Below are positions 1-56,470 of a DNA stretch of 56,470 nt, piece by piece. The translations under genes and the position numbers were made by a program. Numbering within the stretch: the stretch's first letter is position 1; each line of letters starts with the position of its first letter. Source of the DNA: Acidimicrobiia bacterium (GTDB taxonomy: Bacteria > Actinomycetota > Acidimicrobiia > Spongiisociales > ZC4RG35); contig JAICRU010000009.1 of NCBI GenBank assembly GCA_025937235.1, forward strand, positions 1 to 56,470, given 5' to 3'. The notes under the pieces were generated by a model. The model was not told the origin of the DNA. It saw only the letters and a program-made list of their open reading frames with translations, and did not search any database.

Positions 1-62
1 CAGGCGGAGTGAGGTTTCGATCGCTCTCTGTGGTCGGGCTCGTGGTGTAGGTGTGTGGCCAT
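1..62 (-). CDS. possible 5' end of a gene running off the left edge
   Basis: An ATG on the minus strand at 62 opens a frame with no stop to the window edge (about 20 codons, His-rich, beginning MATHLHHEPDH). Its A is shared with the TGA that ends the 30-codon frame at 64-154, the usual layout for coupled re-initiation. No Shine-Dalgarno is visible. It may be the first real gene of an SOS-controlled unit, but the fragment is too short to name and may be chance. Confidence 0.25.
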   Translation of the reverse strand, partial: MATHLHHEPDHRERSKPHSA

Positions 63-63
63 C

Positions 64-154
64 ACCCCAGGAGGCAGCCCAGCTCGGCTACAAACGGATC
101 CGACACCGGTTCCTGCAGAGAGCCTCCAGGCTGGTAGGAGTCGAAGGTTTCCAT
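64..154 (-). CDS. possible 30-residue leader ORF behind an SOS box
   Basis: The minus-strand ATG at 154 lies three bases beyond the SOS box at 158-171. On that strand the box contains TATGTT, a plausible -10 ending five bases before the ATG, so a leaderless transcript repressed directly by LexA would fit. The peptide (METFDSYQPGG..., ending ELGCLLG) has no family I recognise. Its stop overlaps the next minus-strand ATG at 62. The case rests on layout only. Confidence 0.3.
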
Positions 155-157
155 TAT

Positions 158-171
158 CGAACATATGTTCG
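158..171. promoter_or_regulatory. LexA-type SOS box
   Basis: CGAACATATGTTCG is a perfect 14-base palindrome matching the actinobacterial/Gram-positive SOS consensus CGAAC-N4-GTTCG. It lies 103 bases upstream of the histidine kinase gene and 3 bases upstream of a minus-strand ATG at 154. The tight spacing suggests it controls a leftward transcript. Confidence 0.6.
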
Positions 172-273
172 TAGGGGTACAACCCGCCCGTCGACAGGGC
201 CACCCCTACGTGAGGAAGAATCGCGGACTCTCTCGATTCGATGAGTAACGAGTCACCCGCCCCCTAAAGAAAA

Positions 274-1701
274 ATGGCCGGGAATCCCGATAACGGCTGC
301 ATGGGGACGGACCGCTCACTCAGTCCAAAGGCAAGACGCCGAGCGGTGGGTGCCGCCATCGGGGCCACCCTGCTCCTGGTCGTCGTCGTGCTCGGTCTCG
401 CCTTCGCCGATTCGGTGGGGGCATCGAAGGTGGCCGGTAACGCAGAGCAACTGCATCGGGCCAACGCCACCCTGGGCACCGCCGCTCTGACTCGCGCCGC
501 AGTGGTGCAAGCGACGACCTTCACCGAGCTCGCCGCCAGCGATCTCGTCACAGCCGAAGATCTCGACGTTGCCCTATCCGAGGCGGTCGACGCACGCGAT
601 CGGCTCTCCGAGCTCCATGGGCTCTCGACTTCGGATCTGTGGGAGCCTCCACTGACTGACTTCGTTGCCACGATCCACCGAGCCCTGGTCGCCCTCGAGG
701 CCGGAGACTATGACCAGGCCAAGTCGGTGCTCATGGATGATGGTGAGCCGGCCTACACCGAGCTCGTGGACATACTCCAGGACTCGCAGGCCGAGATCCA
801 GGCGCGAATCGACGCCAACACCATGGGATCCCGCCGTACCAATGAGCTGATCCAGTTCTTCCTCATGCTCGCCATCCCCGGCTCGGCGGTCCTCATCTAC
901 CGGTTCATCGCACGGCGGCAGATGCGCGAGCTTCGGCTCAAGGTCGACCTCGAGCTGGAGAAGGAGCGTGAGATCGGCCGCGCCAAGGACGAGTTCATCG
1001 CAGGGCTCTCCCACGAGCTTCGCACCCCGCTCACTTCGATCTACGGATTCGCCGAGATCCTGACCGATGGCGGTGCCGAGGACACGACGACCGCGATCGA
1101 AGTGTCGAAGATCATCGCCAACGAGGCTGCCGAGATGACCCGAATGGTGGACGACCTCCTCGCTGTGGCCCGTCTCGAGAGCACCGGGATCCAGATCGAG
1201 ATGAGCCCGACCCACGTCGCCGAGGTCGTCGACTCCGCCGTGCTCCCATTCGACCGCGCCGGCATGAAGGTGAGCCGGGCTGGTGGCGATGCCGTGGTGT
1301 CCACAGATGCCGCCCGCCTCCGCCACGTGCTGATCAACCTGATCTCCAATGCGGCACGTCACGGAGGGCCCAACGTCGGCATCGAGGTGTCGGTCGGGGA
1401 GGGCGTGGTCGACATCGAAGTATGGGACGACGGGCCGGGAGTTCCCGACGACCGGCTCGAGAACCTGTTCGACACCTTCATCCACAACGGGCGGGCGACG
1501 CTCATGACCGGGACTCTGGGTCTCGGCCTCGGTGTGGCCTCGAGGCTCACTGCCTTGGTCGGTGGGAAGCTTGTCTACCAGCGATTCTCCCAGAAGAGCT
1601 ATTTCATCGTGACTCTTCCCCTGCTCGCCGGGGCGGAACAGTCGCCGGACGCCGACGATGACGTGCCCGTGGCCCATCTCATCCGGGCCATGTCGGCGTG
1701 A
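274..1701 (+). CDS. membrane sensor histidine kinase
   Basis: Orthodox two-component sensor kinase of 475 residues. A first membrane helix at about 25-46 and a second at about 194-213 bracket a mostly helical extracytoplasmic region. The dimerisation/phosphoacceptor helix follows, with the H-box LSHELRTPLTS (His247). The ATP-binding domain has an N-box near Asn359 (LINLISNAARHG), a G1 box WDDGPGVPDD near 385 and a Gly-rich lid GTLGLGLGVASRL. No response regulator is adjacent. The next gene starts inside this gene's stop codon (GTGA), so the two should be co-translated. An ATG nine codons downstream at 301 is an alternative start; neither has a good ribosome site. Confidence 0.9.
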   Translation: MAGNPDNGCMGTDRSLSPKARRRAVGAAIGATLLLVVVVLGLAFADSVGASKVAGNAEQLHRANATLGTAALTRAAVVQATTFTELAASDLVTAEDLDVALSEAVDARDRLSELHGLSTSDLWEPPLTDFVATIHRALVALEAGDYDQAKSVLMDDGEPAYTELVDILQDSQAEIQARIDANTMGSRRTNELIQFFLMLAIPGSAVLIYRFIARRQMRELRLKVDLELEKEREIGRAKDEFIAGLSHELRTPLTSIYGFAEILTDGGAEDTTTAIEVSKIIANEAAEMTRMVDDLLAVARLESTGIQIEMSPTHVAEVVDSAVLPFDRAGMKVSRAGGDAVVSTDAARLRHVLINLISNAARHGGPNVGIEVSVGEGVVDIEVWDDGPGVPDDRLENLFDTFIHNGRATLMTGTLGLGLGVASRLTALVGGKLVYQRFSQKSYFIVTLPLLAGAEQSPDADDDVPVAHLIRAMSA

Positions 1702-2840
1702 GACGGATCGCCGCCTCTCTTGGCCTCATCTGTCTCCTCATCCTCCCGCTGACCGCGTCTGCCTCCGGGACCGAGAAGTACAGAGACAAATTCGACTCGA
1801 TCGGCTGGGGGGGCTCGGACGGATCGCTGCCCTGGCCCGGCCCATGGAGCGAAATCAACGACGACGGGGACGAAAAGAAGGGCAACGTGCGTGTGGTCTC
1901 ATCTGGCAACTGCCCATCAGGCAACTGCATGTGGATCGGGGCGCTGACCACCCTTGGCGGCCCGATCGGCGCCCGGCGCGCCGCCGACACCAGCGGGTTC
2001 GAGGACCTTTCACTTCGCTTCGACCTCCACGCCACTTCCTCACTGCTCGCTTCGGCGCTGGAGGTGCAGGTGACGTCCGGCGGAAGTTGGACGACGGTCG
2101 CCGAATACCAGCTCGGGGCCGCGTTCGACATCAGCCCAGACCTCGACGTCAGCGACTTCCGCTCCGGGGACTTTCAGTTGCGGTTCCGCTTCAGCGGGCT
2201 CCTGCTCAGCAGCGAGGTCTACCTCGACAACGTCGAGATCTACGGGTCGACGGTCGAGCCGACCACCACCACGACCAGCACCGTCCACACCACCACGGCC
2301 AGCAACGTCCCGACCACGACGTCGACGACGGTCGTGACGACGACGACCCGCCCTGCCGGCGCCACTCCCACCACTAAGCCGGAGACCACTATCGGCACCC
2401 CCCAGGACGATGAGCGCGGAGAGGGTGGAGAAGCCACGACCACCACGACCCGTCCGTCGACGACCACCGACCAGGGTTCGGGTGGGACCTCGACTACGTC
2501 CTCGACGTCCACCACCACGACAACCGTGCCCTTCTCCGCTGGTACAGGTGGTTCCAGTGGGGGCGGGACTCCCGAAAGCGGCGGGCTGCGGCTTGCTACA
2601 CGAGGCCTGCAGGCCAACTTCCAGGGCGACCTCTATGGCGAAGTCCGTGGTGTCACCTACCTGAGCGGGGTGGACCTGCAGGCGAACTACAACATGGCAG
2701 TCGAGATGATCGAGGCCTCCTGGGGCTGGATGGTGGTGCTTGGCCTCGTCGTCTCCTACTGCATCCTCTCCGGCCTCGACCGCCGCCGGCGTAACACCGA
2801 GATCACACTCCACCCCGGGTTGTGGCGGCAGCACCGGTAG
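1698..2840 (+). CDS. secreted, membrane-anchored surface protein with Thr-rich stalk
   Basis: 380 residues in four parts. They are a signal peptide (about 1-23), a globular probably beta-sandwich domain (about 28-185) with four Cys, a long Thr/Pro/Gly-rich stalk (about 188-290, runs of TTTT), and a short domain followed by one membrane helix near 342-361 (WMVVLGLVVSYCILSG) with a basic tail. The protein should be displayed outside and held by its C-terminus. The GTG start overlaps the kinase stop, so it may supply or modify the kinase's signal. The globular domain resembles carbohydrate-binding jelly rolls only loosely. The same kinase-plus-surface-protein arrangement recurs at 31480-33183. 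Confidence 0.75.
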   Translation: MRRIAASLGLICLLILPLTASASGTEKYRDKFDSIGWGGSDGSLPWPGPWSEINDDGDEKKGNVRVVSSGNCPSGNCMWIGALTTLGGPIGARRAADTSGFEDLSLRFDLHATSSLLASALEVQVTSGGSWTTVAEYQLGAAFDISPDLDVSDFRSGDFQLRFRFSGLLLSSEVYLDNVEIYGSTVEPTTTTTSTVHTTTASNVPTTTSTTVVTTTTRPAGATPTTKPETTIGTPQDDERGEGGEATTTTTRPSTTTDQGSGGTSTTSSTSTTTTTVPFSAGTGGSSGGGTPESGGLRLATRGLQANFQGDLYGEVRGVTYLSGVDLQANYNMAVEMIEASWGWMVVLGLVVSYCILSGLDRRRRNTEITLHPGLWRQHR

Positions 2841-2850
2841 CTTCCTCGTG

Positions 2851-3066
2851 ATGAGTACGGAACCGGGCACCCCGAGAAAGGGCTACGGGATGGCCCTGGG
2901 CAACGCCCTGGCCGAATTCGAGGCAATGCTCAGCCCCGCGGCCGAGCATAGGGTCGAAGAGCAACGCCGGGTGGAGATCGCACCTGACGAGGTGGGGATC
3001 GAGCTCGACGAGACGAGCGGGAAGGTCCGCGTTGTCCCGCCCCAGGAGAAGACCGACCAGGCCTAG
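2851..3066 (+). CDS. small hypothetical protein
   Basis: 71 residues from ATG 2851, ten bases after the surface-protein stop, so probably the third gene of that operon. It is soluble and charged, with a helical first half (GNALAEFEAMLSPAAEHRVEEQRR) broken by a loop, and an acidic C-terminus. There are no Cys, signal peptide or membrane segments. The frame stays open upstream to 2740, but that part overlaps the previous gene and looks like low-complexity shadow. Function unknown. Confidence 0.5.
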   Translation: MSTEPGTPRKGYGMALGNALAEFEAMLSPAAEHRVEEQRRVEIAPDEVGIELDETSGKVRVVPPQEKTDQA

Positions 3067-3209
3067 AGCGGTCCGGGGCGGGGGTCGTGGCGGGTCGCTC
3101 GCCCTGGTCGGCTCTTCGAGGCCCAAAGCGAGTCGCCGATCAGGATCGTCGCCCCGTCGCCACGGATCGGGTGGCTTCGTTGCCACGTGATCAGGGTTAC
3201 GGTGCAGCC

Positions 3210-4157
3210 GTGCTCAACCATCACGGGGTGGACTCGTTCTCGGGGCGGATCACCGGCCTGATCGACGGTCTGCGCGGCGATATCGCCTCGGCGGCCACCT
3301 CTCCGTTCCGTCACGCCCCCTATCCCCTCGCCCACAGCCTCGAGTATCGGGGTGATCCTGGCCTGTTCGGGCCGGGCTCGATCTCCTGGCGTGTCATCGG
3401 TGACCCGGCGTCTTTCATCGGGGGGGTACGCGCCCTCCTCATCCAGGCGGCGCATCCCGAGGTGGTGGCAGGGGTGGGTGATCACTCCCGCTACCGGGAG
3501 GACCCGCTCGGTCGGCTGTCCCGGACCTCTGCCTACGTCACGGCGACCACGTATGGAGCCATGCCCGAAGTGGAGAAGGCCATCGCCCAGGTGCGTCGTG
3601 TCCATCGGGTCGTGTCAGGGGTGTCCAGCCGCGGCGTCGAGTACGACGCCGACGATCCGGGCTATTCGGCGTGGGTCCACAACGCCCTCACCGATTCCTT
3701 CCTGGTGGCCAACCAGACCTTCGGGGCCGATCGGCTCACTCCTGCCGAGGCCGATCGGTTTGTCACCGAACAGACGGAGGTGGGCGCGCTGCTCGATGCC
3801 GATCCGATGCCGGCCACTGCCAGCGAACTGAGCTCCTGGATCGAACGTCACCCTGAGCCGGCACCCTCACCAGAGATGAGGGACGCAGTCGACTTCCTCG
3901 TCGACCCGCCCTTGGACGACAACCTGAAGCTGGGATACAAGCTCATCATGGAGGCAGCGGTCGCCACCGTCCCGCCTCGGATCAGAGACATCCTCGAGCT
4001 CACCAAGGTGCCGGGGGCAATCCTGGCCGGGAGGGCCGTCGCAGCCGGGCTCCGCTGGGCTCTCGGGGCTTCACCGTCGTGGCATCTCGCCTTGGTCCGG
4101 GTGGGGGCTCCGGTCCCGGCCGGACGCTTCAAACAGCCACTCCCCGTCCCTTCGTGA
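3210..4157 (+). CDS. DUF2236 / MpaB-family oxygenase-like protein
   Basis: Belongs to the DUF2236 family, which includes the latex-clearing rubber oxygenase and fungal MpaB, proteins that bind haem or other iron cofactors. Recognisable family features are the phrase IGGVRALLIQAAHPEVVAGV, the segment DHSRYREDPLGRLSRT, and the later pattern YSAWVHNALTDSFL. From the GTG at 3210 the product has 315 residues, normal for bacterial members. The frame is open back to 3087, but the added residues are Arg-rich and unlike the family. No signal peptide is present, so it is probably cytoplasmic; substrate unknown. Confidence 0.8.
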   Translation: MLNHHGVDSFSGRITGLIDGLRGDIASAATSPFRHAPYPLAHSLEYRGDPGLFGPGSISWRVIGDPASFIGGVRALLIQAAHPEVVAGVGDHSRYREDPLGRLSRTSAYVTATTYGAMPEVEKAIAQVRRVHRVVSGVSSRGVEYDADDPGYSAWVHNALTDSFLVANQTFGADRLTPAEADRFVTEQTEVGALLDADPMPATASELSSWIERHPEPAPSPEMRDAVDFLVDPPLDDNLKLGYKLIMEAAVATVPPRIRDILELTKVPGAILAGRAVAAGLRWALGASPSWHLALVRVGAPVPAGRFKQPLPVPS

Positions 4158-4487
4158 TCACCGGTCGCTGAGATACCCCTGGAGGATCTCTAGTTCCCGC
4201 TGGAGACCGTCGGCGCGCGCCATCTGCCCGATACGTTGGTACTCGGCCACCGATTCTGTCCATCCGTCGGCCTCGCGGCTGAGGATCCCGACGATTTCCT
4301 GGTCATCCAACACCCTGCGGGAGACATCCTGACAGCCCACGACACCCTGCACGGAGGAGACTCCTTCGACCGCCTCGGCGTTTTCGATCGCGGCCAGTGT
4401 GGTCCGAAGCACCTTGACCCGCGGCACATCGCGATCTCTCATCGCCCTTGCCAGGTCGGCGCGCATCCGGGCGCGGAGCTCACCCAT
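4158..4487 (-). CDS. GatB/YqeY-domain protein
   Basis: 109 residues resembling the YqeY / GatB C-terminal tRNA-binding fold. The N-terminus LRARMRADLARAMRDRD...VLRTTLAAIENAEA and the segment EIVGILSREADGWTESVAEY are typical. At 109 residues it is shorter than the usual 150 or so; the last helical hairpin appears cut down. It is the last gene of a minus-strand unit, starting two bases after the stop of the winged-helix gene. The family's role outside GatB is uncertain. Confidence 0.75.
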   Translation of the reverse strand: MGELRARMRADLARAMRDRDVPRVKVLRTTLAAIENAEAVEGVSSVQGVVGCQDVSRRVLDDQEIVGILSREADGWTESVAEYQRIGQMARADGLQRELEILQGYLSDR

Positions 4488-4489
4488 TC

Positions 4490-5665
4490 TCAGCGCCCCG
4501 AGAGCTCACGATCGAGGGGGGCCGAGAACCTCGGGATCACCACCTTGTCGTCGAGCCAGGCTTCCAGCTCACCGGCCTGGCGCTCGATCTCGGCAACTTG
4601 TTCCCTACCGACATCCTCGAGCAAGGCAAACCGCACTTGATGCGTTTTCGTTTGGCCCCATCCACCGATGATCTTCCCGTCGGCCCAGATCGTCTGCCCG
4701 ACGTTGCCGCTGCGATCGATCAACCTGGGCGCATGTGGGCCCAGGTACCAATCTCGCTCCTTCCATCCCATCGTGGTGGGATCGAGGCTAGGAAGGAAGG
4801 CGATCCAGGATTCGGTACCCTCGGCGGGAGCTTCGTCGTCATGGGAGACGTAGCCGGTTCCCTCTGCGAGACCCACTTCGATCGCTCCGAGCCTGGAGAG
4901 GGCGGTTCGCACCTGGGTCACCGGCCATCCGGTCCACCACTTCATGTCCAGCTCGGTGCCCGGGCCGAACGTGGTCAGCCACCTGCCGAGGACTGCGGCC
5001 TGCGCCTCGGCCCTGGGCACTTCGGCAAGGGGCTGACCCAGCCAGACGTCCATCGGCGCCCAGCGGTACATGCTGCTGACCCAAGACCCCTTGGGTCGCC
5101 CCCGGGCGACCCGCCCTTCCGCTGCCAGCAAGAACAGGATCCTGGTCGACATCCCCACTGTCGACAGGAGCGACCCGTCGCTCTTGTAGAAGGTGAGCTT
5201 CTCGTTGAGCTCCGGGACGTCCTTGGTCAGCTCGGTGGCCAGAGCCTCGCCTCGCTTCTCCAGAGCGGCGATGGTCTTGTCGGACACCATCTCGACCCAT
5301 GCCGGCCCCTCGTCGGCGATCCCGTACTCCTCGACCCACTTCTCCAGACGTCGTCTTTCCGGGCCGACCAGGGCGGCCGTGGAGGAGCGAAACAACATCG
5401 GGGCCATCTCCACCGGGACCACGAACATCGTGCGCCGCATCGCGTGTATTCGGACCAATGACCGCTCCTCGTAGAGGGCGTGCTCCAGATCCCCCTGCTT
5501 GAAGCCGGGGACACGGGCCCGGGTCGACAGATAGACCGTGACCGGGTCCGAGGAATGCAGCGCGACCATCGAATCCGCCGCCTCGACGACGTCGGCGGCA
5601 GGGATGGCGAGCCGGTGCCGGGCGCCGAGCCGGGCCCGCCGCTCTTCGACACTCACCGTTCGCAT
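4490..5665 (-). CDS. HTH_42 winged-helix protein, AlkZ/YcaQ-like
   Basis: 391 residues of the winged-helix DNA-binding family that includes the DNA glycosylases AlkZ of Streptomyces and YcaQ/AlkX of E. coli, which unhook interstrand cross-links. Shared features are the N-terminal MVALHSSDPVTVYLSTRARV segment, LVRIHAMRRTMFVVP, and a C-terminal LPSLDPTTMGWKERDWYLG phrase. In characterised enzymes the first segment carries a catalytic Q-x-Q or Q-x-D; here the matching residues read H-S-S. The ATG at 5665 (MRTVSVEERRARLG) is chosen because the frame upstream lies antisense to the exporter gene. It lies 26 bases after the LysE gene and two bases before the YqeY gene. Confidence 0.8.
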   Translation of the reverse strand: MRTVSVEERRARLGARHRLAIPAADVVEAADSMVALHSSDPVTVYLSTRARVPGFKQGDLEHALYEERSLVRIHAMRRTMFVVPVEMAPMLFRSSTAALVGPERRRLEKWVEEYGIADEGPAWVEMVSDKTIAALEKRGEALATELTKDVPELNEKLTFYKSDGSLLSTVGMSTRILFLLAAEGRVARGRPKGSWVSSMYRWAPMDVWLGQPLAEVPRAEAQAAVLGRWLTTFGPGTELDMKWWTGWPVTQVRTALSRLGAIEVGLAEGTGYVSHDDEAPAEGTESWIAFLPSLDPTTMGWKERDWYLGPHAPRLIDRSGNVGQTIWADGKIIGGWGQTKTHQVRFALLEDVGREQVAEIERQAGELEAWLDDKVVIPRFSAPLDRELSGR

Positions 5666-5691
5666 CGGCCGATTCTGGCGCGGTCCGCGCC

Positions 5692-6300
5692 TCAGCCCGC
5701 CAGGATGACGATGGCGAAGACCAGAATCACGACGTTTCCGAGGACCGAGACCAGGCGTCGGGCCCGAATCGACAGGCGGTGCCCGGCGAATGCGCCGACT
5801 GCGGCGATCACCGTCTGCCAGGAGAGGCTGGCCAGGAATGCGCCCGTGACGAACAGGGCGCCCTCGCCTGCCGACAGGTTCCCGGCCACGCCGAGACCGA
5901 TCACTATTGCGGCGAAATAGACCACCGTGGTCGGGTTGACCACGGTGAGGCCGACGAATCGCCCATAGGTCCTCGATAGATCCGCCGAGCGGGCCTTGGC
6001 TGCAGTGGCATTGCCCGATCTGCCGCTTCGGCCCAGGCCGACGACCCCGATGACCAGAAGCACGAGCCCGCTCACGATGCGGAGAGGCCTGCCGATCGAC
6101 TCCACCGCTGCGGCCAGGGCGGTGCCGCCCACCACCGCCAGGCTGGCGTACACCAGGTCGGCCGTGGCCGCCCCCGCCCCGGCGGCGAATGCGGGCCAGA
6201 ACCCCCGTCGGATCCCCAAGTCCATGATCAGGACGGCGATGGCTCCTACCGGGACTGCGATGCCGTACCCGGCGGCGACCCCGGTGAGGAACGCGTTCAT
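5692..6300 (-). CDS. LysE/RhtB-family amino-acid exporter
   Basis: 202 residues with about six membrane helices. The family signature at the N-terminus is clear: a first helix ending GIAVPVGAIAVLIMDLGIRRGFW, then GAATADLVYA. The mid-protein segment GLTVVNPTTVVYFAAI is also characteristic of LysE/RhtB exporters. Members export basic or neutral amino acids or related small molecules; the substrate cannot be told here. First gene of the minus-strand unit leading into the winged-helix and YqeY-like genes, and divergent from the MFS gene 53 bases away. Confidence 0.85.
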   Translation of the reverse strand: MNAFLTGVAAGYGIAVPVGAIAVLIMDLGIRRGFWPAFAAGAGAATADLVYASLAVVGGTALAAAVESIGRPLRIVSGLVLLVIGVVGLGRSGRSGNATAAKARSADLSRTYGRFVGLTVVNPTTVVYFAAIVIGLGVAGNLSAGEGALFVTGAFLASLSWQTVIAAVGAFAGHRLSIRARRLVSVLGNVVILVFAIVILAG

Positions 6301-6353
6301 GACATGGAAAATGTAGGAATTGGCGCCGGCCCCACCCGGTACCGTTTCGCCCG

Positions 6354-7601
6354 ATGTGGGCTGACAGGGACGTCAGGCGGGTGGTCCTGGCCAGGTTCAT
6401 CTCCCGGACCGGGGGTGAGGCGGCTTTCTTCGTCGGGATCTGGGGCAAGGCGGCTTTCGAGATGGAGGCCTCCGCCGCAGGGGTGGCAGCGGTGATGGCC
6501 GCGCTCGGTGTCGCCTCGCTGATCGGGTCTGCGGCGGCAGGTGTGCTCGTCGACAGATTCGACCCCCGCCGGGTCCTGATCGCATGTGAGATCATCTTCA
6601 TCCCGGTGGCGATCGGCATGGTCTTTGCCGAGACCCTCCAGACACTGGTGATCGCGACGTTCTTGCTGGGTCTCGTCGGTATGCCGGTGTTCACCGCCAT
6701 CTCCGCCTTCGGCCCATTTCTCACCGAGGACCCGGAGCGCTTGGCCCGCATCAATGGCTATATAGAAGGGGCCTCCTGGGCAGCCTTCGTGGTCGGTCCG
6801 GCACTCGGAGCGATCATCGCCGGCAGCGTCGGCCTCGACGGCATCTTCGTTCTAGATGCCGTCACGTCAGCGGTGGCCGCGTTGATCATCGTGCCGGTGA
6901 AGGTGCGGAAGATGGCCAGGGAGGAGAAAGAGAGGGAGGGTTTCCGCGAGCTGAGGGAAGGCTTCTCCTACGCCTACGGGCATCGGCGTCTTCGCTTCTA
7001 CGTCTGGCTGGGATCCTCGGTGTGGGTCCTGTTCGGCACGTTCAGCGCCCTGGAGCCACTCTTCTACCGGGACATTCTCCAGGTGGAGCCCGAGACCCTC
7101 GGTTGGGTCAACTCGATCTTCGGGCTCGGTCTCGTGGCCGGCACCGTGATCTCGGCCCGTCTCCCGGCGCGGTATCGGACCGCTCGCACCCTGGTCTTGA
7201 TGGTCGCCCTCAACTCGCTGGGAGTCCTCGCCTATGTCGGCACAGACCAACTGAGAGTGGTGGTGGTCGCCGGTGTGTTCTGGGGACTGCTCATCGGCGC
7301 CATGGCACCATTGCTGCGGACGCTGATCCAGTTGAACACCCCGGAGGCGCTGATGGGGAGGATCACCGGCGTCACCCAGGTCCACTCCGAGGTGGGGCAT
7401 CTCCTCCCCTTGGCGATCGCACCTTTTCTCGCCGGTGTGTTCGGCGTGCAGCGCACCTTGATCTACACCGGGCTGGCACTGGCTGTCTTCGCCATGCTCT
7501 TCGTGCCCATGGCCACCAGGTTGGATCGGACTCGCACGGTCGATGTCCCACCCACCGGTCTCCCCGACCCCAGCGACGAGCCGCGCTCGGTGGGTCACTG
7601 A
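6354..7601 (+). CDS. MFS transporter (EntS-like MFS_3 group)
   Basis: 415 residues, about twelve membrane helices, with the MFS loop signature GVLVDRFDPRRVLI between helices 2 and 3. The layout (starting RRVVLARFISRTGGEAAFFVGIW, then YIEGASWAAFVVGPALGAIIAG in helix 5) resembles the enterobactin/macrolide exporter subgroup. The C-terminal tail is hydrophilic. The start codon follows the -10-like TACCGT (6340-6345) by eight bases and has no ribosome site, suggesting leaderless translation. Substrate unknown; probably an exporter. Confidence 0.85.
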   Translation: MWADRDVRRVVLARFISRTGGEAAFFVGIWGKAAFEMEASAAGVAAVMAALGVASLIGSAAAGVLVDRFDPRRVLIACEIIFIPVAIGMVFAETLQTLVIATFLLGLVGMPVFTAISAFGPFLTEDPERLARINGYIEGASWAAFVVGPALGAIIAGSVGLDGIFVLDAVTSAVAALIIVPVKVRKMAREEKEREGFRELREGFSYAYGHRRLRFYVWLGSSVWVLFGTFSALEPLFYRDILQVEPETLGWVNSIFGLGLVAGTVISARLPARYRTARTLVLMVALNSLGVLAYVGTDQLRVVVVAGVFWGLLIGAMAPLLRTLIQLNTPEALMGRITGVTQVHSEVGHLLPLAIAPFLAGVFGVQRTLIYTGLALAVFAMLFVPMATRLDRTRTVDVPPTGLPDPSDEPRSVGH

Positions 7602-7639
7602 AGGGCCGGCCCGGAGAGCCTCGTTAGAGTCCGGCCGCC

Positions 7640-8485
7640 ATGGGAGGAGCCAATCGACGGTTAGCCCGGAGCGGGCTCTCGATCCTCGCAGTAGTGGTGG
7701 CTTTCGTGCTCCTGTGGGAGGGGTACAAGTTGGTCTGGACCGCGATGGGCTGGGAGAACCCGGTCTCGCCCGATGACCGGACCATGCCCCACACTTGGGA
7801 CATCTTCCTCACCCTCTTCCGCCCGGCGCAGCGGAACGGCCCCCCGTTCATCCTCGTCGAGTTGCGAGCGGCCCTGATGACGCTTCGAGAGGCGTTTGTC
7901 GGGTTCGTGATCGGTGGCGCGGTGGGGTTTGGCCTAGGGGTGCTCTTCGTGAGGTCGACCATGGCCGAGCGCGCCTTCATGCCGTATGTGGTCGCCTCCC
8001 AGACCGTCCCGATCATCGCAATCGCCCCAATGGTGGTGGTGTGGGGGGGAAGGATCGATCTTCCTCAGTGGCTGAGCGTCTCGCTGATCGCTGCCTATCT
8101 CACTTTCTTCCCGGTGGCGATCAACACGTTGCGCGGCCTGCGCTCCCCGCAGCCGACCGCCATGGAGCTGATGCGTAGCTACGCCAGCACCACCAACGAG
8201 ACTTTGTGGAAGCTCCAGGTGCCGGCCGCCATGCCCTACATCTTCACCGCCCTCAAGGTGTCGGCGGCCGCCAGCGTGATCGGCGCCATAGTCGGCGAGC
8301 TCCCGGCCGGGCTGCGCGGCGGTCTGGGGCGAGACCTGCTCCAGTTCTCCCAGCAGTTCACCGCGGCGCCCGAGAAGCTGTTTGCAGCCGTGCTCATCGC
8401 CGGTCTGGCCGGTATCGCCTTCGTCGGCCTGGTCACCGCAATCGAGCACCGTTGGGTGCAGGCAAACCGGAGGCTTATCGGGTGA
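7640..8485 (+). CDS. ABC transporter permease (NMT1/taurine type)
   Basis: 281 residues with a cytoplasmic N-terminus, a first membrane helix, and the binding-protein-dependent permease domain. The EAA coupling loop reads ELMRSYASTTNETLWKLQVPAAMPYIFTALKVS. This subgroup (SsuC, TauC, ThiX) works with SsuA/THI5-type binding proteins. It opens a permease-ATPase-permease-binding-protein set; the two permeases differ and probably form a heterodimer. The gene shares GTGA with the ATPase gene. The start is preceded by TAGAGT (7625-7630) nine bases upstream and no ribosome site. Confidence 0.88.
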   Translation: MGGANRRLARSGLSILAVVVAFVLLWEGYKLVWTAMGWENPVSPDDRTMPHTWDIFLTLFRPAQRNGPPFILVELRAALMTLREAFVGFVIGGAVGFGLGVLFVRSTMAERAFMPYVVASQTVPIIAIAPMVVVWGGRIDLPQWLSVSLIAAYLTFFPVAINTLRGLRSPQPTAMELMRSYASTTNETLWKLQVPAAMPYIFTALKVSAAASVIGAIVGELPAGLRGGLGRDLLQFSQQFTAAPEKLFAAVLIAGLAGIAFVGLVTAIEHRWVQANRRLIG

Positions 8486-9270
8486 GCTCCCTCGTGGTGG
8501 AAGCGAGGGGCGTCGGCAAGACGTTCGGAACCGGAGACGGACAGATCGAGGCCCTTCGTGGCATCGACCTCCAGATCGACCAGGGCGACTTCATATCGCT
8601 GATCGGGCCATCGGGGTGTGGCAAGTCGACTCTGCTTCGTCTCATCGGTGACCTGGTCGGCCCGACCACCGGGACCCTGGTGGTGAACGGGAAGACTCCC
8701 GGGCAGGCACGCCTCGACCGTGACTACGGGATCGTCTTCCAGTCGGCCACCCTGCTCGACTGGCGTAGTGTCCAGAAGAACGTCGAGTTGCCGCTCGAGA
8801 TCATGGACTTCCCCTCAGAGGAGCGCTCCACCCGGGCCACCGAGATGCTCGATCTGGTCCAGCTCGCGGCCTTCGCCGACCACTTTCCATGGCAGCTTTC
8901 CGGGGGAATGCAACAGAGAGTGGCGATCGCACGTGCTCTCGCCTTCCGACCCTCGCTCCTGCTCATGGACGAGCCGTTTGGCGCCCTCGACGAGATGACA
9001 CGGGAGGCGATGCAGCAGGAGGTGTTACGGCTATGGGGGGAAACCGGCACCAGTGTCGTGTTCGTCACCCATTCCATCCCCGAAGCGGTGTTCCTCTCCA
9101 CCCGCGTCGTCGTGATGTCCCCCCGGCCCGGGCGGATCAGCGACGAGATCATCGTCGACCTCCCTCGCCGACGTGACCAGGACACCCGTGAGCAGTCGAA
9201 ATACTTCGACCTCGTTATCGAGGTCAGGGAAGCGTTGCGCAAAGGCGAAGCGGGAGGAGCTGCCACGTGA
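8482..9270 (+). CDS. ABC transporter ATP-binding protein (SsuB/TauB type)
   Basis: 262 residues from the GTG at 8482, which overlaps the permease stop by four bases; the frame is open further upstream but lies within the permease gene. Walker A is GPSGCGKST, the Q-loop is IVFQSATLLDW, the signature is LSGGMQQRVAIARAL, Walker B is LLLMDEPFGALD, and the switch His is in FVTHSIPEAVFLSTRVVVM. These are typical of nitrate/sulfonate/taurine/pyrimidine importers. It should energise both flanking permeases. Confidence 0.92.
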   Translation: MSSLVVEARGVGKTFGTGDGQIEALRGIDLQIDQGDFISLIGPSGCGKSTLLRLIGDLVGPTTGTLVVNGKTPGQARLDRDYGIVFQSATLLDWRSVQKNVELPLEIMDFPSEERSTRATEMLDLVQLAAFADHFPWQLSGGMQQRVAIARALAFRPSLLLMDEPFGALDEMTREAMQQEVLRLWGETGTSVVFVTHSIPEAVFLSTRVVVMSPRPGRISDEIIVDLPRRRDQDTREQSKYFDLVIEVREALRKGEAGGAAT

Positions 9271-10136
9271 CCGAACGTGACGACCTGATACGGGAGACAG
9301 CCGAGACCGACCTGTTCGCCTCATTCGAGGGAGATCTCCCTGCTAGCGGTCGGAGATCCTCGCCGGTGCGGCTGCTCCGCCGATACCTCCCCGCTGTCAT
9401 CGCCTTCCTGGCGGTGATACTGATCTGGGAGGGCCTGACCCGGCTTCTAGGTGTGGAGTCGTTCGTCCTATCCAAACCGAGTGAGATCCTGACCAGCTTC
9501 ACCGAGACGTTCGGGACCATCTGGGGCGCAGGGCTGCGGACCCTGTACGAGGCCACTGCGGGCTTCGTCATCGGAACCACCCTCGCCATTGCCACCTCTC
9601 TCGCCGCGGCAAGGTGGGTTGGGTTTCGAGAGGGGATGCTGCCCATCGCCATCGCCCTGAACGCGACCCCGATCGCAGCGCTGGCCCCCATCTTCAACAG
9701 CTGGTTCGGTCTGACCAACCCCTTCTCCAAGATGGCGGTGGTGGCGGTGGTCGTGTACTTCCCCGTGATGATCAACACCACCCGGGGTCTGCTCGAGGTG
9801 GACCCTGCCGAGCTGGAGTTGATGCGCTCCATCGCCGCCACTCCGGCCGAGGTCACCAGACGGATACGCATCCCGCGGGCATTGCCTTACTTCTTCTCTT
9901 CGATCAAGGTGGCCTCGGTGCTGTCCCTGATCGCCGCCATCATCTCCGAGTACTTCGGCGGCCCTCAAGATGTGCTGGGCCAGTACATCGTGAACCGCGC
10001 CCAGCTGTTCCAGTTTCCCGACGCCTGGGCGGCGATCCTGGTGGCATCGATTCTCGGTGTGACCTTCTACCTGCTCATCCTGGTGGCAGAGCGCCGGCTC
10101 ATGCCGTGGCATGTCGCGTTCCGCTCGAGCGACTAG
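9267..10136 (+). CDS. second ABC transporter permease
   Basis: 289 residues, same permease family as the product at 7640 but clearly diverged. A 40-residue polar N-terminus precedes six or so helices, and the coupling loop reads ELMRSIAATPAEVTRRIRIPRALPYFFSSIKVA. It starts on the GTGA overlap with the ATPase gene. Having two distinct permeases with one ATPase suggests a heterodimeric membrane core. Residues 20-30 (ASFEGDLPASGRR) are disordered-looking. Confidence 0.88.
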   Translation: MTERDDLIRETAETDLFASFEGDLPASGRRSSPVRLLRRYLPAVIAFLAVILIWEGLTRLLGVESFVLSKPSEILTSFTETFGTIWGAGLRTLYEATAGFVIGTTLAIATSLAAARWVGFREGMLPIAIALNATPIAALAPIFNSWFGLTNPFSKMAVVAVVVYFPVMINTTRGLLEVDPAELELMRSIAATPAEVTRRIRIPRALPYFFSSIKVASVLSLIAAIISEYFGGPQDVLGQYIVNRAQLFQFPDAWAAILVASILGVTFYLLILVAERRLMPWHVAFRSSD

Positions 10137-10212
10137 CCCACGACCGATTGCCGCGGGCAGGTCCCATCGACGGCCGATATCGTGACCCTCAATCTGGATC
10201 AGGAGGAAGCAG

Positions 10213-11361
10213 ATGAACACGAGCAGATGGCGGCGTGGTCTCTTGTGGCTGCCGGTCTTCGCCCTCGTCCTGGCGGCGTGTGGAGACACCGATGGCGGCG
10301 ATGATGGCGAAGGCGGCGGCGATGGAACCGCGGCTCCGGCCGAGTGCACCGAGCCCGACCCGGTGCGGCTCCAACTGCAGTGGTTCGCCCAGTCCCAGTT
10401 CGCCGGGTACTACGTGGCGCGGGACAACGGGTTCTACGAGGAGCAGTGTCTTGAGGTGGAGATCCTGGAGGGCGCGGTCGAGATCGTCCCCCAGCAGGTC
10501 CTGGCCACCGGGGGGGCGGAGTTCGGCATCGCCTGGGTGCCCAAGGCACTCGTCTCCAGGGAGGGGGGCGCCGACATCATCAACATCGCCCAGGTATTCG
10601 AGCGATCCGGGACCCTTCAGGTCTCCTGGGCCGACTCCGGCATCGAGACGCCGGCCGACTGGGAGGGCAAGAAAGTGGGGAACTGGGGTTTCGGCAACGA
10701 GTACGAGGTACTCGCCGCCATCGAGAAATTCGATGTCGAGGTCGGCGAGCTGGTCGCTCAGGACTTCACGATGAACGCCCTCCTCACCGATGAGATCGAC
10801 GCAGCCGAGGCGATGATCTACAACGAGTACGCCCAGGTGCTGGAGGCGGTCAACCCGGACACGGGGGAGTTGTATCAGCCCGAGGACCTCAGTGTCATCG
10901 ACTACAACGACGAGTCCGTCGCGACCGCCATGCTCCAGGACGGGCTGTGGGTGAACGCGGACTGGATCGCCGAGGAGGGCAACGAGGAGATCGCCACCAG
11001 GTTTCTCACCGCCACCTTCCAGGGCTGGATCCATTGCCTCGACGCCTTCGACGAATGTGTCGAGGTGGTCTTGAACAACGGCTCCACCCTTGGCCAAAGC
11101 CACCAGGAATGGCAGCTCAACGAGATCCTGGGCCTGATCTTCCCCGCCAGCAACGGCATCGGGGTCATGAACGAGGAGCTCTGGGATCAGACCGTCGCCA
11201 TCGCCAACGAGCAGGTGGTCGAGCTGCAGGGCGTGGAGATCACCGATGATGTGTACCGGACCGATCTGGCCCAGGCCGCAGTCGACGCACTGGGTGACGC
11301 CGACGTCACCGGTGACGGCTACGAGCGCCGGGAAATCGAGCTCCAGGAGGGTGGAAGCTAG
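10213..11361 (+). CDS. ABC substrate-binding lipoprotein (NMT1/THI5-like)
   Basis: 382 residues with a lipoprotein signal ending LVLAACG (lipid Cys23), an acidic linker and an NMT1/SsuA-like domain. The family opening is present: LQLQWFAQSQFAGYYVARDNGFYEEQCLEV with the central QWFAQSQFAGYYVA phrase, later WEGKKVGNWGFGNEYE. Relatives bind hydroxymethylpyrimidine, riboflavin or nucleobase-like ligands. A strong ribosome site (aggagg) precedes the ATG. It sits between the importer's membrane genes and two pyrimidine-ring catabolic genes, so a dihydropyrimidine, hydantoin or pyrimidine ligand is likely but not proved. Confidence 0.85.
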   Translation: MNTSRWRRGLLWLPVFALVLAACGDTDGGDDGEGGGDGTAAPAECTEPDPVRLQLQWFAQSQFAGYYVARDNGFYEEQCLEVEILEGAVEIVPQQVLATGGAEFGIAWVPKALVSREGGADIINIAQVFERSGTLQVSWADSGIETPADWEGKKVGNWGFGNEYEVLAAIEKFDVEVGELVAQDFTMNALLTDEIDAAEAMIYNEYAQVLEAVNPDTGELYQPEDLSVIDYNDESVATAMLQDGLWVNADWIAEEGNEEIATRFLTATFQGWIHCLDAFDECVEVVLNNGSTLGQSHQEWQLNEILGLIFPASNGIGVMNEELWDQTVAIANEQVVELQGVEITDDVYRTDLAQAAVDALGDADVTGDGYERREIELQEGGS

Positions 11362-11402
11362 AGGCTCTGTGGACCTGATTCGGGCGCCACAGCCAAATTG
11401 GG

Positions 11403-11432
11403 TTCACAGAACCTCCGCTACCTTTCACAGAA
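11403..11432 (+). promoter_or_regulatory. direct-repeat candidate operator
   Basis: Two exact copies of TTCACAGAA begin at 11403 and 11424, 21 bases apart (two helical turns), just upstream of the beta-ureidopropionase ribosome site. A near-match in inverted orientation, TCTGTGGA, lies near 11366. The arrangement looks like a regulator binding site; the regulator is not in view. Confidence 0.35.
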
Positions 11433-11447
11433 GTCAAGGGAGGTCAT

Positions 11448-12290
11448 ATGCCCAACATCGTCAGGGCCGCCATCGTCCAGACCGAGTGGACCGGCGACAA
11501 AGACACGATGATCAAGAAGAACGCCGATTACGCCCGTGAGGCGGCCAAACAGGGCGCCCAGGTCATGTGCTTCCAGGAGTTGTTCTATGGCCCCTACTTC
11601 TGCCAGGTGCAGGAGAACGAGCACTTCGAATACGCCGAGCCCATTCCCGACGGTCCAACCACCAGGCTGATGCGGGACCTTGCTCGGGAGACCGGGATGG
11701 TTCTGGTGGTCCCCATCTTCGAGATGGAGCAGGAAGGCTTCTACTACAACACCGCAGCAGTGATCGATGCCGACGGCTCGTACCTAGGCAAATATCGCAA
11801 GACCCATATCCCGCACGTCAAGGGGTTCTGGGAGAAGTTCTACTTCCGCCCCGGCAACACGGGGTACCCCATCTTCGACACCGCGGTGGGCCGCATCGGG
11901 GTGTACATCTGCTACGACCGCCATTTTCCCGAGGGGTGGCGGGCCTTGGGGCTGAACGGGGCCAGGATCGTGTTCAACCCCTCGGCGACGAGCCGGGGTC
12001 TTTCGATGTATCTGTGGAACCTCGAGCAACCGGCCTCCGCCGTAGCCAACGAGTACTTCATCGGGGCCATCAACCGGGTGGGTAAGGAGCCGTTCGGGGA
12101 CAACGACTTCTACGGGTCGTCCTACTTCGTCGACCCGCGGGGTCAGATGGTCGGCGAGTCGGCCTCGGACACCGATGAGGAGCTGGTGGTCCGGGACCTA
12201 GACCTCGACATGATCGAGGAGGTCCGCCAACAGTGGGCCTTCTATCGGGACCGTCGCCCGGATGCGTATGGCGACCTGGTAGCACCGTAA
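11448..12290 (+). CDS. beta-ureidopropionase / N-carbamoyl amidohydrolase (nitrilase family)
   Basis: 280 residues of the carbon-nitrogen hydrolase superfamily. The catalytic triad is visible: Glu44 in CFQELFYGPY, Lys118 in KYRKTHIP, and Cys155 in YICYDRHFPEGW. The phrases YYNTAAVIDADGSYLGKYRK and KFYFRPGNTGYPIFDT match beta-ureidopropionases, which cleave N-carbamoyl-beta-alanine or N-carbamoyl-beta-aminoisobutyrate to the beta-amino acid, CO2 and ammonia. It follows the importer and is nine bases upstream of the dihydropyrimidinase gene, the order expected for reductive pyrimidine breakdown. An N-carbamoyl-amino-acid amidase in a hydantoin pathway is the alternative. The ribosome site is gggagg. 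Confidence 0.85.
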   Translation: MPNIVRAAIVQTEWTGDKDTMIKKNADYAREAAKQGAQVMCFQELFYGPYFCQVQENEHFEYAEPIPDGPTTRLMRDLARETGMVLVVPIFEMEQEGFYYNTAAVIDADGSYLGKYRKTHIPHVKGFWEKFYFRPGNTGYPIFDTAVGRIGVYICYDRHFPEGWRALGLNGARIVFNPSATSRGLSMYLWNLEQPASAVANEYFIGAINRVGKEPFGDNDFYGSSYFVDPRGQMVGESASDTDEELVVRDLDLDMIEEVRQQWAFYRDRRPDAYGDLVAP

Positions 12291-12299
12291 GGAGGAGGG

Positions 12300-13721
12300 A
12301 TGGCAAGGACCGTCATCAAGGGGGGAACCGTCGTCACTTCGACCGAGCACAGCGTGGCCGACGTCCTGGTCGACGGGGAGAAGGTGGCGGCGCTGGCCGC
12401 GCCCGGCGCCCACGACTGGGAGAGTGGGGCGGACAAGGTGATCGATGCCGACAGGCGTTATGTCATCCCCGGTGGGATCGACGTCCACACCCACATGGAG
12501 CTCCCGTTCGGCGGGACCTTCGCAGCAGACACCTTCGAGACCGGGACCAGGGCCGCGGCCTGGGGCGGTACCACGACGATCATCGACTTCGCCGTCCAGA
12601 CCAAGGGCCAGAACCTGATGGATGGCTTCGAATCGTGGATGGCCAAGGCGGACGGCAAATGCGCCATCGACTACGGGTTCCATCTCATCGTCGGTGACGT
12701 CACCGACCAGTCGCTGAAGGAGATGGACATCGCTATCGACGAGGGTGTCACCTCGTTCAAGATGTTCATGGCCTATCCGGGCGTCTTCTACTCGACCGAT
12801 GGTGAGATCTTCCGGGCGATGCAGAAGGCGGCCGAGAACGGCTCGACCATCATGATGCATGCCGAGAATGGGATCGCCATCGATGTCCTCGTCGCCCAGG
12901 CCCTGGAGCGGGGAGAGACCGACCCGATCAACCACGGCCTGACCAGGCCATCGATCCTCGAAGGCGAGGCCACCCATCGCGCCATCAAGCTGGCCGAACT
13001 GGCCGGCTGCCCGCTCTACATCGTCCACATGTCGGCGGCAGAGGCTCTCTTCGAGCTGGCCAACGCGCGTGACGAGGGGCTGAACGCTTTCGGGGAGACC
13101 TGTCCCCAGTACCTGTTCCTCTCTCTCGACGACCTCGGGAACGGATTCGAGGGCGCCAAGTACGTCTGCTCTCCACCGATGCGGGACCGGGCCGAAGAGC
13201 ATCAGGAGGCGTTGTGGCAGGGTTTGGCCACCAACGACCTCCAGGTCGTCTCCACCGACCATTGCCCGTTCTGCTGGGGCGATCATCCCCAATTCGGGAC
13301 CCAGAAGCAGTTGGGTCGGGACTCTTTCGCCCAGATCCCCAATGGCCTGCCCGGGGTGGAGCATCGAATGGAGCTGATCTATCACGGTGGAGTCCACGAG
13401 GGCCGGCTCGGGCTCAACCGGTTCGTCGAGGTCACCTCGACCACACCGGCCAAGATGTTCGGGCTCTACCCGCAGAAGGGCACCATCGCGGTCGGTTCCG
13501 ATGCCGACATCGTCGTGTTCGACCCCGATGCCGATCACGTCCTCTCCGCCGAGACCCATCACATGTGGGTCGATTACTCGTGCTATGAGGGGATGGAGAT
13601 CACCGGAAAGGTGGAGACGGTGCTCAGCCGGGGCCGGACCATCATCGAGAACGACACATATCGGGGCTCACCGGGCGACGGCAGCTATCTCCGTCGAGGG
13701 ACCAACCAGTGCCTGATCTAG
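12300..13721 (+). CDS. hydA: dihydropyrimidinase / hydantoinase
   Basis: 473 residues of the cyclic amidohydrolase family that opens dihydrouracil, dihydrothymine or hydantoins to N-carbamoyl amino acids. The full binuclear zinc site is present: His63 and His65 in DVHTHMEL, the carboxylated Lys154 in SFKMFMAYPG, His187 in MMHAENG, His243 in YIVHMSAAEA and Asp320 in STDHCPF. The spacing equals that of characterised dihydropyrimidinases. It is preceded by the ribosome site aaggagg, nine bases after the beta-ureidopropionase gene. Product and substrate are shared between the two enzymes. Confidence 0.92.
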   Translation: MARTVIKGGTVVTSTEHSVADVLVDGEKVAALAAPGAHDWESGADKVIDADRRYVIPGGIDVHTHMELPFGGTFAADTFETGTRAAAWGGTTTIIDFAVQTKGQNLMDGFESWMAKADGKCAIDYGFHLIVGDVTDQSLKEMDIAIDEGVTSFKMFMAYPGVFYSTDGEIFRAMQKAAENGSTIMMHAENGIAIDVLVAQALERGETDPINHGLTRPSILEGEATHRAIKLAELAGCPLYIVHMSAAEALFELANARDEGLNAFGETCPQYLFLSLDDLGNGFEGAKYVCSPPMRDRAEEHQEALWQGLATNDLQVVSTDHCPFCWGDHPQFGTQKQLGRDSFAQIPNGLPGVEHRMELIYHGGVHEGRLGLNRFVEVTSTTPAKMFGLYPQKGTIAVGSDADIVVFDPDADHVLSAETHHMWVDYSCYEGMEITGKVETVLSRGRTIIENDTYRGSPGDGSYLRRGTNQCLI

Positions 13722-13735
13722 GTCGTTGCCGTCGG

Positions 13736-13750
13736 CGAGCCGAGGGCTCG
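13736..13750. terminator. weak stem-loop between convergent genes
   Basis: CGAGCC-GAG-GGCTCG forms a 6-bp GC-rich stem with a 3-base loop in the short gap between hydA and the convergent CPBP gene. No T-run follows on either strand, so any termination role is tentative. Confidence 0.3.
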
Positions 13751-13759
13751 GGGTAGGGC

Positions 13760-14473
13760 TCAGTCGACCGCGAGTGCCGGCTTGACCGTCGGGGTAGCGG
13801 CCCAGCGGGCGAAGATGGCGAGGGTCATGTTGACGCCGGCGTGCACCGCCACCGGTACCCATATCGATCCGGTCTCGATCCGAAGCCAGACCAGGAAGGC
13901 TCCGGCGGCGGTGGTGGCAACCACGGTGATGGCCACGTGGAGGAATCGGGCCATGCTGCGTCTGTCGTTGGCATGAGCTTGATCCAGAGCAGGGCCGACG
14001 TGCCATAGCCCGAACAGCACGGCTCCTCCCCACAGGGCCAGCGGCTCGGGATAGAGAGCGATCAATGCCGCATGAAGGACCCCGCGGAACACAGCCTCTT
14101 CGATGACGACGGTGATCAGCGGGATCCGGACCAGGATGTGGGCTGCGGCGGCCCGAGTGGACATCAATCCCATACGGGGGTCGGCTAGATGGCCGCGTAG
14201 TTGGGGCCGGTTCATCATCACCACTCCTACCGTGGACATAGCCACCAGGGTTGCCGATCCCCAGGACGCGAGGAGCCCGCCGTCGGGGCCGGCCAGACCG
14301 ATCGTCGTCGGGCCGAACCAGACCGCTGCAACCCCCACCATCGCCGTCCCCACCGAGCTAGTGGCGAGCGGCGCCCATGTGGGACGGAATCGGATCGGCA
14401 ACAGCAGGTAGACCAGGGTTTGGAACCCGACCGCGTAGATGATCAGGGGGACGGCGGTGGTGAGTAATGACAT
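13760..14473 (-). CDS. CPBP-family intramembrane metalloprotease
   Basis: 237 residues, about seven membrane helices. The CPBP (Abi/CAAX protease) motifs are in order in the C-terminal half: EEAVFRGVLHA, then FGLWHVGPALDQ, then PVAVHAGVNM. Glu-Glu-x3-Arg and the two His residues are the predicted metal ligands. Family members cleave or protect membrane proteins; prokaryotic roles are mostly unknown. It converges on hydA and has no obvious partner. A poorly conserved, strongly hydrophobic N-terminal third is usual for the family. Confidence 0.85.
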   Translation of the reverse strand: MSLLTTAVPLIIYAVGFQTLVYLLLPIRFRPTWAPLATSSVGTAMVGVAAVWFGPTTIGLAGPDGGLLASWGSATLVAMSTVGVVMMNRPQLRGHLADPRMGLMSTRAAAAHILVRIPLITVVIEEAVFRGVLHAALIALYPEPLALWGGAVLFGLWHVGPALDQAHANDRRSMARFLHVAITVVATTAAGAFLVWLRIETGSIWVPVAVHAGVNMTLAIFARWAATPTVKPALAVD

Positions 14474-14561
14474 AGTTCGAGGGATCAGAGGGCCGACGCA
14501 AGGGGGGTCTGCCGATCACCCTGCCACCGTATCGGTTTACCAGGCCTAAAGGAGGAGGGGG

Positions 14562-15422
14562 TTACTGAGCTGAGAACGTGTCGCAACTGCTCGGGGTGCC
14601 CGTGTCGAATCCCTGCTTCAACCACTGAAAGCGCTGCTCGGAGCTTCCGTGCGTCCATGACTCCGGATTCACCTGGCCAGAGGTCTGGCTCTGGATGGCA
14701 TCGTCACCGACCGCAGCGGCGGCGTCGAGGGCTTCCTGGAGGTCGCCGTCCTCGAGGACGGCAGCCGAGGAGCCGGTGCGAAGCGTAGACAGCCAGACCC
14801 CCGCGAAGCAGTCGGCCTGAAGCTCGAGGGCGATGCTCGCTTGGTTGTCGCCGGGCTGCACGTTCTGTGTTATCTCGAGCACGTGCTGGACGTGGTGCCC
14901 GACCTCATGGGCAAGTATGTAGGCCTGGGCGGTGTCACCGGCCGCCCCGAACCTCCGCTGCAGCTCTCCGAGGAAGTCGAGATCCATGTAAACGAGCTCG
15001 TCGGCGGGGCAGTAGTGGGGACCGACTTGAGCCTGGGCGCCGCCGCACCCGGAGCTGGTGAGCCCCTCGAACAGGACCAGGTTGGTGGGCCGATACTCGA
15101 GCCCGGCATCCTCGAATATTCCCACCCACATCGCTTGTGTGTCCTGGAGCACCTCTTCGAGGAAAGCGCCCAGATCTGTCTCCGGATCGGCGTTGGGATC
15201 GATGGTCCCGGATTCGGGTGATACCGGGCTGGCGGGCTGTAGCACATCGGTCAGGGCCCCGGGATCGCCACCGCCGAACAGCGTCAGGAGCAGCACGATG
15301 ATGGCCCCAATGGCACCGCCACCTATGCCCACGGTGCGGATCCCCGGACCGACGCCACCGCCGGATCCGCGTCTATCTATCACCTGCCCGGGCCCGGTCG
15401 CCTCTCTCTTGAACTTGACCAC
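14562..15422 (-). CDS. YpfJ-type neutral zinc metallopeptidase
   Basis: 286 residues from the GTG at 15422. It has the short N-terminal motif KFKREATGPGQVIDRRG seen in this family, one membrane helix (about 34-52), a polar linker, and the peptidase domain with HEVGHHVQHVLE (HExxH) and a downstream LELQADCFAGVW, which supplies a further zinc ligand. CGGAQAQVGPHYCPAD is another family marker. The start is supported by a SigF-like -10 ten bases upstream, consistent with a leaderless message. Substrates are unknown; the domain should face outside the membrane. Confidence 0.85.
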   Translation of the reverse strand: MVKFKREATGPGQVIDRRGSGGGVGPGIRTVGIGGGAIGAIIVLLLTLFGGGDPGALTDVLQPASPVSPESGTIDPNADPETDLGAFLEEVLQDTQAMWVGIFEDAGLEYRPTNLVLFEGLTSSGCGGAQAQVGPHYCPADELVYMDLDFLGELQRRFGAAGDTAQAYILAHEVGHHVQHVLEITQNVQPGDNQASIALELQADCFAGVWLSTLRTGSSAAVLEDGDLQEALDAAAAVGDDAIQSQTSGQVNPESWTHGSSEQRFQWLKQGFDTGTPSSCDTFSAQ

Positions 15423-15431
15423 GGCGACAAC

Positions 15432-15457
15432 ATACCCACTGTCGTCGTTGGCCAACC
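15432..15457 (-). promoter_or_regulatory. candidate SigB/SigF-type promoter
   Basis: Reading the minus strand, GGTTG (15457-15453), 15 bases, then GGGTAT (15437-15432). This is one mismatch from the group-3 sigma pattern GGTTT-N15-GGGTAT found ahead of the sigma operon at 26554. Transcription would begin close to the GTG at 15422, giving a leaderless message for the zinc peptidase. Confidence 0.4.
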
Positions 15458-15473
15458 CGCCTACGATTGGCTC

Positions 15474-16967
15474 ATGAAGCAGATCCAGCATTGGATCGAT
15501 GGAGGGCTCACCGGCGGGTCGTCCGATCGGGTCGGCCCGGTTTTCAACCCCGCCACCGGAGAGCAGACCGGCGAAGTCGTGCTCGGCTCGACGGCCGACG
15601 TGGATCGTGCCGTTCGCACCGCCCGGGATGCATTCGAGACCTGGCGGTTCTCATCACTCACTCAGCGTCAAAACGTGATGTTCGCCTTCCGTGAGTTGGT
15701 CGCCGGGCGGAGAATGGATTTCGCCAGGTTGCTGACCGCGGAGCACGGGAAGACCATCGACGATGCGATGGGGGAAGTGCAACGCGGTCTCGAAGTCGTC
15801 GAGTTCGCCTGCAACATCGCGCACGTGCTCAAGGGCGACTTCTCGGAGCAGGTCTCGACGGGGGTGGACACCTACACCATCCGGCAACCGCTCGGCGTCG
15901 TGGCCGGCATCACCCCCTTCAACTTCCCGGCCATGGTCCCGATGTGGATGTACCCGCTGGCCATAGCTTGCGGCAACACCTTCGTTCTCAAGCCATCCGA
16001 GAAGGACCCCTCGGCTTCGCTGCTCGCAGCCGAGCTATTGGCCGAGGCTGGGCTGCCAGATGGGGTGTTCAACGTGATTCACGGTGACAAGGAGGCCGTC
16101 GACGCCCTCCTCGAACATCCGCTGGTGGCAGCCGTCTCATTCGTGGGATCCACTCCGATCGCCCGTTACATCTATGAGACCGGGACCCGGAATGGGAAGC
16201 GCGTCCAGGCGCTGGGCGGGGCCAAGAATCACATGATCGTCCTCCCCGACGCGGACATGGATCTCGCCGCCGATGCCGCGGTGTCTGCGGGCTACGGCTC
16301 GGCGGGAGAACGATGCATGGCCATCTCGGCGGTGGTCGCCGTGGGCGACGCCGGGGACTCACTGGTCGACGGGGTGAAGACGAGGATCGGGAAGCTCAAG
16401 GTGGGGCCGGGCGACGAGACCGGCGTGGAGATGGGCCCGCTGGTGACCCGGCAACATCTGGAGAAGGTGCGTGGTTATGTGGACGCGGGCGAAGAGTCGG
16501 GCGCCCTCCTCGTGTCTGACGGGCGCGACTTGGTGGTGGAGGGACACGAGAACGGCTTCTTCCTCGGGCCGACGCTCCTGGATCACGTGACCACCGACAT
16601 GTCCGTGTACACCGACGAGATCTTCGGGCCGGTGCTCTCGACCGTTCGCATGGAGCACTACGAAGAGGCGATCAGGCTGATCAATGAGAATCCCTACGGC
16701 AACGGGACCGCGGTGTTCACGAATGACGGGGGCGCGGCCCGCAAGTTCCAGGCAGAGGTCGAGGTGGGCATGGTCGGGATCAATGTCCCGATCCCCGTCC
16801 CGCTCTCCTTCTACAGCTTCGGGGGCTGGAAGGATTCCATCTTTGGCAGCCACGCCATCTATGGGCCCGAGGGGGTCCACTTCTACACCCGGCAGAAAGT
16901 GGTCATCTCCCGTTGGGCCGACCCGATCCATCGCGGTGTCGACCTCGGCTTCCCCACCCACGGGTGA
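15474..16967 (+). CDS. mmsA: CoA-acylating methylmalonate-semialdehyde dehydrogenase
   Basis: 497 residues. This aldehyde dehydrogenase oxidises malonate or methylmalonate semialdehyde to acetyl- or propionyl-CoA with NAD+ and CoA. The catalytic Cys281 lies in SAGERCMAIS. The general-base Glu of ordinary aldehyde dehydrogenases is replaced, as expected, in ALGGAKNHM. Other markers are GITPFNFPAMVPMWMYP and the C-terminal GPEGVHFYTRQKVV. It would dispose of beta-alanine or beta-aminoisobutyrate carbon from pyrimidine breakdown after transamination, but also serves valine and inositol pathways. TACGAT (15462-15467) six bases before the ATG with no ribosome site suggests leaderless expression. 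Confidence 0.93.
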   Translation: MKQIQHWIDGGLTGGSSDRVGPVFNPATGEQTGEVVLGSTADVDRAVRTARDAFETWRFSSLTQRQNVMFAFRELVAGRRMDFARLLTAEHGKTIDDAMGEVQRGLEVVEFACNIAHVLKGDFSEQVSTGVDTYTIRQPLGVVAGITPFNFPAMVPMWMYPLAIACGNTFVLKPSEKDPSASLLAAELLAEAGLPDGVFNVIHGDKEAVDALLEHPLVAAVSFVGSTPIARYIYETGTRNGKRVQALGGAKNHMIVLPDADMDLAADAAVSAGYGSAGERCMAISAVVAVGDAGDSLVDGVKTRIGKLKVGPGDETGVEMGPLVTRQHLEKVRGYVDAGEESGALLVSDGRDLVVEGHENGFFLGPTLLDHVTTDMSVYTDEIFGPVLSTVRMEHYEEAIRLINENPYGNGTAVFTNDGGAARKFQAEVEVGMVGINVPIPVPLSFYSFGGWKDSIFGSHAIYGPEGVHFYTRQKVVISRWADPIHRGVDLGFPTHG

Positions 16968-17023
16968 GCAGAGGATCGGGTCGTGCCGGCAACCGTGAGT
17001 ACGCGGCGACACGTTCCAGGTCG

Positions 17024-17482
17024 GTGTCACGTCTGCTCACAGGGTCCCTGATCGCGGGTCTACTTGCGATCTCTTGTGGGGACGGGGCGGGTGACTCCAC
17101 CACCACCAGCACCGGCGTGGGCACCTCGATGCCAAGCACCATGACCAGCGTGCAGGCGACCACTTCCACACCTCCGATCCCGGTGCTCTCCGATCTCACC
17201 GGGAACTGGGAGAACGAGCGGGCAGTGCTCCGGGTCAACGACGCCGGTGACTACGTGGTGCTTGGCCCCGATGCAGACCCCGACCAGCCACTCACCGTCG
17301 GGTTTGTGGCGCGGGACGAGGTCAACGTCATCTTCGTGTCCGGCGTGGCAGGGGAATGCCCGGGACAGACCGGTGTGTACGGCGCCGTCGTCGATGATGA
17401 CACGCTGACGCTCACCCTGGTCGACGACCCATGCGGCGCCCGAGCCGCCTGGTTCGAGCTGCCCTTCGCAGTGGAGGGCTAG
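17024..17482 (+). CDS. small secreted lipoprotein
   Basis: 152 residues from the GTG at 17024, chosen because it begins a clean lipoprotein signal (MSRLLTGSLIAGLLAIS-C, lipid Cys18). A Ser/Thr-rich linker (about 25-52) leads to a small beta-rich domain with two Cys that could pair (CPGQTGVYG and DDPCGARA). The phrase LTGNWENERAVLRVNDAGDY resembles small lipocalin-like or META-type domains, but I cannot assign a family. It ends nine bases from the convergent lysA. Confidence 0.6.
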   Translation: MSRLLTGSLIAGLLAISCGDGAGDSTTTSTGVGTSMPSTMTSVQATTSTPPIPVLSDLTGNWENERAVLRVNDAGDYVVLGPDADPDQPLTVGFVARDEVNVIFVSGVAGECPGQTGVYGAVVDDDTLTLTLVDDPCGARAAWFELPFAVEG

Positions 17483-17491
17483 CCGCCTCGT

Positions 17492-18775
17492 CTAGCCGGG
17501 ACCGGCGACCAGATCGCGGGCGAGAAGGTCGTCGTTGGTCTCACGTCTGACCACGAGACGGGCCTCACCATCCATGACAAAGACCACCGCGGGACGACGG
17601 ACCATGTTGTAGTTGGATCCCATCGAGTGGCCATAGGCGCCGCTGACCGGAGTGGCCAGATAGTCGCCAACCCCGACCTGCGCCGGGATGCGGGCGTCCC
17701 AGGCCAGCACATCGCCCGATTCGCAGTGTTTCCCCACCAGCCGGATGGAGCGGGGCCGGTCGGCTGCCGTCGCTGCCGGGGCGAACACCTCGTACCCGCT
17801 TCCGTACAGGACGGGCCGGGGATTGTCGCTCATCCCACCGTCGACCGAGACATAGGTCCTGACCCCGGGGATCTCCTTGATGGTGCCCACGGTGTAAACG
17901 GTCACCGCGGCCTGGGCGACGATGGCTCGTCCCGGTTCTGCCATGAGGCGGGCTTCGACGCCGGCCGCCGCGGCCCCATTTGCCACAGCCTCACCCCATT
18001 CAGAGATCGTGGGCGCTCTCTCGCCCTCCACATAGGCGACCCCCAGCCCTCCACCGATCGAGAGCTCTCCCAGGCCCAGCGGCCGGGCGAAGCGGGAGAG
18101 GATCTCGATCCCCTTCTCGAATGACTCCACGTCGAAGACCTGACTGCCCAGGTGGGCATGCAGGCCGACGAGGGACATGGCCGAGGAGGCTCGTGCCCGC
18201 GCGATCGCCTCGGCTGCCTCGCCTCCCGCGATCGCAATCCCGAATTTGGAGTCCGTGGCGCCGGTGCGGAGATACTCGTGGGTGTGTGCCTCCACTCCGG
18301 GGTTGACCCTGATCAGCACCGTGGGGGGGCGGGCACCCGATGCCACCAGTGCTTCGATCCGGTCCATCTCGATCGACGAATCGATCACTATGCGGCCGAT
18401 ACCGGCCTCGAGGGCGAGGCTCAGCTCGTTGGTCGACTTGTTGTTGCCATGGAAGATGAGACGCTCCGCGGGAACCCCCGAGGCGAGCGAGATGTGTATC
18501 TCGCCACCGGTGGCCACGTCGAGAAACATCCCCTCCTCGTGGGCCAATCTTGCCATCGCCCCGCATAAGAAGGCCTTGGTGGCGTAGGCGACACCGTCGG
18601 GGAAGGCGGCGACCGCCTCCCTGCAGCGGTTGCGAAGATGGGTCTCGTCGTAGACGAACAGGGGGGTGCCGTGCTCGTCGGCGAGATCGGCGATGTCGCA
18701 CCCCCCGACGCTGAGCCTGCCTGCGTCATCGACTCCGGCCATGTCGGGAAGCAGACGGAGAGGTAGCGCGCTCAC
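17492..18775 (-). CDS. lysA: diaminopimelate decarboxylase
   Basis: 427 residues from the GTG at 18775. This PLP enzyme makes L-lysine from meso-diaminopimelate. The cofactor Lys67 is in AYATKAF. The fold type III markers HAHLGSQ, the GGG phosphate loop (SIGGGLGVAY) and EPGR follow. The substrate-binding C-terminal motifs CESGD and GAYGHSM are intact. An upstream extension of the frame overlaps metX and is not used. It follows metX on the same strand with a 16-base gap, so lysine and methionine branches of the aspartate pathway are co-transcribed. Confidence 0.92.
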   Translation of the reverse strand: MSALPLRLLPDMAGVDDAGRLSVGGCDIADLADEHGTPLFVYDETHLRNRCREAVAAFPDGVAYATKAFLCGAMARLAHEEGMFLDVATGGEIHISLASGVPAERLIFHGNNKSTNELSLALEAGIGRIVIDSSIEMDRIEALVASGARPPTVLIRVNPGVEAHTHEYLRTGATDSKFGIAIAGGEAAEAIARARASSAMSLVGLHAHLGSQVFDVESFEKGIEILSRFARPLGLGELSIGGGLGVAYVEGERAPTISEWGEAVANGAAAAGVEARLMAEPGRAIVAQAAVTVYTVGTIKEIPGVRTYVSVDGGMSDNPRPVLYGSGYEVFAPAATAADRPRSIRLVGKHCESGDVLAWDARIPAQVGVGDYLATPVSGAYGHSMGSNYNMVRRPAVVFVMDGEARLVVRRETNDDLLARDLVAGPG

Positions 18776-18791
18776 CGGTCTGCCTTGAAGG

Positions 18792-19889
18792 TCAGAAGGC
18801 CCAGGATGACCCTCGTCCGGCCCCCGTGGCGAGGTCGTCGGCCGGGGTGATCCCACGGGCCAGATCATGCTTGAAGCGGCTCACGATGCCATCCACGTTG
18901 GCCATGTCGATGAGAAACGAATCGTGGCCCTGGGGGGCATGAAGCATCTGATAGCGAGCGTTGGGCAGGGCGATGGCCAGCTCCTCCACCTCTGCCGCCG
19001 GGTAGAGGATGTCGCTCGAAATGCCGATGGTCAGGAATGGCGTCTTCATACCGCTCAGGACGTCGGACATCTCGCCGCGACCCCGGGCCAGGTCGTGACT
19101 GTCCATGGCATCGACGAGACGCAGATAGGTGTTGGCGTCGAAACGACCCACCAGCTTCATACCCTGGTAACGGAGGTAGGACTGGATCTCGAACTCGTCT
19201 TCGAGGGTCTTACGGCCGAATCTGGACTCGAAGTTGGCCCGGCCCCGATATGAGATCATGGCGATCATCCGGGCCACCGCCAGTCCGTTGTCGGGGCCCT
19301 CACCGGGCCGATATGCGCCGTCCAGGAATTTCGGGTCGGCCCATATCGCCGCCCTCTGCGCCTCGGAGAAGGCCACGCTCCATGCCGAGTGATGGGACCC
19401 GACCCCGATGGCGACCGCCCCCTCGACGCGGTCGGGGTGCATGGCGGCCCATTCCAGAGCCTGCATCCCACCCATCGAGCCCCCGATGACCAGACGAAGC
19501 TTGTCCACCTCGAGATGGTCGATGAGTCGGGCCTGCACCGCCACCATGTCCCGGATGGTGACGCGTGGGAAGTCACGCCCGTACCAGTCCTCTGAGCCGG
19601 GCCGCTTCGAGCTCGGGCCGGTGGTGCCGTAGCAGCCACCAAGCACGTTGCTGGCGATGATGTAGTCGTGCTCGGGGTCGAAGGTCCGGTTGGGGCCGAA
19701 GAGCCCCTCCCACCATTCGTCGGCGTCGGCGCTGCCAGTGAGGGCGTGACAGATCAGCGTGGCCTCGCTCCGGGGCTCACCCCAGGTCCGGTATCCCACC
19801 CGGACACCCTCCAGGGCCCCACCGCTCTCCAGGGTGAGTGGTTCGGGCTCGTGATAGAACTTCGTCTCGTCCGAGACCGGGTAGTCCAA
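18792..19889 (-). CDS. metX: homoserine O-acetyltransferase
   Basis: 365-residue alpha/beta-hydrolase enzyme that acylates homoserine for methionine synthesis. The nucleophile elbow GGSMGGMQALEW gives Ser138; Asp293 (SSDILYP) and His322 (PQGHDSF) complete the triad. NVLGGCYGTTGPSS and the N-terminal LTLESGGALEGVRVGYRTWG are family hallmarks. Acetyl versus succinyl specificity cannot be fixed by eye. The start is a TTG at 19889, the only in-frame choice giving the normal N-terminus. The 143-base divergent gap upstream contains a striking nested inverted repeat. Confidence 0.9.
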   Translation of the reverse strand: MDYPVSDETKFYHEPEPLTLESGGALEGVRVGYRTWGEPRSEATLICHALTGSADADEWWEGLFGPNRTFDPEHDYIIASNVLGGCYGTTGPSSKRPGSEDWYGRDFPRVTIRDMVAVQARLIDHLEVDKLRLVIGGSMGGMQALEWAAMHPDRVEGAVAIGVGSHHSAWSVAFSEAQRAAIWADPKFLDGAYRPGEGPDNGLAVARMIAMISYRGRANFESRFGRKTLEDEFEIQSYLRYQGMKLVGRFDANTYLRLVDAMDSHDLARGRGEMSDVLSGMKTPFLTIGISSDILYPAAEVEELAIALPNARYQMLHAPQGHDSFLIDMANVDGIVSRFKHDLARGITPADDLATGAGRGSSWAF

Positions 19890-19915
19890 AGCGCTCTCTC
19901 GCCTTCAACCTGTCC

Positions 19916-19964
19916 GTAATTGGGAGCGACAAGTGTCACATACGACACGCTGCGTCCCAATTAC
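19916..19964. promoter_or_regulatory. nested inverted repeat in the metX/LLM divergent region
   Basis: GTAATTGGGA (19916-19925) is matched perfectly by TCCCAATTAC (19955-19964). Inside lies a second perfect pair, GTGTC (19933-19937) and GACAC (19944-19948). It could be a two-layer operator or, in the metX leader, an RNA hairpin ending 27 bases before the TTG. It does not match a SAM riboswitch that I know. Confidence 0.45.
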
Positions 19965-20032
19965 CCGAGACGATAACCGGGGAGGTCGGGATTGGTTCGG
20001 GTCTGCCCGGAGGTCTCCGGTACCGTTCTCAC

Positions 20033-21034
20033 ATGGATTTCGGTGTCGTCCTGCAGACCGATCCACCCGCCTCGAGGGTGATCGAGTTGACCAAGAGGGC
20101 CGAGGGAATGGGCTACACCCATGCCTGGACCTTCGACTCCCATGTGTTGTGGCAGGAGCCCTTCGTCATCTACTCGCGGATGCTCGCCGAGACGGAGAAC
20201 ATGATCGTCGGTCCGATGGTGACCAACCCGGGCACCCGTGATTGGACGGTCCTGGCGTCGTTGTTCGCCACGTTGAACGATATGTACGGGCCACGGACGA
20301 TCTGCGGCATGGGTCGGGGTGATTCGGCGCTCCGGTACATCGGACGGCAGCCGAAGACCCTGCAGACGATGGTCGAGTCGATGCGGGTCATCAAGGGTTT
20401 GGTGGCTGGTCAGGAAGTCGAGTACAACGGTCGGAGCCTTCGCATTCCCTGGTTGACCCAGGGATGGGATCTGCCCGTGTGGGTGGCCGGGTACGGCCCA
20501 AACGCCCTGGCCACGGCCGGCGAGCATGCCGACGGTTACATCCTCCAACTGGCCGATCCGCAGATCCTGGAGTGGACGGTCGGGGCGGTGCGATCCGCCG
20601 CAGAGGCCGCGGGCCGGAGCCCCGAAGACATCGACATCTGCGTCGTCGCCCCCGCATACGTCGGTGCCGATGTGGACCATCAGCGGGACCAGTTGCGATG
20701 GTTCGGGGGCATGGTCGGCAACCACGTCGTGGACATGGTCAATCGCTATGGGGAGGACCGGGACAAGGTGCCCAGGGTGCTCTCCGATTACATCAGGGCG
20801 CGGGAGTCGTACGACTACGACCACCACGGGAAGTCGGGTAACCCATCCACGGAATTCGTCCCGGACGAGATCGTCGACCGATTCTGCGTGGTGGGCCCTG
20901 TCGAGGCTCACATCGAGAAGCTCTCCTTGCTCGAGTCGCTGGGTGTGGGGCACTTCGGGATCTACCTGATGCATGACGACATGGACGGGACTCTCGAGGC
21001 CTACGGCGAGAAGGTGATTCCCGCTCTGGGCTGA
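20033..21034 (+). CDS. LLM-class F420-dependent oxidoreductase
   Basis: 333 residues of the bacterial luciferase-like (TIM-barrel) family. The N-terminus MDFGVVLQTDPPASRVIELTKRAE, the segment WTFDSHVLWQEPF and the phrase PVWVAGYGPNALATAGEHADGYILQ resemble the TIGR03842 group. As I recall, that group is predicted to use F420 and is often encoded near dihydropyrimidinase genes. The reaction is unknown; a step in ring reduction or oxidation of a pyrimidine-like compound would fit. The start follows the -10-like TACCGT (20021-20026) by six bases with no ribosome site, suggesting leaderless translation. Confidence 0.8.
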   Translation: MDFGVVLQTDPPASRVIELTKRAEGMGYTHAWTFDSHVLWQEPFVIYSRMLAETENMIVGPMVTNPGTRDWTVLASLFATLNDMYGPRTICGMGRGDSALRYIGRQPKTLQTMVESMRVIKGLVAGQEVEYNGRSLRIPWLTQGWDLPVWVAGYGPNALATAGEHADGYILQLADPQILEWTVGAVRSAAEAAGRSPEDIDICVVAPAYVGADVDHQRDQLRWFGGMVGNHVVDMVNRYGEDRDKVPRVLSDYIRARESYDYDHHGKSGNPSTEFVPDEIVDRFCVVGPVEAHIEKLSLLESLGVGHFGIYLMHDDMDGTLEAYGEKVIPALG

Positions 21035-21067
21035 GCCGAGCAGATCCCAACTAACGTCTTGGCCGAG

Positions 21068-23797
21068 GTGTCACCGTCCAATGGCCATACGCTGCCGACG
21101 GGGACCGTCACCTTCCTATTCACCGACATCGAGGGCTCGACCAGGCTGGTCCAGGCTCTGGGTGAAGGCTGGGTCCCGGTCCTCGAGGCCCACAACCGTC
21201 TCGTGGGGCAGGCGATAGAAGACCATCATGGCGTGGTGGTCAAGACGGAGGGCGACTCGTTCTTCGCGGTCTTCCCGGGTGCTGCCGATGCGCTGACCGC
21301 CTCTCTTCAAGCCCAACACGCCCTCATGGAGCATGACTGGCCCCCCAACGGCACGGTGCGGGTCCGCATGGGTCTCCACACCGGTCTCGGTGCGCTCGGC
21401 GCCTCGGACTATGTCGGTCTCGATGTGCATCGCGCTGCGCGGATCGCGGACTCGGCCCACGGCGGACAGGTAGTCCTCTCCGAGCCGACCGCGGTCCTGG
21501 TGGAGCGCACGCTGCCCCCAGACGTGACTCTGCGGGACTTGGGCAAGCACAGGCTCAAGGACCTTGCGGAGCCCGAGACCATCTTTCAACTCGTCGCCTC
21601 CGGTTTGCAGGCCGACTTTCCCCTCTTGCGAACCCTCGACGCTATTCCCAACAACCTTCCCCGACTGCTCACCACCTTCGTGGGGAGGGAGCGTGAGCTG
21701 GACGAGGCGGTGCGTCTCATGGAGACGACCCGCCTGCTGACATTCACCGGTCCGGGCGGCACCGGCAAGACACGTCTCTCGCTTCAGGTGGCCGCCGAGG
21801 TGGCCGACGGCTTCTCGGATGGCGTGTTCTTCGTCGACCTGGCACCGGTGACCGACGTCGAGATGCTGCCGGCCCGAATTCTCGAGACGCTGGGCATCCA
21901 GGCCTCTGCCCCAGGCGAGTCGCCGGAGATGCGTCTCCAGAGCCAGTTGGCCGACAAGTCCGTCCTGATGATCCTCGACAACTTTGAGCAGCTCCTGGAA
22001 GGGGCCACTCTCGTCGGGACCATGTTGCGGGCCGCCCCGAGGGTCAAGCTGCTGGTCACCTCGCGGGCGCCCCTCCGTATCGGCGGGGAGCAGGAGCTTC
22101 CGGTCCCTCCCCTGGATGTATCCGGGCTTGGCGGAGGCGGCGACCTCAGTCGTCTGATGGAGTCGGAAGCGATACGCCTCTTCACGGACCGAGCGATGTC
22201 GGTTCGACCCGACTTCAGACTGACCACCGAGAACGCGCCCGTGGTGATCGAATTGGTGCGACGTCTCGACGGGCTCCCGCTCGCCATCGAGCTGGTGGCC
22301 TCGAGGCTCCGTCTCCTCACGGTGGACCAGATCCTGTCCCGTCTCGGGGCGAGCATGCTCAGCTCGGGCTCGGTTGACCTGCCGGCGAGACAGCGAACCA
22401 TCCAGAGCGCGATCGCGTGGAGCCACGACCTGCTCGGGCCTTCCGGTAGCCGGCTGTTCGCCCGTTTCTCGGTGTTCAACGGTGGCGCCCGGCTCGAGGA
22501 GATCGAGGCTGTGTGCGGGCCGAAGGAGGATCTGGGTGAGGAGGTGATCGATGTCCTCTCTTCCCTCGTCGACCAGAGCCTCATATTTCGGGTGGATGAC
22601 GCCGTGAGAGTCGGGGGCCCGCCCCGTTTTCGGATGTTGCACGTGATCAGGGAGTACGCCATGGAGCGGCTGGAGGAATCGGGCGAGGAGCCAGACCTGT
22701 CCCGCCGTCATCTGGTCGCCTACACCGATCTGGTCGAGTCGGCCGCTCCCCATCTGCTCCGCAAGGAACGAAAGGAATGGCTCGACCTGCTGGAGCGCGA
22801 GCACGACAACATCAACTCTGCCCTGGATTGGGCCGTCGCATCCGGTGAGACGGATCTTGCTCTGCGGCTGGCGGCTGGAGCTTGGAGGTTCTGGCAGGCC
22901 AGAGGGCACCTCCACGAGGCACGTATCCGGCTCGACCAGGTCCTGGCGATTGAGGGCGGGGAGCAGAGATGCCGGGCAAAGGCGGTCGAGGCCCTCGGCG
23001 GGATCCTCTGGTGGCTGTCAGAGATGAATGATGTCGTCGTGGTGTACAGACAGGCACTGGAGATGCAGCGTGAGCTCGGCGATCCCAAGGAGATTGCGAA
23101 CGCGCTCTACAACGTGGCCCTGTCCGTTGCCTTCGGCGAGAACCAGGATTTCGATGCCTCCAACGAGGCCTTGGATGAGGCGGAGCGGCTCTACACCGAC
23201 CTCGGCGACGTCGGTGGGCTGGGTGACGTCGAGTGGGCCCGTGGGAACCTGATTGCATACACGGCTGTCTCTGCCGAGCCCGGCGCCGACTCTGCGGCAT
23301 CTCACAGGCTCGAAGAGGCGATCGAGCACACCAAACGGAGCATCGAGTACTACAGCCAGGCCGGCAACGAGTTCGGGATGGGCTGGGGTCTCTTCGAGGT
23401 TGGCGACATGTCCCGGCGTCTCGGCGACTACGAGCAGGCATGGGAGTATGCGTCACGGGGCCTCGCCCTGTTCGCGGATCACGACGACGTCAGCGGCGTG
23501 GTCTTGCTGGTGGCCGCGGTGGCCGGTCTGGCGCTGGCTCTGGGTGACCGCCGCCGCGCCCTTCGCCTGGCCGGGGCCTTTCATCGGCTCCGCATCACCT
23601 CGGGAACGGAGATCGTGCGTAGCGAGATCAACAGGATCGAGGGGCTGGACTACGAAGTGCTGGAGGCCCTCACCGGCGAGGAGGCGATCCACTACCGGGA
23701 GGGACAGGCGATGAGCCTGGAACAGACCGTCTCATACGCACTGGCCGGCCCCACCGACATCGATTCACCCGCCGCCCCACCCCCCCAGCCGGACTGA
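21068..23797 (+). CDS. class III cyclase / NB-ARC-like ATPase / repeat regulator
   Basis: About 909 residues. Residues 12-180 form a class III nucleotide cyclase domain with metal Asp20 (FTDIEGST) and Asp63 (KTEGDSFFAVF) and the purine-selecting Lys59. A STAND-type ATPase follows, with P-loop FTGPGGTGKTRLS near 228 and VLMILDNFEQLLEGA. The C-terminal 350 residues are helical TPR-like repeats. This architecture is common in actinobacterial AfsR/LuxR-related regulators, but no DNA-binding domain is seen. The GTG at 21068 is preferred to a TTG at 21059; TAACGT lies ten bases upstream. cAMP production is plausible, since the catalytic residues are intact. Confidence 0.85.
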   Translation: MSPSNGHTLPTGTVTFLFTDIEGSTRLVQALGEGWVPVLEAHNRLVGQAIEDHHGVVVKTEGDSFFAVFPGAADALTASLQAQHALMEHDWPPNGTVRVRMGLHTGLGALGASDYVGLDVHRAARIADSAHGGQVVLSEPTAVLVERTLPPDVTLRDLGKHRLKDLAEPETIFQLVASGLQADFPLLRTLDAIPNNLPRLLTTFVGRERELDEAVRLMETTRLLTFTGPGGTGKTRLSLQVAAEVADGFSDGVFFVDLAPVTDVEMLPARILETLGIQASAPGESPEMRLQSQLADKSVLMILDNFEQLLEGATLVGTMLRAAPRVKLLVTSRAPLRIGGEQELPVPPLDVSGLGGGGDLSRLMESEAIRLFTDRAMSVRPDFRLTTENAPVVIELVRRLDGLPLAIELVASRLRLLTVDQILSRLGASMLSSGSVDLPARQRTIQSAIAWSHDLLGPSGSRLFARFSVFNGGARLEEIEAVCGPKEDLGEEVIDVLSSLVDQSLIFRVDDAVRVGGPPRFRMLHVIREYAMERLEESGEEPDLSRRHLVAYTDLVESAAPHLLRKERKEWLDLLEREHDNINSALDWAVASGETDLALRLAAGAWRFWQARGHLHEARIRLDQVLAIEGGEQRCRAKAVEALGGILWWLSEMNDVVVVYRQALEMQRELGDPKEIANALYNVALSVAFGENQDFDASNEALDEAERLYTDLGDVGGLGDVEWARGNLIAYTAVSAEPGADSAASHRLEEAIEHTKRSIEYYSQAGNEFGMGWGLFEVGDMSRRLGDYEQAWEYASRGLALFADHDDVSGVVLLVAAVAGLALALGDRRRALRLAGAFHRLRITSGTEIVRSEINRIEGLDYEVLEALTGEEAIHYREGQAMSLEQTVSYALAGPTDIDSPAAPPPQPD

Positions 23798-23800
23798 GCG

Positions 23801-24109
23801 TCACTCGAAGTTCAAGACCGCCCAGATGAAGAGGCCGAGAAAGCCGGCCGAGAGGATGAGCAGGACCCAGCTCACCACTACCACCCCGTTGAGAAAACGG
23901 CCCGCCTCGCGGTGATTCTTCACCAGCACAGTGATGCCGGCAGCAGCGCCGAGGACGGCGCACACCAGGACCACCACGTTGTTCTCGACGAGGCCGTTGA
24001 GGAAGAGCCCGGCCACCGCACCCACGCCGAAGCCGGCTAGCAGGCCGACGACGACGTCGTGGACCCACCACCAGACGGGTCGGCGGGTGTCCAAGTTCGT
24101 CGTGGCCAT
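23801..24109 (-). CDS. small integral membrane protein
   Basis: 102 residues with three predicted membrane helices (about 16-38, 45-63 and 75-99) and short loops. The N-terminus is WWWVHDVVVGLLAGFGVGAVAGLF. No catalytic motif or Cys pair is present. It converges on the cyclase gene with a three-base gap. Function unknown. Confidence 0.65.
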   Translation of the reverse strand: MATTNLDTRRPVWWWVHDVVVGLLAGFGVGAVAGLFLNGLVENNVVVLVCAVLGAAAGITVLVKNHREAGRFLNGVVVVSWVLLILSAGFLGLFIWAVLNFE

Positions 24110-24163
24110 GGGCAGAATCTAGGACGGGGGGAGGGGCTATGACCGGCAGTGAATCGATCGCCG

Positions 24164-24240
24164 GCGGGGAAAATACCCCGCATCGCGTCTACCGACGCGG
24201 CAAGCTGACCTGGTAGTCGGCGGCCGGATCCCCTCCGGCC
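24164..24240. other. three consecutive perfect stem-loops in an intergenic region
   Basis: The gap between 24110 and 24346 holds three perfect hairpins in 77 bases. They are GCGGGG/CCCCGC (24164-24181), CGCGTC/GACGCG with a TACC loop (24184-24199) and GGCCGG/CCGGCC (24222-24240). None has a T-run. A promoter follows immediately at 24260. They could be a structured RNA or a terminator array for either strand; no named RNA family is recognised. Confidence 0.35.
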
Positions 24241-24259
24241 GGTAATGAGACAAATTGGT

Positions 24260-24289
24260 TTGACTTGTTACATTCGTCCTCAGTAAGGT
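24260..24289 (+). promoter_or_regulatory. housekeeping-type promoter
   Basis: TTGACT (24260-24265), 18 bases, then TAAGGT (24284-24289), a good -35/-10 pair in an unusually AT-rich stretch. The 9-mer GGTAATGAG occurs at 24241 and again at 24287, flanking the promoter. It should drive the small gene at 24347. Confidence 0.5.
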
Positions 24290-24346
24290 AATGAGCGTAT
24301 AGAAGAACGGGCATTACGTAAGGGATTTGGTCCAGGAGGAAGTCCG

Positions 24347-24541
24347 ATGTATGGGCACCCCGCTATCGCATACCTGGTCGCGCAGAACATCCTCGATGAA
24401 AGGCGGGAGGAGGCACGCGCATACCGACATACCCGGGCCGGGGTCCAGCCCCGTCCCAGGTACAACCATCGTTCGGTGAGACTCGGCCGTTACCGGCTCA
24501 CCCTCAGCAAGGAGACCCCAGGTGTTCCTCGCACGGTGTGA
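24347..24541 (+). CDS. small conserved-looking basic protein
   Basis: 64 residues with a perfect ribosome site (aggagg, seven bases before ATG) and a promoter about 60 bases upstream. The N-terminal half is helical (AIAYLVAQNILDERREEARAY) and the rest is Arg-rich. I have seen similar short proteins beginning MYxHPAIA in actinobacteria without known function. No Cys or membrane helix. It overlaps the next small gene by 20 bases. Confidence 0.55.
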   Translation: MYGHPAIAYLVAQNILDERREEARAYRHTRAGVQPRPRYNHRSVRLGRYRLTLSKETPGVPRTV

Positions 24542-24821
24542 GAGGTTGGATCGGGACGCCCTGATATGGGGGTCCGATCTCATTGGGATCGTCAACACAA
24601 CTGACGGCATGGTGGTTCGCTACCGCTGCGTCTGCGGCGAGTACGCGGAGCTGCTGACCGGCTCGAGGTCGTTCGGGTCAGTGTCCACCTCGGGATTGCC
24701 GCCTGAAGCCGCTCCACGTCGGCATTTCCAGGGACCGTTAGGCTCGTCGGGGCGCGAGCGAAAGGAAACACAGATATGGGACTCGACAGCACAGGGCGCG
24801 CCCACTGGGAAGGGGACCTGA
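24522..24821 (+). CDS. small hypothetical protein with a Cys-x-Cys-Gly motif
   Basis: The first 50 residues look like a folded small protein: LIWGSDLIGIVNTTDGMVVRY followed by RCVCGEYAELLTG. The remaining half is low-complexity and runs 46 bases into the OsmC gene, so the true C-terminus may have been lost by frameshift. It overlaps the preceding small gene and is probably co-transcribed with it. Function unknown. Confidence 0.45.
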   Translation: MFLARCERLDRDALIWGSDLIGIVNTTDGMVVRYRCVCGEYAELLTGSRSFGSVSTSGLPPEAAPRRHFQGPLGSSGRERKETQIWDSTAQGAPTGKGT

Positions 24822-25204
24822 CCGGTGGCTCTGGCACCACGACCCTCGACAGTGGGGCGGCCGGGCCGATGCAGGTCTCCTGGAAGGCCCGCAGCGAAGC
24901 CCATGACGGTTTCACCAGTCCGGAGGAGCTGATCGCCGCGGCCCATGCCGCCTGCTACTGCATGGCCTTCTCGGGGCGGCTGGGCAAGGCAGGGGGATCG
25001 AATATCGTGATCGACGCCGTCGCGACCGCCACCTTCGTCCCCGGTGAGGGGATCACCGCCATGACGCTCACGGTGCGGGGATCAGCAGGCGGCGTCGGGG
25101 AAGAGGAGTTCCTCAGTCTGGCCGAAGATGCCAAGGAGAACTGCCCGGTGTCGCAGGCTCTCGCCGGCAACGTCCCTATCACCCTGGACGCCGCAGTGGC
25201 CTGA
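24776..25204 (+). CDS. OsmC-family peroxiredoxin
   Basis: 142 residues, the normal length for OsmC/Ohr-like thiol peroxidases that reduce organic hydroperoxides. The two catalytic cysteines are Cys60 (AAHAACYCMAFS, with an extra Cys62) and Cys123 (ENCPVSQAL). The N-terminal AHWEGDLTGGSGTTTLDSG and the phrase FTSPEELIAAAHA favour the OsmC branch over Ohr. A ribosome site (aaagg) precedes the ATG and a strong hairpin terminator follows the stop. It fits the stress-response flavour of the region. Confidence 0.9.
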   Translation: MGLDSTGRAHWEGDLTGGSGTTTLDSGAAGPMQVSWKARSEAHDGFTSPEELIAAAHAACYCMAFSGRLGKAGGSNIVIDAVATATFVPGEGITAMTLTVRGSAGGVGEEEFLSLAEDAKENCPVSQALAGNVPITLDAAVA

Positions 25205-25230
25205 TCCAGGCGTCGCTCTGGATTTATGAA

Positions 25231-25257
25231 GAGGGAGCCGGCGAAGCCGGCTCCCTC
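25231..25257. terminator. strong hairpin terminator after osmC
   Basis: GAGGGAGCCGGC (25231-25242), loop GAA, GCCGGCTCCCTC (25246-25257): a perfect 12-bp stem. Only a T-poor tail follows. It separates osmC from the convergent minus-strand unit and may act in both directions. Confidence 0.7.
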
Positions 25258-25299
25258 GATTGCATTGGTATCAGATTTGGGTCTTCGATCAATGCCTCA

Positions 25300-25359
25300 T
25301 CAGAAGATGAGGATCAGGATCAGGATCAGGAGGATCAGGCCTCCGATGCTGATGTACAT
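25300..25359 (-). CDS. 19-residue hydrophobic membrane peptide
   Basis: ATG at 25359 with an excellent ribosome site (gggaggtg) opens a 19-codon gene, MYISIGGLILLILILILIF, a single uncharged membrane helix. The coding DNA is an imperfect hexamer repeat (GGATCA/TGATCC), which generates the Leu-Ile alternation. It begins three bases after the stop of the larger membrane-protein gene, so it is the second gene of a stress-promoted pair. Similar short MYISIG-type peptides are found in many bacteria. Confidence 0.6.
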   Translation of the reverse strand: MYISIGGLILLILILILIF

Positions 25360-25362
25360 GGC

Positions 25363-25998
25363 TCACCTCCCAGACAGATACGCCGGTGGATGGATGGCGT
25401 CTTCGATGACGGCGGCATCCACCTTGCGGTTGTGCGCGTCCCCTATCCGCCCGCCGAGATAGCCGCCGAGCAGGACCGCCGCAGCGAAGACCGCGGACAA
25501 CACGATGGCGGCGGTGGTCACTTCGTCGACGTCGATCTGCGACACCCAGTTGGGCAGATTCGCCACGGCGAAGGCGTTGTACTCCTGACCGACCCAGGCA
25601 CCCAGTGCCCCGAAGATCGCCACCAGGAGCAGGAACCAAAGACCGGCGCCCAGGCCATTCATACTGCCGTCGAAGCGGGCCATTCGCCCGGCGGCGATAC
25701 CACCGAGCAGGAAGGACACGAACGCCACGGCAACGGCCGTGACGGCACCGATCATCTCCACCTCATCGAGGGTGCCTTCTTGATTGATGAGGTTGGTCTG
25801 CAGCTCGATGTTGGCGGCACCGGCCGCAAACAGAGCCCCGAGAAGAACCAGAGCCCCCAGGCCGGTGAGCATCCCCAAGATGGACGCCACCAAATCGGCC
25901 CCTCCAAATCTCTCTCGAGCCGAGACTTCATCTTCCCTGGTCGCCACGTCGGTGGGCTGACCGTGAGCTGTGTATTCGGGTTCTGTGTATTCAGTCAT
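25363..25998 (-). CDS. four-helix membrane protein (YrzE/TIGR04086-like)
   Basis: 211 residues from ATG 25998 (ribosome site ggaggtgg). An acidic soluble N-terminus (about 1-40) precedes four helices near 43-68, 88-110, 122-145 and 170-193. The N-terminal half with FGGADLVASILGMLTGLG and the later FLLGGIAAGRMARFDG match glycine-rich bacterial membrane proteins of unknown role. A SigB/SigF-type promoter lies 28 bases upstream, and the 19-residue peptide follows, so this is a likely member of the stress regulon. Confidence 0.7.
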   Translation of the reverse strand: MTEYTEPEYTAHGQPTDVATREDEVSARERFGGADLVASILGMLTGLGALVLLGALFAAGAANIELQTNLINQEGTLDEVEMIGAVTAVAVAFVSFLLGGIAAGRMARFDGSMNGLGAGLWFLLLVAIFGALGAWVGQEYNAFAVANLPNWVSQIDVDEVTTAAIVLSAVFAAAVLLGGYLGGRIGDAHNRKVDAAVIEDAIHPPAYLSGR

Positions 25999-26025
25999 CG
26001 TTCCACCTCCATGGAACACGGGGAC

Positions 26026-26052
26026 TTACCCCATGGCGGGGCGACAGAAACC
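26026..26052 (-). promoter_or_regulatory. SigB/SigF-type promoter
   Basis: On the minus strand, GGTTT (26052-26048), 16 bases, then GGGTAA (26031-26026), 28 bases before the ATG at 25998. It matches the group-3 stress sigma pattern (GGTTT-N14-17-GGGTA). Confidence 0.6.
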
Positions 26053-26061
26053 GGGCGACGC

Positions 26062-26532
26062 TCAGTGGCGTTCGAAGGTGACCAGGGGGATGTAGAACCA
26101 GGCCCAGACCGTGACCGCCGCCACCGCGAGGGTGGCAGCGATGGCGAAGCTGTCGGTGAGGGTGAGACTGGAGATGAGGAATACCGCCGCAGCGAGGGCG
26201 ATGGCGAAGATGACCGTGCCGACGATGGTGATGTTCACCGCAATCGCCAGGTGCCGTTTGGAATGGCGATCGACACCGTTGACCGGGGCCCGCAGCCTCT
26301 GATGTGCGGATGGGGCGATGAGAAGGACCGAGGCCATCGCCGACCCGAAGAACGACACGTAATAGGAGATCCGCTCTGCATCGGTGATGCTGGTGAATTC
26401 CGCCTGGAGCGGGAGAACGAGGAGAAAGGCGAACAGCACCTGCACGCCGGGCAACGTTGTGCGCAAGCCCTCCATGAGAGAGCGAAACTGATCGTCGACA
26501 TCGGCCCTTTCTCGATCGCCGTTTTCGGTCAT
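26062..26532 (-). CDS. DUF6328-type membrane protein
   Basis: 156 residues from ATG 26532 with a ribosome site (ggagg). A charged N-terminus DDQFRSLMEGLRTTLPGVQVLFAFLL runs into four helices. The combination LRTTLPGVQVLFAFLLVLPL, then Y-x-x-FF and an H-x-x-x-FRxRx-like region (HQRLRAPVNGVDRHSKRHLA), is typical of DUF6328, a small family of unknown function often near stress genes. It is divergent from the sigma operon, with 80 bases between starts. Confidence 0.75.
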   Translation of the reverse strand: MTENGDRERADVDDQFRSLMEGLRTTLPGVQVLFAFLLVLPLQAEFTSITDAERISYYVSFFGSAMASVLLIAPSAHQRLRAPVNGVDRHSKRHLAIAVNITIVGTVIFAIALAAAVFLISSLTLTDSFAIAATLAVAAVTVWAWFYIPLVTFERH

Positions 26533-26553
26533 GTCGAGCCTCCCGTCCACCTC

Positions 26554-26579
26554 GGTTTACACCTGCGTCCCCCGGGTAT
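26554..26579 (+). promoter_or_regulatory. SigB/SigF-type promoter of the sigma operon
   Basis: GGTTT (26554-26558), 15 bases, GGGTAT (26574-26579), a near-perfect match to the actinobacterial SigF / Bacillus SigB promoter pattern. It lies 33 bases before the first gene of the operon that ends in a group-3 sigma factor, implying positive autoregulation. Confidence 0.7.
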
Positions 26580-26612
26580 AGATCGATTCAAGCCAAATGA
26601 ATGAGGTATGTG

Positions 26613-26861
26613 ATGGGCAAAGATCACGGACCATCGATCAAAGACGACGAACGGTACGAGGCGTTGCGTGAAGAAGGCGTGAGCAAGGAGAAGGCCGCCC
26701 GGATCGCCAACACGCCGCCGGACGAGATGGCTGACCGTGGCGGGTCCGGTTCGTATGAAGACTGGACTATTGATCAGCTTTACGAAAAGGCCAGGGACGT
26801 CGGTATCGAGGGACGATCCGATATGACGAAAGAAGAGCTGATCGACGCCCTGCGAGGATGA
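26613..26861 (+). CDS. small Rho-N / SAP-like protein
   Basis: 82 residues. The N-terminal half (GPSIKDDERYEALREEGVSKEKAARIAN) matches a short actinobacterial domain of the DUF7218 kind. The C-terminal half (DWTIDQLYEKARDVGIEGRSDMTKEELIDALRG) is a Rho N-terminal/SAP-like helix-extended loop-helix that can bind nucleic acid. ATG 26613 has gagg eight bases upstream; an in-frame ATG at 26601 lacks one. First gene behind the stress promoter at 26554. Confidence 0.75.
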   Translation: MGKDHGPSIKDDERYEALREEGVSKEKAARIANTPPDEMADRGGSGSYEDWTIDQLYEKARDVGIEGRSDMTKEELIDALRG

Positions 26862-26876
26862 AACAGGAATCAAGCC

Positions 26877-27617
26877 ATGAGCCAGTTGGCGATCCCGGCT
26901 CGACGATCCGCAGGAGCGGTGGCACGTCTTGCCGTGGCTACCTGGATCGCCGGCCATCCCCGACTCGACGACGCATTGCTGGCCGTCACCGAGTTGGTGA
27001 ACAATGCTGTGATCCACAGCGGACTTCCCTCGGGATCGAGGTTGACCATCGGTGTCGAGCCAGACGGTGTGGCGCTGCGTCTGACGGTTGCACACGACGG
27101 TATCAGCTTCGATCTACCCGATTCCTTCCACAACTCGACGCGAGCCGAGGCGAGCCGGGGTCTCGCGATTGTGGATAAGATCGCAGATAGTTGGGGTGTC
27201 GACTCCAGCGGAGGCGCCGTTTCCGCTTGGTTCGAGATTGGCCCGAGGAAAAGTGACGCCCGAATCCGGGAAGGGAGTTCGGAGATGGGGCTTGGCCCGC
27301 AACTCGCCCTCGAGACGACTCGCATCGGGGAACAGGACGTGATCGTCGCCACGGGCGAGATCGACCTGGCTTCGGCGCCCCGCGTCGAGCTGGCCCTCGC
27401 GCCGTACATGGGACAGCCCGTGATCCTGGACCTACGCCGAGTCGAGTTCATCGACTCTGCGGGTCTCAAGGTCCTGCTCAGTCAGCGATCGCGTCTCGAG
27501 GAATCGGGAGGAGACCTCAAGCTCGTCGTTGGCCACGGTGCGGTAGGTCGGCTTCTCGAACTGACCGGGGTATCCGGCGCCTTTTCGATCACCGAGTCCA
27601 TCGAAGTCGACGATTGA
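26877..27617 (+). CDS. anti-sigma kinase fused to STAS anti-anti-sigma domain
   Basis: 246 residues joining the two halves of a partner switch. Residues 5-124 are an RsbW-type GHKL ATPase: the N-box TELVNNAVIHS (Asn42/43), a G1-like AHDGISF (Asp74) and the G2-like RGLAIVDKIADSWGV. Residues 140-243 are an RsbV-type STAS domain, with VATGEIDLASAP and the phosphorylatable Ser194 in FIDSAGLKVLL. In known systems these are separate proteins that exchange partners. A single chain implies intramolecular switching or a fixed stoichiometry. It overlaps the sigma gene (TTGA). Confidence 0.85.
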   Translation: MSQLAIPARRSAGAVARLAVATWIAGHPRLDDALLAVTELVNNAVIHSGLPSGSRLTIGVEPDGVALRLTVAHDGISFDLPDSFHNSTRAEASRGLAIVDKIADSWGVDSSGGAVSAWFEIGPRKSDARIREGSSEMGLGPQLALETTRIGEQDVIVATGEIDLASAPRVELALAPYMGQPVILDLRRVEFIDSAGLKVLLSQRSRLEESGGDLKLVVGHGAVGRLLELTGVSGAFSITESIEVDD

Positions 27618-28714
27618 CCCAGGCGAGCGACACCCCTCCCTCGCTGGTTGCCGAGATCCAGCTCCCCGATGGGGCCCGCGCCCCCTTCATCGCACGTCGG
27701 GTGGTGAGGGCCATCATCATCGAGGCCCCCGCCAGCCGGGCCGTCGATGCTGCCCTTCTCGCCAGCGAGGTCGTCACCCTCACGTTCGAGAAGGAGGTGT
27801 CTCAGACGGTCCGCATCGAGGAGATAGGCCGCAGGGCCCGAGTCACCGTGACCAGAAGCGATTCGGTCATTGGCCCTCCGGACGAGATGGTGGCCAGGCT
27901 CCTCGATCGACTTTCTGATGGTTGGGGTCAGGACGGGAAGGCGATCTGGTTCGAGCTCGAGCTGGTTCGGCGTCAGGAGCTGTCCCATCTCTCAGATGAA
28001 GAGCTATTCGAGCTGGCTGGAGTCGATCGGGATGCGCGCGACGAGATCTTCTCCAGATACGAAGGATGGGCTGCCTCGGTCGCCAACCGGTATCGGCGGG
28101 GTGGGGCTCATGCCGACGACGTGGGCCAGGCGGCCTCCATCGCCCTCGTCAACGCGATCGACCGATTCGATCCCGAGTTTGGAGTCAAGTTCACCACCTA
28201 CGCCCGCAAGACGATCATCGGCACCCTGAAGCGCTACCTCAGGGACACCACATGGTCGGTGCGTGTCCCGAGATCGCTCAGCGACACCACGGTGGAGCTC
28301 AATCGAGCTGTGTCCGAGCTCTCCCAGAAGTTGGGAAGGATGCCTCAGGCCGCCGAACTGGCTGAGGAGCTGAATCGTCCGATCGAGGAGATCGAGGACG
28401 CCATGGAGGCAGCTCTCGCCTACAACGCGCGATCGGTCGATGCTCCCTTCTCCGAAGACGACGAGACCACGCTCATGCGAGTCCTCGGCAGCGATGACGA
28501 GCAGTTCGACCTGGCCGACATATGGCATTCCCTGGAGCCGCTCATCTCGGACCTCGACCCCCAGGAGCAGGAGGTGCTCTTCCTCCGGTTCTTCGAGGAT
28601 ATGACCCAGTCAGACATCGCCGAGGTGGTCGGGGTGTCTCAGATGCAGGTCTCCCGCTTGATCAGCAGGGCACTCGACACGCTGCGGGCCCGTCTATCAC
28701 CCGAGTCGACCTGA
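27614..28714 (+). CDS. group-3 sigma factor with N-terminal degenerate anti-sigma-like domain
   Basis: 366 residues. The C-terminal 240 are a SigB/SigF/FliA-type sigma factor: region 2 about 144-212 (FDPEFGVKFTTYARKTIIGTLKRY contains 2.3-2.4), region 3 about 218-275, and region 4 about 305-360 with LDPQEQEVLFLRFFEDMTQSDIA. Residues 24-118 align by eye with the GHKL half of the preceding protein (AVDAALLASEV against RLDDALLAVTEL; SDGWG...IWFEL against ADSWG...AWFEI). They lack the N-box Asn and the G1 Asp-Gly, so ATP binding is probably lost. The only in-frame alternative start is Met92, which would cut the domain. Confidence 0.85.
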   Translation: MTQASDTPPSLVAEIQLPDGARAPFIARRVVRAIIIEAPASRAVDAALLASEVVTLTFEKEVSQTVRIEEIGRRARVTVTRSDSVIGPPDEMVARLLDRLSDGWGQDGKAIWFELELVRRQELSHLSDEELFELAGVDRDARDEIFSRYEGWAASVANRYRRGGAHADDVGQAASIALVNAIDRFDPEFGVKFTTYARKTIIGTLKRYLRDTTWSVRVPRSLSDTTVELNRAVSELSQKLGRMPQAAELAEELNRPIEEIEDAMEAALAYNARSVDAPFSEDDETTLMRVLGSDDEQFDLADIWHSLEPLISDLDPQEQEVLFLRFFEDMTQSDIAEVVGVSQMQVSRLISRALDTLRARLSPEST

Positions 28715-28715
28715 G

Positions 28716-28741
28716 GGTTCGTCGGTATCGGCCGGGGGTAA
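28716..28741 (+). promoter_or_regulatory. candidate SigB/SigF-type promoter
   Basis: GGTTCG (28716-28721), 14 bases, GGGTAA (28736-28741), 24 bases before the ATG at 28766. The -35 is weaker than at 26554. It would place the following membrane-protein gene under the adjacent sigma factor. Confidence 0.4.
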
Positions 28742-28765
28742 AAGGCACCGAAATCGAGAGGTGCC

Positions 28766-29145
28766 ATGAGAACGGATCGAGCTACTGGCCGTGTCGAGAG
28801 GACGACGGCGGTCCGGCAACCCTGGAGCCCGGCGCAGATGCTCACCTGGGGTTCACGGTGGTTATGGCGGTGATCACCCTGCTCTTGTGCCTTGTGTTCC
28901 TCGGCGGTGCCGGCCGGCCGGTCAGCGCTCGCCAGGGGATGACCTCACTTGGTATCGCGCTGCTGGCCTTCGGGATAGTGACCTTCGTCGAGCCAGAAGC
29001 GCTCGGTGTCAACCAGACGAGCGGAGTGGTCTACGCCATTGTGGGCCTCATCCCGGCCATCGCCGGGATCACCTCACCCACGCTGACGAGTCGCGCCGTG
29101 GAACAACACGTGGAAGAGGACGAAGAGGTCATTCACGTCACTTGA
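28766..29145 (+). pseudogene. frameshifted small membrane protein
   Basis: The ATG at 28766 has a ribosome site (gagaggtg) and encodes a polar N-terminus ending QPWSPAQMLT. That frame then hits a stop at 28871-28873. The continuation LGFTVVMAVITLLLCLVFLGGAGRP, three more hydrophobic segments and an acidic tail are in another frame that stays open to 29145. One missing base near 28844-28851 would join them into about 126 residues, like a family of three- or four-helix actinobacterial proteins that begin with WSPAQ. It is either a recent inactivation or a sequencing error. It overlaps the convergent phosphatase gene by 13 bases. Confidence 0.55.
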
Positions 29146-30935
29146 TCTCCGTGCGCCGGGGGGCTCCACGTGACCAGGAGTGCGGCCGCGTCATCGACGC
29201 TGGCTATTTCCTGGATCCCGAACAATTGATCGAGGATTTCCTCCGAGGAGGGGCCGGTCTCGGTGAGTGACTTGGCGATCTCGTCGAGGGCCAGGTCTAT
29301 GTCTCGATCCACGCGCTGCACCAGGCCGTCGGTCATCAGGATCAACACATCCCCCGGGTGGAGGTGCGTCGTCCAGGTGGAGCGAGGGAGGGCCACGCCG
29401 CTGCCCAAAGGAGGGCCCGTTCCCTCCTCTTCGATGCGAACATCCCCGGCAGCGCTTCGAATCAGAAGTGGGATATGGCCCGCTCGGGTGTAGGTGAAAC
29501 GACCCTTCTCGACATCCAGGAGCCCGTAGGTGATGGTGGCAAGCATCCCTGATCCCGAGACTGTTCGGTCGAGAAGGTCGATCTGGGCAGCAGGGTCGAG
29601 GACACGGGCCGTCGTCTGGCCACGAAGGAGATTCCGCAACTGGGCCATGTGAGCCGTCGCGTCCGGACCGTGCCCGGCGACGTCGCCGATCACCACGGCG
29701 AGGTGGTCCTCGGCCTCGTAGATGTCGTACCAGTCGCCTCCCGACCGGGTCCTCACCGAGGCGGGTATGTAGCGAGCGGCGATCTCGATGCTCTCGAGGT
29801 GGGGGAACGAGGGAGTGGCGAACCACTGCCGCAGACCGTCGCTCAGTTGCCCGTACTCGGTGAGCGCCTCCCGCCGCTCCCACGTGGCGAGCACCGCATT
29901 GCTCGCCAGGAGTGTGGAGAGGACGAAGAGAGATCCGAGGAGGATGGAGTTGGTCCAAAGAGCCCGGTCGGCTCCATTTTGTTCTGTGGCCGCGATCTGT
30001 GCGATCCGCAGCACCACTTCAGGGATGAGGGCCTCGACCTGGTCGATCCGCGCTGTGGAGGCCGCGAACCATCGGCGCGCCTCGACCTCCGGCTCCGATG
30101 CACCTGCGACTTCGACTGCCGTGACCATCTCGGCGGTCGTGTCGGCGAGGGGGCCCGTTCGTAGGTCCTCGATGGCGCTGAGCGTGCCGTTCTCCGCGGG
30201 CTCGTCGACCGCCTCCTCGGCCCGGCTCCGGGCCTCGACGAATCCCTGGTTCACGCCGTCGGTCACGACATCGATCTGAAGCACCATCTCTTCGGGCACA
30301 GGCGGGCCGGCGGCCAACGTCTCCTGCATCAAGTGGCGCTGGGTGTGCAGGTCGCCGGCGACGCCCAGGAGCGCGACGGCCAGCCGGCGATGGGTCAGAG
30401 TGGCGAAATCGGACGGCTGCTTGATCAACTCACTAGTGGCGGCAGTGGACAGAGCCACCATCTCGTCATAGAGATCGAAGGTCGACGCGGGGGCCGGCGC
30501 CGTGACTGTCGCCTCTCGGAGGTCCTCCAGCGCGACCTCTGCGACCAACAGGTCCCCGATGGAAGGGGTAGCCGTCACCGGGATCCCATCTCGATGTTCT
30601 GCCCAGGAGTCCCTCAGGGCGTCCATAGCCGCGTCGGTCGCATCGATGGCAGGCTGATACTGAGGATGAGTGAGGAAGAGGGTTGGATCGTCCAGCGTCG
30701 CGGCGAGCGCCCTCTCCCGTTGTAGGGCAGATGTGGCGAGGATGGCATCGTCGGCCACCGCGGCCACCGAAACGGCCTGTGTGGCGTTCGACAGGGTGAC
30801 CTGGGATGCCCGCACCGTGACCACCAGCACCGCCAGGACTCCGAGCACGATCAGGGCGGCGAGAGCACTCGCCACCGGAACGGAGCTCAGACGCTCCCGG
30901 AGCCAACCGGATACCCCTTCTGCCCCGCCACTCAT
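29133..30935 (-). CDS. NIT-domain SpoIIE-type (PP2C) phosphatase
   Basis: 600 residues. A membrane helix at about 21-43 precedes a helical extracytoplasmic domain resembling nitrate/nitrite-sensing NIT domains (ALQRERALAATLDDP near 70). A second helix lies at about 328-350. The cytoplasmic SpoIIE/RsbU phosphatase domain then has RSGGDWYDIYE, IGDVAGHGPDATAHMA, AGHIPLLI, MTDGLVQR and VDDAAALLV. Such enzymes dephosphorylate STAS proteins to release the sigma factor. Its place next to the STAS fusion and sigma genes makes it the natural input to that switch. Confidence 0.85.
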   Translation of the reverse strand: MSGGAEGVSGWLRERLSSVPVASALAALIVLGVLAVLVVTVRASQVTLSNATQAVSVAAVADDAILATSALQRERALAATLDDPTLFLTHPQYQPAIDATDAAMDALRDSWAEHRDGIPVTATPSIGDLLVAEVALEDLREATVTAPAPASTFDLYDEMVALSTAATSELIKQPSDFATLTHRRLAVALLGVAGDLHTQRHLMQETLAAGPPVPEEMVLQIDVVTDGVNQGFVEARSRAEEAVDEPAENGTLSAIEDLRTGPLADTTAEMVTAVEVAGASEPEVEARRWFAASTARIDQVEALIPEVVLRIAQIAATEQNGADRALWTNSILLGSLFVLSTLLASNAVLATWERREALTEYGQLSDGLRQWFATPSFPHLESIEIAARYIPASVRTRSGGDWYDIYEAEDHLAVVIGDVAGHGPDATAHMAQLRNLLRGQTTARVLDPAAQIDLLDRTVSGSGMLATITYGLLDVEKGRFTYTRAGHIPLLIRSAAGDVRIEEEGTGPPLGSGVALPRSTWTTHLHPGDVLILMTDGLVQRVDRDIDLALDEIAKSLTETGPSSEEILDQLFGIQEIASVDDAAALLVTWSPPAHGDQVT

Positions 30936-31085
30936 TGCGTCGAGCCCAGTCCACCGGGGTCACCGCTGCGAACCATGGTGCGAGTCCCCTCGAAGCTGTC
31001 CGGAGGAGATGGTAGTTGCGGTGTGGGTGGATCGTCACCGGTGTATTTGAGACTCGTCCCCTCGCTCTTCCCGGGTGGAGGTGAG

Positions 31086-31397
31086 ATGAGCATTCACATA
31101 GAGCCGGAAGAGGGGGCGGAGGCAGCGGCCCAGATCCCCAACGATCAGTTCCAACTCCTGGTCAGGATCGTGGTCTGGGAGCTGGCGATGAGGACCAGCC
31201 CCGAGCAGTTCGAAGAGCATGTTCGCCAGCTCACCGAATTCCGTGAGCAGGTCGAACCCGACCTGGCGATGGCCCGCAAGGAGCGCGATAACCGGAACTT
31301 TGTCGCCTCCGTGCTCGCGGACCTCGAATCGCTTCCCTCGACCGAGCGGCGTCCTGAGCCCGCCCGGTCGGAGCCGACCACCGGTCTCTATCTCTGA
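31086..31397 (+). CDS. hypothetical soluble protein
   Basis: 103 residues from ATG 31086, with a ribosome site (ggaggtg). A short acidic start is followed by a long helical segment (QFQLLVRIVVWELAMRTSPEQFEEHVRQLTEFREQVEP), possibly a helical hairpin. The tail is Pro/Arg-rich. It lies between the phosphatase (divergent) and the degenerate histidine kinase. No family recognised. Confidence 0.55.
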   Translation: MSIHIEPEEGAEAAAQIPNDQFQLLVRIVVWELAMRTSPEQFEEHVRQLTEFREQVEPDLAMARKERDNRNFVASVLADLESLPSTERRPEPARSEPTTGLYL

Positions 31398-31479
31398 CGG
31401 CGCCGCAGGGCGCGGGCGGGGGGTGGGCAACGCCTGCCCGAGCGGTAAAGACCGGCTGGCTCCGGCCGATAACTACGAC

Positions 31480-32271
31480 GTGACCAGCTTTCGTGGGATA
31501 GCTCACCGGGCTGGGGCCGGGCGCGGGATCGTCTTGGGCCTGGTCCTTTGTGTTGGCGCGCTCCTGGGACTCATCTTCTACTCAGTGGGGCAATCCGGGT
31601 CTGCTCTCACGATCCAGGTGACGTTGAGCTTCGCGGTTCCGGCCGTCGTCATGGTCCTCTTCTGGCGGGCGGCGAGGGCGCGCCTTCGTCGGCACGAGGA
31701 CTCGATGGAGGTGGCCATGAGGCTGGGAGAGGTCCAGAACCGGGCGGCCGGCCGATTTCTCGTGAACATCGCCCATGAGCTGACGCCACACCAGGATCGG
31801 TGCAGTGTCCAGGATGAGGCGATCGCGGTCGCCCTCGAATACCAGGAAGCCGGGGCAGACCTCAAGGTCGCCGTTCCCGACATCGAGATCGAGACCGACC
31901 CCGTCCTACTTCGTCAGCTCCTCCACGTTCTCGTCGGCAATGCCCTCGGGCAGGGTGGGGGCAGGATTGCGATCTGGGGAGTGGCCGAAGATGAGTGGTT
32001 CCGCCTCACCGTGTCAGACGACGGCCCCGGCCTGCCGCCAGGGTCGGGAGACGTGGTGTTCGAGCATTACGTGGATCTGGCGGGGCCGACGGGGAGGCTT
32101 GGTCGGTCCGGATCGCTGACCTCGGCCAGGATCCTGGGGGAGTTGATCGGCGCCGAGCTCGGCTACAAGCGAGACCCGAGCTGGAGCCATTTCTCGGTGC
32201 GCCTCCCCCGCGATGCAGGCATCGCCGGCGCCCTCGCGGATCGTGTTCCCCTCGAAGCTGGGGCTCGTTGA
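31480..32271 (+). CDS. degenerate membrane histidine-kinase-like protein
   Basis: 263 residues from the GTG at 31480. Two membrane helices (about 16-36 and 46-64) sit close together, leaving almost no sensor loop. His99 lies in NIAHELTPHQDR, where an H-box would read SHELRTPL, and the segment before the ATPase is too short for the normal second helix. The ATP-binding half keeps an N-box (HVLVGNALGQGG) and VSDDGPGLP, but the lid is poor. It may bind ATP without normal autophosphorylation. The surface-protein gene follows four bases later. Confidence 0.65.
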   Translation: MTSFRGIAHRAGAGRGIVLGLVLCVGALLGLIFYSVGQSGSALTIQVTLSFAVPAVVMVLFWRAARARLRRHEDSMEVAMRLGEVQNRAAGRFLVNIAHELTPHQDRCSVQDEAIAVALEYQEAGADLKVAVPDIEIETDPVLLRQLLHVLVGNALGQGGGRIAIWGVAEDEWFRLTVSDDGPGLPPGSGDVVFEHYVDLAGPTGRLGRSGSLTSARILGELIGAELGYKRDPSWSHFSVRLPRDAGIAGALADRVPLEAGAR

Positions 32272-32274
32272 GAC

Positions 32275-33183
32275 ATGCGAAGACGGGGAGTGGCATGGGG
32301 CGTGCTGGTCGCCCTGACCCTGGTTTTCCTGACCCCTGGCGTCGCCCTCGCTGAGCAGGAGAACTACTACCTGGGCCCGGATGGCGTGCCCCAGGCCCAG
32401 TTGATGTTGAACCCCTTGGGCGGTGAGATGCCCAACTACGACCTCGGGAGGGACGTCGAGCCCGGCCTGCTCCTGCAGCGGTCGTCCCTCGGTTTGGCGG
32501 AGGAAGATGCCGCCCGTTTTCAGCATTGGCAGATCGACCTCGGCGGCCAGCGTCTGGTCGGATATCCCTCGATGGTCGTATGGAGCGCCGCCGATCGGTT
32601 CGAGGCAGACCAACACGGAGTCTTCATCCTCTATCTGCTCGACTGCGACGGTGCCGGCCGTAGCTGTGAGCGCCTCGGCTCGAAGGTGGCGACGATGGAC
32701 AGTGGGAGAGGCGGGGCCTGGATCGAGACGATCGTCGACTTTCCCGAGCTGGATCACACCTTTGAGCCGGGACGGAACCTGGCTGTGCGCATCGTCGTCC
32801 CGTCGGCCTCCGAAACCGACATGATGTTCGCCTACGGCTACGCCGCCCACCGCAGCCGGCTGACCATCCACTCGGAGAGGCCGCCGGCGGTGGTGGAGGC
32901 CACGATGGCCTCGCTGCCCCTCCCCCCGCCCGCGGATTTCGCCGCCCCACCCTCGACGGCGGATGAGACGACGCCGGTCGGAGCCCCAACTCCGGCTCCG
33001 ACCGTTCCGACCACATCCCCGTGGCCCTGGCTGATCACGCTTGCCCTGTCCACCGCTGCTCTAGTTGCCCTGGGGACGGCACTCATGTCGACTCTCACGA
33101 AATCTGGGCGGCACCAACACCAGAGTGCCACGGGGCCAGGTGACCAGAGTCAGAGCAGGCGGATCTCCGTCTCCGCTCCCTGA
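32275..33183 (+). CDS. secreted, membrane-anchored surface protein
   Basis: 302 residues: signal peptide (about 1-26), a compact beta-rich domain (about 30-200) with one Cys pair (LLDCDGAGRSCERL), a Pro/Thr-rich stalk (about 215-245), one membrane helix (about 248-268) and a polar tail. The layout is the same as at 1698-2840, and it again directly follows a histidine-kinase-type gene. No enzyme motif is visible. Its end overlaps the convergent HxlR gene by 34 bases. Confidence 0.7.
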   Translation: MRRRGVAWGVLVALTLVFLTPGVALAEQENYYLGPDGVPQAQLMLNPLGGEMPNYDLGRDVEPGLLLQRSSLGLAEEDAARFQHWQIDLGGQRLVGYPSMVVWSAADRFEADQHGVFILYLLDCDGAGRSCERLGSKVATMDSGRGGAWIETIVDFPELDHTFEPGRNLAVRIVVPSASETDMMFAYGYAAHRSRLTIHSERPPAVVEATMASLPLPPPADFAAPPSTADETTPVGAPTPAPTVPTTSPWPWLITLALSTAALVALGTALMSTLTKSGRHQHQSATGPGDQSQSRRISVSAP

Positions 33184-33569
33184 TCGACCACCCGGTCGCA
33201 GCTGACGCAGTACCAGTGTGCTTCCAGGGGCGTGCCGCACAAGTCGTGTCGGATCGCCGCTCCGTCGTCCGATTGACGATCGCCCCAATGGGCGAGCAGA
33301 CGCAGTGCCCCGGCCAGGTCACGCCCGGCGGCGGTCAGTTCGTAGACGTGCCGGGGCGGCCTCTCCGAATAGGGCTGGGACACGATCACGCCCTCCTCCT
33401 CGAGTCGTGTCAGCCGGCTGGACAAGATGTTGGGGGCGATCCCACTCACCCGGTCCGACAGGTCGGAGAAGCGAAGGGCCTGGTCCTGGAGTGCGTCGAT
33501 AATGAGCAGTGACCATCGGTCCCCAATCCGTTCCAGGGCAGCCTGCAGGGGGCCGCGCCGTTCGTCCAT
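33150..33569 (-). CDS. HxlR-family regulator with C-terminal Cys motif
   Basis: 139 residues. Residues 5-97 form the HxlR winged helix (IGDRWSLLIIDALQDQALRFSDL, NILSSRLTRLEEEGVI, ERPPRHVYELTAAGRDL). HxlR proteins usually end near here; this one adds about 40 residues with His108, Cys111, Cys121 and Cys124 (CVSC), a possible metal or redox site. It is divergent from the S1C protease genes across a gap containing a perfect palindrome, so it probably regulates them and itself. Confidence 0.85.
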   Translation of the reverse strand: MDERRGPLQAALERIGDRWSLLIIDALQDQALRFSDLSDRVSGIAPNILSSRLTRLEEEGVIVSQPYSERPPRHVYELTAAGRDLAGALRLLAHWGDRQSDDGAAIRHDLCGTPLEAHWYCVSCDRVVDQGAETEIRLL

Positions 33570-33610
33570 CGATCACATGATATGACAGCCCCGCTCACCT
33601 CAGCAGGTAT

Positions 33611-33628
33611 ACTTGCAAGTTGCAACTT
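33611..33628. promoter_or_regulatory. palindromic candidate HxlR operator
   Basis: AAGTTGCAACTT (33617-33628) is a perfect 12-base palindrome overlapped on the left by CTTGCAAG (33612-33619), an 8-base palindrome that shares the TTGCAA core. It lies in the 74-base divergent gap, 15 bases before the protease ATG and about 50 bases before the regulator start. Confidence 0.55.
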
Positions 33629-33643
33629 ACTAGTGAGGTGGCA

Positions 33644-34525
33644 ATGACCCTGAGCAAGATCGGTGATGAGGTGGCGGCGGTGGCATCCGTCGCAGGTGGG
33701 GCGGTGGTCGGCCTCGGGGGACGTTGGGGCCAGGGCTCGGGTGTTGTGATCGAGCCCGGCCTCGTGGTGACCAACGCCCACAATGTGAGCCCAGAGCATG
33801 TCACCGTCACCTTCCCGGACGGTCGCTTGGAGCAGGCCGGAGTCGTCGGATTGGACGTCGATTCGGACCTGGCCCTGCTCGAGGTGGACACCGGCGACAT
33901 CGTCCGCATCTCCTGGCAACCCGAAGCCGTGACTCCGACCATCGGCTTGCCGGTGGTCGGGCTGGCCAACCCGGGTGGGCGTGGGCTGCGAGCAACGGCC
34001 GGTCTGATCGCAGCGGCCGAGCGTTCGTATCGCACTTCTCGAGGGCGCAAGATGGAAGGCGGGTTCGAGCACACCGCACTCGCTCCGCCCGGCGCCTCCG
34101 GCGGCCCGGTGACGGACCTCGAGGGACGGCTGCTCGGCATCAACACCCGACGTTTGGGTCGGGGCTTCTACCTGGCCCAGTCCGCCGGCCCCGGTATGAA
34201 GGCGATCCTGGCCGGATTGAGAAGTGGGGAGGCCACTCAGACCCGTCGTCTCGGGGTGGGCCTCGCCCCGGCCGAGGTCGCCCGCCGGCTGCGACGCACG
34301 ATGGGCTTGGATGATGCCGACGGCCTGTTGGTGCGTTTGGTCGAGGAGAGGTCGCCGGCTCATGTGGCCGGCGTCCGCGAGGGAGACGTCTTGGTCAGTG
34401 CAGGAGGGCAGGCGACCGTCGATGTCGATGATCTGCATCGAGCCCTTGCCGCCGCGGGAGCATCGATCGATCTCGGCCTGGTGCGAGTCAACGACCGGCT
34501 CGAGGTGACGGCCACGTTCTCTTGA
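33644..34525 (+). CDS. S1C (HtrA-like) serine protease without export signal
   Basis: 293 residues from ATG 33644 (ribosome site gaggtg). The trypsin-like domain has His46 (VVTNAHNVS), Asp75 (DSDLALLEV) and Ser152 in PGASGGPV, where most relatives read GNSGGP. A PDZ domain follows at about 200-290 (LVRLVEERSPAHVAGVREGDVLV). No signal peptide or membrane helix is present, so it is predicted cytoplasmic, unlike typical HtrA/DegP. It is coupled to the next protease gene by a TTGA overlap and divergent from the HxlR gene. Confidence 0.85.
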   Translation: MTLSKIGDEVAAVASVAGGAVVGLGGRWGQGSGVVIEPGLVVTNAHNVSPEHVTVTFPDGRLEQAGVVGLDVDSDLALLEVDTGDIVRISWQPEAVTPTIGLPVVGLANPGGRGLRATAGLIAAAERSYRTSRGRKMEGGFEHTALAPPGASGGPVTDLEGRLLGINTRRLGRGFYLAQSAGPGMKAILAGLRSGEATQTRRLGVGLAPAEVARRLRRTMGLDDADGLLVRLVEERSPAHVAGVREGDVLVSAGGQATVDVDDLHRALAAAGASIDLGLVRVNDRLEVTATFS

Positions 34526-35511
34526 GCGCCAAATCGAGTCGGGCGTCAGAGCGGAGCGGTGCCGCTCTAGACGCGTACTCGCAGGTCGTCACCACGGTGG
34601 CGCGCACGTTGCTCCCCACCGTGGTCGCCCTCTCCACCGGGCGCCGTGGTCGCAGCGGTGCCTGGCGACAAGGCTCCGGGTCCGGAGTGGTCATCACCGG
34701 AGACGGCTTCGTCGTGACTTCCGCCCACGTAGTCGAAGGAAGTGCCCGGGGTGGCGCCACCTTCGTCGACGGATGGGAGACGGGGTTCGACGTCGTGGGA
34801 CGTGACCGGCTATCCGACCTGGCAGTACTCAAACTGGAAGGGTCTGCCCCGGCTGCCGCGGAGCTCGGGGATTCATCCTCGCTCGAAGTGGGTCAACTCG
34901 TTGTGGCCCTGGGCAACCCGCTCGGCTTCTCGGGCTCGGTCACTGCGGGTGTGGTGAGTGCCCTCGGCCGATCGATCACTGCACAGGATCGGGGACATGC
35001 CCGGCTGGTCGAGAACGTGATCCAGACCGACGCTGCTCTCCATCCGGGTAACTCTGGCGGTCCGCTGGCAGATGCGGCCGGGCTGGTCGTGGGGGTCAAT
35101 ACCGCTGTGGTCGGCACCATGATCGGTCAGGGTCTGGGCCTGGCAGTGCCAATCGACGAGGCGACCAAATCGATCATCGCCGAGCTGATCAGGAGCGGCA
35201 GTGTTCGTCGTGCCTATCTCGGGGTGGCCGGTGGGACCAGGCCCCTGCCACCCCGTATCGTCGATCGCTTGGCCCGCGATCGTGGGCTCGAAGTAGTGGA
35301 GGTGGTGCCCGGGAGCCCGGCCCAGCGGGCAGGCATCCGACCTGGTGACATCATTGTCGGCGGTGACGGCCAGCCACTTCGTGACGTGACCGATCTGCAG
35401 CGATTGCTCACCGGTGACCGGGTTGGCGGCTCGTTCGAGCTCACCGTTGTGCGCAGTGGGGATGTCACCACGGTCGCGACGCGGCCCGTCGAGCTGGGGG
35501 CCGGTGGCTGA
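34522..35511 (+). CDS. second S1C (HtrA-like) serine protease
   Basis: 329 residues from a TTG overlapping the previous stop. Catalytic residues are canonical: His69 (VVTSAHVVEG), Asp99 (RLSDLAVLKL) and Ser178 (HPGNSGGPL). A C-terminal PDZ domain (about 225-320) contains VVEVVPGSPAQRAGIRPGDIIVGGDG. It also lacks a signal peptide or membrane helix. The pair are diverged paralogues in one operon, perhaps forming a mixed oligomer in the cytoplasm. Confidence 0.87.
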   Translation: MSAKSSRASERSGAALDAYSQVVTTVARTLLPTVVALSTGRRGRSGAWRQGSGSGVVITGDGFVVTSAHVVEGSARGGATFVDGWETGFDVVGRDRLSDLAVLKLEGSAPAAAELGDSSSLEVGQLVVALGNPLGFSGSVTAGVVSALGRSITAQDRGHARLVENVIQTDAALHPGNSGGPLADAAGLVVGVNTAVVGTMIGQGLGLAVPIDEATKSIIAELIRSGSVRRAYLGVAGGTRPLPPRIVDRLARDRGLEVVEVVPGSPAQRAGIRPGDIIVGGDGQPLRDVTDLQRLLTGDRVGGSFELTVVRSGDVTTVATRPVELGAGG

Positions 35512-35542
35512 GACCGGCCGCCTGGGGACGTCACCGCTCAGC

Positions 35543-36221
35543 TCAGTTCGTCGTCTTGTCCAAGTGGAGCCCCACGATCACGGCGTCGTGGTCCGAAGAC
35601 CGATATTGGTCGGGTGCCTACTACGCGTCCTGCGCGTCCTGCTTGAAGGTGATGTCGTAGTCGATGATGTCGGGCTCGTCGGCGTTGATGTGCCAGACCG
35701 TGGCGCCCGTCACCTGATCGAGGATCGACTGGCTGGCCAAGGCATAGTCGAGGCAGCCCAACTGGCCGTCGAACAGGAAGCCGTACGCCTGCTCACCCTG
35801 GAAGCGATGCAGCAGGGCGGTGTAGTCGTCACCGATGTCATTCATAAAGAGCTCGATCGCATCGTCACCGTTGATGCTGACCGCGGTCCCGGAGGTGAAG
35901 TCCGGCGCGAAGCCGAAGAATGCGGCTGAACCCCGTGGATTCGGTGGCCAGGTAGAGGAAGTCTCCGGCCGTGGCCGTGATGGCCGGGAACGCGAACTCC
36001 TGCCCATCGGTCCCCCCGCCGTTGTTGGCCGAACCGACCCCATAGATGCTCAGGTCGGGGATGTCATTGACGACGTGGAGCTCGACTGCCTTGGGCAGGC
36101 CACCGGTGAGGGGGCCGTCGACCACACCGGTGATTACCAGGTCGCCGGTGGAGGCTGCAGCGGGAGCGGCGGTGAGGGGCGTGAACGAGGCGAGCAGGGC
36201 GGCCACGATGAGGGCAGCCAC
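35543..36221 (-). pseudogene. remnant of an ExeM/NucH-like secreted nuclease
   Basis: Read on the minus strand, a signal peptide (start about GTG 36221) and most of a lamin-tail domain (GDLVITGVVDGPLTGGLPKAVELH) run to STGFS. One extra base near 35924 shifts the frame, and the domain resumes as AFFGFAPDFTSGTAVSINGDDAIELF. At that point it joins directly to the last part of an endonuclease/exonuclease/phosphatase domain (DDYTALLHRF, LDYALASQSILDQVTGATVWHINADEPD), so several hundred codons are missing. After QDAQDA come two in-frame TAG stops, then the normal ending YRSSDHDAVIVGLHLD to a TGA at 35543. Three independent lesions make this a dead gene. It fills the otherwise empty stretch 35512-36402. 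Confidence 0.8.
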
Positions 36222-36405
36222 CCTCGAGCGGTTTTCGGGTCACATCTTCCACCTGTGTTCCTTCGCGCCCCGCCGGGTCTGCCTTGTCGGCGCCCCGACC
36301 CTAACCGCCTGCTTCGTCTCTGCGACGAGAGTTGGCTGAAGTATCCACCTTGGCCATGAGGTCACCGTCATGGCACCCACTGCCCGCTCCATATGATCGG
36401 TCGTG

Positions 36406-36978
36406 ATGCTCCTCAACCACGACGTGCTGGCCGGCATCGAATCCGGCCGGATCGAGGCGGTGTACCGGCGATGGGAACAACCCCGGTTGAAGGCGGGCTC
36501 TAACAGGCGCACCGCGATCGGTGTCCTGGAGGTGACCTCTGTCGAGTCGGTCGATCCGGGCTCTCTGACTCTTGCCGATGCCCTGGAGGCGGGTTTCACG
36601 ACGGTGCCCGACCTTCTCACGTCAGCGGGGACCCGGGGCGGGACCTTGTACCGAATCAGATTACGGCATGTCGGCCCCGACCCTCGCGTGGCCCTCCGTC
36701 AGGCCATCCCCGATGAGGGGGAGATGGTCAATCTGACGCAACGTCTGAGGCGTCTCGACGTGGCCAGCAACCACGGGCCATGGACCTGGCAGACCCTGAC
36801 CCTGATCGCTGAGAACCCCGGTGTGCGAGCCGAGGATCTGGCCGCCTCGATGGGTCGGGAGAAGATGCCGTTCAAGCTGGATGTCCGCAAGCTGAAAGAG
36901 CTGGGCCTGACCGAGAGCCTCACGACCGGATATCGGCTCTCACCTCGCGGTGAGAGCCTCCTGTCGCGAGGGTGTTAA
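36406..36978 (+). CDS. ASCH-like domain protein with winged-helix tail
   Basis: 190 residues. The N-terminal 110 (LLNHDVLAGIESGRIEAVYRRW, TAIGVLEVTSVESVD, GGTLYRIRLRHVGPDPR) look like an ASCH/PUA-type RNA-binding beta-barrel seen in actinobacteria. The C-terminal 75 residues form a small helical or winged-helix-like region (LTLIAENPGVRAEDLAASMG). TATGAT (36392-36397) lies five to eight bases before the GTG 36403 / ATG 36406 starts with no ribosome site, suggesting leaderless translation. It converges on the DUF5667 gene with a four-base overlap. Function unknown. Confidence 0.65.
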   Translation: MLLNHDVLAGIESGRIEAVYRRWEQPRLKAGSNRRTAIGVLEVTSVESVDPGSLTLADALEAGFTTVPDLLTSAGTRGGTLYRIRLRHVGPDPRVALRQAIPDEGEMVNLTQRLRRLDVASNHGPWTWQTLTLIAENPGVRAEDLAASMGREKMPFKLDVRKLKELGLTESLTTGYRLSPRGESLLSRGC

Positions 36979-38147
36979 GACGACGCTCCGAGACGACCCG
37001 GGGCGGTCAGGGACGGAGACTCGGGCTTCGGCGACTTCGTTTTGACCGGGTTGCCCTCGTCGGGGCCTTGGGTGCCCTGATCCACGCCTTCGTTGCCATG
37101 ATCCACGTCTTCGTTGCCCTCATCCGCGTCAGTGCCCCCGCTGTCAGGGGCGACTGGGTCGGCGGGCTTGTCCACTGCTGGCGGGGCTTTGGAGACGTCG
37201 TCCGGTGGGCCGGCATCACCATTCCCGTTCGGGTTGGCTGTGTTCCCAGTCGTCCCGGCGTTCCCATTTCCGGTTCCGTTCTGGGCGCCGTTTTCGTTCT
37301 GGGCGCCGTTGTTCCCGGGCTCCCCATTGGAGTTGCTCTGCCCAACGGGTGGTTGCTGACCCTGTCCCGGGTTCACCGCCGGGGGGCCGTTCGGGTCGGT
37401 TGTCGGGAAATCGGGCCCGCCGGTGGCGGGGTTGTCCCCGGCACCGTTCTCCCCGGCGATTTCCCGAGCCAGTTCGGCCACCCCCCGGCCGAATTCGCTT
37501 CCGTCGGCGCCGACTCCCCTCCCGGCGTTCTCGGAGATGTACGCGAGCAGGGCCATCAGCTCGGAGCGATCGTCCCCGGCAAAGCCGGCTATCGACTCCA
37601 GCGCCTGGAGGGCCAAAACGTTGCTCGAGTCGCCGTCCGACTCGAGCGCCAGGACCGCGTGGTTGATCGCCTCATTGCCCCTGCCCTGCGCAGCCATCTG
37701 TGCCGCCTCGAGGAGGCGTTCGCTCGTCGACCCCGCGCCGATGCCCACGACCTCGAAGGCACGATCTAGGCCGTACAGGGGGTCCCCGGGGATCGCGGAG
37801 TCCGCCGCCAGCGCCGCCCCCGCCATAGCCGGCACCATTAGCACGGCCATTGTCATGGCCGCCAGACGGGGGGTGAGCCCCACCCGTTGCCGACGACGGT
37901 GGCTTGCGGCCGCGTCGGTCGGTTGTGGTGAGCGCTCCAGTACGACGGCGGCGGCGCGGGCTGCGATGCTACGGACCTCGGTCTCCGGCGGCAGATGGCC
38001 GGTCAAGGAACGGAGGCCCTCCACCAGCGGTGTGAGCAAGGCAAGGTCCCGATCCTGCAGGGGGGCTCCGGTCAGCAGCCTTTCGATCTCCCGATCGAGG
38101 CGACGTGTGGTCTGCATCTCACATCTGTAATCGCCGAGCCGCCTCAT
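36975..38147 (-). CDS. DUF5667-type membrane protein, candidate anti-sigma partner
   Basis: 390 residues. The N-terminal 95 are cytoplasmic and helical (LDREIERLLTGAPLQDRDLALLTPLVEGLR). One membrane helix follows at about 94-115. The outer region starts with AIPGDPLYGLDRAFEVVGI, the hallmark of DUF5667. The last 180 residues are low-complexity Gly/Asn/Pro/Asp-rich. It overlaps the ECF sigma gene by four bases, the standard sigma/anti-sigma arrangement, with the N-terminal part as the likely sigma-binding region. Confidence 0.75.
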   Translation of the reverse strand: MRRLGDYRCEMQTTRRLDREIERLLTGAPLQDRDLALLTPLVEGLRSLTGHLPPETEVRSIAARAAAVVLERSPQPTDAAASHRRRQRVGLTPRLAAMTMAVLMVPAMAGAALAADSAIPGDPLYGLDRAFEVVGIGAGSTSERLLEAAQMAAQGRGNEAINHAVLALESDGDSSNVLALQALESIAGFAGDDRSELMALLAYISENAGRGVGADGSEFGRGVAELAREIAGENGAGDNPATGGPDFPTTDPNGPPAVNPGQGQQPPVGQSNSNGEPGNNGAQNENGAQNGTGNGNAGTTGNTANPNGNGDAGPPDDVSKAPPAVDKPADPVAPDSGGTDADEGNEDVDHGNEGVDQGTQGPDEGNPVKTKSPKPESPSLTAPGRLGASS

Positions 38148-38698
38148 TGGGTTACCCCTTGGAAATCGAGCCGCTGCTGCAACGCCATTAGCCCCCTTCG
38201 CTGTGCCGCCTTGATCGCACCGACTCTCTTGCCGAGGATTTGGGCCGTTTCCTCCAGGGTGAGCCGGCCGAGAATGCGGAGGGCGAGCACATCACCCTGG
38301 ATGTCGGTCAACTGCTCGAAGGCGCGCAGCAGTTCCTCAGCCACAAGCGAATCGAGCGCTTCCTCCTCGACGTCACCGCCCGTGGAGTCCGCGGTCGCTT
38401 CCAACAGAGTCGTGGTCTCCGGCCGACGTCCTCGAGCACGTCTCGAGTCGATCAGTCGTCGATGGGCGATGACGAAGACCCAGGAGCGGAAGGAGGTTTC
38501 GTTTCCTTCGAACGCATGAATGTTGCGCGCGACTTGGAGAAAGGTCTCCGAGGTGAGGTCCTCGGGATCCATGGCGCCGCGACTGGCCAGATAGCCCTTG
38601 ACCGGCCCTGCGACCTCTCGATAGAGATCGGCCCAGGCCCACTCCTCGCCATCCTTGGCCGCTTCGAGTGTCGGTGCGAACTCAGCGCCAAGGGACAT
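38144..38698 (-). CDS. ECF-type RNA polymerase sigma factor
   Basis: 184 residues, the normal ECF size. Region 2 (about 12-80) contains MDPEDLTSETFLQVARNIHAF and SFRSWVFVIAHRRLIDSRRA. An acidic linker precedes region 4 (about 120-175), with LTDIQGDVLALRILGRLTLEETAQILGKRVGAIKAAQRRGL. It should act with the overlapping DUF5667 gene product as anti-sigma. It is divergent from the TadE/TadG pair, which may be among its targets. Confidence 0.88.
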   Translation of the reverse strand: MSLGAEFAPTLEAAKDGEEWAWADLYREVAGPVKGYLASRGAMDPEDLTSETFLQVARNIHAFEGNETSFRSWVFVIAHRRLIDSRRARGRRPETTTLLEATADSTGGDVEEEALDSLVAEELLRAFEQLTDIQGDVLALRILGRLTLEETAQILGKRVGAIKAAQRRGLMALQQRLDFQGVTQ

Positions 38699-38811
38699 GT
38701 GGAACTGTGACTGGTTGGGTGATCATATGTTGTTGTTGGGCCGGAATCGGCGGCGTGGATGCGCCTTCGCGTATATCGGCGCCCATGGTCCTCTCATGAA
38801 GCCGTCCGAGC

Positions 38812-38845
38812 AAATGCGAAGTTGGTGTTAACTCCCGACGCATTT
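38812..38845. other. stem-loop upstream of tadE
   Basis: The 200-base gap 38699-38899 between the sigma factor and tadE contains AAATGCG (38812-38818) pairing with CGCATTT (38839-38845), followed by two more T. A weaker inner AGTT/AACT pair sits in the loop. It could be a rho-independent-like terminator or a regulatory hairpin in the tadE leader. Confidence 0.3.
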
Positions 38846-38899
38846 TTGTCGATTACTGACATACGGGGCCCCCGAAAGGCCCGATCTCAGGAGAAATGA

Positions 38900-39367
38900 A
38901 TGAACATCGGGATGAGCAAGAGCGACAGGGGGGCCAGCCTGGTGGAGTTCGCACTCGTCGCGCCACTACTGCTCCTTCTCTTGATCGGCATGGTCGAGCT
39001 GGGATGGCTGTTCGCCCAGAACCTAGACGTCCGTCATGGAGCGCGTGAAGGGGCACGCTTGGCCGCCGTCAATTACCCCGAAGGCCCAGCGCCGAACTCC
39101 GGCTCCCCGTCGGATGCCAACCGGGACGCCTTGGTGGCCGAGGTGTGCAGCCGGATGCAGACGCCTGCGAGCGCCACGGTGGACATGAGCAGCACGGGTG
39201 GTGTTGGTGATGCGGCAACCGTCGTGGTCCAGTCACCTGGTGACACGCTCACCGGGTTCATCGACTTCCTGCTCCCGCCATCCCTGACCCTCAGTTCCAC
39301 GGTGCAAATTCGCCTCGAACAGGAAGCGACCTGGACCGACACCGCAGGAGCTCAGGCGTGTCCATGA
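38900..39367 (+). CDS. TadE-family pseudopilin-like protein
   Basis: 155 residues. The prepilin-like start KSDRGASLVEFALVAPLLLLLLIGMVELGWLF is the TadE signature, with Glu five residues into the hydrophobic stretch as in type IV pilins. The outer domain has the usual HGAREGARLAAVN. TadE proteins are minor pseudopilins of Flp/Tad pili or, in actinobacteria, secreted envelope proteins of uncertain role. A ribosome site (aggag) precedes the ATG. It is coupled to the TadG-like gene; no other tad genes are in view. Confidence 0.8.
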   Translation: MNIGMSKSDRGASLVEFALVAPLLLLLLIGMVELGWLFAQNLDVRHGAREGARLAAVNYPEGPAPNSGSPSDANRDALVAEVCSRMQTPASATVDMSSTGGVGDAATVVVQSPGDTLTGFIDFLLPPSLTLSSTVQIRLEQEATWTDTAGAQACP

Positions 39368-40830
39368 CCGACAGCCGAGCTCGGTATGACCGGGAGTCCG
39401 GCGTCACCGCACTCCTCGTCGCAATGTCGATGCTGGTGTTGATCGGTTTCGCGGCCATCACTGTCGATATCGGGCTGGCCATGAACGAGCGTCGTCAGGA
39501 TCAAGCCGCTGCCGACGTGGCATCGCTGGCCGCACTTCAGTTCGCCCAACCGAATTTGGGATGCTCGGGTAGCGCCTGTTTCACCCAGGCCGTGGCCAAT
39601 GGCACGGCCGCCGCCCTCGACGTTGCCAATGCCAGCCTCGATGATCCATCCCTCGCCGACTTCACCGATGCAACGTTGTGTGGCACTCCTCCCCCCGGCT
39701 TCACGATTGCAGGCACGTCTCCCTGTGTGGCCTTCACCAGCAATTTCGGGCGCGCCTGGGTGAGGATTCCCACGATTGCCTCACCCACCTTCTTCGGCAA
39801 GCTGCTGGGTGCGGATCAGGTAGACGTCTCCGCGTATGCAATCGCCGACCAAACGTTCGCCAATCCAGGGCCGGTCCTACCCTTCCTCCTCCCCGGGAAC
39901 GCTGGAAGCAGTGACTACAACTGTTTGAAGACAGGACCGAACCCGAACTGGGGAGTGTGTCAAGATCTTCCTACGCTAGGAAATTTCGGGTCGATGGATT
40001 TCTTCCTCTACGGCAATCCGCTTCGCAACACAACCAACCAGTGCAGTGGCGACAGCAACGGCAGATTCATCTCCAACCTCGCCCGCGGGGTGGACCATCC
40101 CCTCGGTCTCCATCCCACCGGCACTGGGCCGGGGAAACAAGAGAATGCCAACTGTCCCAACCTCGGAGCCGAGCCGGACATGGCGGACGGCCAGCCCGGC
40201 GTTGCCACCGGTCTCGAGAATGGCCTGCTCTACGGGGGCAGCAGCTACTCGCTCGACGGCAGTTCCTACGATGGCCTGCTCGAGGACGGCTCCGGGCTCC
40301 TGGTGAGGAACTCAGGCGGGCCCAAAGCCGCAGCGAGGGTCGATGACACCCCATTGTGGGACTACCTCGCCGGCGGGATCCCGGGGGTCGACTGCGCCGG
40401 CGTCAACACTCCCGCCGAGATGTTGAGCTGCATCGCCTGGGCCAAGGCCAACAGCGTCGCGATCTTCGACGACAGCATCATCACATCGCAGCGATTCGGC
40501 TTCACCCCAGAGGTGGCGGAAGCAGACTTCACCTCGGGGTCCTCAGCCCCCTACCACATCGTTGGCTATCGACCTGTTTATGTCGATACGACCTTTTATG
40601 GATGTAGCGCCGGCCCGAACCAATGCGACATAATCCACACTCCAGGCGTGGCCAACGCCGACCCTTGCCCGGTCGATCCTCAGTGGGTGACCTGCGGCGT
40701 GCCGGGTGCCTGGAACGACAACCTGAACGCGGTGACGGCGTACGTGCTCTCGGCGTCCATCCTGCCCGAGGTGGCGAGGTCGCCCTCACCCGGCGAGGAC
40801 GGTCAGCGGCGGTTCAGCCTCTCCGAGTGA
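39358..40830 (+). CDS. TadG-like secreted protein
   Basis: 490 residues from a GTG overlapping tadE by ten bases. The N-terminus ESGVTALLVAMSMLVLIGFAAITVDIG and NERRQDQAAADVASLAAL are typical of TadE/TadG-like (Flp pilus-assembly TadG) proteins. The rest is a large extracytoplasmic region rich in Gly, Asn and Ser with about twelve Cys, unlike TadG proteins that carry a von Willebrand domain. Probably surface-exposed and disulfide-stabilised. Confidence 0.75.
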   Translation: MSMTDSRARYDRESGVTALLVAMSMLVLIGFAAITVDIGLAMNERRQDQAAADVASLAALQFAQPNLGCSGSACFTQAVANGTAAALDVANASLDDPSLADFTDATLCGTPPPGFTIAGTSPCVAFTSNFGRAWVRIPTIASPTFFGKLLGADQVDVSAYAIADQTFANPGPVLPFLLPGNAGSSDYNCLKTGPNPNWGVCQDLPTLGNFGSMDFFLYGNPLRNTTNQCSGDSNGRFISNLARGVDHPLGLHPTGTGPGKQENANCPNLGAEPDMADGQPGVATGLENGLLYGGSSYSLDGSSYDGLLEDGSGLLVRNSGGPKAAARVDDTPLWDYLAGGIPGVDCAGVNTPAEMLSCIAWAKANSVAIFDDSIITSQRFGFTPEVAEADFTSGSSAPYHIVGYRPVYVDTTFYGCSAGPNQCDIIHTPGVANADPCPVDPQWVTCGVPGAWNDNLNAVTAYVLSASILPEVARSPSPGEDGQRRFSLSE

Positions 40831-40980
40831 CATAGGGCCTCGAGGTGGGCCCGCCCGGTGGGGACGTATGGTCTCCCGTCCGTGGTCGGCGTACTCAGCA
40901 ATTGGCGGCCCCTGCCTTCCTGGTGCTTCTGTTGAATGTTGAGTCGACAAGCACGGCCCATTGCTGGGAATACACTGGAC

Positions 40981-42891
40981 ATGGTGCCCCGCCCCGGCTC
41001 CTCGACCAGCCTTCTCACCGACGATGACCTCCATCTCTGGAACGAAGGGACCCACTATCGGCTCTACGAGAGAATGGGCGCGCATCGGGTCGAGGGCGGA
41101 GCACAGTTCGCGGTATGGGCGCCCAATGCCGATTCGGTGAGTGTGATCGGAGATTGGAACGGATGGAACCCGGATGCCGACCATCTGCAGTCGCGGGGCG
41201 TGTCCGGGATATGGGAGAGCTTCGTCCCGGGAGTGGGCCGAGGAACCGCTTACAAGTACCTAATCGTCAACGGCCGTCACGTCGCCGAGAAAGCAGACCC
41301 CTTCGCCTTCCACACCGAGACACCCCCCCGAACCGCCTCGAAGCTCTGGGACCTGGTCTTCGATTGGGGGGACGAGGAGTGGATGCTGGGTCGCGGTGCT
41401 CGAAGTGCCCTGAGATCCCCGATCGCCGCTTACGAGATGCATCTCGGCTCCTGGCGGCGCGGCGGAAGCGGGCGTCATCTCACCTATCTCGAACTGGCCG
41501 AGCAGCTGCCGCCGTACCTGGTCGAACTGGGCTTCACTCACGTCGAGCTGATGCCGGTGATGGAGCACCCTTTCTACGGGTCTTGGGGCTATCAGACCAC
41601 CGGATACTTCGCCCCCACCAGCCGATATGGAACGCCACAGGATTTCATGACACTGATCGATGCCCTGCACCATGCAGGCATCGGCGTGATCCTCGACTGG
41701 GTGCCGTCGCATTTCCCCACGGATGGGCATGGCCTCGGGCTGTTCGACGGCACCCATCTCTACGAGCACGCCGACCCCAGGAGCGGGTTTCACCCCGACT
41801 GGAACACCTATGTCTACAACTACGGCCGGTCTGAGGTCCCCGCCTTCCTGATCAGCAACGCCCTCTTCTGGTTGGACCGTTATCACGTCGACGGGCTCAG
41901 GGTGGATGCGGTGGCTTCGATGCTCTACCTCGACTACTCGCGCGATGAGGGGGAGTGGATCCCCAATAAGGAGGGGGGCCGCGAGAACCTGGAGGCCATT
42001 GCGTTCCTACAACGATTCAACGAGGTCGTCTATCGGGAGTACCCGGACGTCCAGACGTATGCCGAGGAGTCGACCGCATGGCCGATGGTGTCCCGACCGA
42101 CTTCGGTCGGTGGCCTCGGGTTCGGGCTCAAGTGGGACATGGGGTGGATGCACGACACTCTCCAGCACCTCTCCCGGGAGACAGTGCACCGCTCCTATCA
42201 CCACAACGAGCTCACCTTCAGGGCGGTCTATGCCTTCAGCGAGAACTTCATCCTCCCCATCTCCCATGACGAGGTGGTCTACGGGAAACGGTCCCTCGTC
42301 GAGAAGTTCCCGGGTGACGAGTGGCAGAGGTTCGCCACCCTTCGCCTGCTGCTCGCCTATATGTGGACCCAGCCCGGGAAGAAGCTGCTGTTCATGGGTT
42401 GTGAGATCGCCCAGCGCGCCGAATGGGACCACGACGGGGAGCTCGACTGGGGGGCGGCCGATGACGAGAGGAATCGCGGGATCCAGCGGCTGGTCACCGA
42501 CTTGAACCGGGTGTATTCGGCGCAGGCCTCACTCCATGAGCTTGACTGTGATCCTGCCGGATTCGAGTGGGCGGTGGCTGACGACCCGGCCGGCGGGGTC
42601 CTCGCCTACTTCCGGCGGTCCGGTGACGGAGACACCACCCTGATCGCGATCAATCTCACCCCGGTGCCCCGCCATGGCTATCGAATCGGCGTTTCCGAGC
42701 CGGGACGCTGGATCGAGATCCTCAACACCGATGCTGGGGTGTACGGGGGAAGCGGGCAGGGGAACCTGGGCGCGGTCGACACCGGGGCGCGAGCGGTGCC
42801 CGATCATGGCCGACCCCACAGCATCGAACTGACCCTGCCTCCGCTCGGTGGGGTGATCCTGCACCAGGAGTCGCCCGAAGGGACCGGCTGA
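40981..42891 (+). CDS. glgB: 1,4-alpha-glucan branching enzyme
   Basis: 636 residues from ATG 40981 (TACACT four bases upstream, no ribosome site). A CBM48-type N-terminal domain (GAQFAVWAPNADSVSVIGDWNGW) precedes the GH13 barrel. Catalytic residues are Asp309 (GLRVDAVASM), Glu362 (YAEEST) and Asp430 (SHDEV). It introduces alpha-1,6 branches into linear alpha-glucan. As the first gene of the GlgE-pathway cluster it acts on chains built by GlgE. An upstream extension of the frame to 40936 is unlikely. The 150 bases before it show nothing else. Confidence 0.93.
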   Translation: MVPRPGSSTSLLTDDDLHLWNEGTHYRLYERMGAHRVEGGAQFAVWAPNADSVSVIGDWNGWNPDADHLQSRGVSGIWESFVPGVGRGTAYKYLIVNGRHVAEKADPFAFHTETPPRTASKLWDLVFDWGDEEWMLGRGARSALRSPIAAYEMHLGSWRRGGSGRHLTYLELAEQLPPYLVELGFTHVELMPVMEHPFYGSWGYQTTGYFAPTSRYGTPQDFMTLIDALHHAGIGVILDWVPSHFPTDGHGLGLFDGTHLYEHADPRSGFHPDWNTYVYNYGRSEVPAFLISNALFWLDRYHVDGLRVDAVASMLYLDYSRDEGEWIPNKEGGRENLEAIAFLQRFNEVVYREYPDVQTYAEESTAWPMVSRPTSVGGLGFGLKWDMGWMHDTLQHLSRETVHRSYHHNELTFRAVYAFSENFILPISHDEVVYGKRSLVEKFPGDEWQRFATLRLLLAYMWTQPGKKLLFMGCEIAQRAEWDHDGELDWGAADDERNRGIQRLVTDLNRVYSAQASLHELDCDPAGFEWAVADDPAGGVLAYFRRSGDGDTTLIAINLTPVPRHGYRIGVSEPGRWIEILNTDAGVYGGSGQGNLGAVDTGARAVPDHGRPHSIELTLPPLGGVILHQESPEGTG

Positions 42892-42974
42892 ATCGAACCG
42901 GCCCCTAGGAATCTGTCGCGGGCATCTCGTGCGAAGCGAGCATATGTGCGGGGAGAGAACAGTTTGGGGGAATG

Positions 42975-43180
42975 AGATGAGTGGTCTGCGATCCAGTCTC
43001 GAGGAGTGGCGAGTCAGGATCTGAGCGAGGTCGGGCTCGATGAACTGGCAGACGACTTGGTCGAGTTGGAACTGGCCATGGCTTATTGGGTCCGAGCGGG
43101 CAAGGCGACCGATGCCACCACACACTCACCCATCGTGCCCAAAGACCCAATCGAGGCCCACCGGGCCGGTCGTAGGCGGC
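42975..43180 (+). pseudogene. possible DUF222/HNH protein remnant
   Basis: The 302-base gap between glgB and the GH57 gene holds a short frame from ATG 42975 (MSGLRSSLEEW) and, after a one-base shift, QDLSEVGLDELADDLVELEL. Joined, these look like the start of a DUF222 protein (the N-terminal domain of many actinobacterial HNH endonucleases), with no HNH part. Evidence is limited to this resemblance. Confidence 0.3.
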
Positions 43181-43193
43181 ATCTCGCCGTAAC

Positions 43194-44693
43194 TTGTCTT
43201 CCGCCTTGGGCAATTACATCTGCATCCACGGCCACTTCTACCAGCCACCACGGGAGAACCCGTTCACGGGGGAGGTCCCTGTGCAACCGAGCGCGGCGCC
43301 CTGGCACGACTGGAACGCCCGCATCACCGAGGAGTCCTACGCAGCCAATGCCCGCGCTCGCGTCCTGGGTGGCGATGGCGAGATCCTCCGCGAGATCGAC
43401 AACTACCAGCGCATCAGCTTCGACTTCGGTCCAACCCTGCTCAGCTGGCTGGAACAGGGCGACCCTGACACCTACCGTGCCGTGATCGAGGCCGATGCGG
43501 CCTCTGCGCTTCGGTTCGGGGGCCACGGATCTGCCATGGCCCAGGCGTACAACCATGCGATCCTCCCCCTCTCCAACACGAGGGACAAGGTCACCCAAGT
43601 GCGATGGGGGATCGCCGATTTCCGACACCGATTCGGGCGGGACCCGGAGGGAATGTGGCTCCCCGAGACGGCGGTCGACATGGAGAGCCTCGACATCCTC
43701 GCCCGGGAAGGGATCCGGTTCACCATCCTGTCCCCTTACCAGGCCGCCGGGGTCGAGTCTGAAGACGGGTCCTGGGCGGAGGTGAGGGACGGGTCGATCG
43801 ACACACGGAGCCCTTATCGGCTCGACCTCGGGGAAGGTCGGAACATCGCGGTCTTCTTCTACGACGGGCCGCTCTCCAGGGAGATCGCCTTCGACGGTCT
43901 TCTCGAGGACGGCATCGCCTTCGCGGGGAGACTGCTCGGCTCGATCGGGCGGCCCGGTGAGGACCCACGTCTCGCCCACGTCGCCACCGACGGCGAAACC
44001 TATGGCCACCACCATCGCCATGGGGAGATGGCGCTGGCGGTCGCTCTCGAGGCCATCGAGGCGAGCCCAGGGGCGAAGCTCACCAACTACTCGCAATACC
44101 TGGCTGCATACCCGCCGCGGCTGGAGGTGGCGATCGCGGAGGGCACGTCCTGGAGCTGTGCCCATGGTGTAGAGCGATGGCGGGCCGACTGCGGGTGCAA
44201 GACGGGGCGAGAGCCGACCGGGCACCAACGTTGGAGGGAGCCTCTCCGCTCGGCCCTCGATTGGCTGCGTGACGAGCTGACCCGCCCCTATGAGGAGCTG
44301 GGGCGAGAGGTGCTGATCGATCCCTGGCGGGCGAGAGACGACTACGTGTCCATCGTTCTGGGCGGTCCACCTCATCCCTTCCTCGAGGAGCATGCGCGGC
44401 CCGGCCTCGACCAGGAGGGCCGCCGGCGGGCGCTCGGGCTACTCGAGATCCAGGAGCACGCCATGTTGATGTACACCTCCTGCGGCTGGTTCTTCGACGA
44501 CATCTCCGGTCTCGAGGCCGTGTTCGTGCTTCGTCACGCCGGGCGCGTCTGCGAGCTGGCCCGCGACGTGATCGGGGTGGACCTCGAGCCGGAGCTCCTG
44601 GCCCGGCTCGAGCGTGCGCCATCGAACCTGGAGGGCGTCGACGGTCGAGTGGTCTATGAGCGAGAGGTCTCCCCATTCGTGGGGCGCCGTTAG
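43194..44693 (+). CDS. GH57 / DUF3536-type alpha-glucan-active protein
   Basis: 499 residues. The GH57 opening CIHGHFYQPPRENPFTG and the phrases GMWLPETAVD (likely nucleophile Glu) and THVATDGETYGHHHRHGE-like (here HVATDGETYGHHHRHG) are intact. The second half matches DUF3536, with ALGLLEIQEHAMLMYTSCGWFFDD. Full DUF3536 proteins are often much longer, so this is a short form. Position between glgB and glgE suggests a role in alpha-glucan trimming or transfer. The TTG at 43194 and another at 43206 are possible starts; TAACTT at 43190-43195 favours the second. Confidence 0.8.
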   Translation: MSSALGNYICIHGHFYQPPRENPFTGEVPVQPSAAPWHDWNARITEESYAANARARVLGGDGEILREIDNYQRISFDFGPTLLSWLEQGDPDTYRAVIEADAASALRFGGHGSAMAQAYNHAILPLSNTRDKVTQVRWGIADFRHRFGRDPEGMWLPETAVDMESLDILAREGIRFTILSPYQAAGVESEDGSWAEVRDGSIDTRSPYRLDLGEGRNIAVFFYDGPLSREIAFDGLLEDGIAFAGRLLGSIGRPGEDPRLAHVATDGETYGHHHRHGEMALAVALEAIEASPGAKLTNYSQYLAAYPPRLEVAIAEGTSWSCAHGVERWRADCGCKTGREPTGHQRWREPLRSALDWLRDELTRPYEELGREVLIDPWRARDDYVSIVLGGPPHPFLEEHARPGLDQEGRRRALGLLEIQEHAMLMYTSCGWFFDDISGLEAVFVLRHAGRVCELARDVIGVDLEPELLARLERAPSNLEGVDGRVVYEREVSPFVGRR

Positions 44694-44704
44694 ATTCGAG
44701 CACC

Positions 44705-46687
44705 ATGGCGAAGATCCCAATCGCGACCGGCCGGGTCGTGATCGAGGCCGTGACGCCGCAGGTCGACGGTGGTCGTTATCCGGCGAAACGGATCGTCGAC
44801 GAGCAGGTGGTGATCGAGGCCGACGTGTTCGGCGATGGCCACGATGCCATTGGCGCCCTCCTCAGGAGTCGCAAGACCGGATCGAGGAGGTGGCACGAGA
44901 CTCGCATGACATCTACCGGCAACGACCGGTGGAGTGCCGAGCTCACTCCCGACAGCCTCGGCGTCTGGCAGTTCGAGATCGAGGGGTGGCAGGACCACTT
45001 CGCCACCTGGCTCGAAGGCCTGGGAAAGAAGGTGGCCGCCGAGCAGGATGTCTCGGCTGATCTCCTCATCGGAACCGAGATGGTGAATGCGGCGTCGACA
45101 CGGGCACGGGGCAAGAGTGGGCGCCAACTGAGGAGGCACGGGGCCGTTCTCGGCGATGTGGGGCTCGACCTCGCCGAACGTCTCGAGGTCGCATTCTCCG
45201 AAGAGCTGGCTGAGGGGATGGACTCGACGCCGGATCGGTCACGCGCCACGCGGTCCCGTCGCTTCGAGATCATCGTCGATCGCAGGCTGGCTGGTTTCTC
45301 GACGTGGTACGAGCTGTTTCCCCGATCGTGGTCCGTCGGTGGGGGTCGACACGGCACCTTCGCTGACGTCGCCAAGCAACTGAGCTACGTCGCCGAACTG
45401 GGCTTCGATGTCCTCTACCTGCCGCCGATCCATCCCATCGGGACCACATTCCGCAAGGGCGCCAACAACGAACTCGAGTCGGGCCCTGACGATCCGGGTG
45501 TGCCCTGGGCCATCGGGTCCTCTCGAGGGGGGCACACCGCCATCCACCCCGAGTTGGGGACCATCGAGGACTTTCGGGCGTTGCGCGACGCAGCGGCGGC
45601 CCAGGGCATCGAGGTCGCCCTCGACGTCGCCTTCCAGTGCTCACCCGACCACCCGTGGGTGACCGAGCACCCCGAGTGGTTCCGGCATCGCCCCGATGGA
45701 TCGATCCAGTACGCGGAAAACCCCCCCAAGAAGTATCAGGACATCTACCCGCTCGACTTCGAGACGTCGGACCCGAAGGGCCTCTGGCTCGCTCTCAAGG
45801 GCGTGTTCGACCATTGGATCGCCGAGGGGATCAGGATCTTTCGTGTCGACAACCCACATACCAAGGCCTTCGCCTTCTGGGAATGGGTAATCGCCGAGAT
45901 CCGGCGAGAGCACCCCGAGGTGATACTGCTCTCCGAGGCGTTCACCCGCCCCAAGGTGATGTATCACCTGGCCAAGATCGGTTTCACCCAGTCGTACACC
46001 TACTTCGCCTGGCGCAATACCCGCCAGGAGCTGATGGAGTACATGAGCGACCTGGCCGCCGTCGACGATTTCATGCGCCCCAACTTCTGGCCGAACACTC
46101 CCGACATCCTCACCCAACAGCTCCAAACCGGGGGCCGGGCGACGTTCATCAGCCGCTACGTATTGGCCGCGACGCTGAGCTCGAACTGCGGCATCTACGG
46201 GCCGGCCTACGAGTTGATGGAGCACAAGCCGCTGAGCCCTGGGTCCGAGGAGTACCGAAACTCGGAGAAGTACCAGATCAGGGAATGGGACCTCGACGCC
46301 TCGGACTCGATCGCCCCGGTGATCACCCGTGTCAACAGGGCGCGGCGGGAGCACCCCGCCCTGCAGAGAACCCATAATCTCACCTTCCACCCGACCGACA
46401 ACGACCGTCTGATTTGCTTTTCGAAGCGGGTGGTGGGGGATCTGATCCTGGTCGTGGTCAACCTCGACCCCGACTACGAGCAAGCCGGCTTCGTCGACCT
46501 CGATGTCGACGCCCTCGGTGTCGACCCCGCCCACCAGTACCAGGTCCACGATCTCCTCACCGATCGCCGCTATCTCTGGCAGGGGTCGCGTAACTACGTG
46601 CAGCTCGATCCGGCGCGCATTCCCGCCCATGTCTTCGCGGTGCGAAAGCGGGTTCGCTCGGAGCAGAGTTATGACCACTTCGTTTGA
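44705..46687 (+). CDS. glgE: alpha-1,4-glucan:maltose-1-phosphate maltosyltransferase
   Basis: 660 residues. GlgE extends alpha-1,4-glucans by two glucose units from maltose 1-phosphate. An N-terminal beta domain and a helical insert (about 110-190) precede the GH13_3 barrel. The nucleophile is Asp382 (FRVDNPHTKAF) and the acid/base Glu411 (LLSEAFTRP), 29 residues apart as in the Streptomyces enzyme. PPIHPIGTTFRKGANN and RPNFWPNTPDIL are diagnostic. TAGATT (44691-44696) eight bases before the ATG suggests an internal leaderless promoter. It overlaps treS-mak by 17 bases. Confidence 0.95.
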   Translation: MAKIPIATGRVVIEAVTPQVDGGRYPAKRIVDEQVVIEADVFGDGHDAIGALLRSRKTGSRRWHETRMTSTGNDRWSAELTPDSLGVWQFEIEGWQDHFATWLEGLGKKVAAEQDVSADLLIGTEMVNAASTRARGKSGRQLRRHGAVLGDVGLDLAERLEVAFSEELAEGMDSTPDRSRATRSRRFEIIVDRRLAGFSTWYELFPRSWSVGGGRHGTFADVAKQLSYVAELGFDVLYLPPIHPIGTTFRKGANNELESGPDDPGVPWAIGSSRGGHTAIHPELGTIEDFRALRDAAAAQGIEVALDVAFQCSPDHPWVTEHPEWFRHRPDGSIQYAENPPKKYQDIYPLDFETSDPKGLWLALKGVFDHWIAEGIRIFRVDNPHTKAFAFWEWVIAEIRREHPEVILLSEAFTRPKVMYHLAKIGFTQSYTYFAWRNTRQELMEYMSDLAAVDDFMRPNFWPNTPDILTQQLQTGGRATFISRYVLAATLSSNCGIYGPAYELMEHKPLSPGSEEYRNSEKYQIREWDLDASDSIAPVITRVNRARREHPALQRTHNLTFHPTDNDRLICFSKRVVGDLILVVVNLDPDYEQAGFVDLDVDALGVDPAHQYQVHDLLTDRRYLWQGSRNYVQLDPARIPAHVFAVRKRVRSEQSYDHFV

Positions 46688-49600
46688 GGCCCACGAGTGG
46701 AGCGGGGACGCCGCCTGGTATCACGACGCCGTCATCTACGAGGTCCACGTCAGGGCCTTCGCCGACGCCAACGGCGACGGTATCGGTGATTTCCGAGGCC
46801 TCACCACGAAGCTGGACTATCTGAGAGACCTCGGGGTGACCACACTCTGGCTCCTCCCTTTCTATCCCTCGCCGCTCCGCGATGACGGGTACGACATCGC
46901 CGATTACAAGTCGATCAACCCGGCCTACGGCACCATGGTCGACTTCCGCCAGTTCCTGCGCGAGGCACACAACCGGGACCTCAAGGTCATCACCGAGCTG
47001 GTCATCAATCACACCTCCGATCAGCATCCCTGGTTCCAGCGGGCGAGACGGGCTCGGCCCGGCAGCCCTGAGCGCGACTTCTATGTCTGGTCCGATGACC
47101 CCGACCTCTATGCCGATGCGAGGATCATCTTCCAGGACACCGAAACCTCCAACTGGGCCTGGGACCCGGTGGCCAATGCGTATTACTGGCACCGCTTCTT
47201 CTCTCATCAGCCCGACCTGAACTTCGAGAGCCCGGACGTCCACGAAGCGGTATTCGACGCCCTCGACTTCTGGCTCGATCTCGGTGTGGACGGGCTCCGG
47301 CTCGACGCCGTCCCCTATCTCTACGAGCGGGACGGGACCATGTGCGAGAACCTCCCCGAGACCCACGCATTCCTCAAGGGGGTTCGGGCCCGGGTCGACG
47401 CCCGCTATGAGGATCGGATGCTGCTCGCCGAGGCCAACCAGTGGCCGGAGGAAGCGGCGGCATATTTCGGGGACGGGGACGAGTGCCACATGTGCTTCCA
47501 CTTCCCTCTGATGCCTCGCCTCTTCATGTCGCTCAGGATGGAGAACCGGTTCCCGATCATCGACATCATCGAGCAGACCCCGCCGATCCCCGAGGGCTCT
47601 GCCTGGGCGATCTTCCTCCGCAACCACGACGAGCTGACCCTGGAGATGGTCACCGACGAAGAGAGGGACTACATGTACCGGGTCTACGCCGACGACCCGC
47701 AGACCAGGATCAACGTGGGGATCAGGCGCCGGTTGGCCCCTCTGCTCGGGAACAACCGGCGTGAGATCGAGTTGATGAACGCCCTTCTGCTCTCTCTGCC
47801 CGGGACTCCCGTCCTCTACTACGGCGACGAGATCGGGATGGGCGACAACGTCTACCTGGGTGATCGAAACGGGGTGCGCACCCCGATGCAATGGTCCGGG
47901 GATCGGAACGCCGGCTTCTCCGACGCCAACCCGCAGCGGCTCTACTTCCCGGTCATCACCGATCCCGAGTATCACTACGAGACGGTCAACGTCGAGGTGC
48001 AACGAGACAACCCGAACTCGTTGTGGTGGTGGGTAAAACGCGCCCTGACCCTGCGCAAGGCCATGCCGGAGCTGTCGAGGGGCAGCCTGGAGTTCGTCCC
48101 CAACGAGAACTCTAAGGTCCTCGCCTTCCTCCGGACCCTGGGAGGGGGCTCGGTACTGGTGGTGGCCAATCTCTCCCGGCACTCTCAACCTGTCGAGCTC
48201 GACCTCAGCGGGTTCGAAGGAGTGGAGCCGGTCGAGCTCTTCGGCCGGGCCCGGTTTCCGGCGGTGGGGCCCAACCCCTATCTCCTCACCATAGGTCCCC
48301 ATGACTTCTTCTGGTTCGAGATGGACAGGTCCATGGCCCTGGCCGAGGAGCCGGACGGACTGCGGCGAATGACGGTCGACGGAGAGGTGGGGAGCGTGCT
48401 CCGTGCCAGCCGGGAGCTCGAGAAGGCGCTCATGGGCGACGTGGAGGGCCGACGCTGGTTCCGGGGCAAGGCGCAGACGATCAGGGGTGGCCACATCGTC
48501 GACCGGGTCGACATCCCCGGGGCCGACTGCACGGTCGCCTTCGTTCAAATCGACTACGTCGAGGGAGATCCGGAGGTCTACGCCTTCCCGATCGCCGTGT
48601 CGGTGGGCGTCGACGCCGAGCGCAGGATCATCGACGCCCCGGCATCGGTCATCGCCGAGGTGGTGGGGCGCGAAGAAACCGGTCTCCTCTACGACGCGTC
48701 CACCGATCCGGCCTTTGCGCTGGCTCTGACCCGGCTGGCCGCCCAGCGAAAGAAACTGAAGGGAAAGGAGATGGTGTTGTCGGCATTGCCCATGCCGGCG
48801 TCCCGCGGCCTGACCGAGATCATCGACGGCCAGCCGGCGCGACCCGGTCATGGCGAGCAGTCCAACACGTCGGTGATATTCGGCGACCAGCTCGTTCTCA
48901 AGTTGTTCCGTCGTTTCGATGCCGGGCCCAACCCGGAGGTCGAGGTCGGCCGATTTCTCACCGAGAGCTCCCGGTTCGAGAACGCAGCCCCCACCATGGG
49001 TGCCCTCGAGGTCTCGATGAATGGCAGGAAGGCAGCCTTCGCCGTCTTCCACAGGTTCGTCCCGAGTCACGGCGACGCCTGGTCCCATACCCTGGACGCC
49101 CTTTCCATGGTCTACGAACTGGTCGCTGCTCGACGGGACGAGCTGGGCCCTGCTCCAGCCCCCCGCCATCCCCTGGAGGTAGGCGACGACGAGCTGGACG
49201 TGATGCGGGATCTGATCGGAATCCCATTGCACGAGGCCCGGTTGCTGGGTCAGCGAACCGCTGAGATGCATCTGGCCCTCGCTTCGGCGACCGATGACGC
49301 GGCCTTCACGCCGGAGCGGCTCACCACGCTCTATCAGCGGTCGTTGTACCAGTCCACGCGGTCGTCCATCAGGACCAGCTTCACCCTTCTCAGGCGGCGC
49401 CGCGGCCAGCTCACGCAGGAACAGCAAGACCTGGCCGACTCGGTTCTCGCCCTCGAGACAACCATCCTGGACGATCTGCGATCGATCACCACCGAGAAGA
49501 TCGACGCCGTCAGGTTTCGGATCCACGGCGACTATCACCTCGGCCAGGTCCTGTTCACCGGGAACGACTTCGTCATCATCGATTTCGAAGGGGAGCCGCA

Positions 49601-49982
49601 GCGCCCCATCTCCGAGCGGCGGATCAAACGTCTGGGTCTGCGCGACGTGGCCGGGATGATCCGGTCCTACCAGTACACGACTCAGATGGCACTTCGCGAG
49701 GCGATGAAGAGCGGCGTCGAGGAGCCCGGGCACGCGGTCCATCTCGCCGAGTGGGGTGATGCGCTCGCCCGATGGTTGGCTGCTTCCTTCCTGCGCGGCT
49801 ATCTGGCGACAACCGAAGGGACCCCACTGATCCCGGTCGACCGGGGTCATCTCAAGCGCCTGCTCGACACCCTGGTCCTGGACAAGGCCGCCTACGAGTT
49901 GTCCTACGAGCTCAACAACCGGCCCGATTGGGTGGATATCCCTCTGCGTGGGCTGCTTCTCGCCTCCACCGCCTCGGGATGA
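46671..49982 (+). CDS. treS: trehalose synthase-maltokinase fusion
   Basis: 1103 residues. Residues 10-545 are a GH13_16 trehalose synthase that interconverts trehalose and maltose: Asp212 (GLRLDAVPYL), Glu254 (LLAEANQWPE) and Asp320 (LRNHDELT). Residues about 570-1100 are a maltokinase (Mak/Pep2) with the aminoglycoside-kinase-like catalytic phrase IHGDYHLGQVL (Asp954) and IIDFEGEP (Asp971). The fusion channels trehalose to maltose 1-phosphate, the donor for the adjacent GlgE. ATG 46671 lies inside glgE; the frame is open further up but that part is antiparallel shadow of no known domain. Confidence 0.95.
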   Translation: MTTSFEAHEWSGDAAWYHDAVIYEVHVRAFADANGDGIGDFRGLTTKLDYLRDLGVTTLWLLPFYPSPLRDDGYDIADYKSINPAYGTMVDFRQFLREAHNRDLKVITELVINHTSDQHPWFQRARRARPGSPERDFYVWSDDPDLYADARIIFQDTETSNWAWDPVANAYYWHRFFSHQPDLNFESPDVHEAVFDALDFWLDLGVDGLRLDAVPYLYERDGTMCENLPETHAFLKGVRARVDARYEDRMLLAEANQWPEEAAAYFGDGDECHMCFHFPLMPRLFMSLRMENRFPIIDIIEQTPPIPEGSAWAIFLRNHDELTLEMVTDEERDYMYRVYADDPQTRINVGIRRRLAPLLGNNRREIELMNALLLSLPGTPVLYYGDEIGMGDNVYLGDRNGVRTPMQWSGDRNAGFSDANPQRLYFPVITDPEYHYETVNVEVQRDNPNSLWWWVKRALTLRKAMPELSRGSLEFVPNENSKVLAFLRTLGGGSVLVVANLSRHSQPVELDLSGFEGVEPVELFGRARFPAVGPNPYLLTIGPHDFFWFEMDRSMALAEEPDGLRRMTVDGEVGSVLRASRELEKALMGDVEGRRWFRGKAQTIRGGHIVDRVDIPGADCTVAFVQIDYVEGDPEVYAFPIAVSVGVDAERRIIDAPASVIAEVVGREETGLLYDASTDPAFALALTRLAAQRKKLKGKEMVLSALPMPASRGLTEIIDGQPARPGHGEQSNTSVIFGDQLVLKLFRRFDAGPNPEVEVGRFLTESSRFENAAPTMGALEVSMNGRKAAFAVFHRFVPSHGDAWSHTLDALSMVYELVAARRDELGPAPAPRHPLEVGDDELDVMRDLIGIPLHEARLLGQRTAEMHLALASATDDAAFTPERLTTLYQRSLYQSTRSSIRTSFTLLRRRRGQLTQEQQDLADSVLALETTILDDLRSITTEKIDAVRFRIHGDYHLGQVLFTGNDFVIIDFEGEPQRPISERRIKRLGLRDVAGMIRSYQYTTQMALREAMKSGVEEPGHAVHLAEWGDALARWLAASFLRGYLATTEGTPLIPVDRGHLKRLLDTLVLDKAAYELSYELNNRPDWVDIPLRGLLLASTASG

Positions 49983-49990
49983 GACTCACA

Positions 49991-50590
49991 TCACGAGGCG
50001 GATGGATACCAGGACTTCTTCTCGAGCCAGGCGCCTAGCTTCTTCCAGCTCTTCCAGGCCGTTCGCCACAGCCAAATGGTCAGGGCGGTCGCGGCGATGA
50101 CGAGGATGATCACGAGCACGATGGTCGGGATCGGGTAGGTGACCGCCAGGGTCACCAGGCCGGCGACCCCCACGTCTTCGGCCAGGGACAGCCCGATGTT
50201 GCTGACCGGTTCGGGAGATGCGTTCACCACGACCCGGGTCGATGCCTTGGCGGCATGAGCGTCGAGGGCGAGGGCCCCGCCGATGGCTGCGCCCAGGGCG
50301 GCGCCGATGCTGCCCGATTCACCAGCGACCACCGCACCGATGGCAGCCGCTCCCAAGGGCCGGATCACCGTGTGTATGGCATCCCAGACGTTGTCGAGAT
50401 AGGGGACCTTGTCGGCGAAGAACTCGACCACGAAGAGGACACCGGCCACGATCATGACATCGATACGGGTGAGCACGTCGGGGATATCGGCCCATCCCAG
50501 CCGGCCGGCCATCCCCAGCATCAACGTGACCAGGTACAGGTTGATGCCTGACGCCCAGCCGGATCCGGCCAGGATGCCTGCGGCTTCCAT
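49991..50590 (-). CDS. DUF4126 membrane protein
   Basis: 199 residues with about five membrane helices. It starts ILAGSGWASGINLYLVTLMLGMAGRLGW and contains VVEFFADKVPYLDNVWDAIHTVIRP, both typical of DUF4126. The family has no known activity. It converges on treS-mak with an eight-base gap and is divergent from the DUF1876 gene. Confidence 0.85.
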   Translation of the reverse strand: MEAAGILAGSGWASGINLYLVTLMLGMAGRLGWADIPDVLTRIDVMIVAGVLFVVEFFADKVPYLDNVWDAIHTVIRPLGAAAIGAVVAGESGSIGAALGAAIGGALALDAHAAKASTRVVVNASPEPVSNIGLSLAEDVGVAGLVTLAVTYPIPTIVLVIILVIAATALTIWLWRTAWKSWKKLGAWLEKKSWYPSAS

Positions 50591-50675
50591 TTTGGAGAAT
50601 CTACCTGTGACCTGCGCGAAAACGACCTCGGCCGGGATCGACTATGTTCGGGCCCCCCTACTCAGTGAGGTAGGC

Positions 50676-50933
50676 ATGCAGGAGAGCATGGACGTGGTCC
50701 TGTCGATACACCTCGTCGAGGACGAGGTTGAAACCGTGGCGGTCGCCCAGCTCGATCTTCGTGAGGATCATTTCGAGGCGCGGGGCCGTGCCCGGCGCAA
50801 TCCGGTGGATCCGGCGCGACCCGTGATCGGTGAGGAGCTGGCGGTGGCCCGGGCGCTGTCCGACCTGGAGTCCCAGATCAACGACTCGGTGCAACAGAAG
50901 ATCGACCGGTTCCTCGTCCACACCGACGGCTGA
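50676..50933 (+). CDS. DUF1876 protein
   Basis: 85 residues from ATG 50676 (ribosome site gagg). It matches the small actinobacterial DUF1876 family: an N-terminal beta strand (VVLSIHLVEDEVETVAVAQL), FEARGRARRNPVDPARPVIGEELAVARALSDLESQ, and a C-terminal helix. The fold resembles double-stranded RNA-binding domains. Function unknown. An extension of the frame upstream overlaps the DUF4126 gene and is rejected. A strong hairpin follows. Confidence 0.8.
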   Translation: MQESMDVVLSIHLVEDEVETVAVAQLDLREDHFEARGRARRNPVDPARPVIGEELAVARALSDLESQINDSVQQKIDRFLVHTDG

Positions 50934-50971
50934 GATAGCTCCGGTATCGAACAGGGGCCGGGACGAGCAAA

Positions 50972-50994
50972 GGGGGCGGACATCGTCCGCCCCC
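50972..50994. terminator. hairpin terminator
   Basis: GGGGGCGGAC, loop ATC, GTCCGCCCCC: a perfect 10-bp GC stem 38 bases after the DUF1876 stop, without a T-run. The rest of the gap to 51146 holds only a weaker GGGTC/GACCC hairpin at 51101-51118 and the next promoter. Confidence 0.55.
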
Positions 50995-51146
50995 TGCCCG
51001 AACCCCCGCCCTCGCGGTGGTCTCTCCGCTCAGGACCTGTCGGTGACCTAGGGGTGGTCCTCAGTGAAGTCTTGCCATCGGGCCCCTCCGCAGACGCAGA
51101 GGGTCTCTCAGAGGACCCGGGGATGGTCGGATAGCATCACGGTCGC

Positions 51147-51857
51147 TTGTTCCCGCTACGCGACGTCAACCCGACCCGAATCACCCCCATCGTCACCCTG
51201 GCCCTGATCGGGGCCAACCTGCTGGTCTATTTCCTGATCCAGGGCAGAGGCACGGTCGAGGAGCAGCAGGCACTCGTCTACGAGCGGGCAGCCATCTCGT
51301 GTGAGGTGACCACCGGGTTCCCCCTGGGGATCGACGAGATCGTCAACGACACCTGCGTGGCGGGGGCCCAGGACCCGGTCTTTCCCGACAAGAACGTGTT
51401 CCTTGCCCTGGTGACCTCGATGTTCCTCCACGGGAGCGTGGGCCACGTGTTGTTCAACATGTGGTTCCTGTGGATCTTTGGCAACAACGTCGAGGAGGCT
51501 TACGGGCACATCGGGTATCTGTTGATGTACCTGATCGGCGGGCTGGCGGCGACCGGGGCCTATGTCGGCCTCAATCCGGACGCGACGGTGCCGTTGGTAG
51601 GCGCCTCGGGTGCGGTCGCCGTTGCCATGGGCGCCTACGTGGTCCTGTTCCCTGGTCACCGCGTGCTCTCTCTGGTCGGATGGTTCTTGCTTCCCGTGCC
51701 GGCGGCACTCTTCCTGATCATCTGGTTCATCGCCCAGTTCGGGCTGGGCGGCACGAACACGGCATGGGAAGCACATGCCGCGGGCTTTGTCTTCGGGGCC
51801 GGGATCAGCCTCTTTCTTCGTTCCGCCCTGATGCGTCGCGTCCCCCTGGGCAGGTGA
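51147..51857 (+). CDS. rhomboid-family intramembrane serine protease
   Basis: 236 residues, six membrane helices plus an N-terminal loop. The rhomboid markers are HGSVGHVLFNMWFLWIFG, the catalytic serine motif GASGA, and the catalytic His in AWEAHAAGFVFGAG. A 45-residue loop after helix 1 contains two Cys. The TTG start is preceded by TAGCAT (51132-51137) nine bases upstream and no ribosome site. Members cleave transmembrane substrates within the bilayer; the target here is unknown. Confidence 0.88.
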   Translation: MFPLRDVNPTRITPIVTLALIGANLLVYFLIQGRGTVEEQQALVYERAAISCEVTTGFPLGIDEIVNDTCVAGAQDPVFPDKNVFLALVTSMFLHGSVGHVLFNMWFLWIFGNNVEEAYGHIGYLLMYLIGGLAATGAYVGLNPDATVPLVGASGAVAVAMGAYVVLFPGHRVLSLVGWFLLPVPAALFLIIWFIAQFGLGGTNTAWEAHAAGFVFGAGISLFLRSALMRRVPLGR

Positions 51858-52001
51858 CGATCAACGGGCCTGTCTACTGCCGCTATGCAACGGGTCGCAA
51901 TACCTAAGCGACACTGAACATCACGATCGATCCGAGGGGTGGCCGGGTCCGAGTGTGTAGTGTCACTGTTCACAGCGAATGAGCAGATGTAGGGCGGAGT
52001 G

Positions 52002-53219
52002 ATGGGTAGGAGTTTGCTCAAGGGTGGCTGCGTGCTCAGCCTCGACCGCAAGGTGGGCAACTTTCGGGTGGCCGATGTGCTCATCGAGGAGGGTCGTATC
52101 GCCGAAGTCGGCCCCGATCTGCGCGCCCGCGGCGCCGAGGTGGTGGACGCGGCCGACACCATCGTCATGCCCGGCTTCGTCGACGCCCATCGCCATGCTT
52201 GGCAGTCGTTGTCCCGGGGGGGCGGCGATGGCGAGACCGCTTCCGGGTCCGCCTTCTCCAGCGACGATGTCTACGCGGCCACCCTGATCGGGCTGCTCGG
52301 GGCGATGGAGGCAGGTATCACCGGCCTCGTCGACTGGTTCGACATGCCCGGCGGCTCGCATGCCGATGCCGCATTTCAGGCCCATGCCGATTCCGGGCTG
52401 AGGACAGTCTTCGTGACATCTGCCCGGCCCGAAGCGGCGGCTGCGCCGAAGTCGTCGTTGACCACGATCGCCGCCGGAGGTGACGACCCGGGAGCCTGGG
52501 CTACGGCCCGAGAGCAGGGTCTGCGCATCCACGCACACGCCGCCCTCAGCGCGGAGATGAGAGGGCTTGGAGTGATGGCCCCCATGCTCGGGAACGATGT
52601 GACCCTTGTTCACGGGTCCTACCTGGAAGACCGCGATCTCGATGCGGTGGCTTCGTCGGGAGCCGCGATCGTCCTCGCCCCGTCCAGCGAGATGGCCGGC
52701 GGCCTGCCCCCACTCGACGTCCAGAAGCTGATCGACCGGGGGATCCGCCCCGGCCTCGCCGTCGACACCGAGCGCATCGGTCCCGGTGACCTCTTCGCCC
52801 AGATGCGGGCGGCGATCTCTCTCCAGCACGCGAGGTTGTTCGACCTAAAGCTGGCCGGCAAGGCAGGTCTACCCAAGCTGCTCACGACTCGCGAGGTGAT
52901 TCGCTACGCCACCATCGATGGGGCCCGGGCGATCGGTCTCGGGGAGGCCACCGGATCGCTGACACCCGGGAAGCAGGCCGACGTGGTCGTGCTTCGGACC
53001 GATCGCCCCAACATCTACCCGATCAACGATCCCATCGGGGCCGTGGTCTGGGGCATGGACACCTCCAATGTCGACTGGGTGTTCGTGGGCGGCCGCCCGA
53101 TGATGCAGTCCGGCTCTCTGGTGGCAGATGTGACCCGTGCGCGCAACCTGGCCAACGACGCCAGGGAGCGGATGACCCGAGGGTCCGCCACGCTGTCCCC
53201 CGCCGGGGAGGCGTCATGA
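52002..53219 (+). CDS. amidohydrolase / deaminase (cytosine-adenosine deaminase type)
   Basis: 405 residues of the TrzA/SsnA/5'-deoxyadenosine-deaminase-like amidohydrolases. Metal ligands are His63 and His65 (DAHRHAWQS), with later His residues in LRIHAHAAL and LVHGSYL, and an Asp in AVDTERI. The C-terminal ATGSLTPGKQADVVVL closes the beta sandwich. The substrate is probably an aminated purine, pyrimidine or related heterocycle. It is translationally coupled (ATGA) to a ribose/nucleoside-type ABC permease, so it probably processes what that system imports. The gap 51858-52001 contains TTCACAG but no clear operator. Confidence 0.8.
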   Translation: MGRSLLKGGCVLSLDRKVGNFRVADVLIEEGRIAEVGPDLRARGAEVVDAADTIVMPGFVDAHRHAWQSLSRGGGDGETASGSAFSSDDVYAATLIGLLGAMEAGITGLVDWFDMPGGSHADAAFQAHADSGLRTVFVTSARPEAAAAPKSSLTTIAAGGDDPGAWATAREQGLRIHAHAALSAEMRGLGVMAPMLGNDVTLVHGSYLEDRDLDAVASSGAAIVLAPSSEMAGGLPPLDVQKLIDRGIRPGLAVDTERIGPGDLFAQMRAAISLQHARLFDLKLAGKAGLPKLLTTREVIRYATIDGARAIGLGEATGSLTPGKQADVVVLRTDRPNIYPINDPIGAVVWGMDTSNVDWVFVGGRPMMQSGSLVADVTRARNLANDARERMTRGSATLSPAGEAS

Positions 53220-54265
53220 CCGCCAAACGGGCCCCTTCCTCCGCAGTCACCTCGTTCGTCGTCGGGTCGAGGTACATGCCCGTCTATCTGGCGATAGTCG
53301 TCCTGGTGGTGGTCGCCGCGATCTGGGCCCCGGCCACACTGTCCAAGGGTGGACTCGAGGCGATCGCCCCGCTCGGCACATTTCTCGCCATCACCGCCCT
53401 AGGTCAGATGCTGGTGATCATGACCGGCGGGATCGACCTCAGCATCCCGGGGACGTTTCTCCTGGGCGGCTTGCTGGTGGTCGGTGTCGGCCAGCAATCG
53501 GACACCAGGATCTGGGTTGCGTTGCTCACGGCCATAGGTGTTGCCGCCCTGATCGGCCTGGTCAACGGCATCCTGATCGGCGGCCTCAAGTTGAATGCGT
53601 TGATCGTCACGCTTGCCGTCGGCCAGGTGGTGGCCGGGGTGGCCAATCGCTACTACAACCAGGTCGCAATCCAGAAGCCCGTGCCTGCTGGCCTGTCCGA
53701 ATGGGCTACCAGCGACCTTCTCGGGGTGACCAGGATCTTCTGGGTCGGTGTCGTCCTCACCGTCGTCCTCGTCGTCGTCTTCAGGTTCACCGGGGTCGGC
53801 CGTCGGTTCCAGGTGGTCGGGGCCAACCCGCTCGCCTCCAACGTGCTCGGCCTTCGCGTGAATCTCAACCAGATGGCCGCGTACGTGGTGGCTGCGATCC
53901 TGTACGCCACGGCAGGAGCCCTGCTCGCTGCAGACATACGGGCTCCCGGAGTCACCGTCGGTGCTCCCTACCTGCTCGGTCCGATCGCGGCCGTCGTGAT
54001 CGGTGGCGCCTCACTCACCGGCGGGCTGGCCAGCCCGGTATCGACGTGGGCCGCTGCCTTCTTCCTGGCCGGTCTCAACCAGATGATGCGGGTCATGGGG
54101 CTGCCCACCGCGCTCCAGTTCGTGGTCTTCGGGCTGGTGATCGTGGGTGGGATGCTGGTCTCGGGTGACCGGATCATCAAAACGGTGGAACGGATTCTGC
54201 GCGACCGGTCGAGACCGGGGCGGCGCAAGGAAGGGAGTCTCGCCGTCGAAGGCGGCGAGCCATGA
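53216..54265 (+). CDS. ribose/nucleoside-type ABC transporter permease
   Basis: 349 residues with about nine to ten helices. It belongs to the RbsC/branched permease family: GQMLVIMTGGIDLSIPGTFLLGG, NGILIGGLKLNALIVTLAVG, and the coupling loop VGANPLASNVLGLRVN. It starts on the ATGA overlap with the amidohydrolase gene. The last 25 residues are a basic cytoplasmic tail. It partners the binding protein and ATPase that follow. Confidence 0.88.
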   Translation: MTAKRAPSSAVTSFVVGSRYMPVYLAIVVLVVVAAIWAPATLSKGGLEAIAPLGTFLAITALGQMLVIMTGGIDLSIPGTFLLGGLLVVGVGQQSDTRIWVALLTAIGVAALIGLVNGILIGGLKLNALIVTLAVGQVVAGVANRYYNQVAIQKPVPAGLSEWATSDLLGVTRIFWVGVVLTVVLVVVFRFTGVGRRFQVVGANPLASNVLGLRVNLNQMAAYVVAAILYATAGALLAADIRAPGVTVGAPYLLGPIAAVVIGGASLTGGLASPVSTWAAAFFLAGLNQMMRVMGLPTALQFVVFGLVIVGGMLVSGDRIIKTVERILRDRSRPGRRKEGSLAVEGGEP

Positions 54266-54329
54266 GAGAAGGAGAATCAATGATCGAGGCCAAAAGCGGG
54301 AGCAGGAAATGAACGATTGGAGGAGGACT

Positions 54330-55676
54330 ATGAAACCCAGGGTGATTGCCCTGATCGCCGTGTTGGCGCTCGTCCTGGCCGCCTGTACGGGCGATGTGAC
54401 CACGACAACCGCGGCAGCCGAAGAGGAAGCCACCACGACGGCGGCACCGGCCGAGGCCACCACCACGGCGGCGCCCGCCGAGGCCACCACGTCGGCCGCT
54501 CCCGCGGAGGGCGCGCTGAGCGAATACGGCGAGAGCACCGATGCGGATCCGGCGCTGGTCGAGAAGGCGCTCGGACCGGTGAGCGATGTCCCGGACATCG
54601 TGCTCGCTTCGATCGCTCGCGCCGAGCAGGAGCTCGACCAGGCCACGATCGACAAGGCGCTCGAGTGCTGGGCCGCGGTCGAGTGTGAGACGGGCACTGG
54701 CGGCGAAGTGATAATGGGCTACGCCGACGGCGGCGGGCTCAACGTGTGGCGGCAGGTGACCCGGATGGAGGCGATCCTCCAGGCGCTCACCTATGACGAG
54801 ATCGGAACCATGGTGTTCCGTGACGCCCAGTGGTCGACCGACCCGGCAGTGCCGATCGGCGACATCAACTACATGGTCGAGCGCGGGGTGACGTTCATCA
54901 TCGGCTACCCCGACTGGGGCTTGGCCCTCGGTGACGCCATCAAGGCTGCCGAGGCGGCCGGGATCCCTTACGTGCCCTACTCGGCCGGTTGGGTCGGCCT
55001 GCCTGGCCAGGACGGGGCACTCGTCCCCGGAACCGACTACCTGTCGATCGTCGGTGAGGATCTCTGCGCCTTGGGCGAGAGCTTCTCCCAGGTGATCAAC
55101 GACGGGGTCGGCGAAGGCTCGATCGGAGTCCTCGGAGGGACCCCCGGCAACGCCCTGTCACTGGGATGGCAGCAGTGTCACATTCCGTCTTTGGCGGAGA
55201 CGATCGAGGTGGTCAACCCACCTGCGGACGAGAACTCGACCACCGGTGATACCTACTGGGCCAACGACATCGCAGCTGAGGTCGTCGGCGGCATGCTCTC
55301 GACCAACCCCGATATCGCCGGGTTCAGCTACGAGTACGCCGACGGGCTGGCCACTGCGTTGGCCGATGTCGAGATCGACACCATGACGCTGGCCATCCGC
55401 ACCGACGAGCAGACGTTGTTCTGCGACTGGGTGGAGCGGGACAACCCGAACTATCGGATCTGGTACTCGGCGGGTGGCAACTTCCAGTCGCGGACCGCGG
55501 TGACGGCACAGATGATGAACATCGCCGGGGCCGAGATCCCGGCAGAGATCGTCGTGCCCCATGTCATGCGTGAGGTCACCGCAGCCGATTGCAACCCGGA
55601 TCGGGTGACACCGACGGTGTCGAACACCTCACTGGTCCCGGACGACGTACTCGCCTTGATGTACCCGGCTGGATGA
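54330..55676 (+). CDS. periplasmic-binding-protein-like lipoprotein of the ABC importer
   Basis: 448 residues with a perfect ribosome site (aggagg). The lipoprotein signal ends LVLAACTG (lipid Cys19). A low-complexity linker with imperfect repeats of EATTTAAPA spans about 25-62. The type I sugar/nucleoside-binding fold (about 110-445) includes MVERGVTFIIGYPDWGLALGDAIKAAEAAGIPYV. It has five or so Cys in the mature part, more than usual. The ligand is unknown; context favours a nucleoside, ribose derivative or heterocycle. The ATPase gene overlaps its stop (ATGA). Confidence 0.85.
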   Translation: MKPRVIALIAVLALVLAACTGDVTTTTAAAEEEATTTAAPAEATTTAAPAEATTSAAPAEGALSEYGESTDADPALVEKALGPVSDVPDIVLASIARAEQELDQATIDKALECWAAVECETGTGGEVIMGYADGGGLNVWRQVTRMEAILQALTYDEIGTMVFRDAQWSTDPAVPIGDINYMVERGVTFIIGYPDWGLALGDAIKAAEAAGIPYVPYSAGWVGLPGQDGALVPGTDYLSIVGEDLCALGESFSQVINDGVGEGSIGVLGGTPGNALSLGWQQCHIPSLAETIEVVNPPADENSTTGDTYWANDIAAEVVGGMLSTNPDIAGFSYEYADGLATALADVEIDTMTLAIRTDEQTLFCDWVERDNPNYRIWYSAGGNFQSRTAVTAQMMNIAGAEIPAEIVVPHVMREVTAADCNPDRVTPTVSNTSLVPDDVLALMYPAG

Positions 55677-56470
55677 GCGAAAGCGCTCCCGGAGGAGAGT
55701 CGGCCTCCCCGGTCACCGTCCTCGAGCTGAGCGGGGTCTCCCGCCAGTTCGGGGCGGTCCGGGCTCTGACCGATGTCAGCTTCGATTGTCGCGCCGGCGA
55801 AGTACATGCCCTCGTCGGCGAGAACGGATCGGGGAAGTCGACTCTCCTCGGGATCGCCAGCGGGTTCGTGGAGCCGGATCGCGGTTCGGTGACCATCGGG
55901 AGCAGGCGTCTCCGCACCGATTCCCCGGCTCTCGCCCGAAAACTGGGGCTGGCCATGGCTTACCAGGACACATCTCTGGTCCTGGCCCAACCCGTCAAGA
56001 ACAACCTGTATCTCGCTGCACCGCCGGACGAACGCCCGGCCTACTGGCGGCGGAAGAAGTGGGCGAGGCGGCTGCTCGGGGAGTTCGACCTCGACATGGA
56101 GCTGTTTCCCGACGCGCCGGCCGGTTTCCTGACCCTCGCCGAGCGTCAGATGTTCGAGGTGGCCAAGGCGCTGGTCTCGAATCCCAAGGTGTTGCTGCTC
56201 GACGAGCCCACGACGGCCCTGGGCCCTGACGAGGTCGAGGCCCTGCATCGAACAATATCCGCCTGCCGGAAGCGAGGCGTGGGCATCGTCTACGTCAGTC
56301 ACCGTCTTCCCGAAGTCCTCGAGATCGCTGATCGGATCACCGTGCTCAGAGACGGCCGGGCCAGGGGCACGTTCGATGCCAGGACGACCACCGAGCACGA
56401 TCTGGTCGACCTCATCGTCGGCCGCCCCTTCGAGGCGGCGTTCCCCCCATCGACTGCGGGCGGGGGTGAC
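55673..56470 (+). CDS. ABC importer ATP-binding protein (RbsA type), partial
   Basis: The first 266 codons of a sugar/nucleoside ABC ATPase; the gene continues past the window. ATG 55673 overlaps the binding-protein stop. Walker A is GENGSGKST, the signature is LTLAERQMFEVAKAL, Walker B is VLLLDEPTTAL, and the switch His is in YVSHRLPEV. Only the first of the two ATPase domains usual in RbsA/XylG proteins is covered. It completes a permease, binding protein and ATPase set behind the amidohydrolase. Confidence 0.9.
   Translation, partial: MSESAPGGESASPVTVLELSGVSRQFGAVRALTDVSFDCRAGEVHALVGENGSGKSTLLGIASGFVEPDRGSVTIGSRRLRTDSPALARKLGLAMAYQDTSLVLAQPVKNNLYLAAPPDERPAYWRRKKWARRLLGEFDLDMELFPDAPAGFLTLAERQMFEVAKALVSNPKVLLLDEPTTALGPDEVEALHRTISACRKRGVGIVYVSHRLPEVLEIADRITVLRDGRARGTFDARTTTEHDLVDLIVGRPFEAAFPPSTAGGGD

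Follow-up and report, generated by a model that had tools for sequence, protein, structure and literature searches.

The window, by which we mean the whole stretch of 56,470 nucleotides that was analysed, comes from a genome of 3.08 Mb whose nearest named relative is the Acidimicrobiia MAG JAICNB010000077.1 (97% identity). It holds a gene in which a degenerate GHKL domain precedes a stress-type sigma factor of the SigB/F/G type, next to genes of a partner switch. Sigma factors are the subunits by which RNA polymerase selects its promoters, and the GHKL fold in question ordinarily inhibits those of this type. The features on which the argument rests are as follows:

26555 to 26579, plus strand: match to a SigF/SigB-type promoter (GTTT-N15-GGGTAT) upstream of the operon, found at the same relative position in the congener L031
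26613 to 26861, plus strand: small gene with DUF7218 and Rho_N domains (Pfam), first of the putative operon and common to all three congeneric genomes
26877 to 27617, plus strand: neighbour gene of 246 aa, a GHKL anti-sigma/kinase fused to a STAS anti-anti-sigma domain (Pfam)
26877 to 27230, plus strand: GHKL half of the neighbour, with the N-box and the G1 Asp-Gly present (PF13581, 35 bits, over the cut-off)
about 27303 to 27605, plus strand: STAS half of the neighbour, with the Ser in DSAG present (PF01740, 50 bits, over the cut-off)
27614 to 28714, plus strand: fused gene of 366 aa, a degenerate GHKL domain and a SigB/F/G-type sigma factor (ORF and profile matches)
27641 to 27967, plus strand: degenerate RsbW/SpoIIAB-type GHKL domain, residues 10-118, with the nucleotide-site residues lost (profile, BLASTP and model evidence)
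27695 to 27697, plus strand: Arg28, aligned with RsbW Arg23 (alpha1); Arg in 16/16 fused domains
27746 to 27748, plus strand: Asp45, aligned with RsbW Asp42 (start of alpha2); acidic in 16/16 fused domains
27767 to 27769, plus strand: Glu52 (N-box Glu), aligned with RsbW Glu49; Glu in 16/16 fused domains
27779 to 27781, plus strand: Leu56, aligned with the N-box Asn (RsbW Asn53)
28028 to 28696, plus strand: sigma regions 2-3-4, residues 139-361 (Pfam/NCBIfam profiles)
29133 to 30935, minus strand: NIT (nitrate/nitrite-sensing) and SpoIIE phosphatase protein, adjoining the fused gene and kept in both congeners

The fused gene starts with a TTG that overlaps the TGA of the gene upstream (ATTGACC), and the two overlapping genes are probably translationally coupled. 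This start is backed by the homologue L004, which has an ATG start and includes the domain; homologues of this kind begin upstream of the domain and not at Met92 or later, so the late start that would have told against the original reading is not what they show. Sigma-70 regions 2, 3 and 4 follow in order in the 366-aa protein, which scores 236.1 bits with TIGR02980 (SigB/SigF/SigG) against a curated cut-off of 234.35. Unlike the sigma-SsdA type discussed below, the sigma protein itself gave no STAS match in the Pfam scan.

The likeness of the N-terminal region to the anti-sigma half encoded upstream had been seen by eye, and it proved genuine: in a single pairwise BLASTP comparison, residues 12-115 of the sigma protein aligned with residues 1-121 of the upstream kinase at 25% identity over 124 columns (E 2e-4). 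Profile searches against GHKL proteins led to the same homology. With hhalign, window-type N-termini aligned with stand-alone GHKL anti-sigma proteins at a probability of 98.9% (E 2.5e-16, 121 collinear columns), whereas column-shuffled controls (n=10) stayed at or below 0.5%. Another GHKL profile, from which the fused domains of the window's clade and of genus g3 had been left out, hit the N-terminus of the window protein at 2.3e-16, while no unfused sigma extension did better than 0.64; the fused proteins are thus all set apart from the unfused extensions. The window's own domain had no match to HATPase_c_2 (PF13581) or any other GHKL family in the Pfam and NCBIfam scans; we nevertheless assign it to the GHKL domains because the N-termini of its fused relatives do match HATPase_c_2, those of L013 and L017 above the Pfam gathering score and those of L014, L016 and L019 with E values of 5e-5 to 7e-4. 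SpoIIAB was the first PDB match of a profile made from 12 fused N-termini (E 0.0014). Two other matches to the window domain, Fapy_DNA_glyco (E 0.05) and PRK13385 (E 0.007), lie far under the cut-off and were discarded as chance. By these comparisons, which are independent of the structure model, the N-terminal domain (residues ~10-118) is homologous to the RsbW/SpoIIAB-type GHKL anti-sigma factors. As to its limits, originally given as residues 24-118, the end at 118 stands and the start moves to strand beta1 near residue 10.

AlphaFold2 run on two near-identical rows produced a poor model (pLDDT 57.5), the Foldseek matches of which (KA1 and others) were not meaningful, and a mixed full-length alignment was not used for folding since its GHKL rows landed on the sigma part. 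With a 24-row alignment, made of the two GHKL domains each from the window and L086 plus GHKL anti-sigma homologues of related loci, the model reached a pLDDT of 85.6 and a pTM of 0.81, with the order E-H-H-E-E-H-E-E. Its best structural match was RsbW (6m37, Z 15.1, rmsd 1.6 over 104 residues), followed by SpoIIAB with sigma-F (1l0o, Z 14.4) and UsfX (8ih8, Z 14.3), with histidine kinases lower, at a Z of about 8. Because true GHKL rows entered its alignment, the model indicates fold compatibility and is no independent proof of the fold; read in this way, the GHKL fold on which the original prediction had made itself depend is what was predicted. RsbW dimerises through alpha1 and beta1 in crystal structures (PMC7340262), and both elements are present in the model of the fused domain.

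The nucleotide site of the window domain is not intact. The N-box Asn (replaced by Leu56) and the G1 Asp-Gly are missing, as had been noticed from the sequence at the outset, and the G2 Gly is missing too. We compared 16 fused domains with 14 stand-alone GHKL domains, the rows of which are related, such that the counts do not represent independent events: the N-box Asn is found in 6/16 fused vs 14/14 stand-alone domains, and the G2 Gly likewise in 6/16 vs 14/14. The G1 Asp is missing in nearly all fused domains (L061 keeps TDPGP) and is variable in the stand-alone ones. With the N-box Asn, G1 and G2 lost, neither ATP binding nor kinase activity is expected of the fused domain. A second group of positions has another history. 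In RsbV-RsbW crystal structures, RsbW Arg23, Asp42 and Glu49 touch RsbV, and Glu49 touches its phospho-acceptor Ser (PMC7340262); the equivalents of all three are retained in the fused domains. Judged by this pattern, the wear of the domain is selective, the ATP-site residues being gone and the STAS-contact equivalents kept, although Arg and Glu at these positions are common to the RsbW family at large, and folding, not docking, may be the reason for their conservation. A comparison of the window with its relative at 97% identity gave a dN/dS of 0.112 for the GHKL half upstream, 0.047 for the fused domain and 0.010 for the sigma part; measured on so few substitutions, constraint is stronger on the dead domain than on its live GHKL neighbour.

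A survey of related genomes, as had been proposed, covered all 138 genomes of the order and found the same fusion in 15 of them, with 16 sigma genes altogether. A GHKL anti-sigma fold joined to a sigma factor is a conserved architecture here. Thirteen of the 15 genomes belong to the window's family (9 genera) and the remaining two, G080 and G306, to two other families. Genome G019 has two fused genes (L040:4661-5779 and L044:5596-6798), with no STAS or stand-alone GHKL gene found near the second (L044), and in G002 the fused gene is split over two contig ends. No other fusion was found in 395 genomes of the class or in 396 of the phylum, where the scan was read at E <= 1e-85, a level insensitive to divergent cases; among 101 long-N-terminus sigma ORFs checked from Streptomyces, Mycobacterium and other members of the phylum, none has the same extension.

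When a tree is drawn from the sigma part alone, the 16 fused rows cluster in one clade that includes just one unfused row, G047; either the fusion arose once and was lost once, or it arose twice. A frameshift artefact in G047 was rejected, as no domain was found in the three upstream forward frames, where a SpoIIE-like gene stands instead. The tree of the GHKL domains is too saturated to tell whether fusion happened once, but it puts the window's fused domain near its fused counterparts and well away from the kinase domain next door. Read as a duplicate of the sigma factor's own inhibitor, the copy of the original wording is not supported: the fused domain is old, groups with other fused domains and is no recent copy of the neighbouring inhibitor, and a recent duplication of the adjacent kinase is ruled out by the 25% identity together with this tree.

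The surroundings of the fused genes are those of a partner switch. Most of the fused loci examined are flanked by STAS genes, usually one or two genes off; most also have a stand-alone GHKL gene next to them, and several a SpoIIE phosphatase. Where the stand-alone GHKL is without a G1 Asp as well, as in several fused relatives, its kinase activity is doubtful. The window's genome has other GHKL proteins elsewhere. In the congener G002, GHKL and STAS occupy separate overlapping ORFs (L033:338-784 and 715-1308, minus strand), while they form one gene in the window, a difference attributable to recent fusion, to fission or to an assembly frameshift. The NIT-SpoIIE protein that adjoins the fused gene is a candidate input for the STAS domain, and the presence of its NIT domain beside the switch suggests a nitrogen-oxide input. 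Just downstream of the sigma gene, a small membrane-protein gene (28715-29145, plus strand) is intact in the congener L031 and seems shortened and frame-disrupted in the window, where it could be a pseudogene or an assembly error.

Degenerate GHKL-like ORFs also occur as stand-alone genes. They lie directly upstream of the fused sigma gene at L035:4920-5336 (minus strand), L036:5831-6202 (plus strand) and L039:4060-4530 (plus strand), and ORFs of the same kind lie directly upstream of an unfused sigma gene at L063:1014-1520 and L065:1339-1761 (both plus strand), the one in L065 being backed by Pfam. All five lack the N-box Asn, G1 and G2 and possibly constitute a separate family of dead anti-sigma proteins. 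These sigma factors are therefore accompanied by degenerate GHKL proteins of two kinds, fused ones and free ones.

The pattern GTTT-N(13-17)-GGGWAW, of the SigF/SigB type, has 3 matches in the window vs 0.36 expected. Besides the match upstream of the operon, an opposite-facing one (26026-26051, minus strand) lies ahead of a gene for a predicted membrane protein of 218 aa (25363-26019, minus strand); with a promoter match at the same relative distance in L031, this gene is a candidate member of the regulon. In 6/15 fused loci the sigma stop codon is followed, 26-45 bp on, by a match, and the next gene encodes a stand-alone GHKL in L038 and L040 and a small membrane protein in L031 and L059. 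A promoter ahead of the stand-alone GHKL would give negative feedback in L038 and L040. In the window, the corresponding promoter of membrane gene 28715-29145 has GTTC, not GTTT. A large SigF-type regulon was not accepted from the strict matches, which number 10 genome-wide vs 6 in a reversed control and so show no clear excess; for the same reason, we regard autoregulation of the sigma operon as plausible and go no further.

Partner switching is, in its textbook form, a circuit in which the sigma factor, the anti-sigma/kinase and the antagonist are separate proteins. As the best explanation for the present locus we tentatively propose, at somewhat less than an even chance, a SigB/SigF-type sigma factor with an on-board, nucleotide-dead RsbW-type GHKL domain that acts as the docking half of the partner switch, phosphorylation taking place in trans. 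The proposal is built on homology, fold compatibility, the residue pattern, purifying selection, the neighbourhood and lineage-wide conservation, from which we infer dimer pairing, cis inhibition, STAS docking, phosphatase input and autoregulation in a scheme that would work as follows. The on-board domain would be one half of an RsbW-type dimer, with either the GHKL half of the neighbour or another fused molecule, and would hold its own sigma domain inactive. Since the on-board domain has lost ATP binding, the kinase step on the STAS antagonist would fall to the intact GHKL domain of the neighbour, acting in trans. Once dephosphorylated by a phosphatase of the SpoIIE type, in all probability the NIT-SpoIIE protein close by, STAS would dock on the retained face of the on-board domain and free the sigma domain, and this in turn would transcribe its own operon. 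We count in support of this scheme the residue pattern of the 16 fused domains (Arg in 16, an acidic residue in 16 and Glu in 16 vs the N-box Asn in 6 and the G2 Gly in 6), the SigF-type promoter matches at this locus and past the sigma stop in relatives, and, by analogy, the split of roles between RsbW1 and RsbW2, the binding of RsbW1 to RsbW3, and the precedent of sigma-SsdA. Against it count the family-wide occurrence of the Arg and Glu, the doubtful kinase activity of stand-alone GHKL proteins in several fused relatives and the lack of a clear excess of strict promoter matches. In addition, G047, of the same sigma clade, lacks the domain, so the sigma factor can work without it; and, given the other GHKL proteins in the genome, the true partner could be encoded elsewhere.

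The tether originally envisaged, in which the dead domain does no more than pair with the active GHKL through alpha1/beta1, keeps the inhibitor attached and leaves STAS to act on the active half alone, is to us unlikely, if a serious competitor. It draws on the dimerisation of RsbW-type proteins through alpha1/beta1, both of them in the model (PMC7340262), on the ability of RsbW paralogues to associate, as RsbW1 and RsbW3 do (PMC7693655), and on the overlap and probable translational coupling of the two genes; by itself, however, it leaves unexplained why all 16 domains retain the acidic residue and the Glu on the face that contacts STAS while the ATP site decays. The residue pattern fits a retained STAS-docking face at least as well as pairing with the active kinase. 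An improbable reading is that the fused domain, like RsbW3, forms an unproductive heterodimer with the anti-sigma GHKL and makes the sigma factor resist inhibition. M. smegmatis RsbW3 binds RsbW1, not SigF, and its overexpression raises SigF activity (PMC7693655), yet a decoy permanently attached would largely uncouple the sigma factor from the switch, the genes of which are kept beside it. Quite improbable as well is an old fusion that serves folding, stability or RNA-polymerase binding with no part in switching: G047 does without the domain, and variation between genera is larger in the domain than in the sigma part, but a dN/dS of 0.047, presence in 16 sigma genes and a residue loss that is patterned, not uniform, speak against a mere appendage. 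That the N-terminal region is not GHKL and its alignment a product of chance, as the missing Pfam match of the window domain and the poor two-row AlphaFold model without an anti-sigma match might have it, can be practically dismissed in view of the hhalign, GHKL-profile and BLASTP results, the 24-row model with its structural matches, and the relatives that score above Pfam's cut-off.

The closest precedent is sigma-SsdA of Actinoplanes missouriensis, which has a C-terminal STAS domain and a partner, SipA, that joins STAS and RsbW-like domains; SipA binds the STAS domain of sigma-SsdA and not the sigma domain, and according to its authors no sigma factor carrying an antagonist domain had been known before sigma-SsdA (PMC10733313). 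In both cases a SigB/F/G-type sigma factor is fused to a partner-switch domain and lies next to a two-domain RsbW-like and STAS protein. They differ in that the fused domain is a C-terminal STAS (antagonist) there and an N-terminal degenerate GHKL (anti-sigma) here, and in that the order is STAS-RsbW in SipA and GHKL-STAS in the window's neighbour. The window's locus and sigma-SsdA/SipA are thus nearly mirror images of each other. With RsbW, SpoIIAB and UsfX the N-terminal domain shares the predicted fold (Z 13-15) and the equivalents of RsbW Arg23, Asp42 and Glu49, whereas here it is attached to the sigma factor and has lost the N-box Asn, G1 and G2. In M. smegmatis, RsbW1 is the anti-sigma factor, RsbW2 the kinase and RsbW3 an antagonist that binds RsbW1 (PMC7693655); roles are likewise divided over RsbW paralogues that associate, although all are separate proteins and none of them is attached to a sigma factor. 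In Pseudomonas putida, IutY also unites sigma and anti-sigma functions in one polypeptide, but its sigma factor is of the ECF type, its anti-sigma domain is periplasmic and released by proteolysis, and the mechanism is unrelated (PMC5411451). Rv1364c of M. tuberculosis (PDB 3ke6) is a multidomain partner-switch fusion with an RsbW domain, the structure of which matches our model (Z 13.4), whereas its PDB title names RsbU and RsbW domains and no sigma factor.

In the open-access literature, to which our search was confined, we found no sigma factor described as carrying a GHKL domain, and within that scope the architecture is apparently new, as had been supposed. What we describe seems to be a lineage-specific variant, not described before, of the well-known SigB/SigF partner-switch control in uncultured Acidimicrobiia. 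It is possible, though we would not lean towards it, that the whole amounts to a lineage-wide rewiring of the SigB/SigF switch in this order, in which the dead anti-sigma domain of the sigma factor has turned into a STAS receptor and the kinase has been outsourced to the GHKL-STAS neighbour. Sigma binding and kinase activity are joined in RsbW; in a natural sigma factor with a dead anti-sigma domain permanently attached, the two would be separated. The fused domain shows which surface residues evolution keeps once ATP binding is unneeded, and it makes testable which contacts alone suffice for STAS-driven release. Together with sigma-SsdA, it suggests that the fusion of switch domains to sigma factors arose more than once in actinomycetes.
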